A stretch of DNA of 64,000 nucleotides from Cytobacillus oceanisediminis (GTDB taxonomy: Bacteria > Bacillota > Bacilli > Bacillales > Cytobacillaceae): the NCBI RefSeq assembly GCF_004366035.1, contig NZ_SOEE01000002.1:496001-560000 (forward strand), written 5' to 3'. The position numbers and the translations under genes were made by a program. Position 1 is the first letter of the stretch; the number at the start of each line of letters is the position of its first letter. This document shows positions 1 to 64,000 of this stretch, piece by piece. The notes below the pieces were generated by a model that saw nothing but the letters and a program-made list of their open reading frames with translations, searched no databases and had not been told where the DNA came from.

Positions 1-4
1 AAAG

Positions 5-36
5 AAGGACTGCTGACAGCAGCAAGTCCTTTTTTA
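5..36 (+). terminator. Rho-independent terminator
   Basis: An AAGGACT/AGTCCTT stem with an inner GCTG/CAGC stem is followed by a run of T on the + strand. It would end a + strand gene lying left of the window, or act on the convergent gene at 89-349. Confidence 0.7.
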
Positions 37-88
37 TGTGTTGGATTTAATATGCATAGATGGATAAACATCATACTTTGCCAAATTA

Positions 89-349
89 TTAATGTCCTCC
101 TCCAAATACCAGCTCCTGAAGAAAAATCATGCCAACAGAAAGCAAAACCAAAACGGCCACCAGGGGGACGAAAAGATTTTTGCTTTTATGAAAGATAAAT
201 GTAAGGGCAAAATACAAAAAAGCTGATACAGTTAAAAAAAGCCCTGATTCAGTTAATTTTTTAGCACCATCGGCTTGAATGAACACCTGGAGGGCTATGC
301 CTGTAAACAGAACGGCACCTAAGATATTAAAAAAACGAAATGAATTCAC
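89..349 (-). CDS. Small three-helix membrane protein of unknown function
   Basis: An 86-aa protein with three hydrophobic stretches (about residues 5-22, 37-55 and 60-80) and short polar loops, so it is probably an integral membrane protein. No family is recognised. The start is GTG at 347-349, preceded by a GGGGTGAT ribosome binding site about 5 bases upstream. It is divergent from the yneR-like gene and ends before the terminator at 5-36. Nothing in the sequence suggests a specific role. Coding is supported by the ribosome binding site, the full-length frame and the clean membrane topology, but it remains hypothetical. Confidence 0.55.
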   Translation of the reverse strand: MNSFRFFNILGAVLFTGIALQVFIQADGAKKLTESGLFLTVSAFLYFALTFIFHKSKNLFVPLVAVLVLLSVGMIFLQELVFGGGH

Positions 350-447
350 CTTATCACCCCATCAATTCATTTTACGAAAACATTTTATTCGCGCATAAAG
401 TAAAACTGGCCTATAATATGACTATCACCCAGGAGGAGGAATTTCAT

Positions 448-741
448 ATGAACATACATATTGAAGATCAGGCTGCCCAATGGTATCAGGAAGAAATGCT
501 CTTGAATAAGGGTGACTTCGTCCGCTTTTTTGCAAGATATGGCGGCTGCAGTACTGTCCAGCAAGGATTCTCATTAGGAGTCTCTAATGAACACCCACAT
601 AATGCAGGAGTCCAGACTGAAAAAAACGGAATTACTTACTTTATTGAAGAAAAGGACATATGGTACTTTGATAATCATGATTTATTCGTGACATTTAATG
701 AGAAAGCACAGGAACCTGAATTCAAATATAACAATGGGTAA
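448..741 (+). CDS. yneR: HesB/YneR-family protein
   Basis: A 97-aa HesB/IscA-like protein of the YneR subgroup. The recognisable core is VRFFARYGGCSTVQ-x-GFSLGV, followed by an acidic C-terminal half. The family is related to A-type iron-sulfur assembly proteins, but YneR members keep only one cysteine (in GGCS) and their role is not settled. The frame is open from 340, but ATG 448 is chosen because AGGAGGAGGA sits 7 bases upstream. The flanking yneQ and yneP reproduce the B. subtilis yneP-yneQ-yneR order, except that this gene is convergent with yneQ. A strong terminator follows at once. Confidence 0.85.
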   Translation: MNIHIEDQAAQWYQEEMLLNKGDFVRFFARYGGCSTVQQGFSLGVSNEHPHNAGVQTEKNGITYFIEEKDIWYFDNHDLFVTFNEKAQEPEFKYNNG

Positions 742-772
742 AAGAAGCAGATTCGGCCTGCTTCTTTTTTTT
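741..772 (+). terminator. Terminator of yneR
   Basis: A GAAGCAG/CTGCTTC stem (744-750 with 758-764) is followed by eight T residues directly after the yneR stop codon. Confidence 0.85.
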
Positions 773-800
773 CAAAAGATAAGAATAAATTCTGAAGTTA

Positions 801-840
801 GATAACTGTCCAGCTCCGGGCGCCTTCCGCTTTTCTTATA
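801..840. repeat. Degenerate dispersed intergenic repeat, copy A
   Basis: The segment begins GATAACTGTCCAGCTC and continues with CGCCTTCCGC and TTTTCTTA. It matches the two ends of related segments at 9337-9402, 26281-26346 and 36001-36128. It runs into the 3' end of yneQ and supplies that gene's stop codon. Confidence 0.55.
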
Positions 841-1135
841 GCAGCCGTTCCAGCTGCTCCCAGAGCTTCTCCTTTTGAAGGATTTCTTTCTGCCTGGCAC
901 CAATCAAATCATAGTGCGAGTACCCATCATTACGATAGTCAATCCACTCAGGCTTCAGGCCATGTACTTCTCCCCATTCTATCAATTTCTTCAGATCCGA
1001 ACACCCGACCTTTGTGACTGTTTTACAGCCCGGGAAGCGATCATCAATCCAATAATGGGTTAAAAAAGCAATTTCTCCACGATCTATTTTCATCTTCCAT
1101 TCTTGAAGATCTTTTCTGCGAAGACCGAATGCCAT
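836..1135 (-). CDS. yneQ: YneQ-family conserved protein
   Basis: A 99-aa soluble protein with the length and sequence character of B. subtilis YneQ: an N-terminal MAFGLRRKDLQEWK, a central HYWIDDRFPGCKTVTKVGC segment and a charged helical C-terminus ending in LERLL. The family is common in Bacillaceae and has no known function. It lies 33 bases downstream of yneP in the same orientation, so it is probably the last gene of a spoVK-like/yneP/yneQ operon. An AAGGATGGAG ribosome binding site supports the ATG start. Its stop codon falls inside the dispersed repeat at 801-840. Confidence 0.85.
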   Translation of the reverse strand: MAFGLRRKDLQEWKMKIDRGEIAFLTHYWIDDRFPGCKTVTKVGCSDLKKLIEWGEVHGLKPEWIDYRNDGYSHYDLIGARQKEILQKEKLWEQLERLL

Positions 1136-1168
1136 ATATTTTCTCCATCCTTTAAGCAGTAAGCAAAA

Positions 1169-1606
1169 TTATTTGACAGCACTCTCAGGCTGCTTTTTAG
1201 CTTCTTCGTATGCTTCATGCCAATCAGGATATTTCTTTTTAATTGAGATCGGCCGGAAATTATCCTTTTTGACACAAACATGCTTGGACAAGCCTGTTAC
1301 CGCAAGATCTCCTTCATCATTGTAAATCTCATATCCATAGCTGACGCGGAACCCGTCATACTCTTCAATCCAGGTTTTTATCGTCGCGGTTTGACCATAG
1401 CGCAATGGTTTTTTGTAGGAAGCCAGGATATCCAGAACAGGCGAAATGATGCCATCCTTCTCCATTTCAGCATAACTGAACCCCAGATCTTTTATGATCT
1501 GTGTCCGGCCAAGCTCCATCCATACCAGATAATTGGCGTGATACACGACTCCCATTTGATCTGTTTCTGCATATCTTACTTCTATTTCTTTTGTTGAAAT
1601 GAGCAT
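1169..1606 (-). CDS. yneP: YneP-family acyl-CoA thioesterase (hotdog fold)
   Basis: A 145-aa single hotdog-domain protein of the 4-hydroxybenzoyl-CoA thioesterase group. The signature is near the N-terminus: RYAETDQMGVVYHANYLVWMELGR, with the catalytic Asp in the ETDQMG turn. Members hydrolyse acyl-CoA thioesters in the cytoplasm; the physiological substrate of YneP is unknown. The ATG lies 2 bases after the stop of the upstream SpoVK-like gene and its ribosome binding site overlaps that stop, indicating translational coupling. The position next to yneQ is as in B. subtilis. Confidence 0.87.
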   Translation of the reverse strand: MLISTKEIEVRYAETDQMGVVYHANYLVWMELGRTQIIKDLGFSYAEMEKDGIISPVLDILASYKKPLRYGQTATIKTWIEEYDGFRVSYGYEIYNDEGDLAVTGLSKHVCVKKDNFRPISIKKKYPDWHEAYEEAKKQPESAVK

Positions 1607-1608
1607 CC

Positions 1609-3921
1609 CTATTCCCCTTTGCTTATCTTATTTAAAGCGATTTCGAAATCTTCTTTTTCCAAAATGCTAACCTGCTCAATATCCTCTTCACTTGCTGATA
1701 CAATTCTCATTGCCTGTGCCTGAATTGCCTCATCCGCAAGGTTGGCGGCAAAGCGTCCATTCCCATTTACTTCGACCTTTGATAAGGTGCGGTTAAGGTA
1801 GTCCCCCGCTTCTTCCGTAAGCTTATATTCATATTGTCCAGCATACGAAATGATAATTTCCAAAAGCTCTGCCGTTGAATAATCCTTAAAATGAAAGAAC
1901 TTTTTAAATCGGGACTTTAACCCGGGATTGCTTGACATTAGCTTCTCCATCTCATTTGGGTAACCCGCTAAAACAACGACAAGATTTTCGTTATGTCTTG
2001 TCATTTCATCCACTAATGTATCGATGACTTCTTTTCCGAAATCTCCTGATGTCTGTGAAAGTAGTGAATAGGCCTCATCGATGAATAGGACGCCGCCTAA
2101 CGCCTCTCTTATCTTTTTCTTTGTTTTGATGGCGGTTTGGCCTACATAGCCAGCTACAAAATCAGCACGGCTCGCAACCATCAAATGTCCTCGTTTAAGA
2201 AAACCGCATTCCTTCAGCAATTCTGCATAAATCTTGGCTACAGTGGTTTTCCCTGTCCCCGGATTACCGGTAAATACTGAATGCAGCTGGATAGGGACTA
2301 CAGGCAGCCCTCTTTCACGGCGCAGCTGCTGCATCTTTACAAATGACACTAAGTTATGAACTTCTGTTTTGACTGTTTCAAGTCCGATTAACTGGGCAAG
2401 CTGCTCTTGTGGATTCATCAGCTTTTCTTCTTCTTCACTTTCAAAATCTTCTTTCTCCAGGAGTGTATATGACATGATGTTTTCGTTCTTTTCAGCTTGG
2501 GATCCTTTTCTAAAAATGGCATCAAGGACAATGTTTCTGACAGTCCTGGCATTTCCGAAGGTATCATCAACCCGCTCTTTTTCAATTCGTTTGCCCAGTT
2601 CCTGCATTGCTCCTTCCGTCAGGACATAATCATTATCCTCGGACAGCTTTTCAGCAATCTGGAGAAGCTCCTTATTAGAATAATCAGGCAGTGCAATAAA
2701 ATTCGACTCTGGGAAACGGCTCCGAAGGCCAGGATTGCTGTCCAGAAATTGTCTCATCTCTTCTGGATAACCGGCCATGATAACCGCAAACTTTCCACCA
2801 TATTCAGTCCCGGTCATTAGCGATACAAGAGTATCAATGGCTGTTTGTCCATAATCGCTGCCGGTCTGTCCCTCGCGCTTTAAGCTGTACGCCTCATCAA
2901 TGAACAGGACTCCACCGATTGCCTTTTCAACAGCCGCCTTGACATTTTCCTCTGTTTGCCCGACAAATCCGCCAACCAGCTGTGACCGATCTGCTTCGAT
3001 TACTTCTTCCCGCGGCAATACACCCAGGCTATGATAAATCTTTGCCAAAAGCCGGGCGATAGTTGTTTTGCCTGTACCTGGATTGCCAGTTAGAATCATA
3101 TTGAGGCTGAGTTCATCTTTTGTTTGAAAACCAAGTGACTTACGTTCGTTTTGATATTTTAAAAAACGGTAAAAATCATGAACTCTGCTTTTGACCGAGT
3201 GAAGGCCAACCATTTCATTAAGTTCATCCAGGGGATCTTTTGGTAAAACAGACTCATCTTCCTCCGCATCAAATATCTCTTTCCATTCATTTTTCAATCT
3301 ATTAATGGCATTCAAGTGCTTTTTCATATCGGTGTAGTAGGTTGAAGTATGAAAAACACCGGAAATAGATTGCTCATATTCTTCAGATGCTTTTAAAAGA
3401 AAAGCTGTTTCTTCAATAGCTTTTTCAAGTATTTCAGTCAGCTTCCTATATTCAACATCCTCATAGGCATGCTGCTTTTTCTGCAGATCTTCTAACTCAT
3501 CATCTGATTTATTGATAAAGCTTCTGCAAATTTCTATAAATTGCTCAGCTGTCTTTTTTTTTGCTGCCCTGTTATCGGTCTCCCGAATCGGCGGGAAGGT
3601 CAGGGTTTCAAGAAGATTGCTTTTATTTTTCCACTCCGATTTTCCTAATTGGGCAGCCGCCATACTATTGCCGATGTCCAGTTCAACAGCTTTCTGCAGC
3701 CATGCACTGGCAAGAGTATCATCAGTATACCTGCTTAACCGGGAAATAGCGGCAATGGCCAGTAATTCCGAAAGCAGCACGGGATCTGCCTTTTCATTGA
3801 TGTTTTTAATAACATTAAGCAATTCTGCTTCATTTTGTATGTATCCGTATTGATCAAGCTCATTTTTCCAATGATCAGCCTGACCCTCTGCAGGTTTTGC
3901 CTGTCTTTTCTGCTGTGTCAT
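1609..3921 (-). CDS. SpoVK-like double AAA+ ATPase (CbxX/CfqX family)
   Basis: A 770-aa cytoplasmic protein. Residues 1 to about 230 are helical and charged, with a possible TPR-like character. Two CbxX/CfqX AAA+ modules follow, each with Walker A GNPGTGKTT (about residues 280 and 555) and Walker B GGVLFIDEAYSL. B. subtilis SpoVK, needed for spore maturation, has one such module in about 320 residues, so this is an expanded relative rather than a plain orthologue. The second module also resembles the EccA-type ATPases of type VII secretion. It lies between tlp and yneP, inside a spore-gene block, and heads an operon with yneP. Its ribosome binding site is weak. Confidence 0.8.
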   Translation of the reverse strand: MTQQKRQAKPAEGQADHWKNELDQYGYIQNEAELLNVIKNINEKADPVLLSELLAIAAISRLSRYTDDTLASAWLQKAVELDIGNSMAAAQLGKSEWKNKSNLLETLTFPPIRETDNRAAKKKTAEQFIEICRSFINKSDDELEDLQKKQHAYEDVEYRKLTEILEKAIEETAFLLKASEEYEQSISGVFHTSTYYTDMKKHLNAINRLKNEWKEIFDAEEDESVLPKDPLDELNEMVGLHSVKSRVHDFYRFLKYQNERKSLGFQTKDELSLNMILTGNPGTGKTTIARLLAKIYHSLGVLPREEVIEADRSQLVGGFVGQTEENVKAAVEKAIGGVLFIDEAYSLKREGQTGSDYGQTAIDTLVSLMTGTEYGGKFAVIMAGYPEEMRQFLDSNPGLRSRFPESNFIALPDYSNKELLQIAEKLSEDNDYVLTEGAMQELGKRIEKERVDDTFGNARTVRNIVLDAIFRKGSQAEKNENIMSYTLLEKEDFESEEEEKLMNPQEQLAQLIGLETVKTEVHNLVSFVKMQQLRRERGLPVVPIQLHSVFTGNPGTGKTTVAKIYAELLKECGFLKRGHLMVASRADFVAGYVGQTAIKTKKKIREALGGVLFIDEAYSLLSQTSGDFGKEVIDTLVDEMTRHNENLVVVLAGYPNEMEKLMSSNPGLKSRFKKFFHFKDYSTAELLEIIISYAGQYEYKLTEEAGDYLNRTLSKVEVNGNGRFAANLADEAIQAQAMRIVSASEEDIEQVSILEKEDFEIALNKISKGE

Positions 3922-4018
3922 CGATTATCACTTCTTCTTCTTAGTTTGCACAACTTATCTTACCATATTTCTATAATTATCTATAAGGATGCGCTTCTAA
4001 TCATGATCTTCCAACAGA

Positions 4019-4051
4019 AAAAGACCTAATCACATTGGATCAGGTCTTTAT
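4019..4051 (-). terminator. Terminator of tlp
   Basis: AAAGACCTAATC (from 4020) pairs, with one mismatch, with GGATCAGGTCTTT (to 4049). The minus-strand copy runs into T residues just after the tlp stop codon. Confidence 0.75.
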
Positions 4052-4057
4052 AGGATG

Positions 4058-4306
4058 TTAATAATTATTGTTCCCGTTATTGCCGTTCTGCTGTGCCTGA
4101 TATTCGTCCTTTATTTCTGAACGGAATGAAGCCAGGCTTTCCCTGCGGCGTTCATTTTTTGCTTCAATCCTTGCTAGATCCTCAGCATTTGCATACTTCA
4201 TTGATTCTTCAGCTTCGTCCATATTCTCGATAGTATGAACGATCATGGATTGAAGCTTTTCGACGTTATCGCTGCGGTCATCTGGATTTGGTCTGTTATG
4301 TGCCAT
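4058..4306 (-). CDS. tlp: Small acid-soluble spore protein Tlp
   Basis: An 82-aa hydrophilic protein close to B. subtilis Tlp: an N-terminal HNRPNPDDRSDNVEKLQ, a highly charged helical middle and an asparagine-rich tail. Despite its name (thioredoxin-like protein) it has no thioredoxin active site. In Bacillus it is a minor acid-soluble spore protein made in the forespore and degraded at germination. AAAGGAGG precedes the ATG. sspN lies about 150 bases upstream with its own terminator, so tlp probably has its own promoter. Confidence 0.93.
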   Translation of the reverse strand: MAHNRPNPDDRSDNVEKLQSMIVHTIENMDEAEESMKYANAEDLARIEAKNERRRESLASFRSEIKDEYQAQQNGNNGNNNY

Positions 4307-4420
4307 GGTTTGTTCCTCCCTTTATTAGGTGATGGTACAAATTTAGTTTGTGAAAGAACAAGAAAAATATTGGCGGAAATGTGTGGGCAGCTTGCCTGAA
4401 GGTATGCCTGACTTTTAAAA

Positions 4421-4449
4421 CAAAAACCTGCCAAAAGAATGGCAGGTTA
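4421..4449 (-). terminator. Terminator of sspN
   Basis: Perfect AACCTGCC/GGCAGGTT arms (4425-4432 and 4441-4448) with a T-rich minus-strand tail, directly after sspN. Confidence 0.8.
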
Positions 4450-4456
4450 ATTACAA

Positions 4457-4600
4457 TTATTCGCCTTTAGTTTGAATTACTTGAGCATGCTGTCCGGATT
4501 TGTCCTGCATTTTTTTGCCTTTATTGCCGCCAAATCCGCGTGATTGTGTACCAATATGGTTCGGAGCAAAATGATTAGGGTGTCTTTTTTGATTACTCAT
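4457..4600 (-). CDS. sspN: Small acid-soluble spore protein N
   Basis: A 47-aa basic protein matching SspN: a [14 protein letters not shown] segment near the start, then [15 protein letters not shown] and the ending VIQTKGE. SspN is a minor small acid-soluble protein of the dormant spore core. ATG 4598-4600 has AGGAGGG 6 bases upstream. It is followed by its own terminator and then tlp; in B. subtilis sspN and tlp also lie together. It is easily missed because of its size. Confidence 0.92.
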
Positions 4601-4662
4601 TGATATCCCTCCTCATTTTAAGTATGGTCAAATGCAGAGGGTTTCATGAATGGCAAGTAATT

Positions 4663-4794
4663 CTATTCAGCCTTATTAAGACGTTTAAGCTCGAGGCGTT
4701 CTTCGATTTTTTCCATTGCATCTTGATCTTTAAGCAGCTGGCGTTTATTTTCTGACACTAATTCAGCAAAGGAGCGTTTTCTAGGCTTTCTCAT
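4663..4794 (-). CDS. FbpB-family small basic protein
   Basis: A 43-aa, strongly basic, helical protein: MRKPRKRSFAELV, then ENKRQLLKDQDAMEKIEERLE. This is the signature of the FbpB family. In B. subtilis FbpB is a Fur-controlled small protein that works with the sRNA FsrA in iron sparing. Most family members are uncharacterised and need not share this role. AAGGTGAAAG lies just upstream of ATG 4792-4794. A half-site resembling a Fur box (GATAATGAC on the minus strand) is near 4830, but a full palindrome is not visible. Confidence 0.8.
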   Translation of the reverse strand: MRKPRKRSFAELVSENKRQLLKDQDAMEKIEERLELKRLNKAE

Positions 4795-4995
4795 AAATCT
4801 TTCACCTTCCTTTAATACCATTGTAACAGTCATTATCTCCAGAAACTCTTTAAATTATTACAACTTTTCGAAAATTTAATCCGCACATACCCAGAATACG
4901 TAAAAAAGTACATAAGGTTCGCTGCTATTGGTAAAATATTCAGAAAGATGATTCTCCCAATTTAATTTCCTTTTTTTTCAGCGGCCTAAACCCCT

Positions 4996-5028
4996 AAAAA
5001 AAAACATCTGCTCTCTGCAGATGTTTTT
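4996..5028 (-). terminator. Terminator of the yneN-like gene
   Basis: ACATCTGC/GCAGATGT arms (5004-5011 and 5017-5024) flanked by A and T runs on both sides, so it could work in both directions. It directly follows the 5029 stop codon. Confidence 0.85.
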
Positions 5029-5550
5029 TTACATTTCATCTATATACTGATTCATAATCTCCAGGGACATCGCACTTAAGTATTTATTCCGTATAATTCC
5101 TTCTTCATCAATAAAAAAAGTGGTAGGAATCGTTATTATTTGATAGGCATTAGAGGCTTTTTCACCTTCATCGAGCAGTATTGGAAAATTCACGCGCATT
5201 TCTTCTGCAAAGCCGGCAACATCAGATTGAGGATCGATGTTCACTGCTAAGATAGCCACTTGATTTCCCTTTTGATTATAGAATTTTTGAATATCAGGCA
5301 TTTCAGCTTTACAAGGAGGACACCAAGTTGCCCAAAAATTGAGCATGACTTTCTTTCCTTTATAATCTGAGAGCTTTACCGTTTCGCCCTGAAGGTTTTT
5401 CAATTCAAAATCTGGGGCTTTCAAGCCAATTCCTAAACCAGTTTGATTAACAGGATGACTCACGACTTCATCTTTTTCAACTGCCTGCACCACAATTATT
5501 GCAGTAGTAATTATTAATAACACAGCAGCCGCAAACATTCTTTTGAACAT
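5029..5550 (-). CDS. yneN: Membrane-anchored TlpA/ResA-type thiol-disulfide oxidoreductase
   Basis: A 173-aa protein with an N-terminal hydrophobic anchor (about residues 5-25) and an extracytoplasmic thioredoxin-like AhpC/TSA domain. The active site FWATWCPPC (Cys77 and Cys80) is the WCxxC type of ResA, StoA and TlpA, which reduce disulfides outside the membrane, for example in cytochrome c or spore-cortex proteins. The cis-proline region is IPTTFFI. The frame is open to 5580, but ATG 5550 is preferred because GGGAGGG lies 6 bases upstream. Its position near citB matches B. subtilis yneN. A small polytopic protein is encoded just upstream. Confidence 0.87.
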   Translation of the reverse strand: MFKRMFAAAVLLIITTAIIVVQAVEKDEVVSHPVNQTGLGIGLKAPDFELKNLQGETVKLSDYKGKKVMLNFWATWCPPCKAEMPDIQKFYNQKGNQVAILAVNIDPQSDVAGFAEEMRVNFPILLDEGEKASNAYQIITIPTTFFIDEEGIIRNKYLSAMSLEIMNQYIDEM

Positions 5551-5604
5551 GCTATTTTCCCTCCCGGCTATTAAAACCATTTGCTTCCTTGATTGTATTT
5601 TAAC

Positions 5605-6021
5605 CTAGAATAGCAAAATTAATAAGGTTCTGAACAGCCAATAAGACAGCATAAATGTGACAGATCCGTAAACAATTCCATACATCCATTTTTTGAGCGG
5701 ATAGTTGTATTTCTTAATTTCCATTACTATATAGATAAATGCCAATATAGTCCCTAAAATGGCTCCTTTCCTTCCACCTGAGAAATATAAAATTCCTATA
5801 GGGCTGGTTAGAATATTTTCTGTTTGAAAGAGAATGGAACTAAACTTAAAAGTAAAAAAACCAATGAGCATTGAATTAATCATGACATTCAGAAAGATTT
5901 TTTTAAATTCCACGTGGTCTCTTAATGCATTTGCAATAGTAAAATAAGCTACTATACCTGAGAGCAGGACTAAAATCCATTCATACTTCACTAATAAAGG
6001 TCCAATCAAAAAAGCACCCAA
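5605..6021 (-). CDS. Small polytopic membrane protein, faintly Lgt-like
   Basis: A 138-aa protein with about five hydrophobic segments. The frame extends to 6036, but the first codons contain the GGAGGGG ribosome binding site, so TTG 6021 is the likely start. The N-terminus (GPLLVKYEWILVL) and the motif YFSGGRKGAILG recall the first half of prolipoprotein diacylglyceryl transferase, but the protein is half the length and lacks Lgt's catalytic region. It is 54 bases upstream of the membrane thioredoxin gene in the same orientation, which suggests a two-gene redox unit. The Lgt similarity is weak and the function is unknown. Confidence 0.65.
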   Translation of the reverse strand: MGAFLIGPLLVKYEWILVLLSGIVAYFTIANALRDHVEFKKIFLNVMINSMLIGFFTFKFSSILFQTENILTSPIGILYFSGGRKGAILGTILAFIYIVMEIKKYNYPLKKWMYGIVYGSVTFMLSYWLFRTLLILLF

Positions 6022-6082
6022 TTTCAGCCCCTCCAAAGTTAATATACATTTAAGATACCTAAGCCCGTATATTTTGTAAATA

Positions 6083-6115
6083 AAAAACCGCTATGTGAAC
6101 GAGCACATAGCGGCA
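6083..6115 (-). terminator. Terminator of citB
   Basis: Perfect 10-bp arms CCGCTATGTG/CACATAGCGG (6088-6097 and 6104-6113) with a T6 tract on the minus strand, just after the citB stop. Confidence 0.9.
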
Positions 6116-6122
6116 GTTTAAA

Positions 6123-8831
6123 TTAATTTGCCAATTTATCACGAAGAACCATTTGCAGGATTCCGCCGTGACGGTAGTAATCAATTTCAACTTCAGAGTC
6201 GAAACGTACAAGAACTTCAAAAGCAGTCTGATTCCCGTTTTCATCTGTAGCTGTAACCTTAACAAAGTCGCGCGGTCTAACATTTTCATCGATTTGAACA
6301 TCGATCGTTTCTTTTCCTGACAAGCCAAGAGTTTCTGCACTTTCGCCTGCCTTGAACTGAAGAGGAAGAACACCCATTAGAACAAGGTTTGAGCGGTGGA
6401 TACGCTCATAGCTTTCAGCAATAACTGTTTTAATACCAAGCAAGTTCGTACCTTTTGCAGCCCAGTCACGGGAAGATCCCATTCCATAGTCTTTGCCGGC
6501 AAGAACTACTAAGCCAGTTCCATCTTCCTTGTATTTCATGCAAGCATCATAGATGGAAGTTACTTCGCCAGTTGGCCAGTAAGTTGTGAAGCCGCCTTCT
6601 GTGCCTGGTGCGATCTGGTTGCGGATACGGATGTTTGCAAATGTACCGCGCATCATCACTTCATGGTTACCTCGGCGGGATCCATAAGAGTTAAAGTCGC
6701 GTGGTTCAACACCATTCTCGCGAAGGTATTTTCCTGCTGGTGTATCTTTGCCGATCGCACCTGCCGGAGAAATATGGTCAGTTGTGACAGAATCACCAAA
6801 CTTGCCGACAACACGCAATCCTGATAAAGGTTTAACTTCATCAGCATTAGGAGTTAAGCCTTCAAAGAACGGAGGATTCTGGATATATGTTGAATTATCA
6901 TCAAATGAATATAACGGCTCATTGCTTGTCTGGATTTGGTTCCAGCGGGCATTATCATCAAATACATGCTCATATTCTTTACGGAACAATTCAGGTGTAA
7001 CAGTCTGTTTAACCACTTTATTAACTTCAGCAGTAGATGGCCAAATGTCGTTAAAGAAGACATCGTTGCCATTCTTGTCTTTTCCGATTGGCTCGTTTTG
7101 AAGATCGATATCGACCGTACCAGCCAGTGCATAAGCGACTACTAATGGCGGAGAAGCCAGGTAGTTAGCTTTCACAAGCGGATGGATACGTCCTTCAAAG
7201 TTACGGTTACCGGAAAGAACAGATGTTACAAGAAGATCGCTTTCAGCTACAGCCTTTTCGATTTCTTCTCTTAATGGGCCGGAGTTACCGATACATGTTG
7301 TACAGCCATAACCTACAAGGTTGAATCCAAGCTGTTCCATGTATGGAAGAAGTCCTGAATCACGCAGGTATCCAGTAACAACCTTAGATCCCGGAGCCAA
7401 AGAAGTTTTTACGAACTTAGGAACTTCCATTCCAAGTTCAACTGCTTTTTTCGCTACTAAACCTGCTCCAACTAAAACATAAGGGTTTGAAGTATTTGTA
7501 CAGCTAGTAATTGCCGCAATTGCAACAGCACCCGTTTTCATCTTGGTTGAATCGCCATTTGCAAATTCAACAGTGATTTCTTTGTCGATTTCTTTCTTAT
7601 CCAAGCCGAAGCCCTGGTTGCCTTGAGGAGCTGTAATAGCGTCATTGAATTCCTTTTTCATAGCTGAAAGCGGAATTAAGTCCTGTGGACGTTTAGGACC
7701 TGAAAGGTTCGCTTCGATTTCGGAAAGATTGATTTCAACTACATTCGTATATACTGGCTCTAGAGATGGATCAAAGAACATTCCATTTTCTTTGCAGTAT
7801 TTTTCTACAATTTTGATTTGCTCTTCTGGACGTCCAGTCAGGCGCATGTAATCCAGGGCTTCCGCATCAACTGGGAAGAATCCGCAAGTAGCTCCGTATT
7901 CTGGTGCCATGTTAGCAATTGTAGCACGGTCAGCCAATGGAAGCTGTGTTACCCCAGGGCCGAAGAATTCTACAAACTTGCCAACCACTCCCTGGCTGCG
8001 CAGTACTTGAGTTACCTTTAATGCAAGGTCAGTAGCAGTTGTTCCGTTAGGAAGCTCGCCAGTAAGCTTAACCCCTACAACTTCAGGCACAGGGAAATAT
8101 GAAGGCTGGCCCAGCATGCCTGCTTCAGCTTCAATACCTCCTACACCCCATCCAAGAACGCCGATACCGTTGATCATAGTTGTATGGGAGTCAGTACCTA
8201 CAAGAGTATCAGGGAAAGTTTCGAAATCGCCTTCCGTTGTTTCAAGAGCATGAACAACATTCGCAAGGAACTCAAGGTTTACCTGGTGAACAATACCAGT
8301 TGCAGGCGGAACTGCACGATAGTTGTCAAATGCTTTTTGTGCCCAGCTTAAGAACTGGTAACGCTCAGCATTGCGCTCGAATTCAAGCTCCATGTTGGCT
8401 TCAAGAGAATCAGGTGTACCATACTTATCTACCTGTACAGAGTGGTCAATAACTAGATCAACCGGTTTCTCAGGATTGATTTTGTCAGGGTCCCCGCCCA
8501 TGTCAGCCATTGCCTTACGCAATGAAGCCAGGTCAACCACTGCCGGAACTCCAGTGAAGTCCTGCAGAATTACACGTGATGGTTTGAAAGGAACATCTAC
8601 TTCTTTTACTTCAGAAGTTCCCCATTTTGCCAGGTTTTCAACATGCTCTTTTGTAATTACACGGCCGTCATATTGACGAAGTACTGATTCCAATAATACC
8701 TTAATAGAATAAGGCAATTTGGTAACATTACCTACTCCAGCTTCTTCCAGAGCGCCTAAATGATAGTAATGATAGCGCTTCCCGTCCAGATCAAAGGATT
8801 TGCGGGAATTGAACACATCATTCTTTGCCAA
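6123..8831 (-). CDS. citB: Aconitate hydratase (aconitase A / iron-regulatory type)
   Basis: A 902-aa [4Fe-4S] aconitase that converts citrate to isocitrate in the TCA cycle. The cluster cysteines are visible in [10 protein letters not shown] (about residue 445) and [11 protein letters not shown] (about 511 and 514). The C-terminal swivel domain carries [13 protein letters not shown]. In B. subtilis CitB also binds iron-responsive-element-like RNA and affects sporulation. The frame opens at TTG 8852, but TTG 8831 is preferred because AGAGGGGG lies 8 bases before it, giving MAKNDVF. Upstream DNA has CcpC-type dyads. The gene is monocistronic, with its own terminator. Confidence 0.97.
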
Positions 8832-8957
8832 ATGTATTACCCCCTCTTTCAATAAACATCATATACCAAGTGTTAGGTAATTGTCGAAAAGTTTGAATTT
8901 TCATCCATCCTTACTTTTCTCACAATTCCTATATTAATACAACCTGTTATATAAGTA

Positions 8958-8975
8958 AATAACAAGAAAGTTATT
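8958..8975. promoter_or_regulatory. AATAAC-N6-GTTATT inverted repeat upstream of citB
   Basis: Perfect 6-bp arms around a 6-base spacer, 23 bases from the CcpC-like dyad and nearer to citB. It contains ATAA and TTAT with a spacing of eight rather than seven, so it may be a second, weaker CcpC contact. The assignment is inference. Confidence 0.4.
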
Positions 8976-8982
8976 GTTTTTG

Positions 8983-8997
8983 ATAAGTTTTTCTTAT
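8983..8997. promoter_or_regulatory. CcpC-type dyad (ATAA-N7-TTAT) upstream of citB
   Basis: ATAAGTTTTTCTTAT is an exact ATAA-N7-TTAT dyad, extended to GATAAG-N5-CTTATC. In B. subtilis CcpC represses citB through this element and releases it in the presence of citrate. It lies about 150 bases upstream of the citB start, which would be somewhat distant unless the leader is long. Confidence 0.6.
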
Positions 8998-9184
8998 CAT
9001 AATTTCTTATTTACTTCATTTAGCCTTTTAAATGCCGTAATTGATAGCGTTTTTCAATTAGAAGATAAAACCTGTTCTTGCTTGGTTATTATACTGATAA
9101 AACGAAAAAGAGGAATCTCTTGTCTAAAAAACAACATAAATTGACATCATCCATGGAAAAATACAAGTACGGAGGTGATTCGCT

Positions 9185-9334
9185 ATGGCTAAAAGAAAGG
9201 CTAATCATATTATAGAGGGTATGAATGCTGCAACAGGGCAGGGCATGGGCACCGGATACAATGAGGAATTTGCCAATGAACCCCTGACAGAAGCGCAAAA
9301 GCAAAATAATAAAAAGAGAAAAAAGAATCAGTAA
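9185..9334 (+). CDS. sspO: Small acid-soluble spore protein O
   Basis: A 49-aa basic protein matching Ssp[15 protein letters not shown], then GYNEEF and the ending [16 protein letters not shown]. SspO is a minor spore-core protein made in the forespore. It is divergent from citB as in B. subtilis, where sspO and sspP form one unit. Here a reverse-oriented gene and a repeat separate them. ATG 9185 is preceded by GGAGGTG 7 bases upstream. Confidence 0.92.
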
Positions 9335-9336
9335 AT

Positions 9337-9402
9337 AAGAAAAACGGAAGCGCCTTGCCCACCTTCGACTCGGGGAGGCAGGCTGCTTGCACCAGACAGT
9401 TA
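9337..9402. repeat. Degenerate dispersed intergenic repeat, copy B (inverted)
   Basis: Read on the minus strand it begins ATAACTGTCTGG, passes through CTCCCCGAGTCG and ends AAGGCGCTTCCG then TTTTTCTT. It has the same ends and core as the copies at 801, 26281 and 36001. Confidence 0.6.
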
Positions 9403-9483
9403 TGAAAATCCACAATATTGTTACAGTAAATTACCCGGCTGGTATTGCAGCCGGGTCTATAGGTTAATTTTATTCATAACATT

Positions 9484-9741
9484 CTAATATTGGTTAACCT
9501 CATCAACCATGGATCGCAAGTCCTGCTGGAATCTCTCCAATTGTGCCCGCTGATGATCGGATGCAACCTCAAGTGCATTTTCAATTTGAGCGTACGCTTC
9601 ATTTACCTCCTGCTTAAGATGTTTAAGCTGATGGCCGTAACTGGCAGAATCTTTTACAATTTCAGCATAAAGCTCCTGTGCATCTTCCATCCCCTGCTGT
9701 GCTGCCTGAAATGCCTGCTGTTTATCTTTATGATATGGCAT
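9484..9741 (-). CDS. DUF2524/YtzC-like small helical protein
   Basis: An 85-aa, almost wholly alpha-helical and charged cytoplasmic protein. The C-terminal QRAQLERFQQDLRSMVDEV segment resembles the end of YtzC/DUF2524 proteins of Bacillaceae; the family assignment is tentative. The function is unknown. It is encoded against sspO and sspP, splitting a pair that is adjacent in B. subtilis. A palindromic ACCCGGCT/AGCCGGGT stem at 9433-9456 follows it but has a poor T-run. Confidence 0.6.
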   Translation of the reverse strand: MPYHKDKQQAFQAAQQGMEDAQELYAEIVKDSASYGHQLKHLKQEVNEAYAQIENALEVASDHQRAQLERFQQDLRSMVDEVNQY

Positions 9742-10003
9742 GCTTTTTTCACTCCTAATAAAATTTGTACCATTAAATTGCGCAATAGAACCATAAAATA
9801 TTCCGCGAAATCACTCAGGTGGAAATCTTGAATTTCAGCCACAATTTGCAAGGCAATTTTCCATGAAAAAGAGCCACACTAACACATGAGATGATGGTGA
9901 GTTCCACCTTCTATCTTATTTACCCTGAGCTTTAAGACGGCAGCACAGTATGGCCGCTGCCTGGAGCGGAAGTCAGCATTCTATATTATGAGGAGGACAT
10001 CAA

Positions 10004-10150
10004 ATGAATAAAAATAACGGCAAAGACATGCGAAAAAATGCACCCAAAGGGCATAATAACGATGGACAGCCTGAACCATTAAGCGGCTCAAAAAAAGTGA
10101 AAAACCGTAACCATACCAGACAAAAACATAATTCCCACCATGATATGTAG
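10004..10150 (+). CDS. sspP: Small acid-soluble spore protein P
   Basis: A 48-aa protein nearly identical in pattern to B. subtilis Ssp[33 protein letters not shown] and KHNSHHDM. It is a forespore-made minor SASP. AGGAGG lies 7 bases upstream of ATG 10004. It is followed by a strong hairpin shared with the convergent selA. Confidence 0.95.
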
Positions 10151-10159
10151 TGTTAATCA

Positions 10160-10192
10160 AAAGCAGCTGCCTTTAAATCAGGCAGCTGCTAG
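10160..10192. terminator. Convergent terminator between sspP and selA
   Basis: Perfect 11-bp arms AGCAGCTGCCT/AGGCAGCTGCT (10162-10172 and 10180-10190) between the two convergent stop codons. The T-runs are modest. Confidence 0.65.
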
Positions 10193-10194
10193 AA

Positions 10195-11598
10195 TTAAAT
10201 AGCAGTTAATGCTTTTATTATGATGTCCTCTTCATTTGCAGTTACCGCCCGCAGATCAATCAGTATTTCTTCTTTATGTATCCTCACTATTATGGAAGGA
10301 GTACAATCAATCCTTAACTGGCGGCCAATATGTTCCGCTGAATAATGCCGGTGCTTTAAAACGGCAATCCAGGATGGCAGTTCAACATCGGGCATTGTGC
10401 CTCCCCCAACTTGCCCTGTGCTTTCTCTCATAGAGCATTCATAATCCTTCGCTGCTGCTTTTAGTCTGTGAAGAAATTGTGCTGTTCTCGTTTCGAGTTC
10501 ACCACTGGTCGTCAATACATCATGGACTACCGGAATATTATTAAGCCCCGCCTCCCCTTTTAAGTAATCAATAAGCGTGCCTTCGAGCGCTGCAATTGTC
10601 ATTTTATCAACTCGAAGAACCCGGGCAAGCTGGTGTTTTTTCAGTTTCTCGATTAAGTCCTTTCTCCCGGCAATAATGCCTGCCTGCGGGCCGCCTAAAA
10701 GCTTGTCCCCGCTAAAAGAAACGATATCTGCCCCCATTTTTATCACATCGCTTATGGCTGGCTCATTTCCGATTCCTTTGCTTTTAAAATCAAACAGTGC
10801 ACCGCTGCCCAAGTCTTCATAGAATATGATGTTTTTTTCTTTGGATAACTGGGCAAGTTCGTCAGTTCCAACTTCTTTGGTGAAACCAATGATTTTAAAA
10901 TTACTCGTATGTACCTTCATAATCATGGCTGTATCTTCATTGATGACTTGTTTATAATCTTCTAAGTGGGTTTTATTCGTTGTTCCTACTTCAACAAGCT
11001 TCGCACCGCTCTCTTCCATTATGCTTGATACCCTGAATGAGCCTCCGATTTCAACAAGCTGACCGCGGGAAACTATTACTTCTTTTTCTTCAGCAAGAGC
11101 TTTTAGGATGATATAAACGGCAGCAGCATTATTGTTAACTGCCATCGCTGCTTCTGCTCCTGTCAGGTCTTTGACCAGGCTTTCCAGGTGACTATGCCTG
11201 GATCCCCGTGCTCCTTCACCCAAATTATATTCCAAATTGGAATAGTTCATGGCAATTTCAAGCATATGTTCGGCTGCTGATTTGCTTAAACGTGCCCTGC
11301 CAAGATTAGTGTGAAGAATAGTGCCAGTGGCATTGATAACCCTTTTTAGTGTATATCCATACCGAACAGTGATTGCCTCTTCGGCTTTTTTAAATATAGC
11401 TTCCGTAAACTTTTCCGTACCTGGCTCCTCACCCGTCCAATTCCCGCCGAGAATGTTATCCCTGATTTCAGAAATAACCTCTTTTAAAATATTCGTTGTA
11501 TGTATAAAGTCAAGTCCATACTGTTTCATTAAATAAGTAAAACGCCGGTCTTTTTGCAGTTCATGAACCGGTAAAATATTTCTGACTGTACTTTTCAT
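10195..11598 (-). CDS. selA: L-seryl-tRNA(Sec) selenium transferase
   Basis: A 467-aa PLP enzyme of full SelA length. It converts seryl-tRNA(Sec) to selenocysteyl-tRNA(Sec) using selenophosphate. Visible features are the N-terminal helical tRNA-binding domain, RVINATGTILHTNLGRA, GARGSRHSHLE, and the PLP-lysine loop SFSGDKLLGGPQAG (lysine near residue 297). GGAGGG lies before ATG 11598. The usual partners selB, selC and selD are not in the window, so they must be elsewhere if the pathway works. A SelW-like gene with an in-frame TGA lies 740 bases upstream in the same orientation, beyond the opposing cotM gene. Confidence 0.96.
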   Translation of the reverse strand: MKSTVRNILPVHELQKDRRFTYLMKQYGLDFIHTTNILKEVISEIRDNILGGNWTGEEPGTEKFTEAIFKKAEEAITVRYGYTLKRVINATGTILHTNLGRARLSKSAAEHMLEIAMNYSNLEYNLGEGARGSRHSHLESLVKDLTGAEAAMAVNNNAAAVYIILKALAEEKEVIVSRGQLVEIGGSFRVSSIMEESGAKLVEVGTTNKTHLEDYKQVINEDTAMIMKVHTSNFKIIGFTKEVGTDELAQLSKEKNIIFYEDLGSGALFDFKSKGIGNEPAISDVIKMGADIVSFSGDKLLGGPQAGIIAGRKDLIEKLKKHQLARVLRVDKMTIAALEGTLIDYLKGEAGLNNIPVVHDVLTTSGELETRTAQFLHRLKAAAKDYECSMRESTGQVGGGTMPDVELPSWIAVLKHRHYSAEHIGRQLRIDCTPSIIVRIHKEEILIDLRAVTANEEDIIIKALTAI

Positions 11599-11640
11599 AA
11601 AGATCCCTCCAGCACTTGCCTGATTATTATATCATTTTTC

Positions 11641-11667
11641 ACTATTTTGCAGGAAATGAATACTATA
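11641..11667 (+). promoter_or_regulatory. Sigma-K-like promoter of cotM
   Basis: AC (11641) - N16 - AATACTATA (11659-11667) matches the sigma-K pattern AC-N16-CATANNNTA with one change. It is 24 bases before the cotM start. cotM is a late mother-cell gene in B. subtilis, so the match is biologically sensible. Confidence 0.55.
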
Positions 11668-11691
11668 GATTGAAACAAGGGGGTTTTGAAA

Positions 11692-12093
11692 TTGAACAAA
11701 AAGGAAGATTTCCATCCGTTTAATTTGGATGAATTGGAAAAATGGATGGAGGATTATTACCTGGACCCGCTTTCATCGTATTTGGATCAAATTACTTTTC
11801 GCATCGACTTATATGATACGGAAGCGGAAATTATCGTTGAGGCGCTTTTAACAGGATGCGTTTCAAAAGATGTAACCGTTTCCTTAAAGGAAAACACTGT
11901 GATCATTAAAGCGGTTAAAATAGATGAAACTGACCCAATTCGCTGCGGCCAGCCATGTATGCGGAAGGTAAAACTGCCTTTTTCAGTTATTAAAAACAAG
12001 GTAAGTGCAGATTTTTCCAATGAGATATTAGAGATTTTTATAAATAAAAATGAAGCTGGGCCAGGATGCGATAGAGATATCAGCATCAGTTGA
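11692..12093 (+). CDS. cotM: Spore outer coat protein CotM (Hsp20-like)
   Basis: A 133-aa protein with an alpha-crystallin/Hsp20-type beta-sandwich. The pattern FNLDELEKWMEDYYLDPL, then FRIDLYDTEAEIIVEALL and a VTVSLKENTVII strand resembles B. subtilis CotM, a mother-cell spore outer-coat protein. The frame starts at TTG 11686, but TTG 11692 is better spaced from AGGGGG (8 bases). It lies between selA and the selenoprotein gene in the opposite orientation. In B. subtilis cotM sits next to sspP, so selA appears inserted between them. An upstream sigma-K-like promoter supports late sporulation expression. Confidence 0.82.
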   Translation: MNKKEDFHPFNLDELEKWMEDYYLDPLSSYLDQITFRIDLYDTEAEIIVEALLTGCVSKDVTVSLKENTVIIKAVKIDETDPIRCGQPCMRKVKLPFSVIKNKVSADFSNEILEIFINKNEAGPGCDRDISIS

Positions 12094-12150
12094 AAAACTG
12101 AGATAGAGGTAGCCTTTTTGCCCTTTGTTTACATAAAGTGAAACTTAAAT

Positions 12151-12275
12151 CAGTGGGGTTCTATCCCCCGCTGATTGTTAGTTGAACCAATCGGGCCTTT
12201 ACGGGCAGTTTGACCCCCGATTATCCTCCATTGATTCATCTGAGTCTTAAAAAAGCGGGAGTCTTACTGCCCGTT
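12151..12275. repeat. Structured intergenic element with nested inverted repeats
   Basis: This GC-rich stretch in an AT-rich gap has three inverted repeats: CAG-T-GGGG with CCCC-CG-CTG (12151-12173), AATCGGG with CCCGATT (12189-12195, 12216-12222), and ACGGGCAGT with ACTGCCCGT (12201-12209, 12266-12274). Reading frames are closed. It looks like a folded RNA or a mobile intergenic repeat rather than a terminator, since no T-run follows. Confidence 0.4.
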
Positions 12276-12304
12276 AGACTGCGATAAAATTGATATGGAT
12301 CAGT

Positions 12305-12335
12305 AAAAAACCTCCTCCCTAGGGAGAAGGTTTGG
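12305..12335 (-). terminator. Terminator of the selenoprotein gene
   Basis: On the minus strand AAACCTTCTCCCT pairs with AGGGAGGAGGTTT (13 bp, one mismatch) and is followed by a T6 run, 5 bases after the stop codon. Confidence 0.85.
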
Positions 12336-12339
12336 CAGT

Positions 12340-12573
12340 TTATCCCTGCATCTTTTCAATAATTTCTTTGGTTTTAGGAAAAATGCCAGTATCGAGCTTA
12401 GAATAAAGCTTTTCTCCATTTACTGTCACTTCAAAAGCTCCGCCTTTACTTGGAACCAGTTCCATTTTTGAAATCTCAGAGCGAAAATGTGTAAAAAGTT
12501 CTTCCGCGAAACTCGCGGCTTTTGGTGCGTAGTTTCACATCATGCAAAATTCAACAGTTACTTCATATGCCAT
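12340..12573 (-). CDS. SelW-like (Rdx family) selenoprotein with in-frame TGA
   Basis: A 77-aa Rdx/SelT-SelW-SelH family protein that reads through one in-frame TGA (12535-12537) as selenocysteine at codon 13. It starts MAYEVTVEFCMMU, giving the redox motif C10-x-x-U13 right after the first beta strand, where the family has CxxC or CxxU. Downstream, KAASFAEELFTHF and the GGAFEV strand fit the thioredoxin-like Rdx fold, and the frame ends in IIEKMQG-TAA. Without recoding, the gene would be a 12-aa stub. selA in the same interval and a hairpin 16 bases after the TGA support recoding. The likely role is a cytoplasmic thiol/selenol oxidoreductase; the substrate is unknown. TAA and a terminator follow. 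Confidence 0.9.
12494..12523 (-). promoter_or_regulatory. bSECIS-like hairpin after the selenocysteine TGA
   Basis: On the minus strand, 16 bases after the TGA, CCGCG-AGTTT-CGCGG forms a perfect 5-bp stem with a 5-base loop (12504-12518). Flanking AAAAG and CTTTT can extend it with a 3' bulge. Bacterial SECIS elements sit about 16-37 bases after the UGA inside the coding sequence, as here. SelB binding is inference. Confidence 0.6.
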
Positions 12574-12705
12574 GTTTAAACCCCCGTGTGTAATTTGCTA
12601 AAATGTAAATATAATGACATTTTAGTATAACTATTTCATTACTGCAAATTGATTTGTTTTTCCTTCTTAATCGCTAAAAAAGAAAAAAATTCATGGAGTG
12701 ATCTT

Positions 12706-13449
12706 ATGGATGCACAGAAATACTTAAAACGGATTGAAGTATCGGCTGAACGTAATCTGGATCTTGAATATCTGAAAGAACTCCAGAGCAGCCATATGCA
12801 CAAAATCCCTTTTGAGAACTTGGATGTAACAAGAAAAATTCCCATTCAGCTGGACACAGATGCGTTTTCTGAAAAAATTCTTGAGAGAAGCCGGGGAGGC
12901 TTTTGCTATGAATTAAACGGTCTTTTTCAACACCTGCTGTCAGAACTGGGATTTCAATCCCACTTAATTTCCTGCACCGTCAAAAAGCCGGATGGATGGG
13001 TCAGAGAAGATTCACATGCAGCCATACTGGTTTTTTTAAATCAAATTCCTTATTTGGTGGATGTAGGATTTGGTGATTCCGTCAGGCAGCCTTTGCCTTT
13101 AACAGGTGAGGAAAAAACAGATGTAAGCGGATCTTACAGGATAAGAGATTCCGGTAAAGGAATATATGATCTTCAAAGACTTGAGGATGGTGAATGGAGA
13201 ATTCTTTACCGTTTTTCTGATAAGCGAAAGCAGCTGGATGACTTTTATGATGCATGTTTGTTCAATCAGACTTCTCCTGAATCCCATTTTACACATGGCG
13301 ACCTGGCCACTATCGCGACAAAGAAAGGCCGTGTTACACTCTCAGGATTGACTGTCACTAAGTCTGAAGAAGGCACAAAAGAAAAATATGAACTAACCGA
13401 AGAGGAAAAAAAGGAATTTCTCTGCGAGCAATTCAAAATAAAACTATAA
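12706..13449 (+). CDS. nat: Arylamine N-acetyltransferase
   Basis: A 247-aa NAT-family enzyme that transfers acetyl (or another acyl) from CoA to arylamines, hydrazines or an unknown natural substrate. The Cys-His-Asp triad is intact: Cys67 in RGGFCYELNGLF, His104 in SHAAI and Asp119 in LVDVGFGD. The N-terminal HKIPFENLDV segment is typical. The frame is open further upstream, but ATG 12706 is preceded by GGAG and gives the family length (about 250-280). It is divergent from the selenoprotein gene and monocistronic, ending at a terminator shared with tdh. Confidence 0.93.
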   Translation: MDAQKYLKRIEVSAERNLDLEYLKELQSSHMHKIPFENLDVTRKIPIQLDTDAFSEKILERSRGGFCYELNGLFQHLLSELGFQSHLISCTVKKPDGWVREDSHAAILVFLNQIPYLVDVGFGDSVRQPLPLTGEEKTDVSGSYRIRDSGKGIYDLQRLEDGEWRILYRFSDKRKQLDDFYDACLFNQTSPESHFTHGDLATIATKKGRVTLSGLTVTKSEEGTKEKYELTEEEKKEFLCEQFKIKL

Positions 13450-13477
13450 AAGGGACAGCCATACGGCGTCCCTTTTG
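13448..13477. terminator. Bidirectional terminator between nat and tdh
   Basis: AAAAGGGAC (13448-13456) pairs with GTCCCTTTT (13468-13476) between two convergent genes; A/T runs on both sides allow use in both directions. Confidence 0.85.
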
Positions 13478-13482
13478 CTTTA

Positions 13483-14427
13483 TCATAATTTTGTTCTTAG
13501 TTTATCAAGCATATCAGCAGTCATCTTGGCTAAATCGAAGTCTGCTTTGAATCCCCACTCTTCTTTTGCTGCTCTTGCATCAATCGAATTCGGCCAGCTG
13601 TCGGCAATCGCCTGGCGCACAGGATCAACCTCATAGGAAATTTCAAACCCGGGAATATGCTTTCTGATCTCTGCCGCAATCTGTTCAGGTTCAAAACTCA
13701 TTGCAGTTACATTGAAGGAGTTGCGGTGAATGAGTTTATCTGCATCGGCTTCCATTAAATCAACGATGGCATTTAATGCATCCGGCATATACATCATATC
13801 CATATATGTGCCCTGGTCGATATAAGAAGTATAGCGGCCATTTTTAATCGCTTCATAGTAGATCTCAACAGCGTAATCAGTCGTTCCGCCCCCGGGAGGA
13901 GTAACGTAAGAGATTAAACCTGGGAATCTCAAGCCTCTAGTATCAACACCAAACTTGTAATAGTAGTAATCAGACAGTAATTCGCCAGCAACCTTGTTCA
14001 CGCCATACATAGTAGTTGGGCGGTGAATGGTATCCTGCGGAGTGTTGTCTTTTGGCGTAGACGGACCAAATGCGCCAATGGAGCTTGGCGTAAAGAATTG
14101 TGCGCTGCACTCTCTAGCCGTTTCAAGTGCATTCATAAGCCCTCCCATATTTAAATTCCATGCAAACACGGGGTTGGCTTCAGCTGTTGCTGATAACAGG
14201 GCTGCCATATGGATAACTGTATCCACATTATATTTTTTGGCTGTATCCAGCATTGATTTTGCATCAGTAACATCAACCATTTCAAACGGTCCTGAATGGG
14301 CAGCTTCAGACTCATTTTTTCTGATGTCTGTTGCAATAACATTATCTGTTCCATAGATTTCTCTTAATTTCAAGGTTAGTTCAGAGCCGATTTGACCTAA
14401 AGCTCCAGTAATCATAATTCGTTTCAT
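13483..14427 (-). CDS. tdh: L-threonine 3-dehydrogenase, SDR (epimerase-like) type
   Basis: A 314-aa extended short-chain dehydrogenase. It has an N-terminal NAD motif [10 protein letters not shown] and a YGVNK catalytic Tyr/Lys pair. Its sequence is like the SDR threonine dehydrogenases of Flavobacterium and archaea rather than the zinc MDR enzyme Tdh of B. subtilis. It oxidises L-threonine to 2-amino-3-ketobutyrate. It follows kbl by 56 bases, which confirms the pathway. GGAGGAATAAG precedes the ATG. Confidence 0.93.
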
Positions 14428-14483
14428 CTTATTCCTCCAACATTTCCTCTTTGCCTTATAGATTTTTCTTTAAATAATCAAAC

Positions 14484-15674
14484 TTAAATAATTCCCATTT
14501 CTTTGCCGACTTTTTCATAAATGGCAATAGCCTGATCCAGCATTTCTTTCGTATGTGCTGCAGAAGGCATATTTCTTACACGGCCCGTTCCCCTCGGGAC
14601 AGTCGGGAAGACGATTGATTTCGCATAAACGCCTTCTTCATTGAGTTTTTTGCTGAATTGCTGTGTTTTTACTTCATCTCCAACAATACAAGGAGTAATT
14701 GGTGTTTCACTGTAGCCAATATCAAATCCTAATTTTTCCAGGCCATCCTTGAGGTAATTGGCATTTTCCCATAATTTTTCATTCAGCTCTGTGCTTTCCA
14801 TCAGCAGCTCAATGGCTTTCGTGCTTGCTGCTACATCAGCAGGTGTTAATGATGTTGAAAAAAGGAATGGTCTGCTGCGGACTTTCAGCCAATCAATCAA
14901 GTCCTTTTTGCCGGCCACATATCCACCAACAACACCTATTGCCTTAGAAAGTGTTCCGATCTGGAAATCGATTTTATCGGAAAGGCCGAAGTGTTTAACA
15001 GTCCCTGCTCCTTTTCCAAGTACTCCTGAACCATGTGCATCATCCACATATGTGATCAGATCGAATTCTTCGGCGATCTCCACGATCTCAGGAAGCTTTG
15101 CGATGTCCCCATCCATTGAGAAAACGCCGTCAGTAATGACCATGATTTTGTTGTACTGTCCAGATTCTTTTGCTTCCTTCGCTTTTGCCCGTAAATCTTC
15201 CATATCAGAATGATTTACGCGAATAATCTTAGCTTTCGAGAGACGGCATCCATCAATAATGGACGCATGGTTTAATTCATCAGACAGAATGGCATCATTT
15301 TTATCCATAACAGCTGAAATAGCTGCCATGTTACAATTAAAACCAGACTGGTATGCGATGGCTGCTTCTGTATGTTTGAACTCAGCAAGCTTTTCTTCAA
15401 GTTTTGTGTGAAGTTCAAGCGTTCCATTTATAGTGCGGACAGCACCTGCTCCAACCCCATATTTCTCAATTGCTTCGAAGGCGGATTTTTTAAGTCTTTC
15501 ATCAGTTGCCAAACCTAAATAGTTATTGGATGAAAGATTGATTAGTTTTCTTCCATTGATTTTGATTATAGGGCCATTTGGGCTTTCAAGAGGGTCGATT
15601 ACGTTGTAAAGTCCTCTATCCTTTAAATCCTCCAGGTTTTCCTGTAAAAAAGCATCTAAAATTTTGCTGGTCAT
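14484..15674 (-). CDS. kbl: Glycine C-acetyltransferase (2-amino-3-ketobutyrate CoA ligase)
   Basis: A 396-aa fold-type I PLP enzyme of the alpha-oxoamine synthase family. It cleaves 2-amino-3-ketobutyrate with CoA into glycine and acetyl-CoA. The signature SSNNYLGLA, substrate-loop [26 protein letters not shown] and the PLP lysine in [13 protein letters not shown] are all present. The frame is open to 15722, but ATG 15674 has GGGGG 8 bases upstream and restores the usual length. It is first in a kbl-tdh operon for threonine breakdown. Confidence 0.95.
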
Positions 15675-16023
15675 CTCAGTATCCCCCAGTACATTTTTAT
15701 TGAATGTCGTCAACTCATACACAACTGTATTTTCAGAGCGGACATTATTTCATTAAACAAATAAAGCTATGTAAAGGTTTTTCAATTTATACTTTAACAC
15801 ATTTTTTCAATTTGTACACTTATGAAGGACAGATTTTCTATCAGTTTCTTTAATACTGCCTGATAGGTAGTTTGCCCTTTTAATTTCAAAAAAATTTACC
15901 CGGAACATTTTAGCTCTGTTGAATAAACATGCACACAAATGATCTGTTTACTCTATGAAAACACAGGGAACCAATCAAACATAGAACAATAGGTCAGGCA
16001 TTAAGCCTTTGGAGGTATTTAAT
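15675..16023. other. kbl-arcA divergent intergenic region
   Basis: 349 AT-rich bases between divergent genes. CTATCAG-N15-CTGATAG (15838-15866) is a perfect 7-bp inverted repeat that could be an operator, and GGAGG at 16011-16015 is the arcA ribosome binding site. No coding frame is convincing. I could not identify ArgR, ArcR or FNR boxes with confidence. Confidence 0.4.
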
Positions 16024-17259
16024 ATGAAACATCCGCTAAATGTAACTTCGGAAATAGGAGAATTAAAGACGGTCCTTCTGCATAGGCCGGGTAAGGAAAT
16101 TGAAAATCTCACACCTCAATATTTGAAAAGACTTTTATTCGATGATATTCCCTTTTTGCCCGCCATTCAAAAAGAACATGATTATTTCGCCAATATACTA
16201 AGCAATCGGGGAATTGAGGTCTTATATCTCGATAAATTGATGACAGAAGCCATACAGCAAGACGAGACTAGAATCTCTTTTATTGAAAAAGTCTTATGGG
16301 AAAGTCAATCGAATATAAATGGTTCCTACGAAACAGTAAAAGACTATCTCTTATCTCTTCCGCCTGATGAGCTGGTAAAGAAAGTGATGTCAGGTGTCGT
16401 AAAATCGGATATTGATCAGGATAAGAAAATTCATCTTCATGAACTGATGCCGGATCATTATCCTTTTTATCTGGACCCAATGCCCAACCTTTATTTTACC
16501 CGGGATCCTGCTGCGGTTATAGGTGAAGGCATTACCATTAATCGAATGCATGAACCTGCAAGGAGACGGGAGTCCATTTTTATGGACTACATCATGAATC
16601 ATCATCCCCGTTTTAATAAACATGAAATCCCTGCTTACTTTAAACGTGATGATCTCTACTCACTGGAAGGTGGAGATGAACTGATATTGAGCGATGAAGT
16701 GGTCGCCATTGGCGTCAGCGCAAGAACTTCTGCACAAGGGATAGAAAAACTTGCAAGGGAACTATTCACCCGCCAGAAATCCATTAAAAAAGTTGTGGCA
16801 GTTGAAATCCCCAAAATCCGGGCATTCATGCACCTGGATACTGTATTTACGATGATTGATCACGATAAATTCACGTACCATCCTGCTATTGAAGATAAAG
16901 ACGGCAGTATGAAGATTTACATACTGGAACAGGATGAGAATTCCGATCTTCTTAAAATTACAGAGAAAAACTCTTTGAAAGAAACATTAAAAGAAGTTCT
17001 TTATCTTGATGAATTAGTGTTAATCCCTTGTGGAGGAGGCTGCCCAATTGCATCGGCACGCGAACAATGGAATGATGGATCGAATACACTCGCAATTGCT
17101 CCCGGTGTAGTTGTAACTTATGACCGGAATTATGTCTCAAACGACATCCTCCGTCAAAATGGGGTAGAGGTCATTGAAATTCTCAGCTCAGAACTCTCAA
17201 GAGGACGGGGTGGCCCAAGATGCATGAGCATGCCGATAATAAGAGAAAATATTAACTAG
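16024..17259 (+). CDS. arcA: Arginine deiminase
   Basis: A 411-aa enzyme that hydrolyses arginine to citrulline and ammonia. Family landmarks run in order: [16 protein letters not shown] at the N-terminus, [28 protein letters not shown] with the catalytic His, and the C-terminal GPRCMSMP loop with the catalytic Cys. ATG 16024 follows GGAGG by 8 bases. The usual arc partners (arcB, arcC, arcD) are absent and a terminator follows at once, so ornithine and ATP formation would need genes elsewhere. Confidence 0.95.
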
Positions 17260-17264
17260 TAATT

Positions 17265-17294
17265 CGGGCGGTTCCGGAACCGTCCGATTTTTTT
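17265..17294 (+). terminator. Terminator of arcA
   Basis: CGGGCGGTTCC/GGAACCGTCCG (17265-17286) with one G-T pair, followed by a T run. Confidence 0.88.
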
Positions 17295-17456
17295 ATGAGT
17301 ACTATTTTATTCCAGAGATCCCTCCTTCTCCTTCCCTCCATCAAAAAAACAAGTTCTTTTAGAAAAAATCGGAAATATAAATATACTAATGTCCTTTTCA
17401 AACAAGCATTCGCCTGCTCTTTTTGTAGAATGTTTTTCTTAATAATTTATATTTAT

Positions 17457-17471
17457 TTATAATAATTATAA
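17457..17471. promoter_or_regulatory. PerR box upstream of katA
   Basis: TTATAATAATTATAA is an exact match to the PerR consensus TTATAATNATTATAA and a perfect palindrome. It lies just upstream of a plausible sigma-A promoter (TTGATT 17479-17484, TATCAT 17501-17506). It predicts peroxide-inducible catalase, as known for katA in B. subtilis. Confidence 0.85.
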
Positions 17472-17551
17472 AAAAGTATTGATTTCACTTTGAGAAGTGT
17501 TATCATTACAAATATAAGCAAGTTATTAAACTATTATGAGGTGATTATAGA

Positions 17552-19009
17552 ATGACAAAAAAGAATAATCTTACGACAAGCTGGGGCGCCCCAGTTGGCG
17601 ACAACCAAAATTCAATGACTGCCGGCTCAAGAGGGCCAACATTAATACAGGATGTACACTTGCTGGAAAAACTCGCCCATTTTAACAGAGAACGTGTGCC
17701 TGAGCGTGTTGTTCATGCAAAAGGTGCCGGTGCACATGGCTATTTTGAAGTTACAAATGACCTCACTAAATATACAAAAGCCGCATTTCTTTCTGAAGTA
17801 GGCAAAAGAACGCCTTTATTCGTCCGCTTTTCAACTGTTGCGGGTGAATTGGGCTCAGCTGATACTGTACGCGACCCACGCGGCTTTGCGGTTAAGTTTT
17901 ATACTGAAGAAGGCAACTACGACCTGGTAGGGAACAATACGCCTGTATTCTTTATCCGGGATGCAATTAAATTCCCTGACTTCATTCATACACAAAAGCG
18001 TGATCCAAAGACACATTTAAAAAATCCGACAGCAGTTTGGGACTTCTGGTCCTTATCTCCTGAATCGCTGCACCAGGTAACCATCTTAATGTCAGACCGC
18101 GGCATACCTGCAACCCTTAGACATATGCATGGATTCGGCAGCCATACATTTAAATGGGTAAATGAACAAGGTGAAGGTGTCTGGGTTAAGTATCACTTTA
18201 AAACTGAACAGGGCATTAAAAATCTTAGCGTGGACGCTGCAGCGAAAATGGCTGGAGAAAACCCTGATTACCATACAGAGGATTTATTTAATGCAATTGA
18301 AAATGGCGATTTCCCATCATGGAAACTATGCGTGCAAATCATGCCGCTGGAAGATGCGAATACTTACCGCTTCGATCCATTCGATGTAACAAAGGTATGG
18401 TCACAGAAAGACTATCCATTAATTGAAGTAGGACGCATGGTACTGAATAAAAACCCTGAAAACTACTTTGCTGAAGTTGAGCAGGCTACTTTCTCTCCTG
18501 GAACGCTCGTGCCGGGGATTGATGTTTCACCTGACAAAATGCTCCAGGGACGTCTGTTCGCCTACCATGATGCACATCGCTACCGCGTAGGTGCGAACCA
18601 TCAGATGCTGCCAATCAACCGCCCTAAGAACGAAGTCCAAAACTATCAGCGTGACGGTCAGATGCGCTTCGACAACAATGGCGGAGGTTCTGTTTATTAC
18701 GAGCCGAACAGCTTTGGAGGACCTGCTGAGGCACCGGAGCACAAGCAGGCTGCATACCCTGTTTCCGGTTTAGCCGAAAGTGTTGCCTATGATCATAACG
18801 ATCACTACACACAAGCCGGTGATCTATACCGCTTAATGAGTGAAGAGGAACGCTCCCGTCTTACGGCAAACATTGTTGCTGCCATGAAGCCTGTAAAAAA
18901 AGAAGAAATTAAGCATCGCCAGATTCACCATTTCTTTAAAGCGGATCCTGATTATGGTACACGTATTGCTAAAGGTCTTGGCCTGGCAGTTCCGCAGGGA
19001 GTTAAGTGA
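17552..19009 (+). CDS. katA: Heme catalase KatA
   Basis: A 485-aa small-subunit (clade 3) catalase that dismutates hydrogen peroxide. The catalytic His is in [11 protein letters not shown], the Asn in [11 protein letters not shown] and the heme-ligand Tyr in [12 protein letters not shown]. The length is typical for the vegetative catalase of Bacilli. GAGGTGATT precedes the ATG, and a PerR box and sigma-A-like promoter lie within 100 bases upstream. It is monocistronic with its own terminator. Confidence 0.97.
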
Positions 19010-19024
19010 ACCAATAGAAATAGC

Positions 19025-19058
19025 GAAAGGTGCCAATAACCTGATTGGCACCTTTTTT
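19025..19058 (+). terminator. Terminator of katA
   Basis: AAAGGTGCCAAT/ATTGGCACCTTT perfect 12-bp arms with a T6 run. Confidence 0.92.
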
Positions 19059-19131
19059 CCGGGTGAAGTGTTAGTGTGACCCCCTATTTGCTGATCCCCC
19101 AACATTACTTCCGCCTCATTTCGTCTTCCTT

Positions 19132-19326
19132 GTGCAAGGTTGGCTTCATGTCCATCTTAAGAAGCTTCCTGGTCCCCCCTGCCCATTCAAGAAAGAGGAG
19201 GAACTAAACGAAGCAACAGCCAAAATGGCAGATGCCACCCCTGAAGAGCATAAGGAGCATCTTGAAAAAATGGCCAATACCGGGACCATCTTTAATGATG
19301 GCGGCTTTTTATTCTCTGGATATTAA
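19132..19326 (+). pseudogene. Possible gene remnant (YciI-like fragment)
   Basis: A 64-aa frame whose last part (PEEHKEHLEKMANTGTIFNDGGF) has the helix-then-strand flavour of YciI-like or similar small proteins. It lacks a proper N-terminus: the GAGGAGG at about 19195 has no start codon at the right distance, and the frame stops early. It may be a decayed gene or chance. No function is proposed. Confidence 0.25.
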
Positions 19327-19633
19327 AATTGAGAAAGCAGCGCGGGTGGCCTCTCTTTGGAAATGGTCATTCAAGGTTATCTTGGGAATTGGAAAAATCC
19401 GCTCATTTGCAGGGAATTATGTGGATTCCCTGATTTAGCAAGATTCTTTCCGCCTATTTTTCAATCCCATAAAATCAACATCCAGCTTTAATAGAGCCAT
19501 TAATTAAGAAAAGGCAGACTTCAATTTACCCCTATAATCGAATTACATTTTTCACAAGAAATAACTTTAGATAGAAAAAACAGTCTAAATCTAGTAAGAT
19601 ATCCACATGGAATATTAGAGAAGGGGTAAAAAA

Positions 19634-21187
19634 ATGAGCGTATTAAATGTACAAAATTTAAGTCACGGTTTCGGTGATCGTGCGATTTTCAATGATGTGT
19701 CTTTTCGACTTTTAAAAGGTGAACACGTTGGACTAGTTGGGGCAAATGGTGAGGGTAAGTCTACTTTCATGAATATTGTTACCGGGAAGTTACAACCCGA
19801 CGAGGGGAAAGTTGAGTGGTCACGAAAAGTTCGTGTTGGTTACTTAGATCAGCATGCTGTACTAAAAAAAGGCACTACGATGCGTGACGCTTTGAGTACT
19901 GCTTTTCAATATCTTTTTGATGCTGAATCAGAGATCAATGAACTTTATGCAAAAATGGGTGATGAAGGTGCTGATATCGATGCATTACTTGCAGAAGTTG
20001 GCGAGCTACAAGAAACTTTAGATAGTAATGATTTCTATCAAATTAATTCAAAAGTTGAGGAAGTTGCTCGCGGCCTGGGATTAGACGATGTTGGACTTGA
20101 TCGTGATATAGATGATCTTAGCGGTGGGCAACGTACGAAAGTTTTACTAGCTAAGCTTTTGCTGGAAAAGCCTGAAATCCTATTACTGGACGAGCCTACA
20201 AACTATTTGGATGAACAGCATATCGAATGGTTGAAGCGTTATTTACAGGAATATGAGAATGCATTTATCTTGATTTCACATGATATTCCATTCTTGAACA
20301 ATGTTGTTAACTTGATCTATCACATGGAAAACCAAGAGTTGAATCGCTATGTTGGTGACTATGATAACTTCTTAAAAATATATGAAATGAAAAAGCAGCA
20401 GCTAGAGGCTGCATTTAAGCGTCAACAACAAGAAATTGCAGATTTAAAGGATTTCGTTGCTCGCAACAAGGCAAGTGTTGCGACTCGTAATATGGCGATG
20501 TCTCGTCAAAAGAAGCTCGACAAAATGGAAATTATTGAATTGGGGAGAGAGAAGCCGAAACCAGAGTTTATTTTCAAAGAAGCTCGTGCAGCCAGTCGTT
20601 GGATTTTCACGACTGAAGATCTTGTTATTGGTTACAATGAACCACTTTCTCGCCCTCTGAATTTGAAAATGGAACGCGGACAAAAAATTGCATTCGTGGG
20701 TGCTAACGGTATTGGTAAGTCTACTCTTTTAAAAAGTATTCTTGGATTGATCAGTCCCATTTCGGGTAAAGTGGAACGCGGTGAGTATCAATCCATCGGT
20801 TACTTCGAGCAGGAAGTTAAACAGTCCAACTACAACACTTGTATTGAAGAGATTTGGAGCGAGTTCCCAAGTATGAATCAGGCTGAAGTTCGTGCTGCTC
20901 TTGCAAAATGCGGATTAACGACGAAACATATTGAAAGTAAAATCGAAGTCCTTTCTGGTGGCGAAAAAGCCAAAGTTCGATTGTGTAAAATTTTAAACAC
21001 AGAAACGAATTTATTAATTCTAGACGAACCTACCAATCACTTGGATGTGGATGCAAAAGAAGAATTAAAGCGTGCTTTAAAGGCATATCGCGGAAGTATC
21101 TTAATGGTATCCCACGAACCAGATTTCTATAGTGAAATTGCGACCGATATTTGGAATTGTGAGGATTGGACTACGAAAGTTTTTTAA
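19634..21187 (+). CDS. yfmM: ABC-F family ATPase YfmM
   Basis: A 517-aa protein with two ABC ATPase domains and no membrane segments, of the ribosome-associated ABC-F family. Walker A motifs are GANGEGKST (residue ~37) and GANGIGKST (~357). Signature motifs are LSGGQRTK and LSGGEKAK, each followed by LLLDEPTN or LILDEPTN. A charged interdomain linker holds NKASVATRNMAMSRQKKLDKM. Sequence and length match B. subtilis YfmM. ABC-F proteins act at the ribosomal E site to relieve stalling or antibiotic inhibition; a role for this one is not shown. AAGGGG precedes the ATG. It is monocistronic. Confidence 0.93.
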   Translation: MSVLNVQNLSHGFGDRAIFNDVSFRLLKGEHVGLVGANGEGKSTFMNIVTGKLQPDEGKVEWSRKVRVGYLDQHAVLKKGTTMRDALSTAFQYLFDAESEINELYAKMGDEGADIDALLAEVGELQETLDSNDFYQINSKVEEVARGLGLDDVGLDRDIDDLSGGQRTKVLLAKLLLEKPEILLLDEPTNYLDEQHIEWLKRYLQEYENAFILISHDIPFLNNVVNLIYHMENQELNRYVGDYDNFLKIYEMKKQQLEAAFKRQQQEIADLKDFVARNKASVATRNMAMSRQKKLDKMEIIELGREKPKPEFIFKEARAASRWIFTTEDLVIGYNEPLSRPLNLKMERGQKIAFVGANGIGKSTLLKSILGLISPISGKVERGEYQSIGYFEQEVKQSNYNTCIEEIWSEFPSMNQAEVRAALAKCGLTTKHIESKIEVLSGGEKAKVRLCKILNTETNLLILDEPTNHLDVDAKEELKRALKAYRGSILMVSHEPDFYSEIATDIWNCEDWTTKVF

Positions 21188-21239
21188 TTTCAGTAAACAA
21201 GTTTAAATGGTATTAGGTCAATAAGTAGACACAATCACA

Positions 21240-21266
21240 CTCCCCTGCCGCGCAGGGGATTTTTCA
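21240..21266 (+). terminator. Terminator of yfmM
   Basis: CCCCTG/CAGGGG arms around CCGCG, with a following T-run (21242-21265). Confidence 0.85.
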
Positions 21267-21484
21267 TTTCAGGCGCCCTTTTTATCAGGTTCAAACATTG
21301 TTCACAAAAGATTCTTATTTACCTTTAAGTGCTCCATATAAACATTCTCCTAAGATACTCAGGCCATTTCCTATATATGGATCACTCAAAAGCAATACAG
21401 GCACTGATTTCTTCGTGTATAATAAGGGAAGTTTTCAATAATGGAAGCGGTTAATAAATAATTGGCAAAGGACTTATAACATTC

Positions 21485-22339
21485 ATGACAAAAAAGAAGA
21501 TTGCCTGGATTACAGACAGCACTGCTTATATTTCTAAGGAGCTGCTCGAACACCCTGATGTTTATATTGTGCCTCTATCTATAACATTCGGTGAAGAGTC
21601 ATTTGAAGATGGTATTGATTTAAACACAGACCAGCTGTACAGCCGTATCCGGACTGAAAAAGAAGTTCCAAAAACTTCACAGCCTTCTGCCGGGAGATTT
21701 GCGGAACTATTTGAAACATTAAAGATTGAATATGATGCTGCGGTTGCTGTACATGTTTCCAGCAAATTAAGCGGTACGATGAACAGCTGCCTGGCTGGAT
21801 CAGAGCTGGCGGGGTTCCATGTTTCCGCAGTTGATTCAAAATGCATGTCTTATGCCATTACATCTTTAATATACAAAGGATTAAAGCTTGCTGAGAATGA
21901 TGTGCCAGCACAAAAGATTGCTGAAATCCTGCAAAGTGAGGCAGATAAATCTGAGAATTATATTTTGCTTGGCAGCCTTGAGCAATTTTATAAAGGCGGC
22001 AGAATGTCAGGAACACAATACCTGCTGGGAAGCATATTAAAAATAAAGCCAATAATCCGCATTAACCGGAACGGGGAATTTGAATTGTTTGATAAAGTCC
22101 GTTCGGATAAAAAAGCAATTAAAAGAATGGTAGAATTGCTCGGGGATGCATACGAAAACCACACCATTCCCCAGGTTCAAATCATGCACGGAAATGTGCG
22201 CGGCAAAGCGGAGGAATTGGCGGAGGAAATCCAATCATACTTTTCCCGCCTTGATATTATCATTGGTGAAATTAGCTCAACCATTGCTGCCCATGCAGGG
22301 GAAGGAACAATTGCCATCATTTGGCAGAATGAGAAATAG
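21485..22339 (+). CDS. DegV/FakB family fatty-acid-binding protein
   Basis: A 284-aa DegV-fold protein. Members bind a fatty acid and, as FakB, present it to the kinase FakA, so that host or recycled fatty acids enter phospholipid synthesis. Landmarks are WITDSTAYISKE at the start, PLSITFGEESFEDG, KTSQPSAGRF, SSKLSGTMNSC and the lid helix region RMSGTQYLLGSIL. No fakA is adjacent, and fatty-acid specificity cannot be read from the sequence. It is monocistronic and convergent with hmgA. Confidence 0.9.
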   Translation: MTKKKIAWITDSTAYISKELLEHPDVYIVPLSITFGEESFEDGIDLNTDQLYSRIRTEKEVPKTSQPSAGRFAELFETLKIEYDAAVAVHVSSKLSGTMNSCLAGSELAGFHVSAVDSKCMSYAITSLIYKGLKLAENDVPAQKIAEILQSEADKSENYILLGSLEQFYKGGRMSGTQYLLGSILKIKPIIRINRNGEFELFDKVRSDKKAIKRMVELLGDAYENHTIPQVQIMHGNVRGKAEELAEEIQSYFSRLDIIIGEISSTIAAHAGEGTIAIIWQNEK

Positions 22340-22340
22340 A

Positions 22341-22380
22341 AAAAGCACTCTCCCTAAGGAAAAAGGGAAAGTGCTTTTTT
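22341..22380. terminator. Bidirectional terminator between degV-type gene and hmgA
   Basis: AAAAGCACTCTCCCT pairs with AGGGAAAGTGCTTTT across convergent stop codons, with A/T runs on both sides. Confidence 0.88.
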
Positions 22381-23535
22381 CTATTCAATCCATGTATACA
22401 TATACTTTTCATCTTCTATTAACTTAGCTTTTTTCACCAATTTTAATGGCCTGAATGTATCAATCATAACAGCAAGCTCAAGAGTTTCCTTTTTGCCAAT
22501 GCTTGCTTCTGTCTTCCCAGGGTGAGGACCATGGGGAATCCCGCTCGGATGAAGAGTGATGGAGCCTTCCCTGATACCCTTTCTGCTCATAAAGTTGCCC
22601 TCTACATAGTAAAGCAGTTCATCACTATTGACATTGCTGTGATAGTAAGGGGCAGGGATGGCCTCTGGATGGTAATCATATAATCTAGGAACAAAAGAAC
22701 ACACAACAAAGTTATGCCCTTCAAATGTCTGATGTACTGGCGGAGGCTGATGAACCCTTCCTGTAATCGGTTCAAAGTCTTCAATATTAAATATCCACGG
22801 ATAGAGATAGCCGTCCCAGCCTTCCACATCAAGCGGATGATGATTCAGAATATGAGAATGTAAATATCCCCTTGTTTTCGTTATAACTTCATGTTCCCCT
22901 TTTTGATCATATGTTTCTAAGGTCTCCGGTCCCCGAATATCTCTTTCACAGAATGGACTATGTTCGAGCATCTGCCCATATTCATTCCTGTATCTTCTTG
23001 GTGTTGTAATTTGGCTGAATGACTCTACCAGGAGCACTTTAGTCAATTGCTCTTTGTCAGGAATTACCCGGTAAATAGTGCCAATTGGAATAATGACGTA
23101 GTCACTCGGATGATAGGTTAATGTTCCGAACATGGTCTGAATTTTCCCTGTGCCATAGTGAATGTAGAGCATCTCATCGCCATCACCATTACGGTAGAAG
23201 CTCTTCATCGGCTCTGTAATATTTATAGTGCCTATTAATAGATCATCATTCCCAAGCAGATATTCCCTGGCTGAAAGTGCATTTCCTTTCTTTTCGATTT
23301 TATCTGTAAACAAATGGCGATGCTTCAAGCTTTCCTGCTCCTCATACTCGGGGACATATTTTCCTATCAGCTCAGTACGTGCTACTTCTGTCGGCATGTA
23401 GTGATGATAAAGAATGGATTGGGTGCCGGAAAAACCCTTTGTCCCCATAACCTGTTCCCTGAAAAGGGTTCCATCCGATTTTTTGAAAGTCGTATGCCGT
23501 TTGTGCGGGATTCTTCCCATTTGACGATAAAACAT
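22381..23535 (-). CDS. hmgA: Homogentisate 1,2-dioxygenase
   Basis: A 384-aa cupin-fold non-heme iron dioxygenase that opens the ring of homogentisate to maleylacetoacetate. The iron-site region shows NSDELLYYVEGNF and HPSGIPHGPHPG; MGRIPHKRHTTF at the N-terminus is typical of the shorter Gram-positive form. It is the last gene of the hppD-aminotransferase-flavin reductase-fah-hmgA operon, 9 bases after fah. AGGTGG precedes the ATG. Confidence 0.95.
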   Translation of the reverse strand: MFYRQMGRIPHKRHTTFKKSDGTLFREQVMGTKGFSGTQSILYHHYMPTEVARTELIGKYVPEYEEQESLKHRHLFTDKIEKKGNALSAREYLLGNDDLLIGTINITEPMKSFYRNGDGDEMLYIHYGTGKIQTMFGTLTYHPSDYVIIPIGTIYRVIPDKEQLTKVLLVESFSQITTPRRYRNEYGQMLEHSPFCERDIRGPETLETYDQKGEHEVITKTRGYLHSHILNHHPLDVEGWDGYLYPWIFNIEDFEPITGRVHQPPPVHQTFEGHNFVVCSFVPRLYDYHPEAIPAPYYHSNVNSDELLYYVEGNFMSRKGIREGSITLHPSGIPHGPHPGKTEASIGKKETLELAVMIDTFRPLKLVKKAKLIEDEKYMYTWIE

Positions 23536-23544
23536 ATTTCCACC

Positions 23545-24468
23545 TCACTTGTTTGCAATTCGATTTTTTAAGACTCCAAGACTTGCAATCTCAAGCTCAA
23601 CTTCATCTCCATGTTCAAGCCAGCGGTGTATATCTGTACCTAGCTCAAGGATGCAGCCGCTGCCAACAGTCCCAGAGCCTATCAATTCACCAGGGCAAAG
23701 GGTCACACCCTCAGAAGCACGCTCAATCATTTCATAAAAAGAATAGTAGAGATCCTGCATATTCCCATCTGATAGAAGAGTTCCGTTTACTTTTGCTGTC
23801 ATCGGCAAATCATAGCCATTTTCAACACGGAAATGCTCCAGCTCATCTTTTGTAACGATATATGGCCCTGCAGAAGTGGCAAAATCCTTCCCTTTTGCAG
23901 GGCCAAGACCTACCTTCATTTCTTTGCGCTGAATGTCTCTTGCACTCCAGTCATTTAAGATGCAATAACCGAAAATATAATCATCCGCTTCAGAAGCTTT
24001 GATATCCTTTCCTTCTTTTCCAATGATACAGGCAATTTCCAGCTCATAATCAAGCCATTCGCATTGGCTGGGGCATGAAATTTCTTCATTTGGCCCCTTG
24101 ATGCTTAAATGATTTGAGAAATAAAAAACTGGTATGTCATACCATTCGGGTATCATATCAAGTCCGCGGTTAGCTCTTGCCGTTTTTACGTGTTCCTCGA
24201 AAGCATAGAAATCCCGGAAGCTTTTGGGATTTGGAAGTGGAGCTTTTAAGGTGACTTCTGATAAAGGATATACCCCTCTATCAGTGTCCTTCAGTTTTTT
24301 GCTGGAAGATAAGTATTCCATAAAAAACTCATGATTCTCCAGGAATGCCAGCATTGTTTTGGGCAGAACACCATTGGTCGCTTCATGCATATCAACGGCA
24401 TACTCCTCATTCTTCAGCCAGCCAGCTCTAATGGATCCATCTGATTTTTGAAAGGTTATGAATTTCAT
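23545..24468 (-). CDS. fahA: Fumarylacetoacetate hydrolase family protein
   Basis: A 307-aa FAH-fold hydrolase. It probably cleaves fumarylacetoacetate to fumarate and acetoacetate, the last step of tyrosine breakdown. Metal-site residues appear in EEHVKTARANRG, DYELEIACIIGKEG and the WSARDIQRKEM segment. ATG 24468 is 4 bases after the upstream stop. The family also includes decarboxylases and isomerases, but placement between hppD and hmgA argues for fumarylacetoacetase. No separate maleylacetoacetate isomerase is seen. Confidence 0.9.
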   Translation of the reverse strand: MKFITFQKSDGSIRAGWLKNEEYAVDMHEATNGVLPKTMLAFLENHEFFMEYLSSSKKLKDTDRGVYPLSEVTLKAPLPNPKSFRDFYAFEEHVKTARANRGLDMIPEWYDIPVFYFSNHLSIKGPNEEISCPSQCEWLDYELEIACIIGKEGKDIKASEADDYIFGYCILNDWSARDIQRKEMKVGLGPAKGKDFATSAGPYIVTKDELEHFRVENGYDLPMTAKVNGTLLSDGNMQDLYYSFYEMIERASEGVTLCPGELIGSGTVGSGCILELGTDIHRWLEHGDEVELEIASLGVLKNRIANK

Positions 24469-24472
24469 AGCA

Positions 24473-25093
24473 TCACCTTGGGTCTGTGTTTCGGATTAAT
24501 TCAAATACATCCGTCATCGGCCTGGTATAAATATGTCCTGCCATTCGGCCAACTGGCTTCAGTTTCTCAGAATTAATCCTTCCATTTTCATATAGCCCTT
24601 CAGCAACATGCACATGCTCCACTTTTCCAATCACCAGGCTTCCTGAACCAGGTTGTTCTCCAAAATGAAGTACCTGATGGAGACTGCATTCCAAGTGGAC
24701 TTTTGATTCTTTCACCCGTGGAGGATTCACAGCAGCACTTTTTTCCTTAGTAAGCCCAGCAGCGACTAGTTCGTCTGTACCTGCCGGATAATCCGCTGCA
24801 CAAATATTCATCTTTTCGGTAAAGTCTTCACTGACGATGTTAATAACGAATTCCCTTGTCGCTTCGATATTGGCAAGCGTGTCTTTCTTAGAGCCATCTG
24901 TCCCTTTTCGCATCGGTGAAAAGCAAATCAGCATCGGATCTGCACATATGGCAGTAAAAAAACTAAATGGAGCTGCATTTACATTTCCATCCGCATCCAA
25001 AGTGGTAACAAATGCAATAGGACGCGGGAGGATAGAACCAACCAGCAGCTTATAAGCGTCATTCCATTCCAGACTGGCAGGATTTAATTCCAT
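24473..25093 (-). CDS. Flavin reductase-like FMN-binding protein in the homogentisate operon
   Basis: A 206-aa split-barrel FMN-binding protein of the flavin reductase-like family. RPIAFVTTLDADGNVNAAPFSFFTAI and the PPRVKESKVHLECSL region are typical. It may reduce FMN for a partner oxygenase or act directly on a substrate. It sits 5 bases after the aminotransferase and 4 before fah, so it is tightly part of the tyrosine operon although no known step needs it. A role in the missing maleylacetoacetate isomerisation is speculation. Confidence 0.85.
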   Translation of the reverse strand: MELNPASLEWNDAYKLLVGSILPRPIAFVTTLDADGNVNAAPFSFFTAICADPMLICFSPMRKGTDGSKKDTLANIEATREFVINIVSEDFTEKMNICAADYPAGTDELVAAGLTKEKSAAVNPPRVKESKVHLECSLHQVLHFGEQPGSGSLVIGKVEHVHVAEGLYENGRINSEKLKPVGRMAGHIYTRPMTDVFELIRNTDPR

Positions 25094-25098
25094 ACACC

Positions 25099-26193
25099 TT
25101 ACACCGCCTTTTCATTTAGAAGTTTGTTTATCACATCGATGGCTGCTTCATTATCCTCCCTTGTACCTAAAGTCATCCGAAAAGCATCAAGATATCCCTC
25201 AAGCTTCAATTGCCGGACAACTAATCCATTTGCAATCAAGTTCTCCGCTATAGGATACTGACTGAAAATATAAATAAAGTTAGTTTGGGAAGGAAAAAAG
25301 CCAACCTGTAAATCATTTAACTTCTGGCTCACAAATTCCATCTCTTTAGCATTTTTTTCAGCACATTCCCTTATAAAGCCCTGATCATGTAATGCCGCTG
25401 CAGCGGCTGCCTGTGCCAGATGATTGACATTAAAAACATCTTTCACCTTATGAAGTTCATTCACTATCTCGGAATCCATGATTCCATAGCCGACACGGAG
25501 TCCGGCAAGACCGTAAATTTTGGAAAAAGTTCTTAGAATGATCAAGTTCGGCTTCTTCTCCAAAAGTGAAATAGATTCAAGGTAATCTGCAGATTGCACA
25601 TATTCATAGTAAGCTTCATCCAGAATAATCAAGATATTCGAAGGAACTGTTTTGATGAATTGCAGAAGTTCTGTTTTACCGACTATGGTTCCTGTAGGAT
25701 TGTTGGGATTGCAGATAAATATCATTTTTGTTTTTTTGTTGATCTGTGCATACATGGTATTTAGATTATGTGTGCCATTTTGCAGCGGGACAGTTATAGC
25801 ACTGCCTCCTTCAATCAGGACGTTGGTTTCATAGCGAGGAAAGGTAATCTGTGCCATAATAGCTTCGTCTCCAGGACTTATGTATGCTCTAGTCAATAAA
25901 CGGATGATTTCTTCTGAACCATTGCTAACAAGAAATTTATCTTGATTTATATTATAGAAACCGGCCAGTTTGCGCTTGAGCAGGGAAACAGTTCCGTCCG
26001 GATAAAAATAAAGGCTATTCATCGCTTTGCTGATGCTGTTCTCCACTTCGGGTGAACAGCCATACACATTTTCATTATCAGACATTTTCCGGACAGCCAT
26101 TAAATTGAACTTTTCCTTAAGCTCTTCCGGCGAGCTGCCAAGCGGGTAAGAAACAATCTTCTCCACGGAGCTTTTTGTCTGGATTCTGGCCAT
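25099..26193 (-). CDS. HisC-like aminotransferase, probably aromatic (tyrosine/phenylalanine)
   Basis: A 364-aa fold-type I PLP aminotransferase of the histidinol-phosphate aminotransferase subfamily. Landmarks are NENVYGCSP, FICNPNNPTGT, LDEAYYEY and the PLP lysine in RTFSKIYGLAGLRVGYG. HisC relatives often accept aromatic amino acids, and its place between hppD and the rest of the homogentisate operon implies tyrosine to 4-hydroxyphenylpyruvate. AAAGGAGGAGG lies before the ATG. A terminator-like hairpin stands just upstream (26221-26246). Confidence 0.9.
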   Translation of the reverse strand: MARIQTKSSVEKIVSYPLGSSPEELKEKFNLMAVRKMSDNENVYGCSPEVENSISKAMNSLYFYPDGTVSLLKRKLAGFYNINQDKFLVSNGSEEIIRLLTRAYISPGDEAIMAQITFPRYETNVLIEGGSAITVPLQNGTHNLNTMYAQINKKTKMIFICNPNNPTGTIVGKTELLQFIKTVPSNILIILDEAYYEYVQSADYLESISLLEKKPNLIILRTFSKIYGLAGLRVGYGIMDSEIVNELHKVKDVFNVNHLAQAAAAAALHDQGFIRECAEKNAKEMEFVSQKLNDLQVGFFPSQTNFIYIFSQYPIAENLIANGLVVRQLKLEGYLDAFRMTLGTREDNEAAIDVINKLLNEKAV

Positions 26194-26220
26194 CTTCGCT
26201 GCCTCCTCCTTTAATTATTA

Positions 26221-26247
26221 AAAAAGGGAGAAAGCATCTCCCCCTCA
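26221..26247 (-). terminator. Terminator or attenuator between hppD and the aminotransferase
   Basis: On the minus strand GGGAGA-TGCTT-TCTCCC is followed by TTTTTT, ending only about 10 bases before the aminotransferase ribosome binding site. It would lower read-through from hppD into the downstream genes. Confidence 0.65.
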
Positions 26248-26280
26248 AAAAACAAAGAGTATTAATTCTGAAATTCAATT

Positions 26281-26346
26281 ACGTCTAGCTGCAGTTCCTG
26301 CCCCTCGAGGTGTCGGGGGCGGCCAAGGCGCTTCAGCTTTTCTATT
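26281..26346. repeat. Degenerate dispersed intergenic repeat, copy C
   Basis: Begins TCTAGCTGCAGTTCC, has the core CCCCTCGAGGTG and ends AAGGCGCTTCAG then CTTTTCTA, touching the hppD stop codon. It is related to the copies at 801, 9337 and 36001. Confidence 0.6.
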
Positions 26347-27461
26347 TATAAATTCCCTCTTCTTTCCTGCTCACGTTCTATTGATTCGAAGAGTGCTTTA
26401 AAGTTGCCTTCGCCAAACCCACGTGCACCTTTACGCTGAATAACTTCAATGAATAGGGTCGGACGGTCTACAATCGGCTTAGTGAAAATTTGAAGCAAAT
26501 ACCCTTCGTCGTCACGGTCAACGAGAATGTTTAATTCTTTCAATTTATCAATCTCTTCATCAATCTTTCCTACACGCTCAGAAAGCATTTCATAGTAAGA
26601 ATCAGGTGTGTTTAAAAACTCCACCCCATTCTTGCGGAGAATGCTGACAGTGCTGACGATATCCTCAGTCAGGATGGCGAGATGCTGCACACCTGGCCCG
26701 TTGTAGTATTCCAGATATTCCTCAATCTGGGATTTGCGTTTCCCTTCTGCAGGCTCATTAATAGGGAACTTTATCCTGCCGCCATTATGCATAACCTTGG
26801 ACATCAGTGCGGAATATTCTGTTGTAATGTCTTTATCTGTAAAGTGCTTCATTTCCTTGAAGCCCATTACATTTGCATAATAATTCACCCATTCCTCCAT
26901 TCTCTCTACATTTCCAACAACATGGTCGATTCCGATAAAACCGGCATCTTCAAATGGAACTTCAGTTTGATAAGGCTCAAAGCCAGGCATGAATACCCCT
27001 TTATAGTTATTTCGTTCGACTAATGTGTGAATTGTATCCCCATATGTACCAATAACTGCTTTTTTTACTGTGCCATGCTCATCCTTTATCTCAAAAGGCG
27101 GCTGTATTTCAATTGCGCCTCTTTCGACTGCAGCATTGTAGGCCGTTTCAACATCATCGACGGCTAAAGCAATATCCTTTACGCCATCCCCATGCTTTTT
27201 AATAAAATTCGATACTCTGGAACTGTCATTTAAAGTTCCGGTGATCACGAGACGGATCTTTCTTTGCTGAAGAACATAAGACACCGTTTCCCTATTGCCT
27301 GTTTCCAGACCAGAATAAGCAACTGGCTTAAAGCCGAAAGCCGTGCAGAAATAATGGCACGACTGTTTCGCATTCCCTGAGTAGATTTCTAAATAATCTA
27401 CCTCCTTCACAGGAAAGAAATCGGCTTTTTTTTGTTCCCTTAACATTTTTTCATCTTGCAT
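26346..27461 (-). CDS. hppD: 4-hydroxyphenylpyruvate dioxygenase
   Basis: A 371-aa enzyme of two vicinal-oxygen-chelate domains. It turns 4-hydroxyphenylpyruvate into homogentisate using non-heme iron. The iron ligands are expected in the C-terminal domain: His in FIGIDHVVGNV, His in GVQHLAILTEDI and Glu in PTLFIEVIQRKG. GARGFGEGNFKALFESIE at the C-terminus is the HPPD gate helix. It is the first gene of the tyrosine operon, with a cre-like site about 57 bases upstream of the ATG. Confidence 0.96.
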   Translation of the reverse strand: MQDEKMLREQKKADFFPVKEVDYLEIYSGNAKQSCHYFCTAFGFKPVAYSGLETGNRETVSYVLQQRKIRLVITGTLNDSSRVSNFIKKHGDGVKDIALAVDDVETAYNAAVERGAIEIQPPFEIKDEHGTVKKAVIGTYGDTIHTLVERNNYKGVFMPGFEPYQTEVPFEDAGFIGIDHVVGNVERMEEWVNYYANVMGFKEMKHFTDKDITTEYSALMSKVMHNGGRIKFPINEPAEGKRKSQIEEYLEYYNGPGVQHLAILTEDIVSTVSILRKNGVEFLNTPDSYYEMLSERVGKIDEEIDKLKELNILVDRDDEGYLLQIFTKPIVDRPTLFIEVIQRKGARGFGEGNFKALFESIEREQERRGNL

Positions 27462-27517
27462 ACTAACGCCTCCATTTCAAATATTATCAATATTTTGAAT
27501 TTATCATAAATGAAATC

Positions 27518-27531
27518 TGCAAACGTTCTCA
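27518..27531. promoter_or_regulatory. cre-like site upstream of hppD
   Basis: TGCAAACGTTCTCA matches the cre consensus TGWAANCGNTNWCA with one mismatch (C for W). It lies 57 bases before the hppD ATG and suggests CcpA control of tyrosine breakdown. Confidence 0.5.
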
Positions 27532-27575
27532 AGAGTTCAAGTTAAAGCTATAATGCACTTCTGCATTAAAGTAAG

Positions 27576-29018
27576 TCACACTTTTAATTTTTGCTCATTT
27601 TTGCTTTTGGGCGGGATGTGAATAGCCTGATTCCTTAAAGCTTCTACAGCTTCAAGCAGGCCTTCGTTTATACTGGGATGGGGATAGTTCGGGAAAATTA
27701 GATCTTCATCCCTAGCTGCCATTTCCAATGCCGTAATGCCGGCTGAAATTAGCTCTATAGCCCCAGTGCCTACCATGTGGATTCCCAGAAGAACTTGTTT
27801 TTCCTTGCAGCTGATCACTTTTATAAATCCTTCTTTTTTTCCGGCCAAAGTGCTAAATCCGTTGGCAGACATAGAAAATTGGCCAATTTCAATATCGTTG
27901 CCCATGTTAATTGCTTCCTTTTCCGTTAACCCGGCACTCGCAATAGGAGGCTGTGTATGAGCTACAATCGGAATGAAATGGAAATCGGATTGAGATTGAA
28001 TCCCTGCAATTGCTTCTGCTGCTGTTTTTCCTTGTTTAATTGCTTTAACAGCAAGTGCAGGGCCTTCTGTGACATCGCCGACAGCAAAGATATGTTTCTG
28101 TGTTGTCCGGCTTTGAGCATCCACCTTTATAAACCCCGCAGCACATTGTTCAACCCCTATTCGGGATAGTCCCAGCTGATTGGTGTTTGGTCTGATTGTA
28201 GTAGAAACAAATAAATGTGTGCCTGAAATTGTTTCTATTTTTCCCTTCAATTCAAAAGTTACTGTAAACATGTCTTCCTTATGCTGTAATTCCAATACTT
28301 CCGAATTTTTTACAATGTCTATTTTTTTCTTTTTTAAAATTCTCTTCAGTTCCCGGCAAATGGATTGATCGAAATCAAAATCCTCTTTCCCATCATCAAG
28401 TATCATAGTTACTTTAGATCCCAGTGCCTGAAAAGCCATGCCAATTTCAAGCGCAATATAGTCACTGCCATAGATTAATAGTTTTTCGGGTATTTCACTC
28501 AAATCTGAAATGGAATGCTGATCAAATACCAGTTCACTTAACTCTCTGGCCCAAGGTGGTTTTTCAGGTGTTCCGCCGGTCGCAATGATTGCATTCCTGA
28601 ATCTGAAAACATCAAATTTGTCTCCTTTTTCAACGCCAACCTTATCCTCAGACAGAAAAAAAGCTGAACCATTAAGTATCTCAATTTTATTGGCTTGGCA
28701 GAGCGCTTCAACTCCTGCACGGAGCTGTTCAATTTTCTGCTGTTTGTATTGCTGAAGCTTATTTAAATTAAATGATATACCTCCTCCTTCCAGCCCCCAA
28801 TTTTCCCCCTCTTGAAATGAAGTGAATTTTTCTGCAGATTGTGTAAGGATCTTTGAAGGAATGCAGCCTTTATTTAAACAAATCCCGCCAAGCTGGTCCT
28901 GTTCAACCAAGGTAACACTGCGTCCGAGCTGTGCAGCACGGATCGCAGCATGATACCCTCCGGGGCCGCCGCCGATAATGATAACATCGCACTCATGTGC
29001 CAGTTCTCCAACTACCAT
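27576..29018 (-). CDS. Dihydrolipoyl dehydrogenase (E3)
   Basis: A 480-aa flavoprotein disulfide reductase. It has the FAD motif IIIGGGPGGYHAA, the redox disulfide GGICLNKGCIPSK and a C-terminal dimer interface with NYPHPSINEGLLEAV, where the His-Glu pair is expected. It reoxidises the lipoyl group of the E2 encoded just upstream; its start directly follows the E2 stop. The gene is specific to this operon rather than the housekeeping pyruvate dehydrogenase cluster. It is last in the phenylalanine dehydrogenase/2-oxo acid dehydrogenase operon. Confidence 0.94.
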   Translation of the reverse strand: MVVGELAHECDVIIIGGGPGGYHAAIRAAQLGRSVTLVEQDQLGGICLNKGCIPSKILTQSAEKFTSFQEGENWGLEGGGISFNLNKLQQYKQQKIEQLRAGVEALCQANKIEILNGSAFFLSEDKVGVEKGDKFDVFRFRNAIIATGGTPEKPPWARELSELVFDQHSISDLSEIPEKLLIYGSDYIALEIGMAFQALGSKVTMILDDGKEDFDFDQSICRELKRILKKKKIDIVKNSEVLELQHKEDMFTVTFELKGKIETISGTHLFVSTTIRPNTNQLGLSRIGVEQCAAGFIKVDAQSRTTQKHIFAVGDVTEGPALAVKAIKQGKTAAEAIAGIQSQSDFHFIPIVAHTQPPIASAGLTEKEAINMGNDIEIGQFSMSANGFSTLAGKKEGFIKVISCKEKQVLLGIHMVGTGAIELISAGITALEMAARDEDLIFPNYPHPSINEGLLEAVEALRNQAIHIPPKSKNEQKLKV

Positions 29019-30242
29019 TTATACCATCTCCAGAACAAGCATTTTCGGATTTTGAATCAATTCGGCAAACCGGTTTGTAAAACCTACAGCTGTCGCCCCG
29101 TCTGCAACTCTATGATCAAAAGACATAGATATATTCATCATTGACCGGATCACAATCTGATCATCGTCTGTGACAACTGGCATCTTTTTTGTTTTATGAA
29201 AAGATACCAGTGCGGTTTGCGGATGCTGAATAATCGGTGTCGCTCCAAAGCTTCCGCCGAGCGGTCCCACATTGCTGACCGTAAATGTCCCGCCAGATAT
29301 TTCTTTTACAGAAAGCTTATTTCCCACCGCTTTTTCCGTGAGCTGTTTCATTTCAGCATGAATTTCTCTGATTGTCTTATTCTCAACATGCTTAATGACC
29401 GGAACGATGAGCCCCTCATCCGTATCAACCGCAATACCGATATGGTGTTCACTTGCCAAATGTATTTCTTCCTTTTCTTCATGCAGGACTGCATTGAACA
29501 CAGGAAATTCTTTCAGGCAAATTGACAATGCCTTCAGGAAAAAGGCTGTTGCAGATATATTTTGGTTCAGAATTTTAAGATCTTTTCTGAAAGTGATCAG
29601 TCCGGTTACATCGATTTCTTCAAAATGGGTACAATGTGGAATGATAGAGAGGGACTGTGCCATTTTCCTGGCGATCTGTTTCCTTCTGCCCCTAAATGGA
29701 ATGATTTCCTTGTCAGCAGGAGGGTTTATTAAAGTTTCCGTCACAACCGCTTGCTTCTGCTTAACTGGGTCAGGCTTACTCTGTGAGGATGCTAAGTATT
29801 GATAGATGTCTTCATCCAAAATACGGCCAGCAGGACCTGTCCCTGTAATATTCTCAATGTCTATCGAATTTTCCCTTGCTATTTTTCTCGTAAATGGAGA
29901 AGCAAGCACCCGTTTTCCTTTGAATGCGGCAAAAGATTCCAATGGCTCATGCAGCTTAGGAGAGTTTGCAGGATGAGAAGTGACCTTCACTTTCTCGATG
30001 CCATCATGTCCCGCCGCCTCTAAAATTAAAATGGTCGTCCCCACTGTAATCGTATCGCCAGGCTCCACTTTAAATTCCTTAATAATTCCCGCTCTGGGAG
30101 CAGGTATTTCAGCTGTCATTTTATCAGTCTGTACTTCAACTAGCGGATCATCGGCTTTGACTGCATCCCCTGGTTTAACTAAAAAGCAATTGATATCTGC
30201 TTCTGTCATGCCTTCTCCAATATCGTGAAGTTTCACTTCCAC
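29019..30242 (-). CDS. Dihydrolipoamide acyltransferase (E2) of a 2-oxo acid dehydrogenase complex
   Basis: A 407-aa E2. Residues 1-80 form a lipoyl domain with Lys41 in VQTDKMTAEI. A peripheral-subunit-binding domain follows near residue 115 (SPFTRKIARENSIDI and GPAGRILDEDI). The C-terminal catalytic domain has the active His in SFDHRVADGATA. It accepts the acyl group from E1 and passes it to CoA. The branched-chain type E2 is the closest general class; aromatic specificity is inferred from its neighbours. Confidence 0.93.
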   Translation of the reverse strand: MEVKLHDIGEGMTEADINCFLVKPGDAVKADDPLVEVQTDKMTAEIPAPRAGIIKEFKVEPGDTITVGTTILILEAAGHDGIEKVKVTSHPANSPKLHEPLESFAAFKGKRVLASPFTRKIARENSIDIENITGTGPAGRILDEDIYQYLASSQSKPDPVKQKQAVVTETLINPPADKEIIPFRGRRKQIARKMAQSLSIIPHCTHFEEIDVTGLITFRKDLKILNQNISATAFFLKALSICLKEFPVFNAVLHEEKEEIHLASEHHIGIAVDTDEGLIVPVIKHVENKTIREIHAEMKQLTEKAVGNKLSVKEISGGTFTVSNVGPLGGSFGATPIIQHPQTALVSFHKTKKMPVVTDDDQIVIRSMMNISMSFDHRVADGATAVGFTNRFAELIQNPKMLVLEMV

Positions 30243-30253
30243 GGCTTCTCCTC

Positions 30254-31249
30254 CTAAAACTTCATAACTTTTTCTATTGCTTGCTGGATCCTTGCCGGAG
30301 TTGGCAGGTAATGGTCCTCAAAACCGAAATATGGCACTGGTGCATCAAATCCAGTAACCCGTTCAACAGGTGCTTTCTGATATAAAAACGATGTATCATT
30401 AATGATGGCAAGTACATCATTTCCTACTCCACCGGTAGCATGAGCTTCATGGACAATGACTGTTCTCCCTGTCTTTTGGACAGATTCTGCGATCATATCT
30501 TTATCCAGAGGGAAAAGGGTCCTTAAATCAATCACATCACAATGAGTGTTCTTTTCTTTCATCAGCTTTGCCGCTTTTATAGTCTCAGGCACCATGGCTC
30601 CCCACGTAATGACCGTCACATCATCACCCTCCATGAGCTTATTGCCTTTTCCAATTTCAATGCTATACTTCCCTTCAGGAACTTCCTCCTTGGCCGAACG
30701 ATAACAGCGCATCGGCTCAAGATACAGAACTGGATCCGGGTCTTCAATGGCAGCAATCAGCAGCCCTTTCGCGTCATAAGGACTGGATGGGCAGACTACC
30801 TTAATGCCAGGCATATGAGTAAAAATGGCTTCCGTTGAATCACAATGAATTTCTGGAGCTCTAACACCAGCACCATAAGGAGCCCTTATAACCATCGGAA
30901 CAGTAAAATGTCCCATCGTTCTCATTCGGATCCTCGACGCATGAGTCATGATTTGTTCATATGCAGGATAGATAAAACCCAGAAATTGAATTTCAATTAC
31001 CGGTAAAAATCCATTTACAGCCAAGCCAATTCCCGCTCCGACAAAACCCGCTTCACTTAAAGGAGTATCAATAACACGGCCTTCGCCATACTTAGCTTGA
31101 AGACCATCAGTTGCACGAAAAACACCACCGTTCTTTCCGATATCTTCGCCCAGCAGCAAAACCTCTTCCTTTTCATTCAGCATGGTATCTAGTGCATCGG
31201 TAATGGCTTGAACTAACGTCATGGTCTTTGCTTCAACTGCCGTTTTCAT
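30254..31249 (-). CDS. 2-oxo acid dehydrogenase E1 beta subunit
   Basis: A 331-aa transketolase-like beta subunit. Landmarks are MTLVQAITDALDTML, LLGEDIGKNGGVFRATDGL, RVIDTPLSEAGFVGAGIG, FGFEDHYLPTPARI and the HEAHATGGVG segment. The frame is open to 31306, but ATG 31249 is chosen because GGGAGGTGG precedes it and it overlaps the E1 alpha stop by one base (TAATG), implying coupled translation. With E1 alpha it decarboxylates a 2-oxo acid, probably phenylpyruvate here. Confidence 0.94.
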   Translation of the reverse strand: MKTAVEAKTMTLVQAITDALDTMLNEKEEVLLLGEDIGKNGGVFRATDGLQAKYGEGRVIDTPLSEAGFVGAGIGLAVNGFLPVIEIQFLGFIYPAYEQIMTHASRIRMRTMGHFTVPMVIRAPYGAGVRAPEIHCDSTEAIFTHMPGIKVVCPSSPYDAKGLLIAAIEDPDPVLYLEPMRCYRSAKEEVPEGKYSIEIGKGNKLMEGDDVTVITWGAMVPETIKAAKLMKEKNTHCDVIDLRTLFPLDKDMIAESVQKTGRTVIVHEAHATGGVGNDVLAIINDTSFLYQKAPVERVTGFDAPVPYFGFEDHYLPTPARIQQAIEKVMKF

Positions 31250-32316
31250 TATCGGCCACCTCCCATCTGCTTCAGGTACTCCTCTTTCTGCTGCCTGATT
31301 TGCCATGTCGGCTCTGCAAAGACATGGTCAAAAATAACTGCTGGATCGGCAGGGGGAAAATCTTCCATTTCGGCTATAGCCTGATCTATTTCAGCTGCTG
31401 CTTTCTCTTCAATGGTCTGCACCCATTTCTCATCAAACCTACCCATGTTCTTCAACCAGCGCTCAAGTCTTAAAATGGGGTCAGCCTCTTGTCTTCTATT
31501 GCTGCTTTCGGATTGGTTACGGTACTTAGATGGATCATCTGCAGTGGTATGTGCCCCATATCGCCACGTAACTGCTTCGATTAGTGTCGGCCCTTCACCT
31601 TTACGGGCCCTTTCTAATGCATGTAAGGTTTCAAAATAAACCATGAAAACATCATTGCCATCGATTCTGACTCCCGGCATATCATAAGCCAGGGCTTTTT
31701 GGGCGATTGTTTTTGTATTCATCTGCTTGTTAAACGGAACAGATATGGCGTATTGATTGTTTTGATTAAAAAAGACAACCGGCGCTTTAAAAACGCTGGC
31801 GAAATTCAACCCTTCATGAAAATCCCCTTCGGAAGTTGCACCGTCTCCAAAATAAGCAATAGCAGCATTTACTGTGCCTTTTTTCCTTTCTGCGAATGCA
31901 GCTCCTGCCGCATGAGGGATTTGTGTCGCAATCGGGATGGCCGGTGGAAAAATTTTCTTTCCTTCAGGCGGCACACACCCTTCATTTCTACCGTTCCAAA
32001 ACAACAGGATATTTCTCAGTGAGTGGCCAAAGGTCATAGCTGCTCCGTGGTCGCGATAGGTAGGAAACATCCAATCGTTCTCCCTCAGGGCAGCAGCAGA
32101 TCCGACCTGGGAAGCCTCCTGTCCTTCGTAAGGTGCATATGTGCCTATCCTGCCCTGGCGCTGGAGTGAAATAGCCTTGCGGTCAAAAATACGGATTCTT
32201 ACCATATGTCTATAAAACTCTTTTACAAGTTTTTCAGTTATTTTTTCTTCATAATCGGAATTGATGATGTGTCCATTTTCGTCCATTATCCGCCTGATCG
32301 GAAAGTGATTTTCCAT
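31249..32316 (-). CDS. 2-oxo acid dehydrogenase E1 alpha subunit
   Basis: A 355-aa thiamine-diphosphate-binding subunit. The TPP motif is GDGATSEGDFHEGLNFASVFKAPVVFFNQNNQYA, read from GDG to NN. The phosphorylation-loop region TWRYGAHTTADDPSKYR is also conserved. In branched-chain and pyruvate types the same fold is used, so substrate cannot be read directly. It lies 75 bases after phenylalanine dehydrogenase in the same direction. GGTGAGAAG precedes the start. Confidence 0.94.
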   Translation of the reverse strand: MENHFPIRRIMDENGHIINSDYEEKITEKLVKEFYRHMVRIRIFDRKAISLQRQGRIGTYAPYEGQEASQVGSAAALRENDWMFPTYRDHGAAMTFGHSLRNILLFWNGRNEGCVPPEGKKIFPPAIPIATQIPHAAGAAFAERKKGTVNAAIAYFGDGATSEGDFHEGLNFASVFKAPVVFFNQNNQYAISVPFNKQMNTKTIAQKALAYDMPGVRIDGNDVFMVYFETLHALERARKGEGPTLIEAVTWRYGAHTTADDPSKYRNQSESSNRRQEADPILRLERWLKNMGRFDEKWVQTIEEKAAAEIDQAIAEMEDFPPADPAVIFDHVFAEPTWQIRQQKEEYLKQMGGGR

Positions 32317-32391
32317 CTTCTCACCCTTTGGCTAGTTAATTATTTTCAGCACTTTTATACAGTATATATGTTGTTATCCGAGCAAAAAAAA

Positions 32392-33501
32392 TTAGGTTCT
32401 TACTGCCCACTTCGGGCGTTTCATATGGGAGAAAAAGCTATTTCTGCGTGTGCGCGCTTCAATACGGCTCTCGCAGAATTGGTTGGATGCTTCCACCGTT
32501 GTTATTCCATTTGCGTCAGCATGTTCGTAGATGTTCAGAAGAGAGTTATAAATAGCTTTTGTTTTGCGGAGTACCCTTTCTTTATTCGGTGTGTATAATT
32601 CGTCTGCGACCTGGATTAATCCCCCTGCATTCACAATATAATCGGGTGCATATAATATGCCCTTATCTTTAAGGATTTGACCATGGCGCATATCCTTAAG
32701 CTGGTTATTGGCAGACCCTACGATTGCTTTTACTTTAAGCAGGCCGATTGTGTCATCATTAATGATCCCGCCCATTGCACATGGAACAAAAAAGTCCGCC
32801 TGTGCCTCATATATTTCATTGCTGGAAAGTACCTTCACCCCGGCACCAATTTCTTTCGCTTTGCTGAGAAGCTGGTCGATTGCCTGCCGGCTGATATCTG
32901 TAACAAATAAATCTGCCCCTTCCTCCAGCAGTCTTTCTGCCACTTTATATCCAACTTTTCCAAGTCCCTGAATGGCATATCTTTTGCCTGAAAGGTCGTC
33001 TGCTCCAGTCAGTGCTTTATTGGTTGCCTGCAGGCCATAAATAACACCATGTGCGGTTGGTACCGAAGAATCGCCGCTTCCTCCATAAACCTCATCAACC
33101 CCTACAATGCAATTCGTTTCCTTTAGGGCATGAACAAAATCTTCTGTAGAAGTCCCCATGTCCGTTCCTGTATAGAAGCGCCCGTTCAATGATTCAACAA
33201 ATTGGCCAAAGGCGCGGAATAGTTCGGGTGTTTTATCTTTTAATGGATCCCCGATAATGACAGCCTTCCCGCCTCCGAAGTCACAATCTGCAGCTGCACA
33301 TTTATAGGTCATGCCTTTTGATAATCGGAGGACATCTTCAAGGGCATCATCCACACTGTTGTATGGAAACATACGGCAGCCTCCCAATGCCGGCCCCAAT
33401 ATGGTGCTGTGGATTGCAATGATTGCCTTCAACCCGGTAGATTCATCGTTGCAGAAAACGACTTGTTCATGATCTTTAATTTTCTGAAACATATCTGTCA
33501 T
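32392..33501 (-). CDS. pdh: Phenylalanine dehydrogenase
   Basis: A 369-aa amino acid dehydrogenase of the Leu/Phe/Val group. It oxidatively deaminates L-phenylalanine to phenylpyruvate with NAD. Landmarks are [19 protein letters not shown] with the catalytic lysines, and the NAD motif [11 protein letters not shown]. The side-chain pocket has Gly in YTGTDMGT and Leu in [12 protein letters not shown]. Phenylalanine dehydrogenases have these residues, whereas leucine dehydrogenases have Ala and Val there. The last ~25 residues are longer than usual. It is followed by E1-E2-E3 genes and preceded by a perfect cre site. Confidence 0.92.
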
Positions 33502-33521
33502 TTCATTCTCCCCTTTATTTA

Positions 33522-33535
33522 TGATAGCGCTTACA
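33522..33535. promoter_or_regulatory. Perfect cre site before phenylalanine dehydrogenase
   Basis: On the minus strand TGTAAGCGCTATCA fits the CcpA consensus TGWAANCGNTNWCA at every position. It lies 20 bases upstream of the dehydrogenase ATG and downstream of the thioesterase stop, so it may repress by blocking elongation or an internal promoter. Confidence 0.8.
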
Positions 33536-33589
33536 ATAAAATTAAATTAAAATGCCTTTTTTTGTTTAGGCTCAGCTGCTTCTAATCTT

Positions 33590-33979
33590 TTAATCTCTCT
33601 TTAACATTTCTGCAATCCTGCTTTTCTTCAGAATTACCTGTTTGACTTCACCTTCGCCAGCCAGTATTTTTCCATTATGGACGGTAATAGTTGAGTAAAC
33701 TGAATTTCCATCCAGCTTGGATACGGTTGCCGTTATAATAATGGATGATCCTTCAGGTGAAGGAGATAAATGCCTGGCAGAAACTGCTCCCCCCATCCCT
33801 TCTTCTTCCTCATCCAAGTAGGGGATAATCAGCAGGCGGGATGCCCATTCCATATGATAGATCATCGTTACGGTTGAATAGGCAGGATGAATGACCTCCC
33901 CTTCAAACTGTGCGAACATCTCAGGGGAAACCACCGCATGGACAACTGCCTGGTTCCCAATTTGCAGACCAGGTTTCAT
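33590..33979 (-). CDS. FlK-like hotdog thioesterase
   Basis: A 129-aa hotdog protein similar to fluoroacetyl-CoA thioesterase FlK and its relatives. MFAQFEGEVIHPAYST, YHMEWASRLLI and SARHLSPSPEGSSI match the family; the Thr, Glu and His positions of FlK can be tentatively placed in STVT, MEWAS and ARHL. It is first in the phenylalanine operon and probably hydrolyses a CoA thioester, for example phenylacetyl-CoA or a dead-end CoA ester, to release CoA. GGGAGGG lies before the ATG. The substrate is unknown. Confidence 0.8.
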   Translation of the reverse strand: MKPGLQIGNQAVVHAVVSPEMFAQFEGEVIHPAYSTVTMIYHMEWASRLLIIPYLDEEEEGMGGAVSARHLSPSPEGSSIIITATVSKLDGNSVYSTITVHNGKILAGEGEVKQVILKKSRIAEMLKRD

Positions 33980-34012
33980 ACCATCCCTCCCTGTTATACA
34001 TGAAATATGTAT

Positions 34013-34052
34013 GACGTTTATTTAACGATATGATACCATTACGTTAAATAAA
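34013..34052. promoter_or_regulatory. Operator-like palindromes upstream of the phenylalanine operon
   Basis: Two overlapping signals. TTTATTTAACG (34017-34027) and CGTTAAATAAA (34042-34052) form perfect 11-bp arms. TGACG-N9-CGATAT (34013-34031) shares the CG-N9-CG spacing with sites before the ABC transporter, paaX and paaK. They lie 34-73 bases upstream of the thioesterase ATG. Confidence 0.6.
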
Positions 34053-34103
34053 TAGTCAATAAATTGTAAAAACTTTAAAAATTCTTTTGATTCCCTTCCA
34101 TGC

Positions 34104-34142
34104 AAAAAGGACTAACCAGCAAAATTGGCTAATCCTTTTTTT
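34104..34142 (-). terminator. Terminator of the ABC transporter operon
   Basis: AAAAGGACTAACCA pairs with TTGGCTAATCCTTTT (two mismatches) beside the ATPase stop; A/T runs flank it. Confidence 0.8.
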
Positions 34143-34145
34143 ATT

Positions 34146-34940
34146 CTAAGAAAGCAAAGCACGATCACTTGCCATTTTTGTTCCGCGAATCCGCTGAAAT
34201 TCGTTTAGCAGCTGTTCAATTGTCAGATGCTGTTTCTGTCCATCTTCCACTTCAAGAATAATCTGGCCTTTATCCATCATAATCAGCCTATTTCCTAAAT
34301 CCAGCGCCTGCTGCATATTATGAGTGACCATTAAAGTGGTTAAATTGTACTTCTTAACAATTTCCTTGGTCAGATTCGTTATAAGCTCTGCACGAGCCGG
34401 ATCAAGAGCAGCAGTATGTTCATCGAGCAAAAGAATGGATGGCTCTGTGAAGGTAGCCATTAATAATGAAAGTGCCTGCCGTTCGCCTCCTGATAATAAA
34501 CCAACCTTTGCATTTAGACGGTTTTCAAGGCCGAGATGGAGGGTTTCCAGAACTTCGCGAAAATAGTCTTTGCGCTTTTTCGTAACTCCTTTTTTTAAGG
34601 TTCTTGTTTTATTCCTTGAATATGCCATGGCGAGATTTTCTTCAATTGTCATGGACGGAGCGGTACCAGCCATCGGATCCTGAAAAACCCGGCCTATGAG
34701 CTTTGCCCGATTATATTCAGACATGCCCGTGACATTTTGGCCATCGATATAAATGGAGCCGACATCAGGAATCATGACACCGGAGATAATATTCATTAAA
34801 GTGGACTTTCCTGCCCCATTACTTCCGATTACGGTTACAAAGTCCCCCTCATTCAATGTGAGATTGATCGTATCCAGTGCAATCTTTTCATCTGGAGTCC
34901 CTTCATTAAAGACTTTATGAATCTGATTTAATTGCAGCAC
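34146..34940 (-). CDS. ABC transporter ATP-binding protein (TrpX-type importer)
   Basis: A 264-aa ATPase with Walker A GSNGAGKST, signature LLSGGERQALSLL and Walker B ILLLDEHTAALDP. The D-E-H-T variant is typical of the ATPase paired with TrpX-type binding proteins. The frame is open to 34973, but GTG 34940 is preferred because AAAGGG lies 8 bases upstream. It overlaps the permease end by 26 bases. It powers uptake of the ligand caught by the lipoprotein at 36176-37192. Confidence 0.9.
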   Translation of the reverse strand: MLQLNQIHKVFNEGTPDEKIALDTINLTLNEGDFVTVIGSNGAGKSTLMNIISGVMIPDVGSIYIDGQNVTGMSEYNRAKLIGRVFQDPMAGTAPSMTIEENLAMAYSRNKTRTLKKGVTKKRKDYFREVLETLHLGLENRLNAKVGLLSGGERQALSLLMATFTEPSILLLDEHTAALDPARAELITNLTKEIVKKYNLTTLMVTHNMQQALDLGNRLIMMDKGQIILEVEDGQKQHLTIEQLLNEFQRIRGTKMASDRALLS

Positions 34941-35946
34941 CAGTCTCACCCTTTCCGCCTGATGGCAATTCACTTATGTTCATGCTTCCTGCCAGCCTTT
35001 TGGCTTTCCGTTTCTTCTCCTTTGTGCGGTCAATAATCTTCGGCATTATTAAAGCAAGGATTACAATTGTTGCTGTAATCAGCTTCATATCACCTGGTTC
35101 CAGGAACTCTACCCTCAGTGCCATGGTCACTACAATGCGGTATATTATTGCTCCGCCAATAACCGCGAGAGTAGTCCTGGCAATCGTTTTTGTGCCAAAT
35201 AGCGCTTCACCGATGATGACTGATGCCAGCCCGATGATAATCATTCCGATCCCCATACCAACATCGGCGAATCCTCCTTGCTGTGCAATCAATGCACCGG
35301 AGAAAGCAACCATTGCATTTGACAGGCCAAGCCCTAAAATCACCATCATATTGGTGTTGGCAGAAAGACTGCGGATCATCCTCTTGTTATCACCTGTAGC
35401 CCTTAAAGCTAAACCAATCTCCGTCTGAAGAAACCGATCTGTCAAAAATTTTATTGCCAATGTTACAACTAACATAAATAGGATAATGCCCCATGTTCTT
35501 GGGAGGCTGCCGCCAAGTCCCGCCATGGTCAAAATACTGTTGAAAAAAGAATCAATTCCTGTTTTATCCCAAAAATCCCTGACATGTGTAATAGCAGTTT
35601 CTGTGTTCAAGAGCGGAACATTTGATTTACCCATGATACGAAGGTTTATTGAATACAGAGCAATCATCATAAGGATTCCTGATAACAGCGCATTGATTTT
35701 TCCGAAAGTATGAATAATACCAGTAAGGCAGCCGGCAATAAAACCTGCAAATAAGGCAGTGATCGTTGCCAGAAAAGGATTAGCACCGCTGACAATCATG
35801 GTTGCGGCTACCGCCGCTCCAGTCACAAAACTTCCATCGACCGTTAAATCAGGAAAGTCCAGGACCCTGAAAGATAAATAAACTCCAAGTGCCATAATTG
35901 CGTAAATAATGCCTGACTCGAACGCACCGAATATGGCTGTAAACAC
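34915..35946 (-). CDS. ABC transporter permease (TrpY-type)
   Basis: A 343-aa permease of the LivH/RbsC-like branch with about nine membrane segments. FRVLDFPDLTVDGSFVTGAA and GAALIAQQGGFADVGMGIG are characteristic of the permease of TrpXYZ-like importers. The C-terminal tail is basic and cytoplasmic. It lies 229 bases after the binding protein, across a dispersed repeat, and overlaps the ATPase. Confidence 0.9.
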   Translation of the reverse strand: MFTAIFGAFESGIIYAIMALGVYLSFRVLDFPDLTVDGSFVTGAAVAATMIVSGANPFLATITALFAGFIAGCLTGIIHTFGKINALLSGILMMIALYSINLRIMGKSNVPLLNTETAITHVRDFWDKTGIDSFFNSILTMAGLGGSLPRTWGIILFMLVVTLAIKFLTDRFLQTEIGLALRATGDNKRMIRSLSANTNMMVILGLGLSNAMVAFSGALIAQQGGFADVGMGIGMIIIGLASVIIGEALFGTKTIARTTLAVIGGAIIYRIVVTMALRVEFLEPGDMKLITATIVILALIMPKIIDRTKEKKRKAKRLAGSMNISELPSGGKGETGAAIKSDS

Positions 35947-36000
35947 GAAGAATCACACCCTTTATAAATTAAATTAGAATTAAAATGCATTTAACGCCGA

Positions 36001-36128
36001 TAACTGTCAAGATTCACAGGGAATGACCGACACCTCAATAAACATACGGTTAAAAGCATTAGCTTTTTGGAGAAGCGCCTCCCCCTCGAGGTGCTGGGAG
36101 CGGGTAAGGCGCTCTTGGCTTATAGCTT
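36001..36128. repeat. Degenerate dispersed intergenic repeat, copy D
   Basis: Starts TAACTGTCAAGATTC and, after an insertion of about 40 bases, continues GAAGCGCCTCCCCC, TCGAGGTGCTGGGAGC and AAGGCGCTC up to TTATAGCTT. It shares ends and core with copies A-C. It separates the binding-protein gene from its permease. Confidence 0.55.
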
Positions 36129-36175
36129 AAAATTCAGCCGGCTGGATATTGCACTGCCAGAGGGCGGATTTACAC

Positions 36176-37192
36176 TTACTCTTCATGGAACTCAGCGAAA
36201 TCTGCCCATTCTTCTTTTACTTCCAGTCCTTGTGCTTCAGCTGCTTTTTTATTGATAACCAGTTTGAGGCTTCCGGGAAGCTCAACCGGAATTTCAGATG
36301 GTTTTTTATTTCCTTTTAAGATCTCAGCGGCCATTTTGCCTGTCTGATAACCAAGATCAAAATAGTTGAATCCGCTGGCTGCAATAGCCCCGCGTTTCAT
36401 GGAATCCAGTTCACCCACGAATAAAGGAATCTTTTTGCTGTCAGCGACAGAAATAACCGATTCAAGCGCAGACACAACCGTGTTATCTGTAGGGATATAA
36501 ATGGCATCTACTCTTCCAACAAGAGAGTCGGCTGCCTGCTTTACTTCAGCAGAGGTTGAAACAGATGCTTCAACAATTTTTGCTCCTTTTGGTTCAGCAA
36601 GTTCTTTTACCTGTTTAACCTGAACCTCGGAATTTTGCTCTCCAGAATTATAAATGATGCCAATATTTTTAACACCCGCTTCATCAATCATAAAATCAAT
36701 TGTTTTTGAAGTTCCTTCCGGGTGGTTATCAGTAGTACCTGTGATATTATCTCCGGGCTGATCGAAGGATTCAACAAGGCCGGCTCCAACCGGGTCTGTA
36801 ACAGATGTGAAGAGAATTGGAATGTCCTTCGTCGCATTTAGAGCACTCACGGCACTCGGAGTAGCATTTGCAAAAATCATATCCACTTTATCGCCGACAA
36901 AATTATTTGCAATCGACTGCGTATTATTCATATCGGCCTGAGCATTTTGAAAATCGAATTTTACATTATCGCCTTCTTTAAAGCCTTCATCTTCCAGTGC
37001 TTTTTTAAATCCTTCTGTCGCAGCATCTAAAGATGGATGTTCAACAAATTGTGTGATGCCAATTGTGTATTGCTTCTTCTCATCTCCTCCAGAAGAAGAA
37101 CCACTACCACTGGATTTTTCCTCTCCACAGCCGCTCAAAACAAGCATCCCTGCAGCCATTAATAAAGAAAGAGTTTTTAACGATTTTTTCAT
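36176..37192 (-). CDS. ABC transporter substrate-binding lipoprotein (TrpX family)
   Basis: A 338-aa lipoprotein. The signal peptide ends in the lipobox LSGC with the acylated Cys22, followed by a Ser/Gly-rich linker. The mature part is a two-lobe TrpX/DUF534 binding protein: IGITQFVEHPSLDAA, ANATPSAVSALNAT, TSVTDPVGAGLV and IPTDNTVVSAL. Relatives bind tryptophan, phenylalanine or tyrosine. Its location in an aromatic catabolic block and the shared CG-N9-CG motif upstream suggest phenylalanine and/or tyrosine uptake. It is first in the transporter operon. Confidence 0.9.
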   Translation of the reverse strand: MKKSLKTLSLLMAAGMLVLSGCGEEKSSGSGSSSGGDEKKQYTIGITQFVEHPSLDAATEGFKKALEDEGFKEGDNVKFDFQNAQADMNNTQSIANNFVGDKVDMIFANATPSAVSALNATKDIPILFTSVTDPVGAGLVESFDQPGDNITGTTDNHPEGTSKTIDFMIDEAGVKNIGIIYNSGEQNSEVQVKQVKELAEPKGAKIVEASVSTSAEVKQAADSLVGRVDAIYIPTDNTVVSALESVISVADSKKIPLFVGELDSMKRGAIAASGFNYFDLGYQTGKMAAEILKGNKKPSEIPVELPGSLKLVINKKAAEAQGLEVKEEWADFAEFHEE

Positions 37193-37251
37193 TATATGAC
37201 CCCCTATTCAAATTTATTAACTATCAGATTGCTGATAGTTTAGATCCCTTA

Positions 37252-37265
37252 TGTATGCGCTTACA
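37252..37265. promoter_or_regulatory. cre-like site upstream of the ABC transporter
   Basis: TGTATGCGCTTACA matches the cre consensus with one mismatch and is about 60 bases before the lipoprotein ATG. Confidence 0.5.
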
Positions 37266-37324
37266 TCTCGAAGTGGAATCAGTACGCAAATTGGTTTTCA
37301 CTATTTATATGATATTTACTTTCA

Positions 37325-37347
37325 ATATCGTAAATACAACGTTATAT
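37325..37347. promoter_or_regulatory. CG-N9-CG operator-like motif upstream of the ABC transporter
   Basis: On the minus strand TATAACG-N9-CGATAT. The first half is identical to the site before paaK and the spacing is the same. It is about 135 bases upstream of the lipoprotein ATG. Confidence 0.5.
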
Positions 37348-37418
37348 TATCACCCTAAGTATCAGAGTGTCAATAATATTCTAAAAATTTAATATATTTT
37401 AATAAGTTATGATTACAT

Positions 37419-37453
37419 AAAAAAGCAAGCAGGAATATTACTGCCTGCTTGCT
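37419..37453 (-). terminator. Terminator of the nitronate monooxygenase-like gene
   Basis: Perfect 10-bp arms AGCAAGCAGG/CCTGCTTGCT (37424-37433, 37444-37453) overlap the stop codon and run into T residues on the minus strand. Confidence 0.88.
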
Positions 37454-38402
37454 AGTTTAATAGCTTTTTAGCCATATGAAGCTGAGTGTTAGCCTCCTCT
37501 ATCATATTATCCAAAAGCTCCTTTACGCTTGGAAGATCAGCAATCAGGCCAGCTACCTGCCCGCTGTTCATGAACCCTTCATCACCGTCTCCTTTTATCG
37601 CTCCAATTTTATGATAGTCTTCTGAAGTGAGTTTATTAAACTCATCAGGACTGATGCCCTTTTTTTCGTAATCCAGCAATTTATTGGCATAACCGGTGGA
37701 AAGGACTCTTCGTATTCTGCCAACTGAACGCCCCACTATAAGGGTTTCATGATCGGATGCTTCAATAATTTTCTGTTTATACTGCGGATGGAATGGTGCT
37801 TCTTGGGTTGCTATGAATCTAGTGCCCATTTGCACACCGCTTGCCCCGAGTGCTAGCATGGCAGCAAGCCCTTTGCCATCACCGATTCCCCCGGCAGCCA
37901 CGACAGGAACTGACACCACGCCTGTAATTTGAGGGATCAATACGAGTGTCGTGGTTTCAAGAGAACTATTGATTCCTGCTGCCTCATACCCTTCAGCAGC
38001 AATAATATCCGCGCCGGCTGTCTCTGCCTTCAGCGCCTGTCTTACCGAAGCAGCTACAGTTATAACTTTCACACCATTTTCATGCAGCTTAGGGATAAAA
38101 GGAGCCGGGTTTCCAGCCGAAAGGGATACGGCTGGAATCTTATGTTTAATTATAAGGGTAAGAATTTCCTTTACATATGGGGAGACACTTAATGCAACAT
38201 TAACAGCAAATGGCTTATTTGTTAAACTTCTTGTTTCCTCAATTATCTTCTCAACTTCCTCAGGAGGCATTGTTCCTGCTCCAATGGTGCCGAGCCCTCC
38301 AGCTTCCGAGACCGCCGCTGTTAAAATGGCATTGCTAATATTCCCCATGCCGCCCTGAATAATTGGATATTTAATATTTAAAATGTCCGTTAATATATTC
38401 AA
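37452..38402 (-). CDS. Nitronate monooxygenase / FabK-like flavoprotein
   Basis: A 316-aa TIM-barrel FMN protein of the nitronate monooxygenase-enoyl reductase II family. IKYPIIQGGMGNISN, AAEGYEAAGI, VVAAGGIGDGKGLAAMLALGASGVQMGTRF are the FMN and phosphate-binding segments. Members oxidise nitronates or reduce enoyl thioesters. Homologues in Bacilli are often beside phenylacetate genes, and it lies between the ABC operon and paaX. Its role in the pathway is unproven; an enoyl-CoA reductase-like step is possible. Confidence 0.85.
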   Translation of the reverse strand: MNILTDILNIKYPIIQGGMGNISNAILTAAVSEAGGLGTIGAGTMPPEEVEKIIEETRSLTNKPFAVNVALSVSPYVKEILTLIIKHKIPAVSLSAGNPAPFIPKLHENGVKVITVAASVRQALKAETAGADIIAAEGYEAAGINSSLETTTLVLIPQITGVVSVPVVAAGGIGDGKGLAAMLALGASGVQMGTRFIATQEAPFHPQYKQKIIEASDHETLIVGRSVGRIRRVLSTGYANKLLDYEKKGISPDEFNKLTSEDYHKIGAIKGDGDEGFMNSGQVAGLIADLPSVKELLDNMIEEANTQLHMAKKLLN

Positions 38403-38547
38403 CCAAATTCCTCCTCCGTCAAAATAATGTTATACTAATTTCAATAGTTTGACAATTAGAAACGCATATACTTAACAATGAAGGATGAGGTCAATGACTC
38501 AGGTAAAATACCCGTTTCAATCACATCGCCATTTTGCAGACAGGCCT

Positions 38548-39048
38548 CTATTCAGGCCCCTTTTCCATTTTTAGTGAAATTTTATAAAACATTATTTGCA
38601 GGGTCTGAACAAATGCATATATAGGGAAAGACCAGGCCATCTGATAGCCCTTTTCATAATGAAATATGCCGAGCTTAACAGAGAACCATTCAATCACAAC
38701 AGCCAAAATAGACCAGAGGGTGACATACAGGATATTCATATATCCCTTTAGATTTAATTTCACATATAAATAAACGAAAAAGTAACTGTATGGCCCGTAC
38801 ATAATATAGCTCAAAAAATCAATGAATTGATATTTCGATGTATCATTCACATCATAAAAATCCCATGGCCCGACACTAATGGTGTGATCGAAGAACATCC
38901 CGATAAATATGCCGATGGTGATATGAACCGCCATTTCCAAGCCAGATAACTTTTTGGGCAGCTTCCATATAAGAATTAGCGATACCAGTAAATTGGCCAA
39001 AACAAACCATTCATTTGCGTCAAAAGCACTTTCATAAACCTTTACCAT
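38548..39048 (-). CDS. CBO0543-like membrane protein
   Basis: A 166-aa protein with about five membrane helices and conserved FDHTISVGPWDFYDVND and EWFSVKLGIFHYEKGY motifs, typical of a Bacillales membrane family sometimes named CBO0543. No function is known. It overlaps the upstream membrane protein gene by 17 bases, so the two are likely co-translated. It lies between paaX and the nitronate monooxygenase-like gene without obvious metabolic link. Confidence 0.7.
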   Translation of the reverse strand: MVKVYESAFDANEWFVLANLLVSLILIWKLPKKLSGLEMAVHITIGIFIGMFFDHTISVGPWDFYDVNDTSKYQFIDFLSYIMYGPYSYFFVYLYVKLNLKGYMNILYVTLWSILAVVIEWFSVKLGIFHYEKGYQMAWSFPIYAFVQTLQIMFYKISLKMEKGPE

Positions 39049-39514
39049 AATTAGTAGGCTCCTGCATTAGATACCTTATCCCCCTGGACAATCCGAGGCC
39101 GGCAATCAAGAAAGCCGTATTTCCTATGCCAGCTTTGAGTAAATTCCAGTTTAAATAGGTAATTACTCCGGACGCGAAGCTGAAAAGATCCATACCAAGA
39201 AGACAGATTAAGAAAATGGCGAAGACAGTTATCCTTTTTACACCAGATTGAGTTTTCCAATAAATATTTATAAACATAAGAACTAGAAAGGGTCCAATAA
39301 TTTCACGATGAATCAAGAACACAATAAATAAAATAGAATCATCTGTAATATGAATCCACTTTAATTGCAGAGCAAGTATGGTTGTGTAATTTCGGGCTGC
39401 AATTGAAATTAGCATAAGAACCAGAGAGTTTTGCAAAAAGGAAAGCTTTTTTTCTATAACAAAAAAGAAACATAGTGTATAAAATGCAATTACAAGGGCT
39501 GCAGGCAGAACCAT
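39032..39514 (-). CDS. Polytopic membrane protein of unknown function
   Basis: A 160-aa protein with about five hydrophobic helices, and RNYTT and LIHREIIGPFLVLMF motifs. No family is recognised. It precedes and overlaps the CBO0543-like gene, which implies a two-component membrane unit. It starts at ATG 39514, with AAGGTGATTTA upstream. Confidence 0.65.
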   Translation of the reverse strand: MVLPAALVIAFYTLCFFFVIEKKLSFLQNSLVLMLISIAARNYTTILALQLKWIHITDDSILFIVFLIHREIIGPFLVLMFINIYWKTQSGVKRITVFAIFLICLLGMDLFSFASGVITYLNWNLLKAGIGNTAFLIAGLGLSRGIRYLMQEPTNYGKGL

Positions 39515-39608
39515 TAAATCACCTTAAGAGGCTTATTTTTAAATATCATCATACATATAATATTGTTTTGGTAAGATGCATTTATTCATTAATCCTAAGA
39601 TTGTATAA

Positions 39609-39645
39609 ATGAAAGAGCCATCCTGCCTGCAAGATGGCTCTTTCT
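39609..39645 (-). terminator. Hairpin terminator after paaX
   Basis: Perfect 12-bp arms GAAAGAGCCATC/GATGGCTCTTTC (39611-39622, 39633-39644), adjoining the paaX stop. The trailing sequence is T/A mixed. Confidence 0.7.
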
Positions 39646-40520
39646 CACTCAACCATATAGGGATGATTTAATGCGTCATAATCGGCATCCCTGTTTTTAA
39701 GTTCATTTCCTTCCTTAAAAACACTTTCAAAAAATCTTGATGCCGGTTCTGCCAGTTCTTTATAATATTCACTAAACAAAGCAGCAGCATGACTGCCGAG
39801 CCATTTATCCGGAAGAAGTTCTTCCGGAAGCCCCGGATCCACAAAGAGGAATTTCCGGTATTCATGCACAAGCTTTGTTCTTTCCACAAAACATTCTGCA
39901 TTAGTCATATTCCCCTTCTGGATTTTATTTTTATCAATGATATATTTCTGGCTGTATTCGGAAATAAACTCCTGGTATCTTTCATTGATCTCTGTCAGGT
40001 TCCAGCTTTTTTCAACAATTTCGATATTTTTATGCGGACCTGCATACCTGGCAATAAAGAAATCAACATAGTCGGCAATTTCATATTTCTCAATCAAATC
40101 AAAAACTTGTTTCTCAAGATTATTAGCTGAGATCCAGCAGCTGCTGGACATGGAGCCAAAACCGCTCCAAACAAGTTCCTTCCGCAATTCATCCCGTACA
40201 TTGCGGATTTCCTCCGGAATAGTATACATGAGTATGCGCCACTTGCCATCCCACTCTTCAGGTTTTAATTTAAAAATGCGCTTAGCCGCTTCCTCAATTC
40301 TTTTTTGCCCTCTTGGCGTTAGGGAGTAATAGCTTTTATTGCCGATCTTTTCTGCGCTCACCCATCCCTGCTTATTCATTCTTGAAATAGCTGCTCTGAC
40401 AGACTGATCATTATGACCAAATTCGCTTAAAAGCTTTATTAGGCTTCCAATCCAAATTTTGCTTCCATAATGTGAAATATAATCGCCATAAAGTGTGAAA
40501 ATCATTGACCTTGTATTCAA
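39645..40520 (-). CDS. paaX: PaaX-family transcriptional regulator of phenylacetate catabolism
   Basis: A 291-aa PaaX protein. It has an N-terminal winged helix ([23 protein letters not shown]), a middle domain with [16 protein letters not shown], and a C-terminal helical domain. PaaX repressors sense phenylacetyl-CoA and repress paa genes. It is downstream of paaJ in the same orientation but has its own upstream gap with a CG-N9-CG palindrome (40553-40573), suggesting autoregulation. Confidence 0.93.
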
Positions 40521-40552
40521 CTTGCTTTCATCCTCATTTCATCATGTAGGTT

Positions 40553-40573
40553 GAACGGAAAAAATTCGTTATA
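40553..40573. promoter_or_regulatory. CG-N9-CG palindrome upstream of paaX
   Basis: TGAACG-N9-CGTTATA on the + strand, 33-53 bases upstream of the paaX ATG. It matches the spacing of the sites before paaK, the phenylalanine operon and the ABC operon. Confidence 0.55.
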
Positions 40574-40682
40574 TACAATTGTACTAAAATTAGATAGTTT
40601 TGAACAATACTTTTTCGGCATACTAAATAATTTGACTGCCTCTGCCTTTATACATCATCGCTTTAAAGTCTTTATTAACCCT

Positions 40683-40713
40683 AAAAACCATAGAGTAAAA
40701 AGTCTCTATGGTA
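40683..40713 (-). terminator. Terminator of the paa operon
   Basis: ACCATAGAG/CTCTATGGT perfect arms (40687-40695, 40704-40712) overlapping the paaJ stop codon, followed by T5 on the minus strand. Confidence 0.88.
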
Positions 40714-41908
40714 AGCGCTCGACGATTGTAGAAATCCCCTGGCCAACTCCCACACACATCGTTGCCAGGCCGTATATTGAATTCCTGCGCTTCATCTCAT
40801 GTAATAAAGTTGTCAGAATACGGGCACCGCTCGCTCCAAGCGGATGGCCAAATGCAATCGCTCCACCATTTACATTTACCCGCTCCGGATCTGCACCAAG
40901 TTCTTTTATGCAGGCTAGGGATTGAGAGGCAAAAGCTTCATTTAATTCGGTTAAGTCTATATCATTCATCGAAAGACCAGCCCTCTTCAAAGCTTTCTGA
41001 GTGGAATAAATAGGACCTGCCCCCATAATCGAAGGCTCAAGCCCTGCTGTTGCCGATACAATATAAGTTCCAAGGGGCTGTAATCCAAGTTCACTCGCTT
41101 TTTCCTCTGACATCAGCAGCAGTACAGACGCACCGTCGTTAACACCCGAAGCATTGCCCGCCGTTACAGTTCCGCTCTGAAAAATGGGTTTTAAGCTTGA
41201 GAGCTTTTCAAAAGTAGTTTCCGGACGGGGATGCTCATCACGCGAAATCGTTATCTCATTCCCTTTTTTATCCATATATGTAACAGGAATGATTTCATCG
41301 TCGAATTTTCTTTTTTCAATGGCTGATTTTGCTCTCTTCTGGCTTTCCATAGCAAACAGATCCTGTTCTTCACGAGATATGCCATACTTATCTGCAACAT
41401 TTTCTGCTGTCTTGGGCATGCTTTCAGCACCGTACATTTCCTCAAGCCTGCGGTTTGTAAATCGCCATCCGATGGTTGTGTCATACATCTCCATATTCCC
41501 TCTTGGAAACTCGCTGCTTGGCTTTGCCATGACAAATGGTGCACGTGTCATGCTTTCCGTACCGCCTGCAATAAAAATATTTCCTTCTCCGGCTAAAATG
41601 GCCCGTGCAGCATAATTAACAGCGTCCAAACCGGACCCGCAAAGCCGGTTAACTGTTGAAGCAGCCACTTCGACAGGCAAACCGGCAAGCAAAGCTGCCA
41701 TCCTGGCCACATTGCGGTTATCTTCTCCTGCCTGATTGGCATTTCCCAGTATGACCTCTTCAATTTCTGCAGGATTCACCATCGGATTTCTATCCAGCAG
41801 CGCCCTAATGACGATAGCTCCCAAATCATCCGGCCGGATATCCTTTAACCCGCCTTTATATCTTCCGATCGGAGTCCTGACAGCATCCACAATTACTGCT
41901 TTTCTCAT
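40706..41908 (-). CDS. paaJ: 3-oxoadipyl-CoA/3-oxo-5,6-dehydrosuberyl-CoA thiolase
   Basis: A 400-aa thiolase. The acylated Cys is in [12 protein letters not shown], the His in [17 protein letters not shown] and the second Cys in [10 protein letters not shown]. As PaaJ it would release acetyl-CoA twice in phenylacetate breakdown. It overlaps paaH by 4 bases (ATGA) and ends in the operon terminator. Its sequence is close to PcaF/PaaJ types. Confidence 0.92.
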
Positions 41909-42771
41909 TGCTTAACTCCCTCTCTGGCAATGTAATCATAGACACCCCTGCCCGTTTTGCGCCCAAGCCTTCCAGCTTTGACATATTGCTCAAGGAGCGG
42001 TGCCGGCCGGTATTTTTCTCCCAGCTTGCTGTGAAGGTATTTTAAATTATTCAGGCGCGTATCGAGGCCGACAAGATCGCCAAGTTCGAATGGCCCCATC
42101 GGATAATTCAGCCCAAGCTTAATTGCCTTATCAATTTCTTCAGGTGTGCCGAGACCTTCCTGAAGCATATAAAATGCCTCATTTCCTACGAGCGCACTTA
42201 TTCTGCTTGTTACAAATCCTGGAAACTCATTAATGACTACGGTTTCTTTTCCCATCTGCCCGGCAGCACGTTTAATTGACTGCGCTGTTTCTTCGCTTGT
42301 TTCAAGCCCTTTAATAATTTCAACAAGCGGCATTTTATGGACGGGATTAAAGAAATGCATGGCAATCACTTTGTCCGGACGTTTTGTAAAGGATCCAATC
42401 TCGGTTGGACTCATGGTAGAGGTGTTTGTTGCAAAACAGCAGTGCTCAGGTGCGTGCTGATCAATGACCTCAAAAATATTTCTCTTAATATCCATCACTT
42501 CTGGGACTGCCTCAATAACAAGATCAGCTGCACTTACATGCTGAGCCAGACTGACAGAATAGGAAAGGCGATTTTTGCCTGCTTCCATATCAGCGGCTGT
42601 TATTTTATTCCTGGCGATTCCTTTTTCAAAGATACTATCAATCTCTCTTTCCGCTTGGGTTAATTGTTCCCGGCTGATATCTACAAGAGTGGTATAAAAT
42701 CCTCCGACAGCACTGACATACGCAATCCCGCGTCCCATTACGCCTGAACCGATTACGACTATATTTTTCAT
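41905..42771 (-). CDS. paaH: 3-hydroxyacyl-CoA dehydrogenase PaaH
   Basis: A 288-aa NAD-dependent 3-hydroxyacyl-CoA dehydrogenase. It has the Rossmann GSGVMGRGIAYV at the N-terminus, NTSTMSPTEIG, and HFFNPVHKMPLVE with the catalytic His. As PaaH it oxidises 3-hydroxyadipyl-CoA to 3-oxoadipyl-CoA. It follows paaG after a 114-base gap holding a hairpin and overlaps paaJ. The 3-hydroxybutyryl-CoA dehydrogenase annotation would also fit the sequence; context decides. Confidence 0.92.
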   Translation of the reverse strand: MKNIVVIGSGVMGRGIAYVSAVGGFYTTLVDISREQLTQAEREIDSIFEKGIARNKITAADMEAGKNRLSYSVSLAQHVSAADLVIEAVPEVMDIKRNIFEVIDQHAPEHCCFATNTSTMSPTEIGSFTKRPDKVIAMHFFNPVHKMPLVEIIKGLETSEETAQSIKRAAGQMGKETVVINEFPGFVTSRISALVGNEAFYMLQEGLGTPEEIDKAIKLGLNYPMGPFELGDLVGLDTRLNNLKYLHSKLGEKYRPAPLLEQYVKAGRLGRKTGRGVYDYIAREGVKQ

Positions 42772-42790
42772 GGTGTAATCCTCCTCTCAA

Positions 42791-42828
42791 TTTAAAAAAA
42801 GACGAGCACCCGAAACGAGATGCTCGCA
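42791..42828 (-). terminator. Terminator-like hairpin between paaG and paaH
   Basis: On the minus strand CGAGCA (42821-42826) pairs with TGCTCG (42803-42808) around a 12-base loop, followed by TC and T7. It may reduce read-through into paaHJ. Confidence 0.55.
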
Positions 42829-42885
42829 AGAAGAACAAAACGGGCAAATATTTTAATAGTTTCTAAATTTTAATCCAGCAATGGT

Positions 42886-43659
42886 CTATTTCCCTTGAAA
42901 CACAGGCTTTCGCTTTTGCATAAATGCGGCTACACCTTCTTTATGGTCAAGAGTAAGGCCAGCCATCCGCTGTCCCTGTGCGTCTCTCTCCAAACATTCC
43001 TCTAAAGTGGATTCCCAGCTCGCTTTCAGGTTTTTCTTTATTATTGCAATGGCCGCTGTCGGCATGCCGGCAAGCCTTTCTGCAAAAGCAGTTATTTCAT
43101 CCTGCCATTTCTCCATAGGAATTACCTTAGTAGCCAGGCCTAGCTCTTTGGCTTCCTGTGCATTAACCTTTTCACCAAGCACGGCAAGCTCCATGGCTTT
43201 CGCATGACCGACCAGCTTTGGCAGAAAGTAGAGGTTCCCGGCATCAGGCACCAGCCCAACATGGATAAAAGCTTCTAAAAAACTGGCTTTATCAGATAGG
43301 AGCCTGAAATCGCATGCTAATGCGAGACTCATGCCTGCACCTGCTGCCACCCCATTGACCGCAGCGATAACCGGCTTCTTGCATTTATGAAGCTCCAATA
43401 CCATTGGATTATAGAATCGGCGGAGTACTTCGCCGTGATTCATATCCTCATTTACCCCCTGAAGGTCCTGGCCAGAGCAAAAAGCACGTCCTTCACCTGT
43501 AATAACAAGACATCGGACTTCGTTATCCCGGCTTGCCAGTTTTATGGCCTGCTGAACCTCTTTATTAAGCTGTTCTGTGAATGCATTCAGTTTATCCGGG
43601 CGGTTTAATGAAATCCAAGCAACACCGTTTGCGACCTCATAATTCACCGTTTCAAACAT
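42886..43659 (-). CDS. paaG: 1,2-epoxyphenylacetyl-CoA isomerase PaaG
   Basis: A 257-aa crotonase-fold protein. As PaaG it isomerises the ring epoxide to the oxepin-CoA. CSGQDLQGVNEDM and AAVNGVAAGAGMSLALACDF form the oxyanion hole, and HVGLVPDAGN takes the place of the catalytic glutamate region (Asp in PDAGN, as in PaaG). It lies 18 bases after paaF. The catalytic-residue pattern favours PaaG over a hydratase. Confidence 0.9.
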   Translation of the reverse strand: MFETVNYEVANGVAWISLNRPDKLNAFTEQLNKEVQQAIKLASRDNEVRCLVITGEGRAFCSGQDLQGVNEDMNHGEVLRRFYNPMVLELHKCKKPVIAAVNGVAAGAGMSLALACDFRLLSDKASFLEAFIHVGLVPDAGNLYFLPKLVGHAKAMELAVLGEKVNAQEAKELGLATKVIPMEKWQDEITAFAERLAGMPTAAIAIIKKNLKASWESTLEECLERDAQGQRMAGLTLDHKEGVAAFMQKRKPVFQGK

Positions 43660-43677
43660 TTGCTATGTACACCCCCT

Positions 43678-44457
43678 TTACTTCCCTTTAAATTGCGGCT
43701 TGCGTTTTTCAATAAAGGCACTCATTCCTTCTTTTTGATCTTCTGTCGAAAATAATAAATAAAAATTCTTCCGTTCAAATTCCATTCCCTCATTTAAAGA
43801 AGTATCTACTGCTTTAAGGACTGCTTCCTTTATGAGGCGTATAGCAATTGGCGCCTGATTGGCAATTTGTTCAGCCACCTTCATCGTTTCTTCCAAAAGA
43901 AGCTCCTCTGATATAAGCTGGTTGACGATGCCATGTTGAAACGCTTCTTTGGCATTGATTCTTTTGCCGGTAAAAAGCCATTCCATTGCTTTCGTTTTTC
44001 CGACAAGCTTAGTAAGCCTCTGCGTTCCGCCTGCACCTGGCATTACTCCCAGGTTTACCTCAGGAAAGCCAAATTCCGCGTTATCAGCTGCATAAAGCAA
44101 ATCACAGCATAAAGCAAGCTCAAAGCCCCCGCCAAGGGCAAAACCATGAACCGCCCCGATAATCGGTTTCTTGATCATGGCAAGGCGATCCCAATCCTTA
44201 AATTGATTGCGAAGCTCAAAATCTATTGCCTGGTCGTTTGCCATCTCATCAATATCTGCTCCGGCTGCAAAGGCTCTGCCATTTCCGCTTAATACGATAG
44301 CCTTAATGCTGCTGTCAGCCTCAAACCCTTCCATCGCATCCAGAATCTCTGAAACCATGGGGCGGTTGATTGCATTTAAGACTTTTGGCCGGTTTAATGC
44401 AATTAAACCAAGCTTTCCATGCTGTGAAACTTCAATAGCTTCATAGCTTTTACTCAT
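43678..44457 (-). CDS. paaF: Enoyl-CoA hydratase PaaF
   Basis: A 259-aa enoyl-CoA hydratase. The oxyanion hole is AAGADIDEM and HGFALGGGFELALCCD, with the catalytic glutamates in ALGGGFELAL and FPEVNLGVMPGAGGTQRL. As PaaF it hydrates 2,3-dehydroadipyl-CoA. The frame is open to 44472, but ATG 44457 overlaps the preceding gene's stop by 8 bases and gives the usual length. Confidence 0.92.
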   Translation of the reverse strand: MSKSYEAIEVSQHGKLGLIALNRPKVLNAINRPMVSEILDAMEGFEADSSIKAIVLSGNGRAFAAGADIDEMANDQAIDFELRNQFKDWDRLAMIKKPIIGAVHGFALGGGFELALCCDLLYAADNAEFGFPEVNLGVMPGAGGTQRLTKLVGKTKAMEWLFTGKRINAKEAFQHGIVNQLISEELLLEETMKVAEQIANQAPIAIRLIKEAVLKAVDTSLNEGMEFERKNFYLLFSTEDQKEGMSAFIEKRKPQFKGK

Positions 44458-44758
44458 CTGCTTCCTCACCAATCATAAGTGTGATAATATCACCTGCAAA
44501 TTTCATGGCGTCTTTTCCTGATGCCTTGCCTTCATCTGTTCTCATAGCCTCCTGTAAAGCTTCATGGCTGTCATAGTACATTTCGCACATCAAATAGTAC
44601 TTCCCTTCGCCCCCCATAGGACTGCCAACAATTTTTGTAACCTCCATTTTGCGGAGACCCGGAATTTTGGCTGTAAGCGGCGCGTGCGCATTAAAATAAT
44701 GGTCATCAAATGCCTCCTTATTTTCAGGGTGCTTATAAAGAGCGATTAATTTTACCAT
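44450..44758 (-). CDS. EthD-domain protein in the paa operon
   Basis: A 102-aa dimeric alpha/beta-barrel (ferredoxin-like) protein of the EthD family. The N-terminal VKLIALYKHPENKEAFDDHYFNAHAPL is the typical motif with a conserved His. EthD proteins accompany oxygenases but their function is mostly unknown. It sits between paaD and paaF, is tightly coupled to paaF, and so is likely to have a role in phenylacetate breakdown, perhaps in handling a ring-epoxide intermediate (inference). Confidence 0.85.
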   Translation of the reverse strand: MVKLIALYKHPENKEAFDDHYFNAHAPLTAKIPGLRKMEVTKIVGSPMGGEGKYYLMCEMYYDSHEALQEAMRTDEGKASGKDAMKFAGDIITLMIGEEADE

Positions 44759-44942
44759 TTGTCAACTTCCTTTCAGGTTTAGTGGATTTGATTCATTTAA
44801 TAGTATTCCCGGAGCCGGATTCATATGTTATTTGTGTTATCTCCAGGAATTTTTCATGGAAGGATTAACAGTTTTCCAGCATCTTAAAAATAGCATTAGA
44901 CACATTGACCGGCTTTTATAACAGATTCGAAAGTCCTTATAG

Positions 44943-45440
44943 CTACATCATCGTTGATACAGGCTTCATAGCTTCAAAGGGGTTCCTGCAGGATTTGCAG
45001 TATAAAATGCTGCGGCAGGCCGTAGGGCCAAACAGGTTATCCATTGTCGTATATGTGGACCCGCAAAATGGGCAATCCACATGCCATTCACCTGTTTCAC
45101 TTATTAATTGTGGAGGCGGCGCAATCCCGAATTCCTTTAGCTTTAACCTTCCTGTTTCTGTTACCCGGTCAGAAGTCCAGGGCGGATGATAGATAAACCG
45201 GACTTCTATTTTTTCAAATTTCCCTGCCTTGAGTATTTCGGTTTCCACGTTTTTTCGAATGATATCCAGTGCCGGGCATCCCATAAAGGTAGGCAGGAGT
45301 TTAACCACTGCTGAATTGCCTTCCACCTCAATCTGCTCCAGCATTCCTAAATCAACGATGGAAATGGTATCTATTTCAGGGTCCTTAACATTATGAAGCG
45401 CTTCCAACGCGTTTTTTATCAACTTTTGATTCTGCTCCAT
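44943..45440 (-). CDS. paaD: Phenylacetyl-CoA epoxidase subunit PaaD
   Basis: A 165-aa protein with an N-terminal MIP18/DUF59 domain (LHNVKDPEIDTISIVDLG) and a C-terminal zinc-ribbon-like pair CPFCGS and CKSC. PaaD is thought to help Fe-S or diiron assembly of the epoxidase. It is 21 bases after paaC. A 184-base gap separates it from the ethD-like gene. Confidence 0.93.
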   Translation of the reverse strand: MEQNQKLIKNALEALHNVKDPEIDTISIVDLGMLEQIEVEGNSAVVKLLPTFMGCPALDIIRKNVETEILKAGKFEKIEVRFIYHPPWTSDRVTETGRLKLKEFGIAPPPQLISETGEWHVDCPFCGSTYTTMDNLFGPTACRSILYCKSCRNPFEAMKPVSTMM

Positions 45441-45461
45441 TTACATCACCCTTTAAAAAAC

Positions 45462-46283
45462 TTACCAGCTTGCAGCTGGATTTATGTTATACACCTCGCT
45501 CAAAGTAGCTAATGCAGCATCAAGGTCGGCTGTATGCTCTCCTATACGGCCATTTCCATTTTTCATTGCAAGGTCTGCCTCTGAGACTGCCAGATTGATA
45601 GATTCAAAAACAGGCTTCATGATAAGCAGCCATCGCTGTTTTAACACTTCTTCCGGTTCAATGAGACCATGGTCCGCCATATCTTTTGCCAGCGGTCCCA
45701 ATGTTATGACTCCTTCAAAATCAGCTAAAACCTTCCCAACGGCTGCTTCCATCCTCGTTCTGGCTTCCCCGCCAGCCTGCATCAGCTGGATAAACCATGT
45801 TTTCCAGTGAAGGAGATGATAATAAAGCTCCATATTAACCTTTAATGCCAACTCGGCTAAAGGCTGATAAGAAGAATTTTTTAGAGAGTCCAATCTGATT
45901 TTCTTTGATTGGATATAAAAATAATTTCTTGCTACCGCGAATGCCCAGTCATATTGTGCTGCAGACAAGTAATGACCTGGACCATTTACCGCTTCCAAAA
46001 GGACCGCATTTCTCCTTTCGGCCGCTTTTCTTGCATGGGCAAGACTGTCTACTTTGCCTTCTCCAAGATCCTCAAGCAGCTGATAAAACATGGCAGCATG
46101 GCCCATGGTATCCTGGCTGATGGATGAAAAGGCGACATCCTCCTCTATATGAGGCGCCAGTCCAAGCCACTCAGAACCCCGGTAAGCAAGAATGAAGTCA
46201 TCGTCAGCCAGCTGATATAATAATGATGTCAGTGCCGGCATAACCTTAGCATCGATTGGCATTTTATTAACTGGCTCAGTCAC
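45462..46283 (-). CDS. paaC: Phenylacetyl-CoA epoxidase structural subunit PaaC
   Basis: A 273-aa ferritin-like helical protein. It is the non-catalytic partner of PaaA in the multicomponent epoxidase that oxidises the aromatic ring of phenylacetyl-CoA. Landmarks are DDDFILAYRGSEWLGLAPHIEEDVAF, SSISQDTMGHAAMFY and the HWKTWFIQLMQAG helix. It overlaps the paaB end by 8 bases. Confidence 0.94.
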   Translation of the reverse strand: MTEPVNKMPIDAKVMPALTSLLYQLADDDFILAYRGSEWLGLAPHIEEDVAFSSISQDTMGHAAMFYQLLEDLGEGKVDSLAHARKAAERRNAVLLEAVNGPGHYLSAAQYDWAFAVARNYFYIQSKKIRLDSLKNSSYQPLAELALKVNMELYYHLLHWKTWFIQLMQAGGEARTRMEAAVGKVLADFEGVITLGPLAKDMADHGLIEPEEVLKQRWLLIMKPVFESINLAVSEADLAMKNGNGRIGEHTADLDAALATLSEVYNINPAASW

Positions 46284-46626
46284 CTTTCTTCATCCCTCCC
46301 CATGATAGAATTTCCTTTTCATCAAGCATTTCCTGCTCGTAGTGGCGCCACTTTTTCTTCAAATATCCGTATCCTTTTGTCGTGCGGTAATCTTTGTTGT
46401 CCAGACGCTGAAGTGATTGCTTTTCTTCTGGTGCCAGCTTCCGGATATCAGATCGTTTGACGATCCAGATATCAGCAACCGGTTCTCTCCTCATAAAATT
46501 TTCCTGTGCCATGACGAGTGCGAGCTCGCGATTTGGTGCCAGCAGGGAAAATTGATATTGCAGAGGCGAGGTATCGGTTCTTTGACTAAAGACTTCGAAT
46601 TCCTGATAAAATCCTTCGTTTCCCAA
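46276..46626 (-). CDS. paaB: Phenylacetyl-CoA epoxidase subunit PaaB
   Basis: A 116-aa PaaB. The motif FYQEFEVFSQRTDTSPLQYQFSLLAPNRELAL and REPVADIWIVKRSDIR are typical, and the tail is basic. The open frame extends to 46848, overlapping paaA in another frame, but this is not translated: TTG 46626 has GGAGGGG 6 bases upstream and gives the family length. PaaB bridges PaaAC dimers in the epoxidase. It is 25 bases after paaA. Confidence 0.93.
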   Translation of the reverse strand: MGNEGFYQEFEVFSQRTDTSPLQYQFSLLAPNRELALVMAQENFMRREPVADIWIVKRSDIRKLAPEEKQSLQRLDNKDYRTTKGYGYLKKKWRHYEQEMLDEKEILSWGGMKKGD

Positions 46627-46651
46627 AGGAGACCCCTCCCATCTGAACGGT

Positions 46652-47611
46652 TTAGTTTGCAGTATTGAGAGCTTCGTGCACCCATTTGTTAGTCTCATAA
46701 GCTTTGCGGCGGAGTCCGAGTCGCTCCTGAGATTTTGGCCCATTATTTTTAATAATGTCCTTGAACTTATTCCAGTCAGGCTGCCTATAGACCCAAAGCT
46801 CCTGATCCTGGTCAAAATGCATTGTCTCATCCGGCAGTTTGAGTCCAAGTGAGAGAACGCGGGGAATATACTTTGTAAAAAAGTCCTGTCTTAAGTCTTC
46901 GTTCGTCTTTGTCCGGATTCTATATTTTATCGTTGTATCCTGTTTGGAAGTGCCGGTAGTAGAGGCATCACCGGGACCAAAGAACATTAACAGCGCTTCC
47001 CACCAGCGGTTAACCGCTTCCTGAACCATCACTTTCTGCTCCTCGGTTCCTTCTGCCAGCGCCATAATGATTGCTTCACCATGCTGGGCATGAAAAACCT
47101 CTTCCGCGCAAATCCGTTTAAGCGCTCTTGCATAGGGCCCATATGAAGCATTAAGCATATTGGTTTGGGTAATGATAGCAGCACCGTCAACCAGCCAGCC
47201 GATGAGCCCGGCATCCCCCCAGGTTGGAGCCTCCATATGAAAAACATTGTGGAATTTCAGTTTTCCGCTGAATAAATCCTGCATAATATCTTCTCTAGTT
47301 TTGCCGAGAGGCTTCATTAAATCTTCTGCTACACGGAGCAGCAGCTGTCCATGTCCCATCTCATCCTGCACCTTTGCCATGATTCCAAGCTTGCGTTTTA
47401 AGGAAGGAGCTTTTGGCACCCACTCCTTTTCAGGAAGTGCTCCCATAATTTCACTGATGCCATGCATCGAAATCAATTTGATTAATGTCATTCGGTAATC
47501 TTCGGGCATCCAATCATCCGCTTCAATTTTTTCTCCTGCATTTATTCGTTTCATGAACTGCTCGTATTTTTGTTCTTCTGTCATCTCTTGAAAGAAAAGA
47601 GCTTCTGACAT
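46652..47611 (-). CDS. paaA: Phenylacetyl-CoA epoxidase catalytic subunit PaaA
   Basis: A 319-aa diiron oxygenase subunit. The metal ligands are expected in KVQDEMGHGQLL (ExxH) and CAEEVFHAQHGEAI (ExxH), with WGDAGLIGWLVDGAA between. PaaA epoxidises phenylacetyl-CoA with O2. The start is ATG 47611, with GGGGG about 8 bases upstream. It is 34 bases after paaK. The reductase component PaaE is not found in the window. Confidence 0.96.
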   Translation of the reverse strand: MSEALFFQEMTEEQKYEQFMKRINAGEKIEADDWMPEDYRMTLIKLISMHGISEIMGALPEKEWVPKAPSLKRKLGIMAKVQDEMGHGQLLLRVAEDLMKPLGKTREDIMQDLFSGKLKFHNVFHMEAPTWGDAGLIGWLVDGAAIITQTNMLNASYGPYARALKRICAEEVFHAQHGEAIIMALAEGTEEQKVMVQEAVNRWWEALLMFFGPGDASTTGTSKQDTTIKYRIRTKTNEDLRQDFFTKYIPRVLSLGLKLPDETMHFDQDQELWVYRQPDWNKFKDIIKNNGPKSQERLGLRRKAYETNKWVHEALNTAN

Positions 47612-47645
47612 GTGATTCACCCCCAGTGAGTTAAAAATTATTCCT

Positions 47646-48953
47646 TCAGGTTACTGCATTTTTCTCTGCCGGATTTACAATTCTGATAGCTTTCCCTTCC
47701 GATCTCGGCAGCGTTTTCGGCGGATGGAGAACAAGTCCAATGGTAATAAAGCAATTTTGCTTCACCGCTTCCTTGATCTTCTTTTTCACATGTTCTGCTT
47801 CTCCCATATCTCTATAAAACTCTTCGCTCCATTCAGCATGAAGCTCCAAAACTTTTAAACTTCCCTTGTTATACACTTGGATATGGTAGTGGGGAGAAAG
47901 CTCAGGCATCTGAAGAATGCACCGTTCAATTTCGGAAGGAAAGACGTTTACACCATTCACATTAAGCATATCGTCTATGCGGCCTTTCACACGGCTCATG
48001 CGAAGCGTAGTTCTCCCGCAAACACACTTCTCTTTAGAAAGGGAGGCGATATCACCCGTTCGGTAGCGAATTACCGGAAAAGCTTCCTTCGTTAAACTTG
48101 TAAAAACAAGCTCGCCTTCCTGTCCGTTTGGAAGCGGTGTCATTTTTTCCGGATCGATCACCTCTGCATAAAAATGATCCTCTGCAATGTGCAGGCCATC
48201 CTGCGATTCATGGCATTCCATGGCTACACCTGGTCCAAGAACTTCACTCAGTCCATAAATATCGCATGCTTTAATCCCAAGCTTAGCTTCTAGAGTTTTC
48301 CTCATTTCTTCAGACCAGGGCTCTGCCCCAAGAATCCCATACTTTAATGGTGTATTGGCCGGGTCTATTCCCCTCTCTTCCATCTTCTCTGCTAAATTGA
48401 GGATGTAGGAAGGAGTTCCGCAAATAACTTCTGGCTTAAAGTCTTGAATCAGCATAATTTGTCTGTCAGTATTTCCTCCAGAAACAGGTACGGTAGCCAT
48501 GCCAAGCTGTTCGCTGCCATAATGCAGTCCCAATCCACCTGTAAAGAGACCGTATCCGTAAGCATTATGCAGTGTCTGACCAGGTTCGCCTCCTCCGATT
48601 GAGATTGCCCTGGCTATCAGATTGCTCCACATTTTGATGTCGTTTCGTGTGTAGCCCACTACAGTCGGCTTTCCGCTCGTTCCCGATGAAGCGTGCAGAC
48701 GGACAATTTCTTTTCTATCCACAGCAAAAAGCCCGAATGGGTAATGTTTCCGCAAATCTGCTTTAACAGTAAAGGGGAGCTTTTGAATATCATTCAGGCT
48801 GATAACGTCTTCAGGTGTATTATTACTTTCCAAAAACTTTTTCCGATAAAAAGGCACATGATTAAATACTCTTTCCACTGTCTGCTTGAGCCGGTCCAAC
48901 TGCAATTGTTCTATAAAATCGCGGCTTTCCGTTTCGATATCATGCAGAATCAA
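47646..48953 (-). CDS. paaK: Phenylacetate-CoA ligase
   Basis: A 435-aa adenylate-forming enzyme that activates phenylacetate with ATP and CoA. It shows the AMP loop SSGTSGKPTVVGY, YGLSEVLGPGVAMEC, RYRTGDIASL, and the C-terminal KGRIDDMLNVNGVNVFPSEIE. First gene of the paa operon, about 45 bases downstream of a CG-N9-CG motif. With a phenylpyruvate dehydrogenase complex in the same region it is not needed for the phenylalanine flux and would serve exogenous phenylacetate or hydrolysed CoA ester. Confidence 0.96.
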   Translation of the reverse strand: MILHDIETESRDFIEQLQLDRLKQTVERVFNHVPFYRKKFLESNNTPEDVISLNDIQKLPFTVKADLRKHYPFGLFAVDRKEIVRLHASSGTSGKPTVVGYTRNDIKMWSNLIARAISIGGGEPGQTLHNAYGYGLFTGGLGLHYGSEQLGMATVPVSGGNTDRQIMLIQDFKPEVICGTPSYILNLAEKMEERGIDPANTPLKYGILGAEPWSEEMRKTLEAKLGIKACDIYGLSEVLGPGVAMECHESQDGLHIAEDHFYAEVIDPEKMTPLPNGQEGELVFTSLTKEAFPVIRYRTGDIASLSKEKCVCGRTTLRMSRVKGRIDDMLNVNGVNVFPSEIERCILQMPELSPHYHIQVYNKGSLKVLELHAEWSEEFYRDMGEAEHVKKKIKEAVKQNCFITIGLVLHPPKTLPRSEGKAIRIVNPAEKNAVT

Positions 48954-48997
48954 GACATGACCTCCCAGATTATCATCATATTAAGATAATAATTTTG

Positions 48998-49018
48998 TAT
49001 AACGTAAAAATATCGTAA
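48998..49018. promoter_or_regulatory. CG-N9-CG operator-like motif upstream of paaK
   Basis: TATAACG-N9-CGTAA, 45 bases before the paaK ATG, shares TATAACG and the nine-base spacing with the site of the ABC operon (minus strand) and of paaX. Confidence 0.55.
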
Positions 49019-49115
49019 CATGAAATATGTGTTATATATTTAACACAAAGATACCGTGTGAACAGGAAAAAGTCAACTTATTTTCTGAAAATTTACTCAT
49101 TTATTTGAAAAATAA

Positions 49116-49143
49116 TAAAAAGACCTAGCCCGAGGGCTAGGAC
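49116..49143 (-). terminator. Terminator of the beta-propeller gene
   Basis: CCTAGCCC/GGGCTAGG arms (49124-49131, 49134-49141) with a T-run on the minus strand. Confidence 0.85.
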
Positions 49144-49207
49144 CATTCTATTAATATTTATAAATGAATGTTATCTTAACTTCCCTATAGAAATGAGGGT
49201 GTCTCCT

Positions 49208-50173
49208 TTATACGTTATGAATAGAATAGATAGCGTTCATTCCATAATCCTCAAGCTGCTGATCCCAAAGATGCTTTCCCTTTTTTAAGTCATAACAGGC
49301 AATTCTTGTTGGCAGCATACCATATTGCCCTTCCCAAACGAATGTTCCGTCTTTTTGCTCCTTTTTCGAAGGTCTTATTCTTGTAAAACCAACTATTACC
49401 CTATGATCATCTACCACTTTAATTCCTCTGCACCAACCTAACTGTTTGCTAGTATTGGTTATTTTATTTAAATCAACTACTTGTTTTACATGAAGGGTAT
49501 GAATATCAACGATAACAATCTTCCCGTTTACTTGCGTAAAGTAGATCAAATCCCCGACCACAATACCATCATGCACATAGGCACTGCCAATTTTAATTTG
49601 TTGATTAGGCTTCGTTAAACAGATTGCATCTTGTTGAAGACAACGAGTCACCCATACATCCTCCCCGAGTTGAAATATAAAGTTAGGATGTGATTGATGT
49701 GGTTTAGTGGTGGGTACTTTACGGTAATCGATCGAATGGGAAAATCTTTTCCATGTATCTTCCCCTATTACATTCCATTCATTTAGAATTTCACCTGTTA
49801 TTAATACCTCTGATACCATATCCAAACCGGTATTTGCAACAAGTAAACTTCCTTTTGCTGTAGGTTTCACATGGTGAATATCATTAAAGCACGGATGTGA
49901 TAGGTATCCCACTTTTCGAAAGTCCGGAAGGGTATATATCAATATTTCTGTCTGTGTGCCTACATATAGATGGTTATTTTTTATAGTCCCTGCGGTAAAC
50001 GAAATGGAAGGTTCTTTATCTGGAAGCACTTCTGGAGGTGATGTATATTCAAGGCATTTCTCAATAAGGTTTTTTACTGGTGAAACCTTTAGAATCAAAC
50101 CTTTTTGATATTGCTCCCAATTTTCATAGATACCGTTCTTTTGTTGAGCTCCAACCACATAATATGTTTCCAT
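49208..50173 (-). CDS. Beta-propeller protein of the glycosylation island
   Basis: A 321-aa soluble protein without a signal peptide. Repeated beta-rich blocks with Asp/His-containing turns (LYVGTQTEILIYTLPDF, GSLLVANTGLDMVSEV, LIYFTQVNGKIVIVDI) suggest a beta-propeller of five or six blades, possibly in the DUF4915/TIGR03032 neighbourhood. GTG 50182 is possible; ATG 50173, 7 bases after GAAGGTGA, is preferred. It sits next to glycosyltransferases and far from the paa operon in composition. Its function is unknown. Confidence 0.7.
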   Translation of the reverse strand: METYYVVGAQQKNGIYENWEQYQKGLILKVSPVKNLIEKCLEYTSPPEVLPDKEPSISFTAGTIKNNHLYVGTQTEILIYTLPDFRKVGYLSHPCFNDIHHVKPTAKGSLLVANTGLDMVSEVLITGEILNEWNVIGEDTWKRFSHSIDYRKVPTTKPHQSHPNFIFQLGEDVWVTRCLQQDAICLTKPNQQIKIGSAYVHDGIVVGDLIYFTQVNGKIVIVDIHTLHVKQVVDLNKITNTSKQLGWCRGIKVVDDHRVIVGFTRIRPSKKEQKDGTFVWEGQYGMLPTRIACYDLKKGKHLWDQQLEDYGMNAIYSIHNV

Positions 50174-50500
50174 TCTTGTCACCTTCTATCCATTACTTAT
50201 CAATTTAATCACTAAAGTGGAAAATTCACTTTTATATAACAAAGGTTTCTCAGAGCATCTGAAAAACACAATTAATCGTTATAATATAATATATTAATAG
50301 AGTGAAACTAATGTATAGGTCAAATCATTAATTCCATATAAGAACTGTAAAATTAATTTCTCATGCTATTTCCATTTAATCTATACCAGGAGGTAAAATT
50401 ATCCATTCCTCTATTACAGTAAAGGGTATACAGCAATCACCACTGAAATTATGCAAAAAAAAATCCTCGAGAAGGACTCCTTAGATCTTAGTTAAGGGTT
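50174..50500. other. Intergenic region between the GT4 gene and the beta-propeller gene
   Basis: 327 AT-rich bases. A weak TCCT/AGGA hairpin followed on the minus strand by nine T residues (50453-50476) may terminate the GT4 gene at 50501. I see no open frame of note. Confidence 0.35.
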
Positions 50501-51571
50501 TTATTTTGTTGAGATTCCTAGACAATTAAGCATAGTTGTAAAGTTCGTTCGATATCTTTCTAGACTGAAATTATTTTGTACATGGGTTAAGGCTTGCTGT
50601 CTAATCTTCTCCCTTAGTGTTAAATCTGTCATCAGCTGTTTCGCCTGCTTGAAAGCGTCATCAACATGACCAATATTATAGTACTTTCCGGTTTCATCTT
50701 GAACCACCATCGTTTGTATACCATCGCAGTCTGTAGTAAGGACAGGACAAAGACTGCTCATAGCCTCCAAGGGTGCATATGGAGCTCCTTCTACTTTAGA
50801 AGTGATACATAAAAATCCACCTGAATCCCCTATTTTAGAGAAATAATGGCTCATTTCCGTATTTGGTATATTTGCATGAATGGTTAAGTGATTGTCTAAG
50901 TTCAGCTGTTTTACCATTGATTGAAAAAGGATGCGTTCTTCTGGATGGGATAATGTTGGGTCTTCAAACATATAGAGTTCTATATTCGGGTTATCTTGAA
51001 CTAGTCTTTGACCGATTAACAAAAATTCTTTCCAATTTTTGTTATCTTCAATGCGTCCAATCCAAGCTGCTATTGGCCTAGGGTGTTTGGGAAGATTTTT
51101 ATATGCATACTGGGTCCAGTCTAAACAGTTGTTAAAGTTAAATTTGGGAATAGCAGGGTAAAGTTCGTTAAATAATTTAGTAATATGTGGGGTTCTAGGG
51201 TTTAAAAGCCCATCTGCATATTTAGAAATGATTGGTTTAGCTTTTGTTAAAAAACGGCTTGCTTGATCTTTTGACCCAAGCCCCTGAATTTCATAGATCA
51301 ACTTTCCTTTAAATCCCATATTTCGCAATCGCGGCAATGTTCCGAAGTCTGATATTATGACAGCGGCATCATAGTTTCCTTCAGATATAATATGCTTGAT
51401 CCTTGCATCTTCGTTTGTAATATAAACTGGAGCACGGTGGTCGTTTACCAGTGTTCTTTGTTTCCGAAAATAAAGAAATTCACATTGAAAATTTTTAAGA
51501 GCCGCTTGCCGCTGGCGGTTATGTGTCTCAACACCTCCACTTGGCAAATAGTAAACAAATAAAATCTTCAT
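50501..51571 (-). CDS. GT4-like glycosyltransferase, paralogue 1
   Basis: A 356-aa GT-B glycosyltransferase of the GT4 family. The N-terminal glycine loop is FVYYLPSGGVETHNRQRQ; the C-terminal donor site has GRIEDNKNWKEF and EGAPYAPLEAMSSLCPVLTTD with the EX7E motif. It has no membrane segment. It is clearly paralogous to the protein at 56617-57693. It probably adds sugars to a spore-surface protein or polysaccharide (inference from context). ATG 51571 has TGGAGG upstream; the frame extends to 51592. Base composition is AT-rich compared with the paa genes. Confidence 0.85.
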   Translation of the reverse strand: MKILFVYYLPSGGVETHNRQRQAALKNFQCEFLYFRKQRTLVNDHRAPVYITNEDARIKHIISEGNYDAAVIISDFGTLPRLRNMGFKGKLIYEIQGLGSKDQASRFLTKAKPIISKYADGLLNPRTPHITKLFNELYPAIPKFNFNNCLDWTQYAYKNLPKHPRPIAAWIGRIEDNKNWKEFLLIGQRLVQDNPNIELYMFEDPTLSHPEERILFQSMVKQLNLDNHLTIHANIPNTEMSHYFSKIGDSGGFLCITSKVEGAPYAPLEAMSSLCPVLTTDCDGIQTMVVQDETGKYYNIGHVDDAFKQAKQLMTDLTLREKIRQQALTHVQNNFSLERYRTNFTTMLNCLGISTK

Positions 51572-52179
51572 GAAAAACCTCCATTTCTCCATTTATATAT
51601 GACTTAAATTCCTTCTTCTAAGTTTTTATTATGGTATCGGACCGTATTTATCATTTCGAAAAATCAGTTGTTATTGCCCTTTCCCTTCCTTGTGAAGTGG
51701 TACACTTTAACATATGTAAAATATGAAAAATGGTTCACAGCTGTCTAAACTATGAATATTCAATACATACCAATGCTCCGAAATAGCAGAGCCTAAAAGG
51801 AGAAATTTTTTCAGGTGTGGTTAGCGTATTCTTAACCTCTTACACTCACTAAATAGAATTCCTTAATATGATTTTTATTGTTTACTAAGCTTCTTTAAGT
51901 GCTGTTAAACAAGTTGTCCATAATCACTCCCCTCTTTTTCCATATCATTGAACTGTATTAATCTACAGTAACTTACCCATAGTTGCAATACCTTCCCAAA
52001 TCAATAAGTCAAAAGTGTATTTTTTATCTGGTTTACTGTTTGTCTATACCAATATTTGAACAATACATATTGTAATTATTAAGAAAGGAAATAAAGAAAG
52101 AACTAATATCTTTCAATCTTGAAACATCTGATTTTTTTCAGAAGTTATTTTTATTTAATATATAAAGGAGTGAAATAAT
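51572..52179. other. Divergent region between GT4 paralogue 1 and the YadA-like gene
   Basis: 608 AT-rich bases with no coding frame. It holds a sigma-K-like promoter (52048-52074) about 100 bases upstream of the YadA-like start and the AAAGGAG ribosome binding site at 52164-52170. No clear promoter for the GT4 gene was found. Confidence 0.45.
52048..52074 (+). promoter_or_regulatory. Sigma-K-like promoter of the YadA-like gene
   Basis: AC (52048-52049) - N16 - CATATTGTA (52066-52074) is a full match to the sigma-K pattern AC-N16-CATANNNTA. The same architecture stands upstream of cotM and the gene at 55238-55678. Confidence 0.65.
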
Positions 52180-53565
52180 GTGTCCAATGGGTGTAATCAA
52201 AATCCGATAGGGGTCTGTTCCCAAGCAGAAGGAATTGGTACAACGGCTAATGGAGCCGCTTCACATGCTGAAGGATTCCAAACTATGGCAAATAATGATA
52301 CTGCACATGCAGAAGGCACTTCTACCACAGCCAGTGGAGCAGCTTCACATGCGGAAGGTTTCGCAACAACTGCCTCAGGTGCACATGCCCATGCAGAAGG
52401 CTCCAACACTAGAGCCCTAAACTTAAATGCACATGCGGAGGGGAGCAATACAAGCGCAAGTGGAGCAAGCTCCCATTCTGAGGGAAATCTGACGACTGCT
52501 TCTGGTATTGCTTCCCATGCAGAGGGAGAAAATACAGTCGCCAGCGGGCTTGTATCTCATGCTGAAGGACAAGGGACGATTGCCCAGGGAGAATCCTCGC
52601 ATGCAGAAGGTGATCAGACAAGAGCTAACGGCAGAGCGTCTCACGCTGAAGGAAACTTGACAGTGGCTAGCGGTATTTTTGCTCATGCGGAGGGGCAGCG
52701 CTCAATAGCTTCCGGGGATCTCTCCCATGCAGAAGGAAACCAGACGCAAGCTATTGGTCAAAACTCTCATGCTGAAGGAGCTCTTAACATTGCAAGCGGT
52801 TTTACTTCTCATGCTGAGGGAGTAAACACTGTTGCTTCCGGAACCTTCTCACATACACAGGGACAAGCGACGAATGCGAATTTCTTGGAAGGCGTTCACG
52901 TCATGGGAAAATTCGGTGCTGCGGACGAACTATCATATTCATGGTATCTTGCTAATGGGACAAATCCCTCAATGCCGGGTTTTGCTGCAAAAATACTTAG
53001 CGACGGCAACGTTAAAATTGACGGATCTGTCTCCAGCCCTGCCGCAGATTATGCAGAATTATTCGAAACGACAGATGGGAATCCTATTGATTTCGGCTAC
53101 TTCGTCACATTAGAAGGGGAGAAAGTGCGCATTGCAAATGATCAAGATGACTATATTCTTGGAATCACAAGCGCAAAGCCTGCTTTTTTATCCAATAGTG
53201 GCGATTTGCGATGGAAACACAAGTATTTAACTACTGAATGGGGAGAAATAATGTACGAAGACATCGTACTTCCTCCCATTTTTGACATTGACGGCAATGT
53301 AATCGCCCCCCAGCGGAAAGAACGCAGACAGGTAATAAATCCTAAATGGGACCCTTCAAAAGAATATATTCCACGTTCCCAAAGACCAGAATGGGTTGCG
53401 GTTGGCATAATGGGGCAGCTCCTAGTTCGGGATGATGGAACATGTCAGCCAAATGGATATTGCAAACAAAATGATGAAGGGATTGCTACACTTGCAAATT
53501 ACGGATATAGGGTTATGAAACGGACGGGACCCAATCAAATATTGGTGGTAGTTAATCCAGCCTAA
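52180..53565 (+). CDS. YadA-head repeat protein with phage neck-appendage (Peptidase_G2) C-terminus
   Basis: A 461-aa protein. Residues 14-228 are sixteen tandem 14-residue units ending in S/A-H-A-E-G, with the period never broken, as in the left-handed beta-roll head of trimeric YadA-like adhesins. A linker GVHVMGKFG follows, then a Peptidase_G2-type domain (PAADYAELFE, DGNPIDFGYFVTL, DYILGITSAKP, YIPRSQRPEWVAVGIMGQLLVRDDGTC, GYRVMKR), known from Bacillus phage GA-1 neck appendages that trim themselves. It has no signal peptide or membrane anchor. GTG 52180 follows AAAGGAG by 9 bases; an out-of-frame ATG overlaps it. A sigma-K-like promoter implies late-sporulation, mother-cell expression and a spore-surface site. 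A prophage relic is less likely, as no phage genes adjoin. Confidence 0.88.
   Translation: MSNGCNQNPIGVCSQAEGIGTTANGAASHAEGFQTMANNDTAHAEGTSTTASGAASHAEGFATTASGAHAHAEGSNTRALNLNAHAEGSNTSASGASSHSEGNLTTASGIASHAEGENTVASGLVSHAEGQGTIAQGESSHAEGDQTRANGRASHAEGNLTVASGIFAHAEGQRSIASGDLSHAEGNQTQAIGQNSHAEGALNIASGFTSHAEGVNTVASGTFSHTQGQATNANFLEGVHVMGKFGAADELSYSWYLANGTNPSMPGFAAKILSDGNVKIDGSVSSPAADYAELFETTDGNPIDFGYFVTLEGEKVRIANDQDDYILGITSAKPAFLSNSGDLRWKHKYLTTEWGEIMYEDIVLPPIFDIDGNVIAPQRKERRQVINPKWDPSKEYIPRSQRPEWVAVGIMGQLLVRDDGTCQPNGYCKQNDEGIATLANYGYRVMKRTGPNQILVVVNPA
52219..52863 (+). repeat. Sixteen-unit, 42-bp coding repeat array
   Basis: The DNA behind residues 14-228 of the YadA-like protein, with a strict 42-base period. 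Units diverge freely in DNA while keeping (S/A)HAEG and T/A-rich spacing, so selection acts on the protein repeat. Confidence 0.9.
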
Positions 53566-54050
53566 AACCAAAAATATTGTTGAACAGCTCAGATAGTAAA
53601 TTTAACATCAAGAACAGGGCTATCTTATTGAAAAAGACTAGCTGATTTAAAAACGAAAGCTATTAACCTAGGAATCTTGAGTTTGATGCATTGTAATATT
53701 CGTCATCATTTAACTTATCTATTCAATAAGAATATCATTAAGTAAGTTCATATTATGGTTTTGTTATGCATTATTAACAAGTTCGATATGCCTGGTATTC
53801 AAAAGCTAATTGGCATAAATAAAATTAAATGTCATTTAGCTTTTGAAAACGATATAAAGCAAGAATACACCTTTACCGTTCCTGCTCGACTGCAGAGCTT
53901 ACTTTATAACTGGAATAACAATCTTTCTTTACTTTCAAAAATACTAATGAATTGGTTTATCATTTTATCAGACTGCCCTGTCTAGAATTTTGAAAAGGGG
54001 TCTTTATGCTCTGAACCTTACAGGCTGTAAAGCCACCTAAATTCATTTAT
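53566..54050. other. Gap between the YadA-like gene and the epimerase gene
   Basis: 485 AT-rich bases between convergent genes. A 76-aa frame at 53755-53985 lacks a ribosome binding site and family features and looks like chance. I see no strong terminator. Confidence 0.35.
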
Positions 54051-54974
54051 TTAAACTTTTTTATTCTGAAAAGCAAATTTATATGTTTCCAGTAATCCAT
54101 GAAATATACCGATTTTTGGCTGCCATTGCAGTATATGTCTTGCTTTTTTGTTATTAAGACAGCTATGTTTTATATCACCGCTTCGTGGATCCGTATATTG
54201 AGTAATAATTTTGGTACCATGGATTTGCGTCAACATGTCAATAATTTGATTTACCGATGTCCTTTTTGAAGTGCTAACCTGAATAATCTCGTGATGACCA
54301 CAATCTATAGCAGCTATATTTGCTTGAACAATATCTTTAACAAAAATAAAGTCGCGTGTTTGTTCTCCATCACCATGAATATTTAAAGGTATTCCTTCTT
54401 TTATTTTCTCCAGAAAAACAGCTACTACTCCACCTTCCCCTTTTGCTGTCTGTCTTGGCCCATATACATTTCCATATCGAAGAATAGTATAAGGAAAATC
54501 ATATAATTGAGAAAATATTCGAATATAGAATTCTGCCGTTAACTTAGATAACCCATAATAAGAAATAGGTATTGTTTGATCATTTTCCGATAAGATTTCT
54601 TTTTGTAAGTTTCCATAAACTGCAGAAGTAGAGGCAAAAATCATTTTTTTAACTTTGGCATCACGACAGCCTTCGAGTATGTTAATGGTTCCTTTAATAT
54701 TTACATCAGCATCATATTGTGGTTCATTGATCGATCTTCCCACATCCGCCTGGGCTGCTAGATGAAAAACTATATCTGGTTTTTCTTTTATAATTAATTG
54801 TTTTGCCTCTTTACTGCAAATATCTTGTACATGAAGATCCACCTCTGTCGGAATATGCTCTAAATAGCCCGAGATCATATTATCTAACACATGCACCTTC
54901 CACCCATTAGCAATAAGTTCTTCAACAAGATGTGAACCGATAAAACCTGCTCCTCCAGTTACCAATGCCTTCAT
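54051..54974 (-). CDS. NAD-dependent sugar-nucleotide epimerase (GalE-like)
   Basis: A 307-aa extended SDR with the NAD motif TGGAGFIGSHLVEEL, HLAAQADVGRS, the catalytic Tyr/Lys in YYGLSKLTAE and a RYGNVYGPRQ substrate loop. Relatives interconvert UDP-glucose/UDP-galactose or similar sugars. The frame is open to 55037; the third of three ATG codons (54974), 7 bases after GAGGAG, is the best start. A one-mismatch sigma-K-like promoter is upstream (55002-55028). It would supply sugar donors to the neighbouring glycosyltransferases. Confidence 0.9.
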   Translation of the reverse strand: MKALVTGGAGFIGSHLVEELIANGWKVHVLDNMISGYLEHIPTEVDLHVQDICSKEAKQLIIKEKPDIVFHLAAQADVGRSINEPQYDADVNIKGTINILEGCRDAKVKKMIFASTSAVYGNLQKEILSENDQTIPISYYGLSKLTAEFYIRIFSQLYDFPYTILRYGNVYGPRQTAKGEGGVVAVFLEKIKEGIPLNIHGDGEQTRDFIFVKDIVQANIAAIDCGHHEIIQVSTSKRTSVNQIIDMLTQIHGTKIITQYTDPRSGDIKHSCLNNKKARHILQWQPKIGIFHGLLETYKFAFQNKKV

Positions 54975-55001
54975 CATCATACTCCTCTTATATGTTTTTG
55001 A

Positions 55002-55028
55002 CATTGTATGTAAATAAAGGAAGCTAGT
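55002..55028 (-). promoter_or_regulatory. Sigma-K-like promoter of the epimerase gene
   Basis: On the minus strand AC (55028-55027) - N16 - CATACAATG (55010-55002), one mismatch from AC-N16-CATANNNTA, 28 bases before the ATG. Confidence 0.45.
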
Positions 55029-55154
55029 ATAAGGCATTGACCCAGAAGTTGGTAAATATCTAGATTTTCCTCAAATTTTGTATCTTGGCCTAACCTTTAT
55101 ATATAATCACCTTCTTTTCAAATAAAGGTTGACTAAAAACATTAATATGTCTAC

Positions 55155-55197
55155 ATAAAAAAGAGCGAGCATTTGATATGCGCTCGCTCCTTTTTTC
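55155..55197. terminator. Terminator of the small beta-rich protein gene
   Basis: GAGCGAGC/GCTCGCTC arms (55163-55170, 55182-55189), flanked by A and T runs on both sides. Confidence 0.85.
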
Positions 55198-55237
55198 ATA
55201 GGTAATTCCCTGTTTGATGCTTTATTAAGTCATATAT

Positions 55238-55678
55238 TTAATCTGAATAGGCTGCTGCATAAAAGCTTTCAGGACCAGTACGTGTTGGAGCAACCGCCAC
55301 ACCGCCAGCTGTATTTATGAATGCTTGGTAAACTAATAAATTGTTAGGAGCAGGAGGATTAAAGTCAGCAGCAGTGACAGTTATTAATCGAGTAGCTGCT
55401 ATCCCCAGAACTGAAACCGGCAATGTTTCTCGTGCAGAATAAATAAGAACTCTATTCGGACCTGTTCCTCTATAAATAGTGATGTCGACAGGAGTTAAAA
55501 CGGTAGCTGCAGAAGTAAAAGCTGCTGTTAAAGACAATTCAACTCTTATATTTGTTCCTGCACCTGTTGCATTTAGACCAAGCGTTCCAAAAAGTTGAGG
55601 GGCAGCGGTAACTGGTACGGCGATGGAATTGAAATAACTGGCATTTTGCGATGTTCGTGCATCTAATAATTTTACCAT
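55238..55678 (-). CDS. Small beta-rich protein, putative spore-surface protein
   Basis: A 146-aa, alanine/threonine-rich and nearly lysine-free protein of predicted beta strands (FGTLGLNATGAGTNI, RVELSLTAAF, PVDITIYRGTG, LLVYQAFINT), most like a jelly-roll. No family is firmly recognised. It has no signal peptide. The frame opens at 55699, but that first ATG is part of the AAAGGAGTG ribosome binding site; ATG 55678 is chosen. A perfect sigma-K-like promoter lies 34 bases upstream, so a spore coat or exosporium location is likely. It might be a partner of the YadA-like protein. Confidence 0.72.
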   Translation of the reverse strand: MVKLLDARTSQNASYFNSIAVPVTAAPQLFGTLGLNATGAGTNIRVELSLTAAFTSAATVLTPVDITIYRGTGPNRVLIYSARETLPVSVLGIAATRLITVTAADFNPPAPNNLLVYQAFINTAGGVAVAPTRTGPESFYAAAYSD

Positions 55679-56616
55679 ATTTTTTAACACTCCTTTCATT
55701 AAAGGCTACTGTATTTTATGATTTCCAGTAAATTATGTGTGGACAAGTTAATCTATTTTTCTATGGCTGATGACCATTTAAATAAAATAATTTGCAATGC
55801 AGTGCTGGATATATAAATAATGAATGATTATTGGCAAACAAGAAAGAGAGGATTTTAGCATAATAAGGAGAAACTGTATTCGACATGCTGTCAAAATGAA
55901 AAGCGATTAAAAAAAGAAAGCAACTATGGCTTGCATCCATTAAAAATGAGGTGGATTAATTCTGATGAATCACGAGGTAAATTGTAAGAGCAGGCTAATT
56001 TAACAGTTAATGACCGTATAGGAGACTTCTTCCCTCAGGATATGATGTTATTATTGTCAGAAGTAAAATGCCTTTGAAAATGAAATACTATAGAATACGT
56101 GATCGTACAAATCAAATGAGGTAAAAAGATTTAATTACAAGGGACAAAGCTGCTCCTGTTTTGCACCCTAGTATCCGGTCTTAACTTAAAGTGAATCGTT
56201 GAGAAGTTAATAGATTGGTAACTGAATATAACCACAAACCACTAATACTCATCCATTCATTCCAAGCAAGATATCATAAACTCTATCAATAATTATCTCG
56301 ATTAAAACCTTCTTTTCCCATGAAAGCATGTGAAACTTCTGAAATAACGGGATAAAATTCCGCTATAAGAAAATCAGTTAAGTTTAAAAATACTATTAAA
56401 AATGAACCAATTTAGATAATTACTATCAAAAAGAACATAAAATTTAGCAACCTTAAGTTCAAGACTGAACGAAAAGTTGCTTAGATTTACATTCTTGTTA
56501 TGTGGATTATTTTTTTGAAGATCCCCTTAGTCATTATATATTACATCTTGATACTTAATGATAGACAGATAACATTTTAAAGTGCATGGCAAGACACTGT
56601 GATATAAAAGGGAAAT
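55679..56616. other. 938-base gene-poor stretch
   Basis: AT-rich and without a complete gene. Around 55990-56125 two adjacent frames read plausible protein (VNDRIGDFFP in one, GYDVIIVRSKMPLKMKYYRIRDRT in the next) as if a small gene had been broken by a frameshift; no family is recognised. The rest shows stops in all frames. Confidence 0.4.
55712..55738 (-). promoter_or_regulatory. Sigma-K-like promoter of the small beta-rich protein gene
   Basis: On the minus strand AC (55738-55737) - N16 - CATAAAATA (55720-55712), a full match to AC-N16-CATANNNTA, 34 bases before the ATG. Confidence 0.62.
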
Positions 56617-57693
56617 CTATACATTTAACCCTAATTTGCCAAGCATATTGATAAAATTCCGGCTGTATAGCTCAGGACTAAAGTTAGCTTTTACATGTTC
56701 GAAACCATTGGCACGTATATATTCTCTTAATTCATGATTAGTCATTAATTCGGACGCTTCTTTTACAGCTTCCTGTATACTGCCAATTTGATAATATTTT
56801 CCCGTTTGGTTATGCATAATTGAGCTCCTGACTCCGCCAGAATCTGTTGTCAGAACAGGACATTTGCAACTCATAGCTTCCAGTACGGAATAAGGAGCGC
56901 CTTCCGACTTAGACGTAGAACAGTAAAATCCACCCGAGTCGCCAATGATAGAAAAATATTCAGCCATTTTCGCATTCGGAACATTCTGAAGAATGAATAG
57001 CTTTTTTTCTAATTTCAACTGAACAATTAATTGTTCAAACTCTTTCCGTTCATGAGGGTCAGAAAGTGTTGGATCTTCAAACATATACAACTGTATATTA
57101 GGATTTACTTGATGAATGAGCTGGTGACCGATATGGAGGAATTCTTTCCAGTTTTTATTATCCACGATTCGTCCGGTCCATGCGATTATAGGTTTAGGAA
57201 ATTTCGCTGATTTTGTATAATAAAATTGACTTGTATCAAAACAATTATTAAAACTGAATTTTGGAATTGAAGGAAATAATTCTTTATATAACTGTTCGAT
57301 ATTTGGAGTTTTAGGATTCAGCAAAGCATTTGCATGATTTGTGATTGCAGGTGTTCCATTGGTTAGAAACTCTCTTGCTCTCTCGTTAGATCCTAGTCCT
57401 TGGATTTCAAAGATTAATTTTCCTTGGTACCCTAAATGTCGCAACAATGACAGGATATGATAGTCAGAAACAATTACAATTGCACTGTATTTCCATTTAG
57501 ATAACATTTCTTTAATCATTTTTGGATCTTTTCCTATAAAGATATTACTGTTATAAGGATTGATTTGATCCCTTAATCTCTGGTAATAAAGACAATGACA
57601 GGTAATATTGTATTTTTCCAATGCAGCACATCTCTGGCGGTTTAACGTTTCAACTCCGCCGCTTGGCACATAGAAGACAAATAATATATTCAT
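56617..57693 (-). CDS. GT4-like glycosyltransferase, paralogue 2
   Basis: A 358-aa GT-B enzyme similar along its whole length to the protein at 50501-51571: FVFYVPSGGVETLNRQRC, IFEIQGLGSNERAREF, GRIVDNKNWKEFLHIG, MFEDPTLSDPHERKEF and EGAPYSVLEAMSCKCPVLTTD. It is 33 bases after a GT2 gene in the same direction, so the two form an operon. Its likely role is glycan assembly on a spore-surface component. The acceptor and sugar are unknown. Confidence 0.86.
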   Translation of the reverse strand: MNILFVFYVPSGGVETLNRQRCAALEKYNITCHCLYYQRLRDQINPYNSNIFIGKDPKMIKEMLSKWKYSAIVIVSDYHILSLLRHLGYQGKLIFEIQGLGSNERAREFLTNGTPAITNHANALLNPKTPNIEQLYKELFPSIPKFSFNNCFDTSQFYYTKSAKFPKPIIAWTGRIVDNKNWKEFLHIGHQLIHQVNPNIQLYMFEDPTLSDPHERKEFEQLIVQLKLEKKLFILQNVPNAKMAEYFSIIGDSGGFYCSTSKSEGAPYSVLEAMSCKCPVLTTDSGGVRSSIMHNQTGKYYQIGSIQEAVKEASELMTNHELREYIRANGFEHVKANFSPELYSRNFINMLGKLGLNV

Positions 57694-57726
57694 TCTGCTA
57701 CTCCTTGGATGGAATTCACCTCGTCT

Positions 57727-58779
57727 TTAATTTCTTATTATATTTGAAAGACAGTTTACATCAGAAAAATTATATTGATTTGTGTAAACTAGATTATATG
57801 GAGTCTTTGGAGCTTGAATACTATTTAAAAGGTTGTTGTCTTCCCCAGCTCTTTCCATTACTGTAATCCTGGGATCATTGATCCCCAGGCTTTTTAATTT
57901 ATTTGTTACTTGCTTTGTCTTGTCAATTATTACCAGCAAATAGTTATGATAACGTTGGTCCAAAAGATTTTCTAAATCTTCAATCGTGCTTTCGCTGAAT
58001 GTAAGTACCGGAAAAAAAATAGTAGTTTCATAAGATAGTCCCCTTCTTTCACGAGCCATATGCCTTGCTAAATTATACTGATCCCGCCACCAGCGATGTT
58101 TAGTTTCGTCCTCTTGAATCTCCTTAGAAAGGCTTAATGATGAATGATATCTATAAGCCATCAGCTCTTCTGGAACAAACTCAACATCGCAGATTTCAGT
58201 AAGACGCAGCCAATAATCATAGGTTTGGACGGGGTCTAAATAGTAGCCGCCAATTCGCTTGGCGTAAACCTTCTTATACATAAAAGAAGTTCCAATAAAA
58301 CTAAAATCCAGCAAGTCATCCAGGGTTTTACTTTCCTGCCATTTACGAAAATGGTCTTGTTCCATTTTGGAATATAATAATTTTCCATTTCCATCAATAT
58401 GATCAAAACAACTATAAACAAGTCCAACATTCGGACCCGAGTCTTTAAGTTTATTACGGAGCTTTAAAAAAAAATCAGGATATATTATATTATCACTCGA
58501 CCCCCAGGTTAACAATTCAACCTCATCAAGCCTAAATAAATAATCGAACCCCGTATTTAGAGCATGTGCAATCCCCTCGTTCACAGGTTTATCAATGATT
58601 GTAATTCTTGATTCATTCTTATATTGGTAAACAATGTCTCTAGTCTGCTTATTTGCCCCATCGATGACAATCACTAGATGGAATTTCTGATAGGTTTGTT
58701 GAAGAACAGAGTCGATCGATAACACCAAGTAGTTTGGGTCTTGGTCATATACTGGCATTACCATACCTACAACGTTCAT
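57727..58779 (-). CDS. GT2-family glycosyltransferase
   Basis: A 350-aa protein. The N-terminal half is a GT-A domain: VGMVMPVYDQDPNYLVLSIDSVLQQTY, VIVIDGANKQT, and the DxD-like ELLTWGSSDNIIYP. RIGGYYLDPVQTYDYWLRL is the acceptor-side motif. The C-terminal ~120 residues form a second, less clear domain. ATG 58779 follows GGAGGG by 8 bases; the frame opens at 58824. It is first in an operon with GT4 paralogue 2. Confidence 0.86.
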   Translation of the reverse strand: MNVVGMVMPVYDQDPNYLVLSIDSVLQQTYQKFHLVIVIDGANKQTRDIVYQYKNESRITIIDKPVNEGIAHALNTGFDYLFRLDEVELLTWGSSDNIIYPDFFLKLRNKLKDSGPNVGLVYSCFDHIDGNGKLLYSKMEQDHFRKWQESKTLDDLLDFSFIGTSFMYKKVYAKRIGGYYLDPVQTYDYWLRLTEICDVEFVPEELMAYRYHSSLSLSKEIQEDETKHRWWRDQYNLARHMARERRGLSYETTIFFPVLTFSESTIEDLENLLDQRYHNYLLVIIDKTKQVTNKLKSLGINDPRITVMERAGEDNNLLNSIQAPKTPYNLVYTNQYNFSDVNCLSNIIRN

Positions 58780-59289
58780 AATATTATTCCCTCCTTGTTG
58801 AACTAGAATGGTATTGGGTATCAAACAGCTGTATATGGTGAATAAATTGATTTATGCTTTATATGGATGCGGGCTGCCTCAATTAATTCTTACCCTTTTA
58901 CATGAATTTCAGCTTTTAATGTACTTGCAAGTATTTTATTCATAAGAAGTTAAATTGTTTGGACTATTACATAGTAAACTGATTCCTTTAAATTGATCTA
59001 GGTGCACCTTTAAATACAGCAGCAGTATTATTTGGGAACCTCGGTCCAAACCAGGTCTGTTCTCTCGCGCTTATCTTTATCTCAAAAAAATCTATGACAC
59101 ATCACATGCTTTGCTCCATAATCTCTATGATTTAATCCAAGGTTAGACATATATATAAAATCGACTATACAACTCTTGATCTTCATGATTTTTTTTACAC
59201 ACAAAAAAAGAAAGAAAAGCGCCTACGCCAAAATAGGAAACAAACATATTGTAATGAATAAGGCTATCAATTTATAGGGAGTGATTTTT
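58780..59289. other. Divergent region between two GT2 genes
   Basis: 510 AT-rich bases with no coding frame. It holds a sigma-K-like -10 at 59245-59253 for the right-hand gene; none is clear for the left operon. Confidence 0.4.
59245..59253 (+). promoter_or_regulatory. Sigma-K-like -10 element of the GT2 gene at 59290
   Basis: CATATTGTA is identical to the -10 of the YadA-like gene, 36 bases before the start. The AC of a -35 is at 18 rather than 16 bases (59225-59226), so it is weaker. Confidence 0.4.
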
Positions 59290-60075
59290 TTGTCTGTTTC
59301 TAATCCTTGGGTAAGTGTCATAATCCCTTTTTATAACTGTCCTTATGTTGCACAAGCTATTGAGAGTATATTAAAACAAACTTACCCTAATGTTGAACTA
59401 ATAGTTGTAAATGATGGTTCTAATGAGCATCAGCACTTGATAATACCCTATTTAACTAAGATTATTTATATTGAAAAAATAAATAATGGTGTGGCATCAG
59501 CAATAAATCAAGGAATCCAGCAAGCAAAAGGAGAGTACTTAGTCTGGCTTAGTTCTGATGATATAATCGATCCGTATAAAGTAGAATATCAGCTTCGATT
59601 TATGCAGAAAAAAAACTCCTTTTTCAGTTTTACAAATTTTAATAAAATTGATAAAAACAGTCGCATCATTAAATCTAATGTTATTCCGCATAATGTCGAA
59701 GTTAACTATAAAAATGATTTAAAGTTCCTTCAAGCCTTAAAGAACTATAATCCTATTAACGGATGTACGGTTATGATGTCTAGAAAAATAATTGATCGCG
59801 TTGGCTATTTTAATGAAAATTTAAAGTATGCACAAGATTACGAATACTGGATTAGAGTAGCTCTTCAATTCCCTATTCATTATTTTCCATCAACGCTGAC
59901 AAGTTACCGGGTCCATGATGCAATGGGTACTATTCGTCATTATAAAAAACAAATAGAAGAATTCGATTCTATAAAAAGCCAATATAAATATACGCTTGAT
60001 TATTTAATTCAAAAAAAAATTAATGCTTCTATAAAACGCACGAAACGAAGAAGGAATAATTCTAGTCGGAAATAA
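59290..60075 (+). CDS. GT2-family glycosyltransferase
   Basis: A 261-aa GT-A glycosyltransferase: VSVIIPFYNCPYVAQAIESILKQTYPNVELIVVNDGS, the DxD-like YLVWLSSDDIIDP and AQDYEYWIRVALQFPI. The last 30 residues are basic (KRTKRRRNN) and may bind membrane or another polymer. The frame opens at GTG 59281; TTG 59290, 8 bases after GGGAG, is preferred. It is very AT-rich and transcribed away from the other GT operon. Confidence 0.84.
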   Translation: MSVSNPWVSVIIPFYNCPYVAQAIESILKQTYPNVELIVVNDGSNEHQHLIIPYLTKIIYIEKINNGVASAINQGIQQAKGEYLVWLSSDDIIDPYKVEYQLRFMQKKNSFFSFTNFNKIDKNSRIIKSNVIPHNVEVNYKNDLKFLQALKNYNPINGCTVMMSRKIIDRVGYFNENLKYAQDYEYWIRVALQFPIHYFPSTLTSYRVHDAMGTIRHYKKQIEEFDSIKSQYKYTLDYLIQKKINASIKRTKRRRNNSSRK

Positions 60076-60495
60076 TCAAAAGCAGGTTTCTATGTATGGA
60101 TTATGGCTTAATAAACCTATCCCATGCACGTTTAACCCTTTAGTCCATTAAAATGTTGTTATTTTTCGTGGATGATAATAAATTGCACCCTATCGTAGGC
60201 AGAAAAAGGAATAATAATCTGTCTACTTTGGGGGATTTTCTATGAGGAATTTTAACCTAACATTACTTTTAGGAAAAGATCTGCAGACCTTTACTTAAAA
60301 ATGGATAATTTTTCATTTTATAAACAAATGCAAGATGCAAAATAAATACATAAGCCACTGTAAATATTAGTGCTTCCAAGAGGAAATAAATAACCAGAGC
60401 CCATATCAATAAAGGACTCAGGCAACAAAATTGTGCTTTTTAGTACTGTCTTCTTTTATAAGCATGGGGGCACTCAGACATACAGGATAAATTTT
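60076..60495. other. Gene-free stretch at the island's right edge
   Basis: 420 AT-rich bases between convergent genes. I see no coding frame, strong hairpin or repeat in it. Confidence 0.35.
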
Positions 60496-63400
60496 TCAGG
60501 ACCATTCTTTTAATTTATTCATTATGCTATTTTTCCATTTAGATATTAAAGGCTCCTCACCTTTAGCTGTCTTTTGCTTCTGCCATTCATTATAGCTTGC
60601 TGCAGAAATAAGAATAGAGCCTGCAATTAAAAGATACGCCCACCAAGGAAGATTTCCCCAATAAGGTCTTGATTGAAGCAGTACATTCAGGAGCAGAACC
60701 CCAGAGCCAACAAAGAAATAGGACTTTATTCTCCAGAAGGTGCCAGCCAGCATCGAAATCAGGGAGAGTGTGCCAACTATGAGCGCATCATAAACCGTAT
60801 TGCTTGCAAGGCCATCCTGTACAAGCAGCAGGGAAACCGTTATTAGGACTGCCCACTGAATTTTGTTTGTTTGTGCTGCGTATTGCCCTTTCAGTACTTT
60901 TCTGACAAAAATAATCAGGATGATCCATGGGAGCACGTATGCCTCCCTTATAAAAAGGCCAGGCAGCTCAATATTCTTTAGTAAACTATAATAAGGCTCC
61001 ATCAATAACGCTCCCGACAGCAACCCAGGCAGCCATACATATTTGGATGCCATTCTGCCCCTCTGTAAAAATAAAAGTGCGCTGATAAGGAGTCCGGGGA
61101 GAACTTCCGCCCATAGGGAAACTTCCGGAAAAAGATAGGCGGTAAGGAAAAATACCAGCGAGATAATAGTGTAGCTATCGGCTTTTTTGTTCATTAGAAT
61201 TTTGGCATATAGCATTTTGCCGATGATCGCCGAAGCCAGGCCTGAACAAGCCACAACCAGAATTTTCATATCTGGAGCGATTCCGTTAATGAACAGAAAT
61301 TTGAGTACTGCCGCATACAGTAATACCAATGGAACAGCAGCCAATAGATCAAGTTTAGTTCTATGCAAATATACGATCAATCCTGCAGAATAGATAATTG
61401 AAACGAAAAACGGCACATACCCAAAGGGATATGAAGTTAAAAACGACAGGATCCCAATCACAGACCAGGGTACAAGAAAGTAAACACTTCTCATTTTATC
61501 TTGAGTTTTTCCGGTTAGCCAGAATAAGAATACGGCACAGCTGACTAAAAGAACGGCATACTCACTGAAGTTCTCTTCCCATATATGATCCACGCCCGTC
61601 AAGATTACCATGAATAAAGTTAAGAATGAGCTGTAAAGGAATATCTTTACCTTCCACTCTTTAGCAGAAACCCTGAAACTGACCCAATAGACCGCCAGTG
61701 TGACCAGGAATGGCCAAATACTATTATCCCTATAGATAAAAAATGTCAGGATCATGGCAAACGGCATGTAAATATGGCCAATCCAGCTGAACCCTCTTGC
61801 CAGGACAAGGTCCTTATTAGAAATATAGAAAGCCGCGCCAAGCAAAATCCATGCGCCTAGCGGCAATTGCACCCAATTAAAAAAAGGAAAGTTAAATGGT
61901 AAACCAATCAAGATCATAAAGTAAGCAAAAAGTGAAATCGATGCTGACACAAACGGAATCCAGCTTTGTTTATGGAATCTATAAAGGGCAAGATACATAA
62001 TAATGCCCCCTATAAATACTGCGGGTCTCATCCAGACTTCATTGATTGACAAAGCAGCTGCTGTAAATAGTGAGATTGTATAAAATCCCAATGAGATTAA
62101 AAACACGTTTCCGGCTTGAACTTTGTGCCCTTTCTTCGAAAGAACGCCATAAAGTATAAGCAGGGCAATACTTGCCATTACGGTATTCATGGCCATACCT
62201 AACTCATTCTGATAAAAGCTTGACCAGCTTCGCAGATGTTCACCATAAAACATAAAGGCAAACCCGATTGACAAAGGAATGGCCCAGGGAATCGCTTCTG
62301 TATAAAAAATCCGATTCTCAGCCATGTTCATAAGGTACATGACAAAGCTAAAGATTAATAGCATGGAGCCTGCAGCGAGCCAATCAAGAAAACCTACTGC
62401 AGTCACAACTGAAAATAACATAATACTAACTGCCACATCCCGTGAGCTTGATTCCACCATTTTTAGAAGCGGATACTTAAGCAGATACCCGAGACTTATA
62501 AAAAGCACAAAGCCAATGAAGAAAACAGGTAAAGATAGATTATTGAACTCAAAGCCTTTATCCAATATTAGTACTATTTCAAATAGAGCAGAGGCTAAAA
62601 ATACGGGTGCCAGGTAAGCAAATAGCCCGTTCCCCATAACATTAGCCAAATATATAAACTGCACCGCTAGAATAATATAAGCCAGCAGCAGTGCTGCAGA
62701 TGGTTCGCCGGCCATTAACATGATACCTTCCAATGAAATATATAGAAAAGAAAGTATGGAAACCGCTGCACTGGTCAGTCTAAAAATCTTATCCCAGGAA
62801 TATTGCTTATCCATAACCTTAGGAACAAACAGAAAACTAATCCCTACAAACGCAAATAAAACTGGTCCTGCCGAATTTAAAATGGTATTTTCAATCAGCT
62901 GATAGGCACCATAGACAATCAGTAAGCTGAAGACGAAATGAAACTCCTTCCTGCCTGTTACATATACCATTGATAAGTAAACGGCTGCTGTCAGCAGAAT
63001 ATTCACACTGTATAAAACATGGCTATTGAAAAATAAAAGCATCAATAATGTAGAGATCACTAAATTGATTTGAGCAAAGTAAATCAATTCTCCCGAAAAC
63101 AGTTTAAGGGAAGCTTGTTTTTTCAGGCGGTGATAAGCTGCGGACAGCAGAGCATTGAAGATCATCAATCCAAGAAAGAAACTGTCATTTTCAAGCTTCA
63201 ATGCTGCCAAGGTATAACCAGCCCCGGCAGACAGGGCAATATAAGCAAACCATACAAAAAGACGTGAGCCCAGCTTCTGTGCAAATATACTGTATACTGG
63301 AACGACCAGTAAACTGCCAGCAGCCCCGAGCACAAAGCGTCCTTCCCCATAAAAAGAAAGATAAGGGCCAAGCAATTGAAACCAGCCTATGGACAAAATA

Positions 63401-63882
63401 AATATTGGCAAGAATAAACTCCCAAGAACAATAAAAGCAAACGACGTTCTTTCTATCTTTAATACCTTACCCGAAATAAAGGCAAAGCCATAGAAAATAA
63501 GTGAAACAACTGCAATAGATGCACTTTTCATGAGATTTGACATTGTATCCCAATTGCTTGTTGCCACAAAAAGTCCGCCAATAAGGAGCAGGATGACTCC
63601 TACATTCAGCAGCCAGGAAATATTTCTTTCACGGACTTCTTCCTGAGATAATTTCTTTTTCACCGTTTTTTTTGCCGGCTGAATGGGCTTTTGTCTGATT
63701 TCTTCTGCAGCTTTTGCTGCCTTAACCTGCACTTGCTGCAGCTCTTCAAAGTCCTGATAGTACTGATGGTGGGCTTTCAAGGTGATTTCATAATGTTCCG
63801 ATGATATATAATCCTTTTCTTTCAATTTCGTGAGTTCAACTTGAAATATGTTCTGATGATATTTTTCTGTTTCGATCTTCAA
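60496..63882 (-). CDS. Very large polytopic membrane protein (DUF2157/SCO7613-like)
   Basis: A 1128-aa protein. Residues 1-85 are soluble and charged, with a Lys/Pro-rich linker. The rest forms about thirty closely spaced hydrophobic helices. The first membrane segment, ISWLLNVGVILLLIGGLFVATSNWD, resembles DUF2157 and the SCO7613 C-terminal domain family. No enzyme motif is seen; a role in cell-envelope or sporulation processes is possible but unsupported. The start is TTG 63880-63882, with AGAGGTGG 5 bases before it. Monocistronic in view. Confidence 0.75.
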   Translation of the reverse strand: MKIETEKYHQNIFQVELTKLKEKDYISSEHYEITLKAHHQYYQDFEELQQVQVKAAKAAEEIRQKPIQPAKKTVKKKLSQEEVRERNISWLLNVGVILLLIGGLFVATSNWDTMSNLMKSASIAVVSLIFYGFAFISGKVLKIERTSFAFIVLGSLFLPIFILSIGWFQLLGPYLSFYGEGRFVLGAAGSLLVVPVYSIFAQKLGSRLFVWFAYIALSAGAGYTLAALKLENDSFFLGLMIFNALLSAAYHRLKKQASLKLFSGELIYFAQINLVISTLLMLLFFNSHVLYSVNILLTAAVYLSMVYVTGRKEFHFVFSLLIVYGAYQLIENTILNSAGPVLFAFVGISFLFVPKVMDKQYSWDKIFRLTSAAVSILSFLYISLEGIMLMAGEPSAALLLAYIILAVQFIYLANVMGNGLFAYLAPVFLASALFEIVLILDKGFEFNNLSLPVFFIGFVLFISLGYLLKYPLLKMVESSSRDVAVSIMLFSVVTAVGFLDWLAAGSMLLIFSFVMYLMNMAENRIFYTEAIPWAIPLSIGFAFMFYGEHLRSWSSFYQNELGMAMNTVMASIALLILYGVLSKKGHKVQAGNVFLISLGFYTISLFTAAALSINEVWMRPAVFIGGIIMYLALYRFHKQSWIPFVSASISLFAYFMILIGLPFNFPFFNWVQLPLGAWILLGAAFYISNKDLVLARGFSWIGHIYMPFAMILTFFIYRDNSIWPFLVTLAVYWVSFRVSAKEWKVKIFLYSSFLTLFMVILTGVDHIWEENFSEYAVLLVSCAVFLFWLTGKTQDKMRSVYFLVPWSVIGILSFLTSYPFGYVPFFVSIIYSAGLIVYLHRTKLDLLAAVPLVLLYAAVLKFLFINGIAPDMKILVVACSGLASAIIGKMLYAKILMNKKADSYTIISLVFFLTAYLFPEVSLWAEVLPGLLISALLFLQRGRMASKYVWLPGLLSGALLMEPYYSLLKNIELPGLFIREAYVLPWIILIIFVRKVLKGQYAAQTNKIQWAVLITVSLLLVQDGLASNTVYDALIVGTLSLISMLAGTFWRIKSYFFVGSGVLLLNVLLQSRPYWGNLPWWAYLLIAGSILISAASYNEWQKQKTAKGEEPLISKWKNSIMNKLKEWS

Positions 63883-64000
63883 GGATCCACCTCTTTTAAA
63901 TCAAATTATATTCAATTGTTTCTATTAGTGTAATTTTACACATTATAAACTAATTAATCAATCCCGGTTTTGGCATTTTTCACCTCTCAAGGATGTTTAT

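Follow-up and report, generated by a model that had tools for sequence, protein, structure and literature searches.

The window (the whole stretch of 64,000 nucleotides that was analysed) carries on its minus strand a short open reading frame, 12340..12573, which starts with an ATG at 12573, ends with a TAA at 12342-12340 and encodes 77 amino acids when an in-frame TGA is read as selenocysteine (Sec, U13). This TGA (codon 13, 12535..12537, minus strand) is the predicted Sec codon and the sole internal stop; the frame was re-read and no other stop was found, as a preliminary description of the locus had reported. Near the N terminus, residues 10-13 form the CxxU/C redox motif C10-M-M-U13. The same description had proposed comparison with the SelT/SelW/SelH families, and in profile searches the read-through protein scored above the cut-offs of both Pfam Rdx (PF10262; E 1.9e-22, 79.7 bits, cut-off 22.6) and NCBIfam CXXU_selWTH (TIGR02174; 66 bits, cut-off 34.2). 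A genome-wide Rdx search returned one place, the SelW ORF, with one TGA inside. Eight solved chains matched SelW by sequence, the best being 2fa8 (E 3.3e-12, residues 5-75), and the matched Rdx proteins include 3dex, 2obk, 2ojl, 2oka and 2p0g. In the three alignments shown (2fa8, 3dex and 2obk) a Cys of a CTQC-type motif stands opposite the Sec of the window protein, which places the TGA at the second redox residue of the Rdx motif. These are matches by sequence, and the thioredoxin-like fold of SelW is putative.

The selenocysteine machinery and the neighbourhood of SelW

Downstream of SelW and on the same strand lies selA (10195..11598, minus strand; TIGR00474, 547.9 bits, cut-off 267.9), with 741 bases between its start at 11598 and the SelW stop, close to the 740 bases estimated before. 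The two are separated by an HSP20-like gene in the opposed orientation (11686..12093, plus strand; PF00011, 26.5 bits, cut-off 20.8), which is probably an outsider to the selenium system, and by a terminator-like hairpin with a T run 3' of the SelW stop (12311..12330, minus strand). For the stretch scanned, 1.1 terminator-like sites were expected and three were found; two of them overlap at 12311..12330, and the remaining one is the SECIS hairpin described below, read on the opposite strand. Because the opposed gene and the terminator-like site lie between SelW and selA, a single transcript spanning both is unlikely in the window. The promoter scan gave four sites where 3.6 were expected and thus no evidence of a promoter, and a search of the window with Rfam at gathering thresholds returned zero matches.

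The genes selB, selC and selD, which the preliminary description had suggested looking for and whose absence it had named as a sign of a pseudogene, are all present in the genome above curated cut-offs. Both selB (375.2 bits, cut-off 242.25) and selD (419.4 bits, cut-off 125) are located on the same contig as SelW, and selC (60.3 bits, gathering threshold 47) is on another contig. The selC search gave 20 further matches below the cut-off; as 5 of 14 control genomes also had a match above it, it matters that ARAGORN, independently of this search, called a tRNA-Sec with the anticodon tca. The selD gene itself contains one TGA, in the context GG-U-GCK, followed by a hairpin. Behind selD (L122:4368-6037, G000:C2) come genes for a PhnD-like binding protein and a permease-looking ORF. 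Against TIGR04553, a putative selenate transporter family with a cut-off of 250, the binding protein reached 175.4 bits and so fell short; a role of the pair in selenium uptake is possible.

Conservation of the TGA codon and of the hairpin behind it

A scan of named genomes yielded 29 related loci, 54-96% identical, from Cytobacillus, Robertmurraya, Mesobacillus, Aquibacillus, Halalkalibacter and others, with Cytobacillus oceanisediminis and C. firmus among the closest. Codon 13 is TGA in 28 of them and TGT in one (L051, Cytobacillus eiseniae, motif CMQC), and no other stop interrupts any of the 29 frames. Relatives with neither Cys nor Sec at this position, which had been named beforehand as an indication of a pseudogene, were therefore absent from this set (Sec 28, Cys 1). 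The TGA remained constant while neighbouring third positions drifted. The median dN/dS against the window for codons 14-75 was 0.104, calculated from 25 of the 29 comparisons; one locus was dropped for a dS of 0 (L024) and three because dS was not computable (L041, L044 and L051). The frame downstream of the TGA is under purifying selection, and this constraint together with the constancy of the TGA puts the SelW frame beyond chance.

The hairpin behind the TGA, CCGCG-AGUUU-CGCGG (12504..12518, minus strand), occupies bases 17 to 31 after the codon, and its loop lies 21-22 nt past the TGA. The stem has five pairs, or six when an A-U pair closes a GUU loop; the calculated energy was -9.3 kcal/mol when folded with the next bases and -8.0 kcal/mol for the closed hairpin alone. 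The bacterial SECIS model, as outlined in PMC13188914, specifies 3-9 nt for the loop, 4-16 bp for the stem, a G within the first two loop positions, a distance of 16-37 nt from the UGA and a minimum free energy of at most -7.5 kcal/mol. The SelW hairpin lies within all of these limits (a 3-nt GUU loop, 6 bp, G first, 22 nt, -9.3 kcal/mol).

In the named-genome set all 29 TGA sequences (the window included) pair at all five positions, and the Cys homologue breaks two. The set was widened by 58 survey loci, namely the 30 best-scored of 163 family matches and 28 of 60 class matches, to a total of 88 sequences, of which 79 were distinct (76 with TGA, 3 with Cys). Over the 76 distinct TGA sequences 379 of 380 cells were paired. 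Third codon positions face each other in two of the five pairs. One of them, pair 21-27, showed compensatory changes with GC in 50 sequences, CG in 20, AT in 5 and TA in 1. Slid controls reached at most 224 of 380 paired cells and none of 2,000 shuffles, which ignore kinship, reached 379. The three distinct Cys homologues had 2, 2 and 5 of the five pairs broken, and a G was present in the first two loop positions of 76/76 TGA sequences. By a rule of our own setting, 11 of the 2,566 TGA triplets in the window, that of SelW included, are followed by a SECIS-like hairpin of at least this strength (-8.0 kcal/mol). In a longer fold taking in the TGA a different pairing has the minimum energy, and this fold exceeds shuffles in stability by a small margin (z -1.73; 14 of 200 shuffles equally good), so that covariation, ahead of global energy, is the main ground for the hairpin.

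Were the ORF a decaying gene in which a Cys codon had mutated to TGA, it might look much as it does, since a young pseudogene would show just such a lone in-frame stop. However, the same TGA recurs in relatives down to 54% identity, and its conservation together with that of the downstream frame already refutes this explanation in our view. The hairpin, moreover, is kept by compensatory changes in the TGA carriers and broken in the three Cys homologues. The chance of decay by mutation to TGA is practically negligible, and taken more broadly a pseudogene or a sequencing error is very unlikely.

Co-occurrence with selA and other TGA-containing genes

Of the 193 genomes surveyed in the same taxonomic family, 160 had an Rdx match, and the gene type is widespread among these bacilli. 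Among the 150 of 163 family matches that were listed, 149 had exactly one TGA and one (G032) had none. A selA match (E <= 1e-60) was present in 172 family genomes and a selB match (E <= 1e-70) in 170. All 160 Rdx genomes had selA and 157 had selB; the other three are drafts with a completeness of 66%, 66% and 94%. Conversely, all 21 genomes without selA were also without Rdx. These counts include negatives beyond the lists (13, 1 and 3), which were identified from the gaps in the numbering of the positives. The co-occurrence of Rdx and selA had a Fisher p of 6e-20, uncorrected for kinship, and one genus accounted for 13 of the 21 double negatives. Of the 33 Rdx-less genomes 12 keep selA, which makes the link one-way. 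In nine of these 12 the retained Sec machinery can be accounted for by a formate dehydrogenase that contains one TGA; none was seen in the other three (G008, G049 and G098). The family genome whose Rdx carries Cys (G032) also has a TGA formate dehydrogenase. Class-wide, Rdx was found in 56 of 398 sampled genomes, with 60 matches of which 55 had one TGA, two had two and three had none.

The family entry for Rdx in PMC13188914 gives CxxU, one Sec and PF10262. Two class matches (L119 from G339:C30 and L120 from G360:C12) are second Rdx paralogues with two TGA codons, in which a U-T-G-U motif replaces CxxU; they were found in the two genomes of one genus, among four genomes of that family examined. 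A second SelW-like copy with the motif C-T-A-U and its own SECIS-like hairpin was observed in three genomes of one genus (L053, L054 and L055, from G022, G019 and G024), and a selA match was absent from the 3.2-kb loci of these copies.

UGA readthrough is known in bacilli, so that near-cognate suppression or decoding as Trp could in principle stand in for Sec at codon 13. Against this, the genome has a complete Sec gene set and Rdx without selA was not found among the 193 genomes. Further, the non-TGA homologues read, like the three aligned solved chains, have Cys at the place of codon 13, and the SECIS stem covaries. We regard suppression or Trp as highly improbable, with Sec the predicted residue at this codon.

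The linkage of SelW with selA was also considered with respect to function. In 29/29 named-genome loci selA follows SelW in the same direction of transcription, with a gap (match to match) of 72-1063 nt that is below 200 nt in 10 of them. This arrangement and the co-absence of Rdx with selA would be explained if SelW served selenium handling, for instance as a sensor or partner of SelA that responds to selenium, and were not a general redox enzyme. However, the selA-positive genomes without Rdx, most of them with the TGA formate dehydrogenase, indicate that SelA does not need SelW. In the window the terminator-like site and the opposed hsp20-like gene separate the two, and the linkage may merely reflect transfer or co-regulation. 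A dedicated role beside SelA is thus a rather doubtful assignment.

In the window's genome all eight formate dehydrogenase-like matches were without an in-frame stop, which had led to the idea that SelW is the sole Sec client besides SelD. This was ruled out by the AhpC-TSA search, in which 4 of 19 matches contained one TGA each. These peroxiredoxin/thioredoxin-like genes (L131, G000:C6:270173-270559; L132, G000:C21:19240-19578; L133, G000:C2:104733-105077; L134, G000:C6:254154-254435) have the TGA in the contexts FTFV-U-PTE, WASW-U-RC, TTYT-U-GLC and HLG-U-PVC, presumably the catalytic Cys site of such proteins. When read through, all four scored above the Pfam AhpC-TSA cut-off. In NCBIfam, three of the proteins had their best match among the redox families PrxU, WAxxUGC and SelL-related, the fourth matched AhpC best, and none of these matches reached the respective cut-off. 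A hairpin of -6.5 kcal/mol or lower stands behind each of the six TGA genes (SelW, SelD and these four) under a rule set after the genes had been seen, and at most 25 of the 2,566 TGA triplets in the window reach this value (25 at -6). Scored as the hairpin alone, two of the four AhpC-TSA-like cases (-7.1 and -6.5 kcal/mol) fall short of -7.5, and their 40-base folds give -9.3 and -8.0 kcal/mol. The genome thus has six predicted selenoproteins so far. Another AhpC-TSA-like match, with TAG and TAA inside (L135, G000:C35:7451-7870), is probably a decayed gene.

In Cytobacillus spongiae, selD, SelW and selA occur together (L124, NZ_CP089998.1, 365650-375868) on a 690-kb record labelled plasmid. 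Its SelW has the same hairpin as that of the window, and the record was the one from Bacillaceae among the 20 of 29 plasmid-record matches listed in a search for annotated SelW. The expectation that automatic annotation would miss SelW is borne out there to the extent that the TGA SelW has no listed CDS, in one record whose gene table is incomplete; the TGA selD of this record does have a listed CDS. One of the four AhpC-TSA-like genes, the peroxiredoxin, has a TGA relative in the same C. spongiae record that is annotated as one CDS through the TGA. For the other three, TGA relatives were not found in the plasmid records, where one had distant matches and two had none.

Proposed decoding, relation to known selenoproteins and meaning

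The ORF, its TGA and the conservation of this codon, the SECIS covariation, the full Sec gene set and the selA linkage can all be read directly from the DNA, and they are best explained by a functional SelW selenoprotein gene. The frame 12573-12340 on the minus strand is almost certainly such a gene, encoding a small selenoprotein of the SelW-like/Rdx family in which UGA codon 13 is read as Sec. For Sec insertion at this codon we infer the following course: the hairpin starting at the 17th base past the UGA would recruit SelB carrying Sec-tRNA(Sec), itself made with selC, SelA and SelD, and the ribosome would decode the UGA as Sec. This decoding step corresponds to established bacterial Sec insertion as described in PMC13188914. 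By analogy with the family, C-M-M-U would act as a thiol-selenol redox centre, in which the selenol of U13 may attack an oxidised substrate or peroxide and C10 may resolve the intermediate as a selenenylsulphide, which a cellular thiol system would then reduce; the partners and the substrate are likewise putative.

SelW-like selenoproteins with CxxU are already known, and the window gene adds a member. It shares the family (PF10262), the CxxU, the single Sec and a SECIS right after the UGA with the bacterial SelW-like proteins and shows nothing different in kind. A C. jejuni SelW is named in PMC1242214. Compared with SelTWH of Campylobacter (NF041051), the window protein aligns along the whole profile with 80.9 bits, narrowly under the equivalog cut-off of 88. 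The match to the mammalian protein deposited as Selenoprotein W (2npb) is weak (E 0.025). In eukaryotes, according to the account in PMC13188914, the SECIS is located in the 3' UTR, whereas that of the window SelW lies in the coding frame.

The spread observed here, with Rdx matches in 160 of the 193 genomes from a single bacillus family, is wider than published counts of SelW-like selenoproteins, which were 10 proteins in 2006 (PMC1794560) and 35 organisms in 2016 (PMC5029168). For Bacillales, three selenoproteins of any family were counted in 2006 (PMC1794560), and SelW-like proteins top the family table of an ocean metagenome survey (PMC2398784). A search of the main text of accessible papers gave none that deals with SelW of Cytobacillus or Bacillaceae; supplementary tables may list Bacillales SelW. 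Annotation easily loses short Sec genes, and SelW genes were completely missed in some annotations of Epsilonproteobacteria, as reported in PMC4607533.

With six predicted selenoproteins, the window's genome reaches the number used in PMC5029168 to call an organism selenoprotein-rich. A bolder interpretation would see in SelW a core, selA-linked selenoprotein of a bacillus family with a largely unrecognised peroxiredoxin/thioredoxin-like selenoproteome, one that acts in close cooperation with SelA when selenium is handled or sensed and not as a generic antioxidant; this we hold to be unlikely. Bacilli with a linked SelW-selA pair would offer a convenient system for asking what the role of bacterial SelW is.
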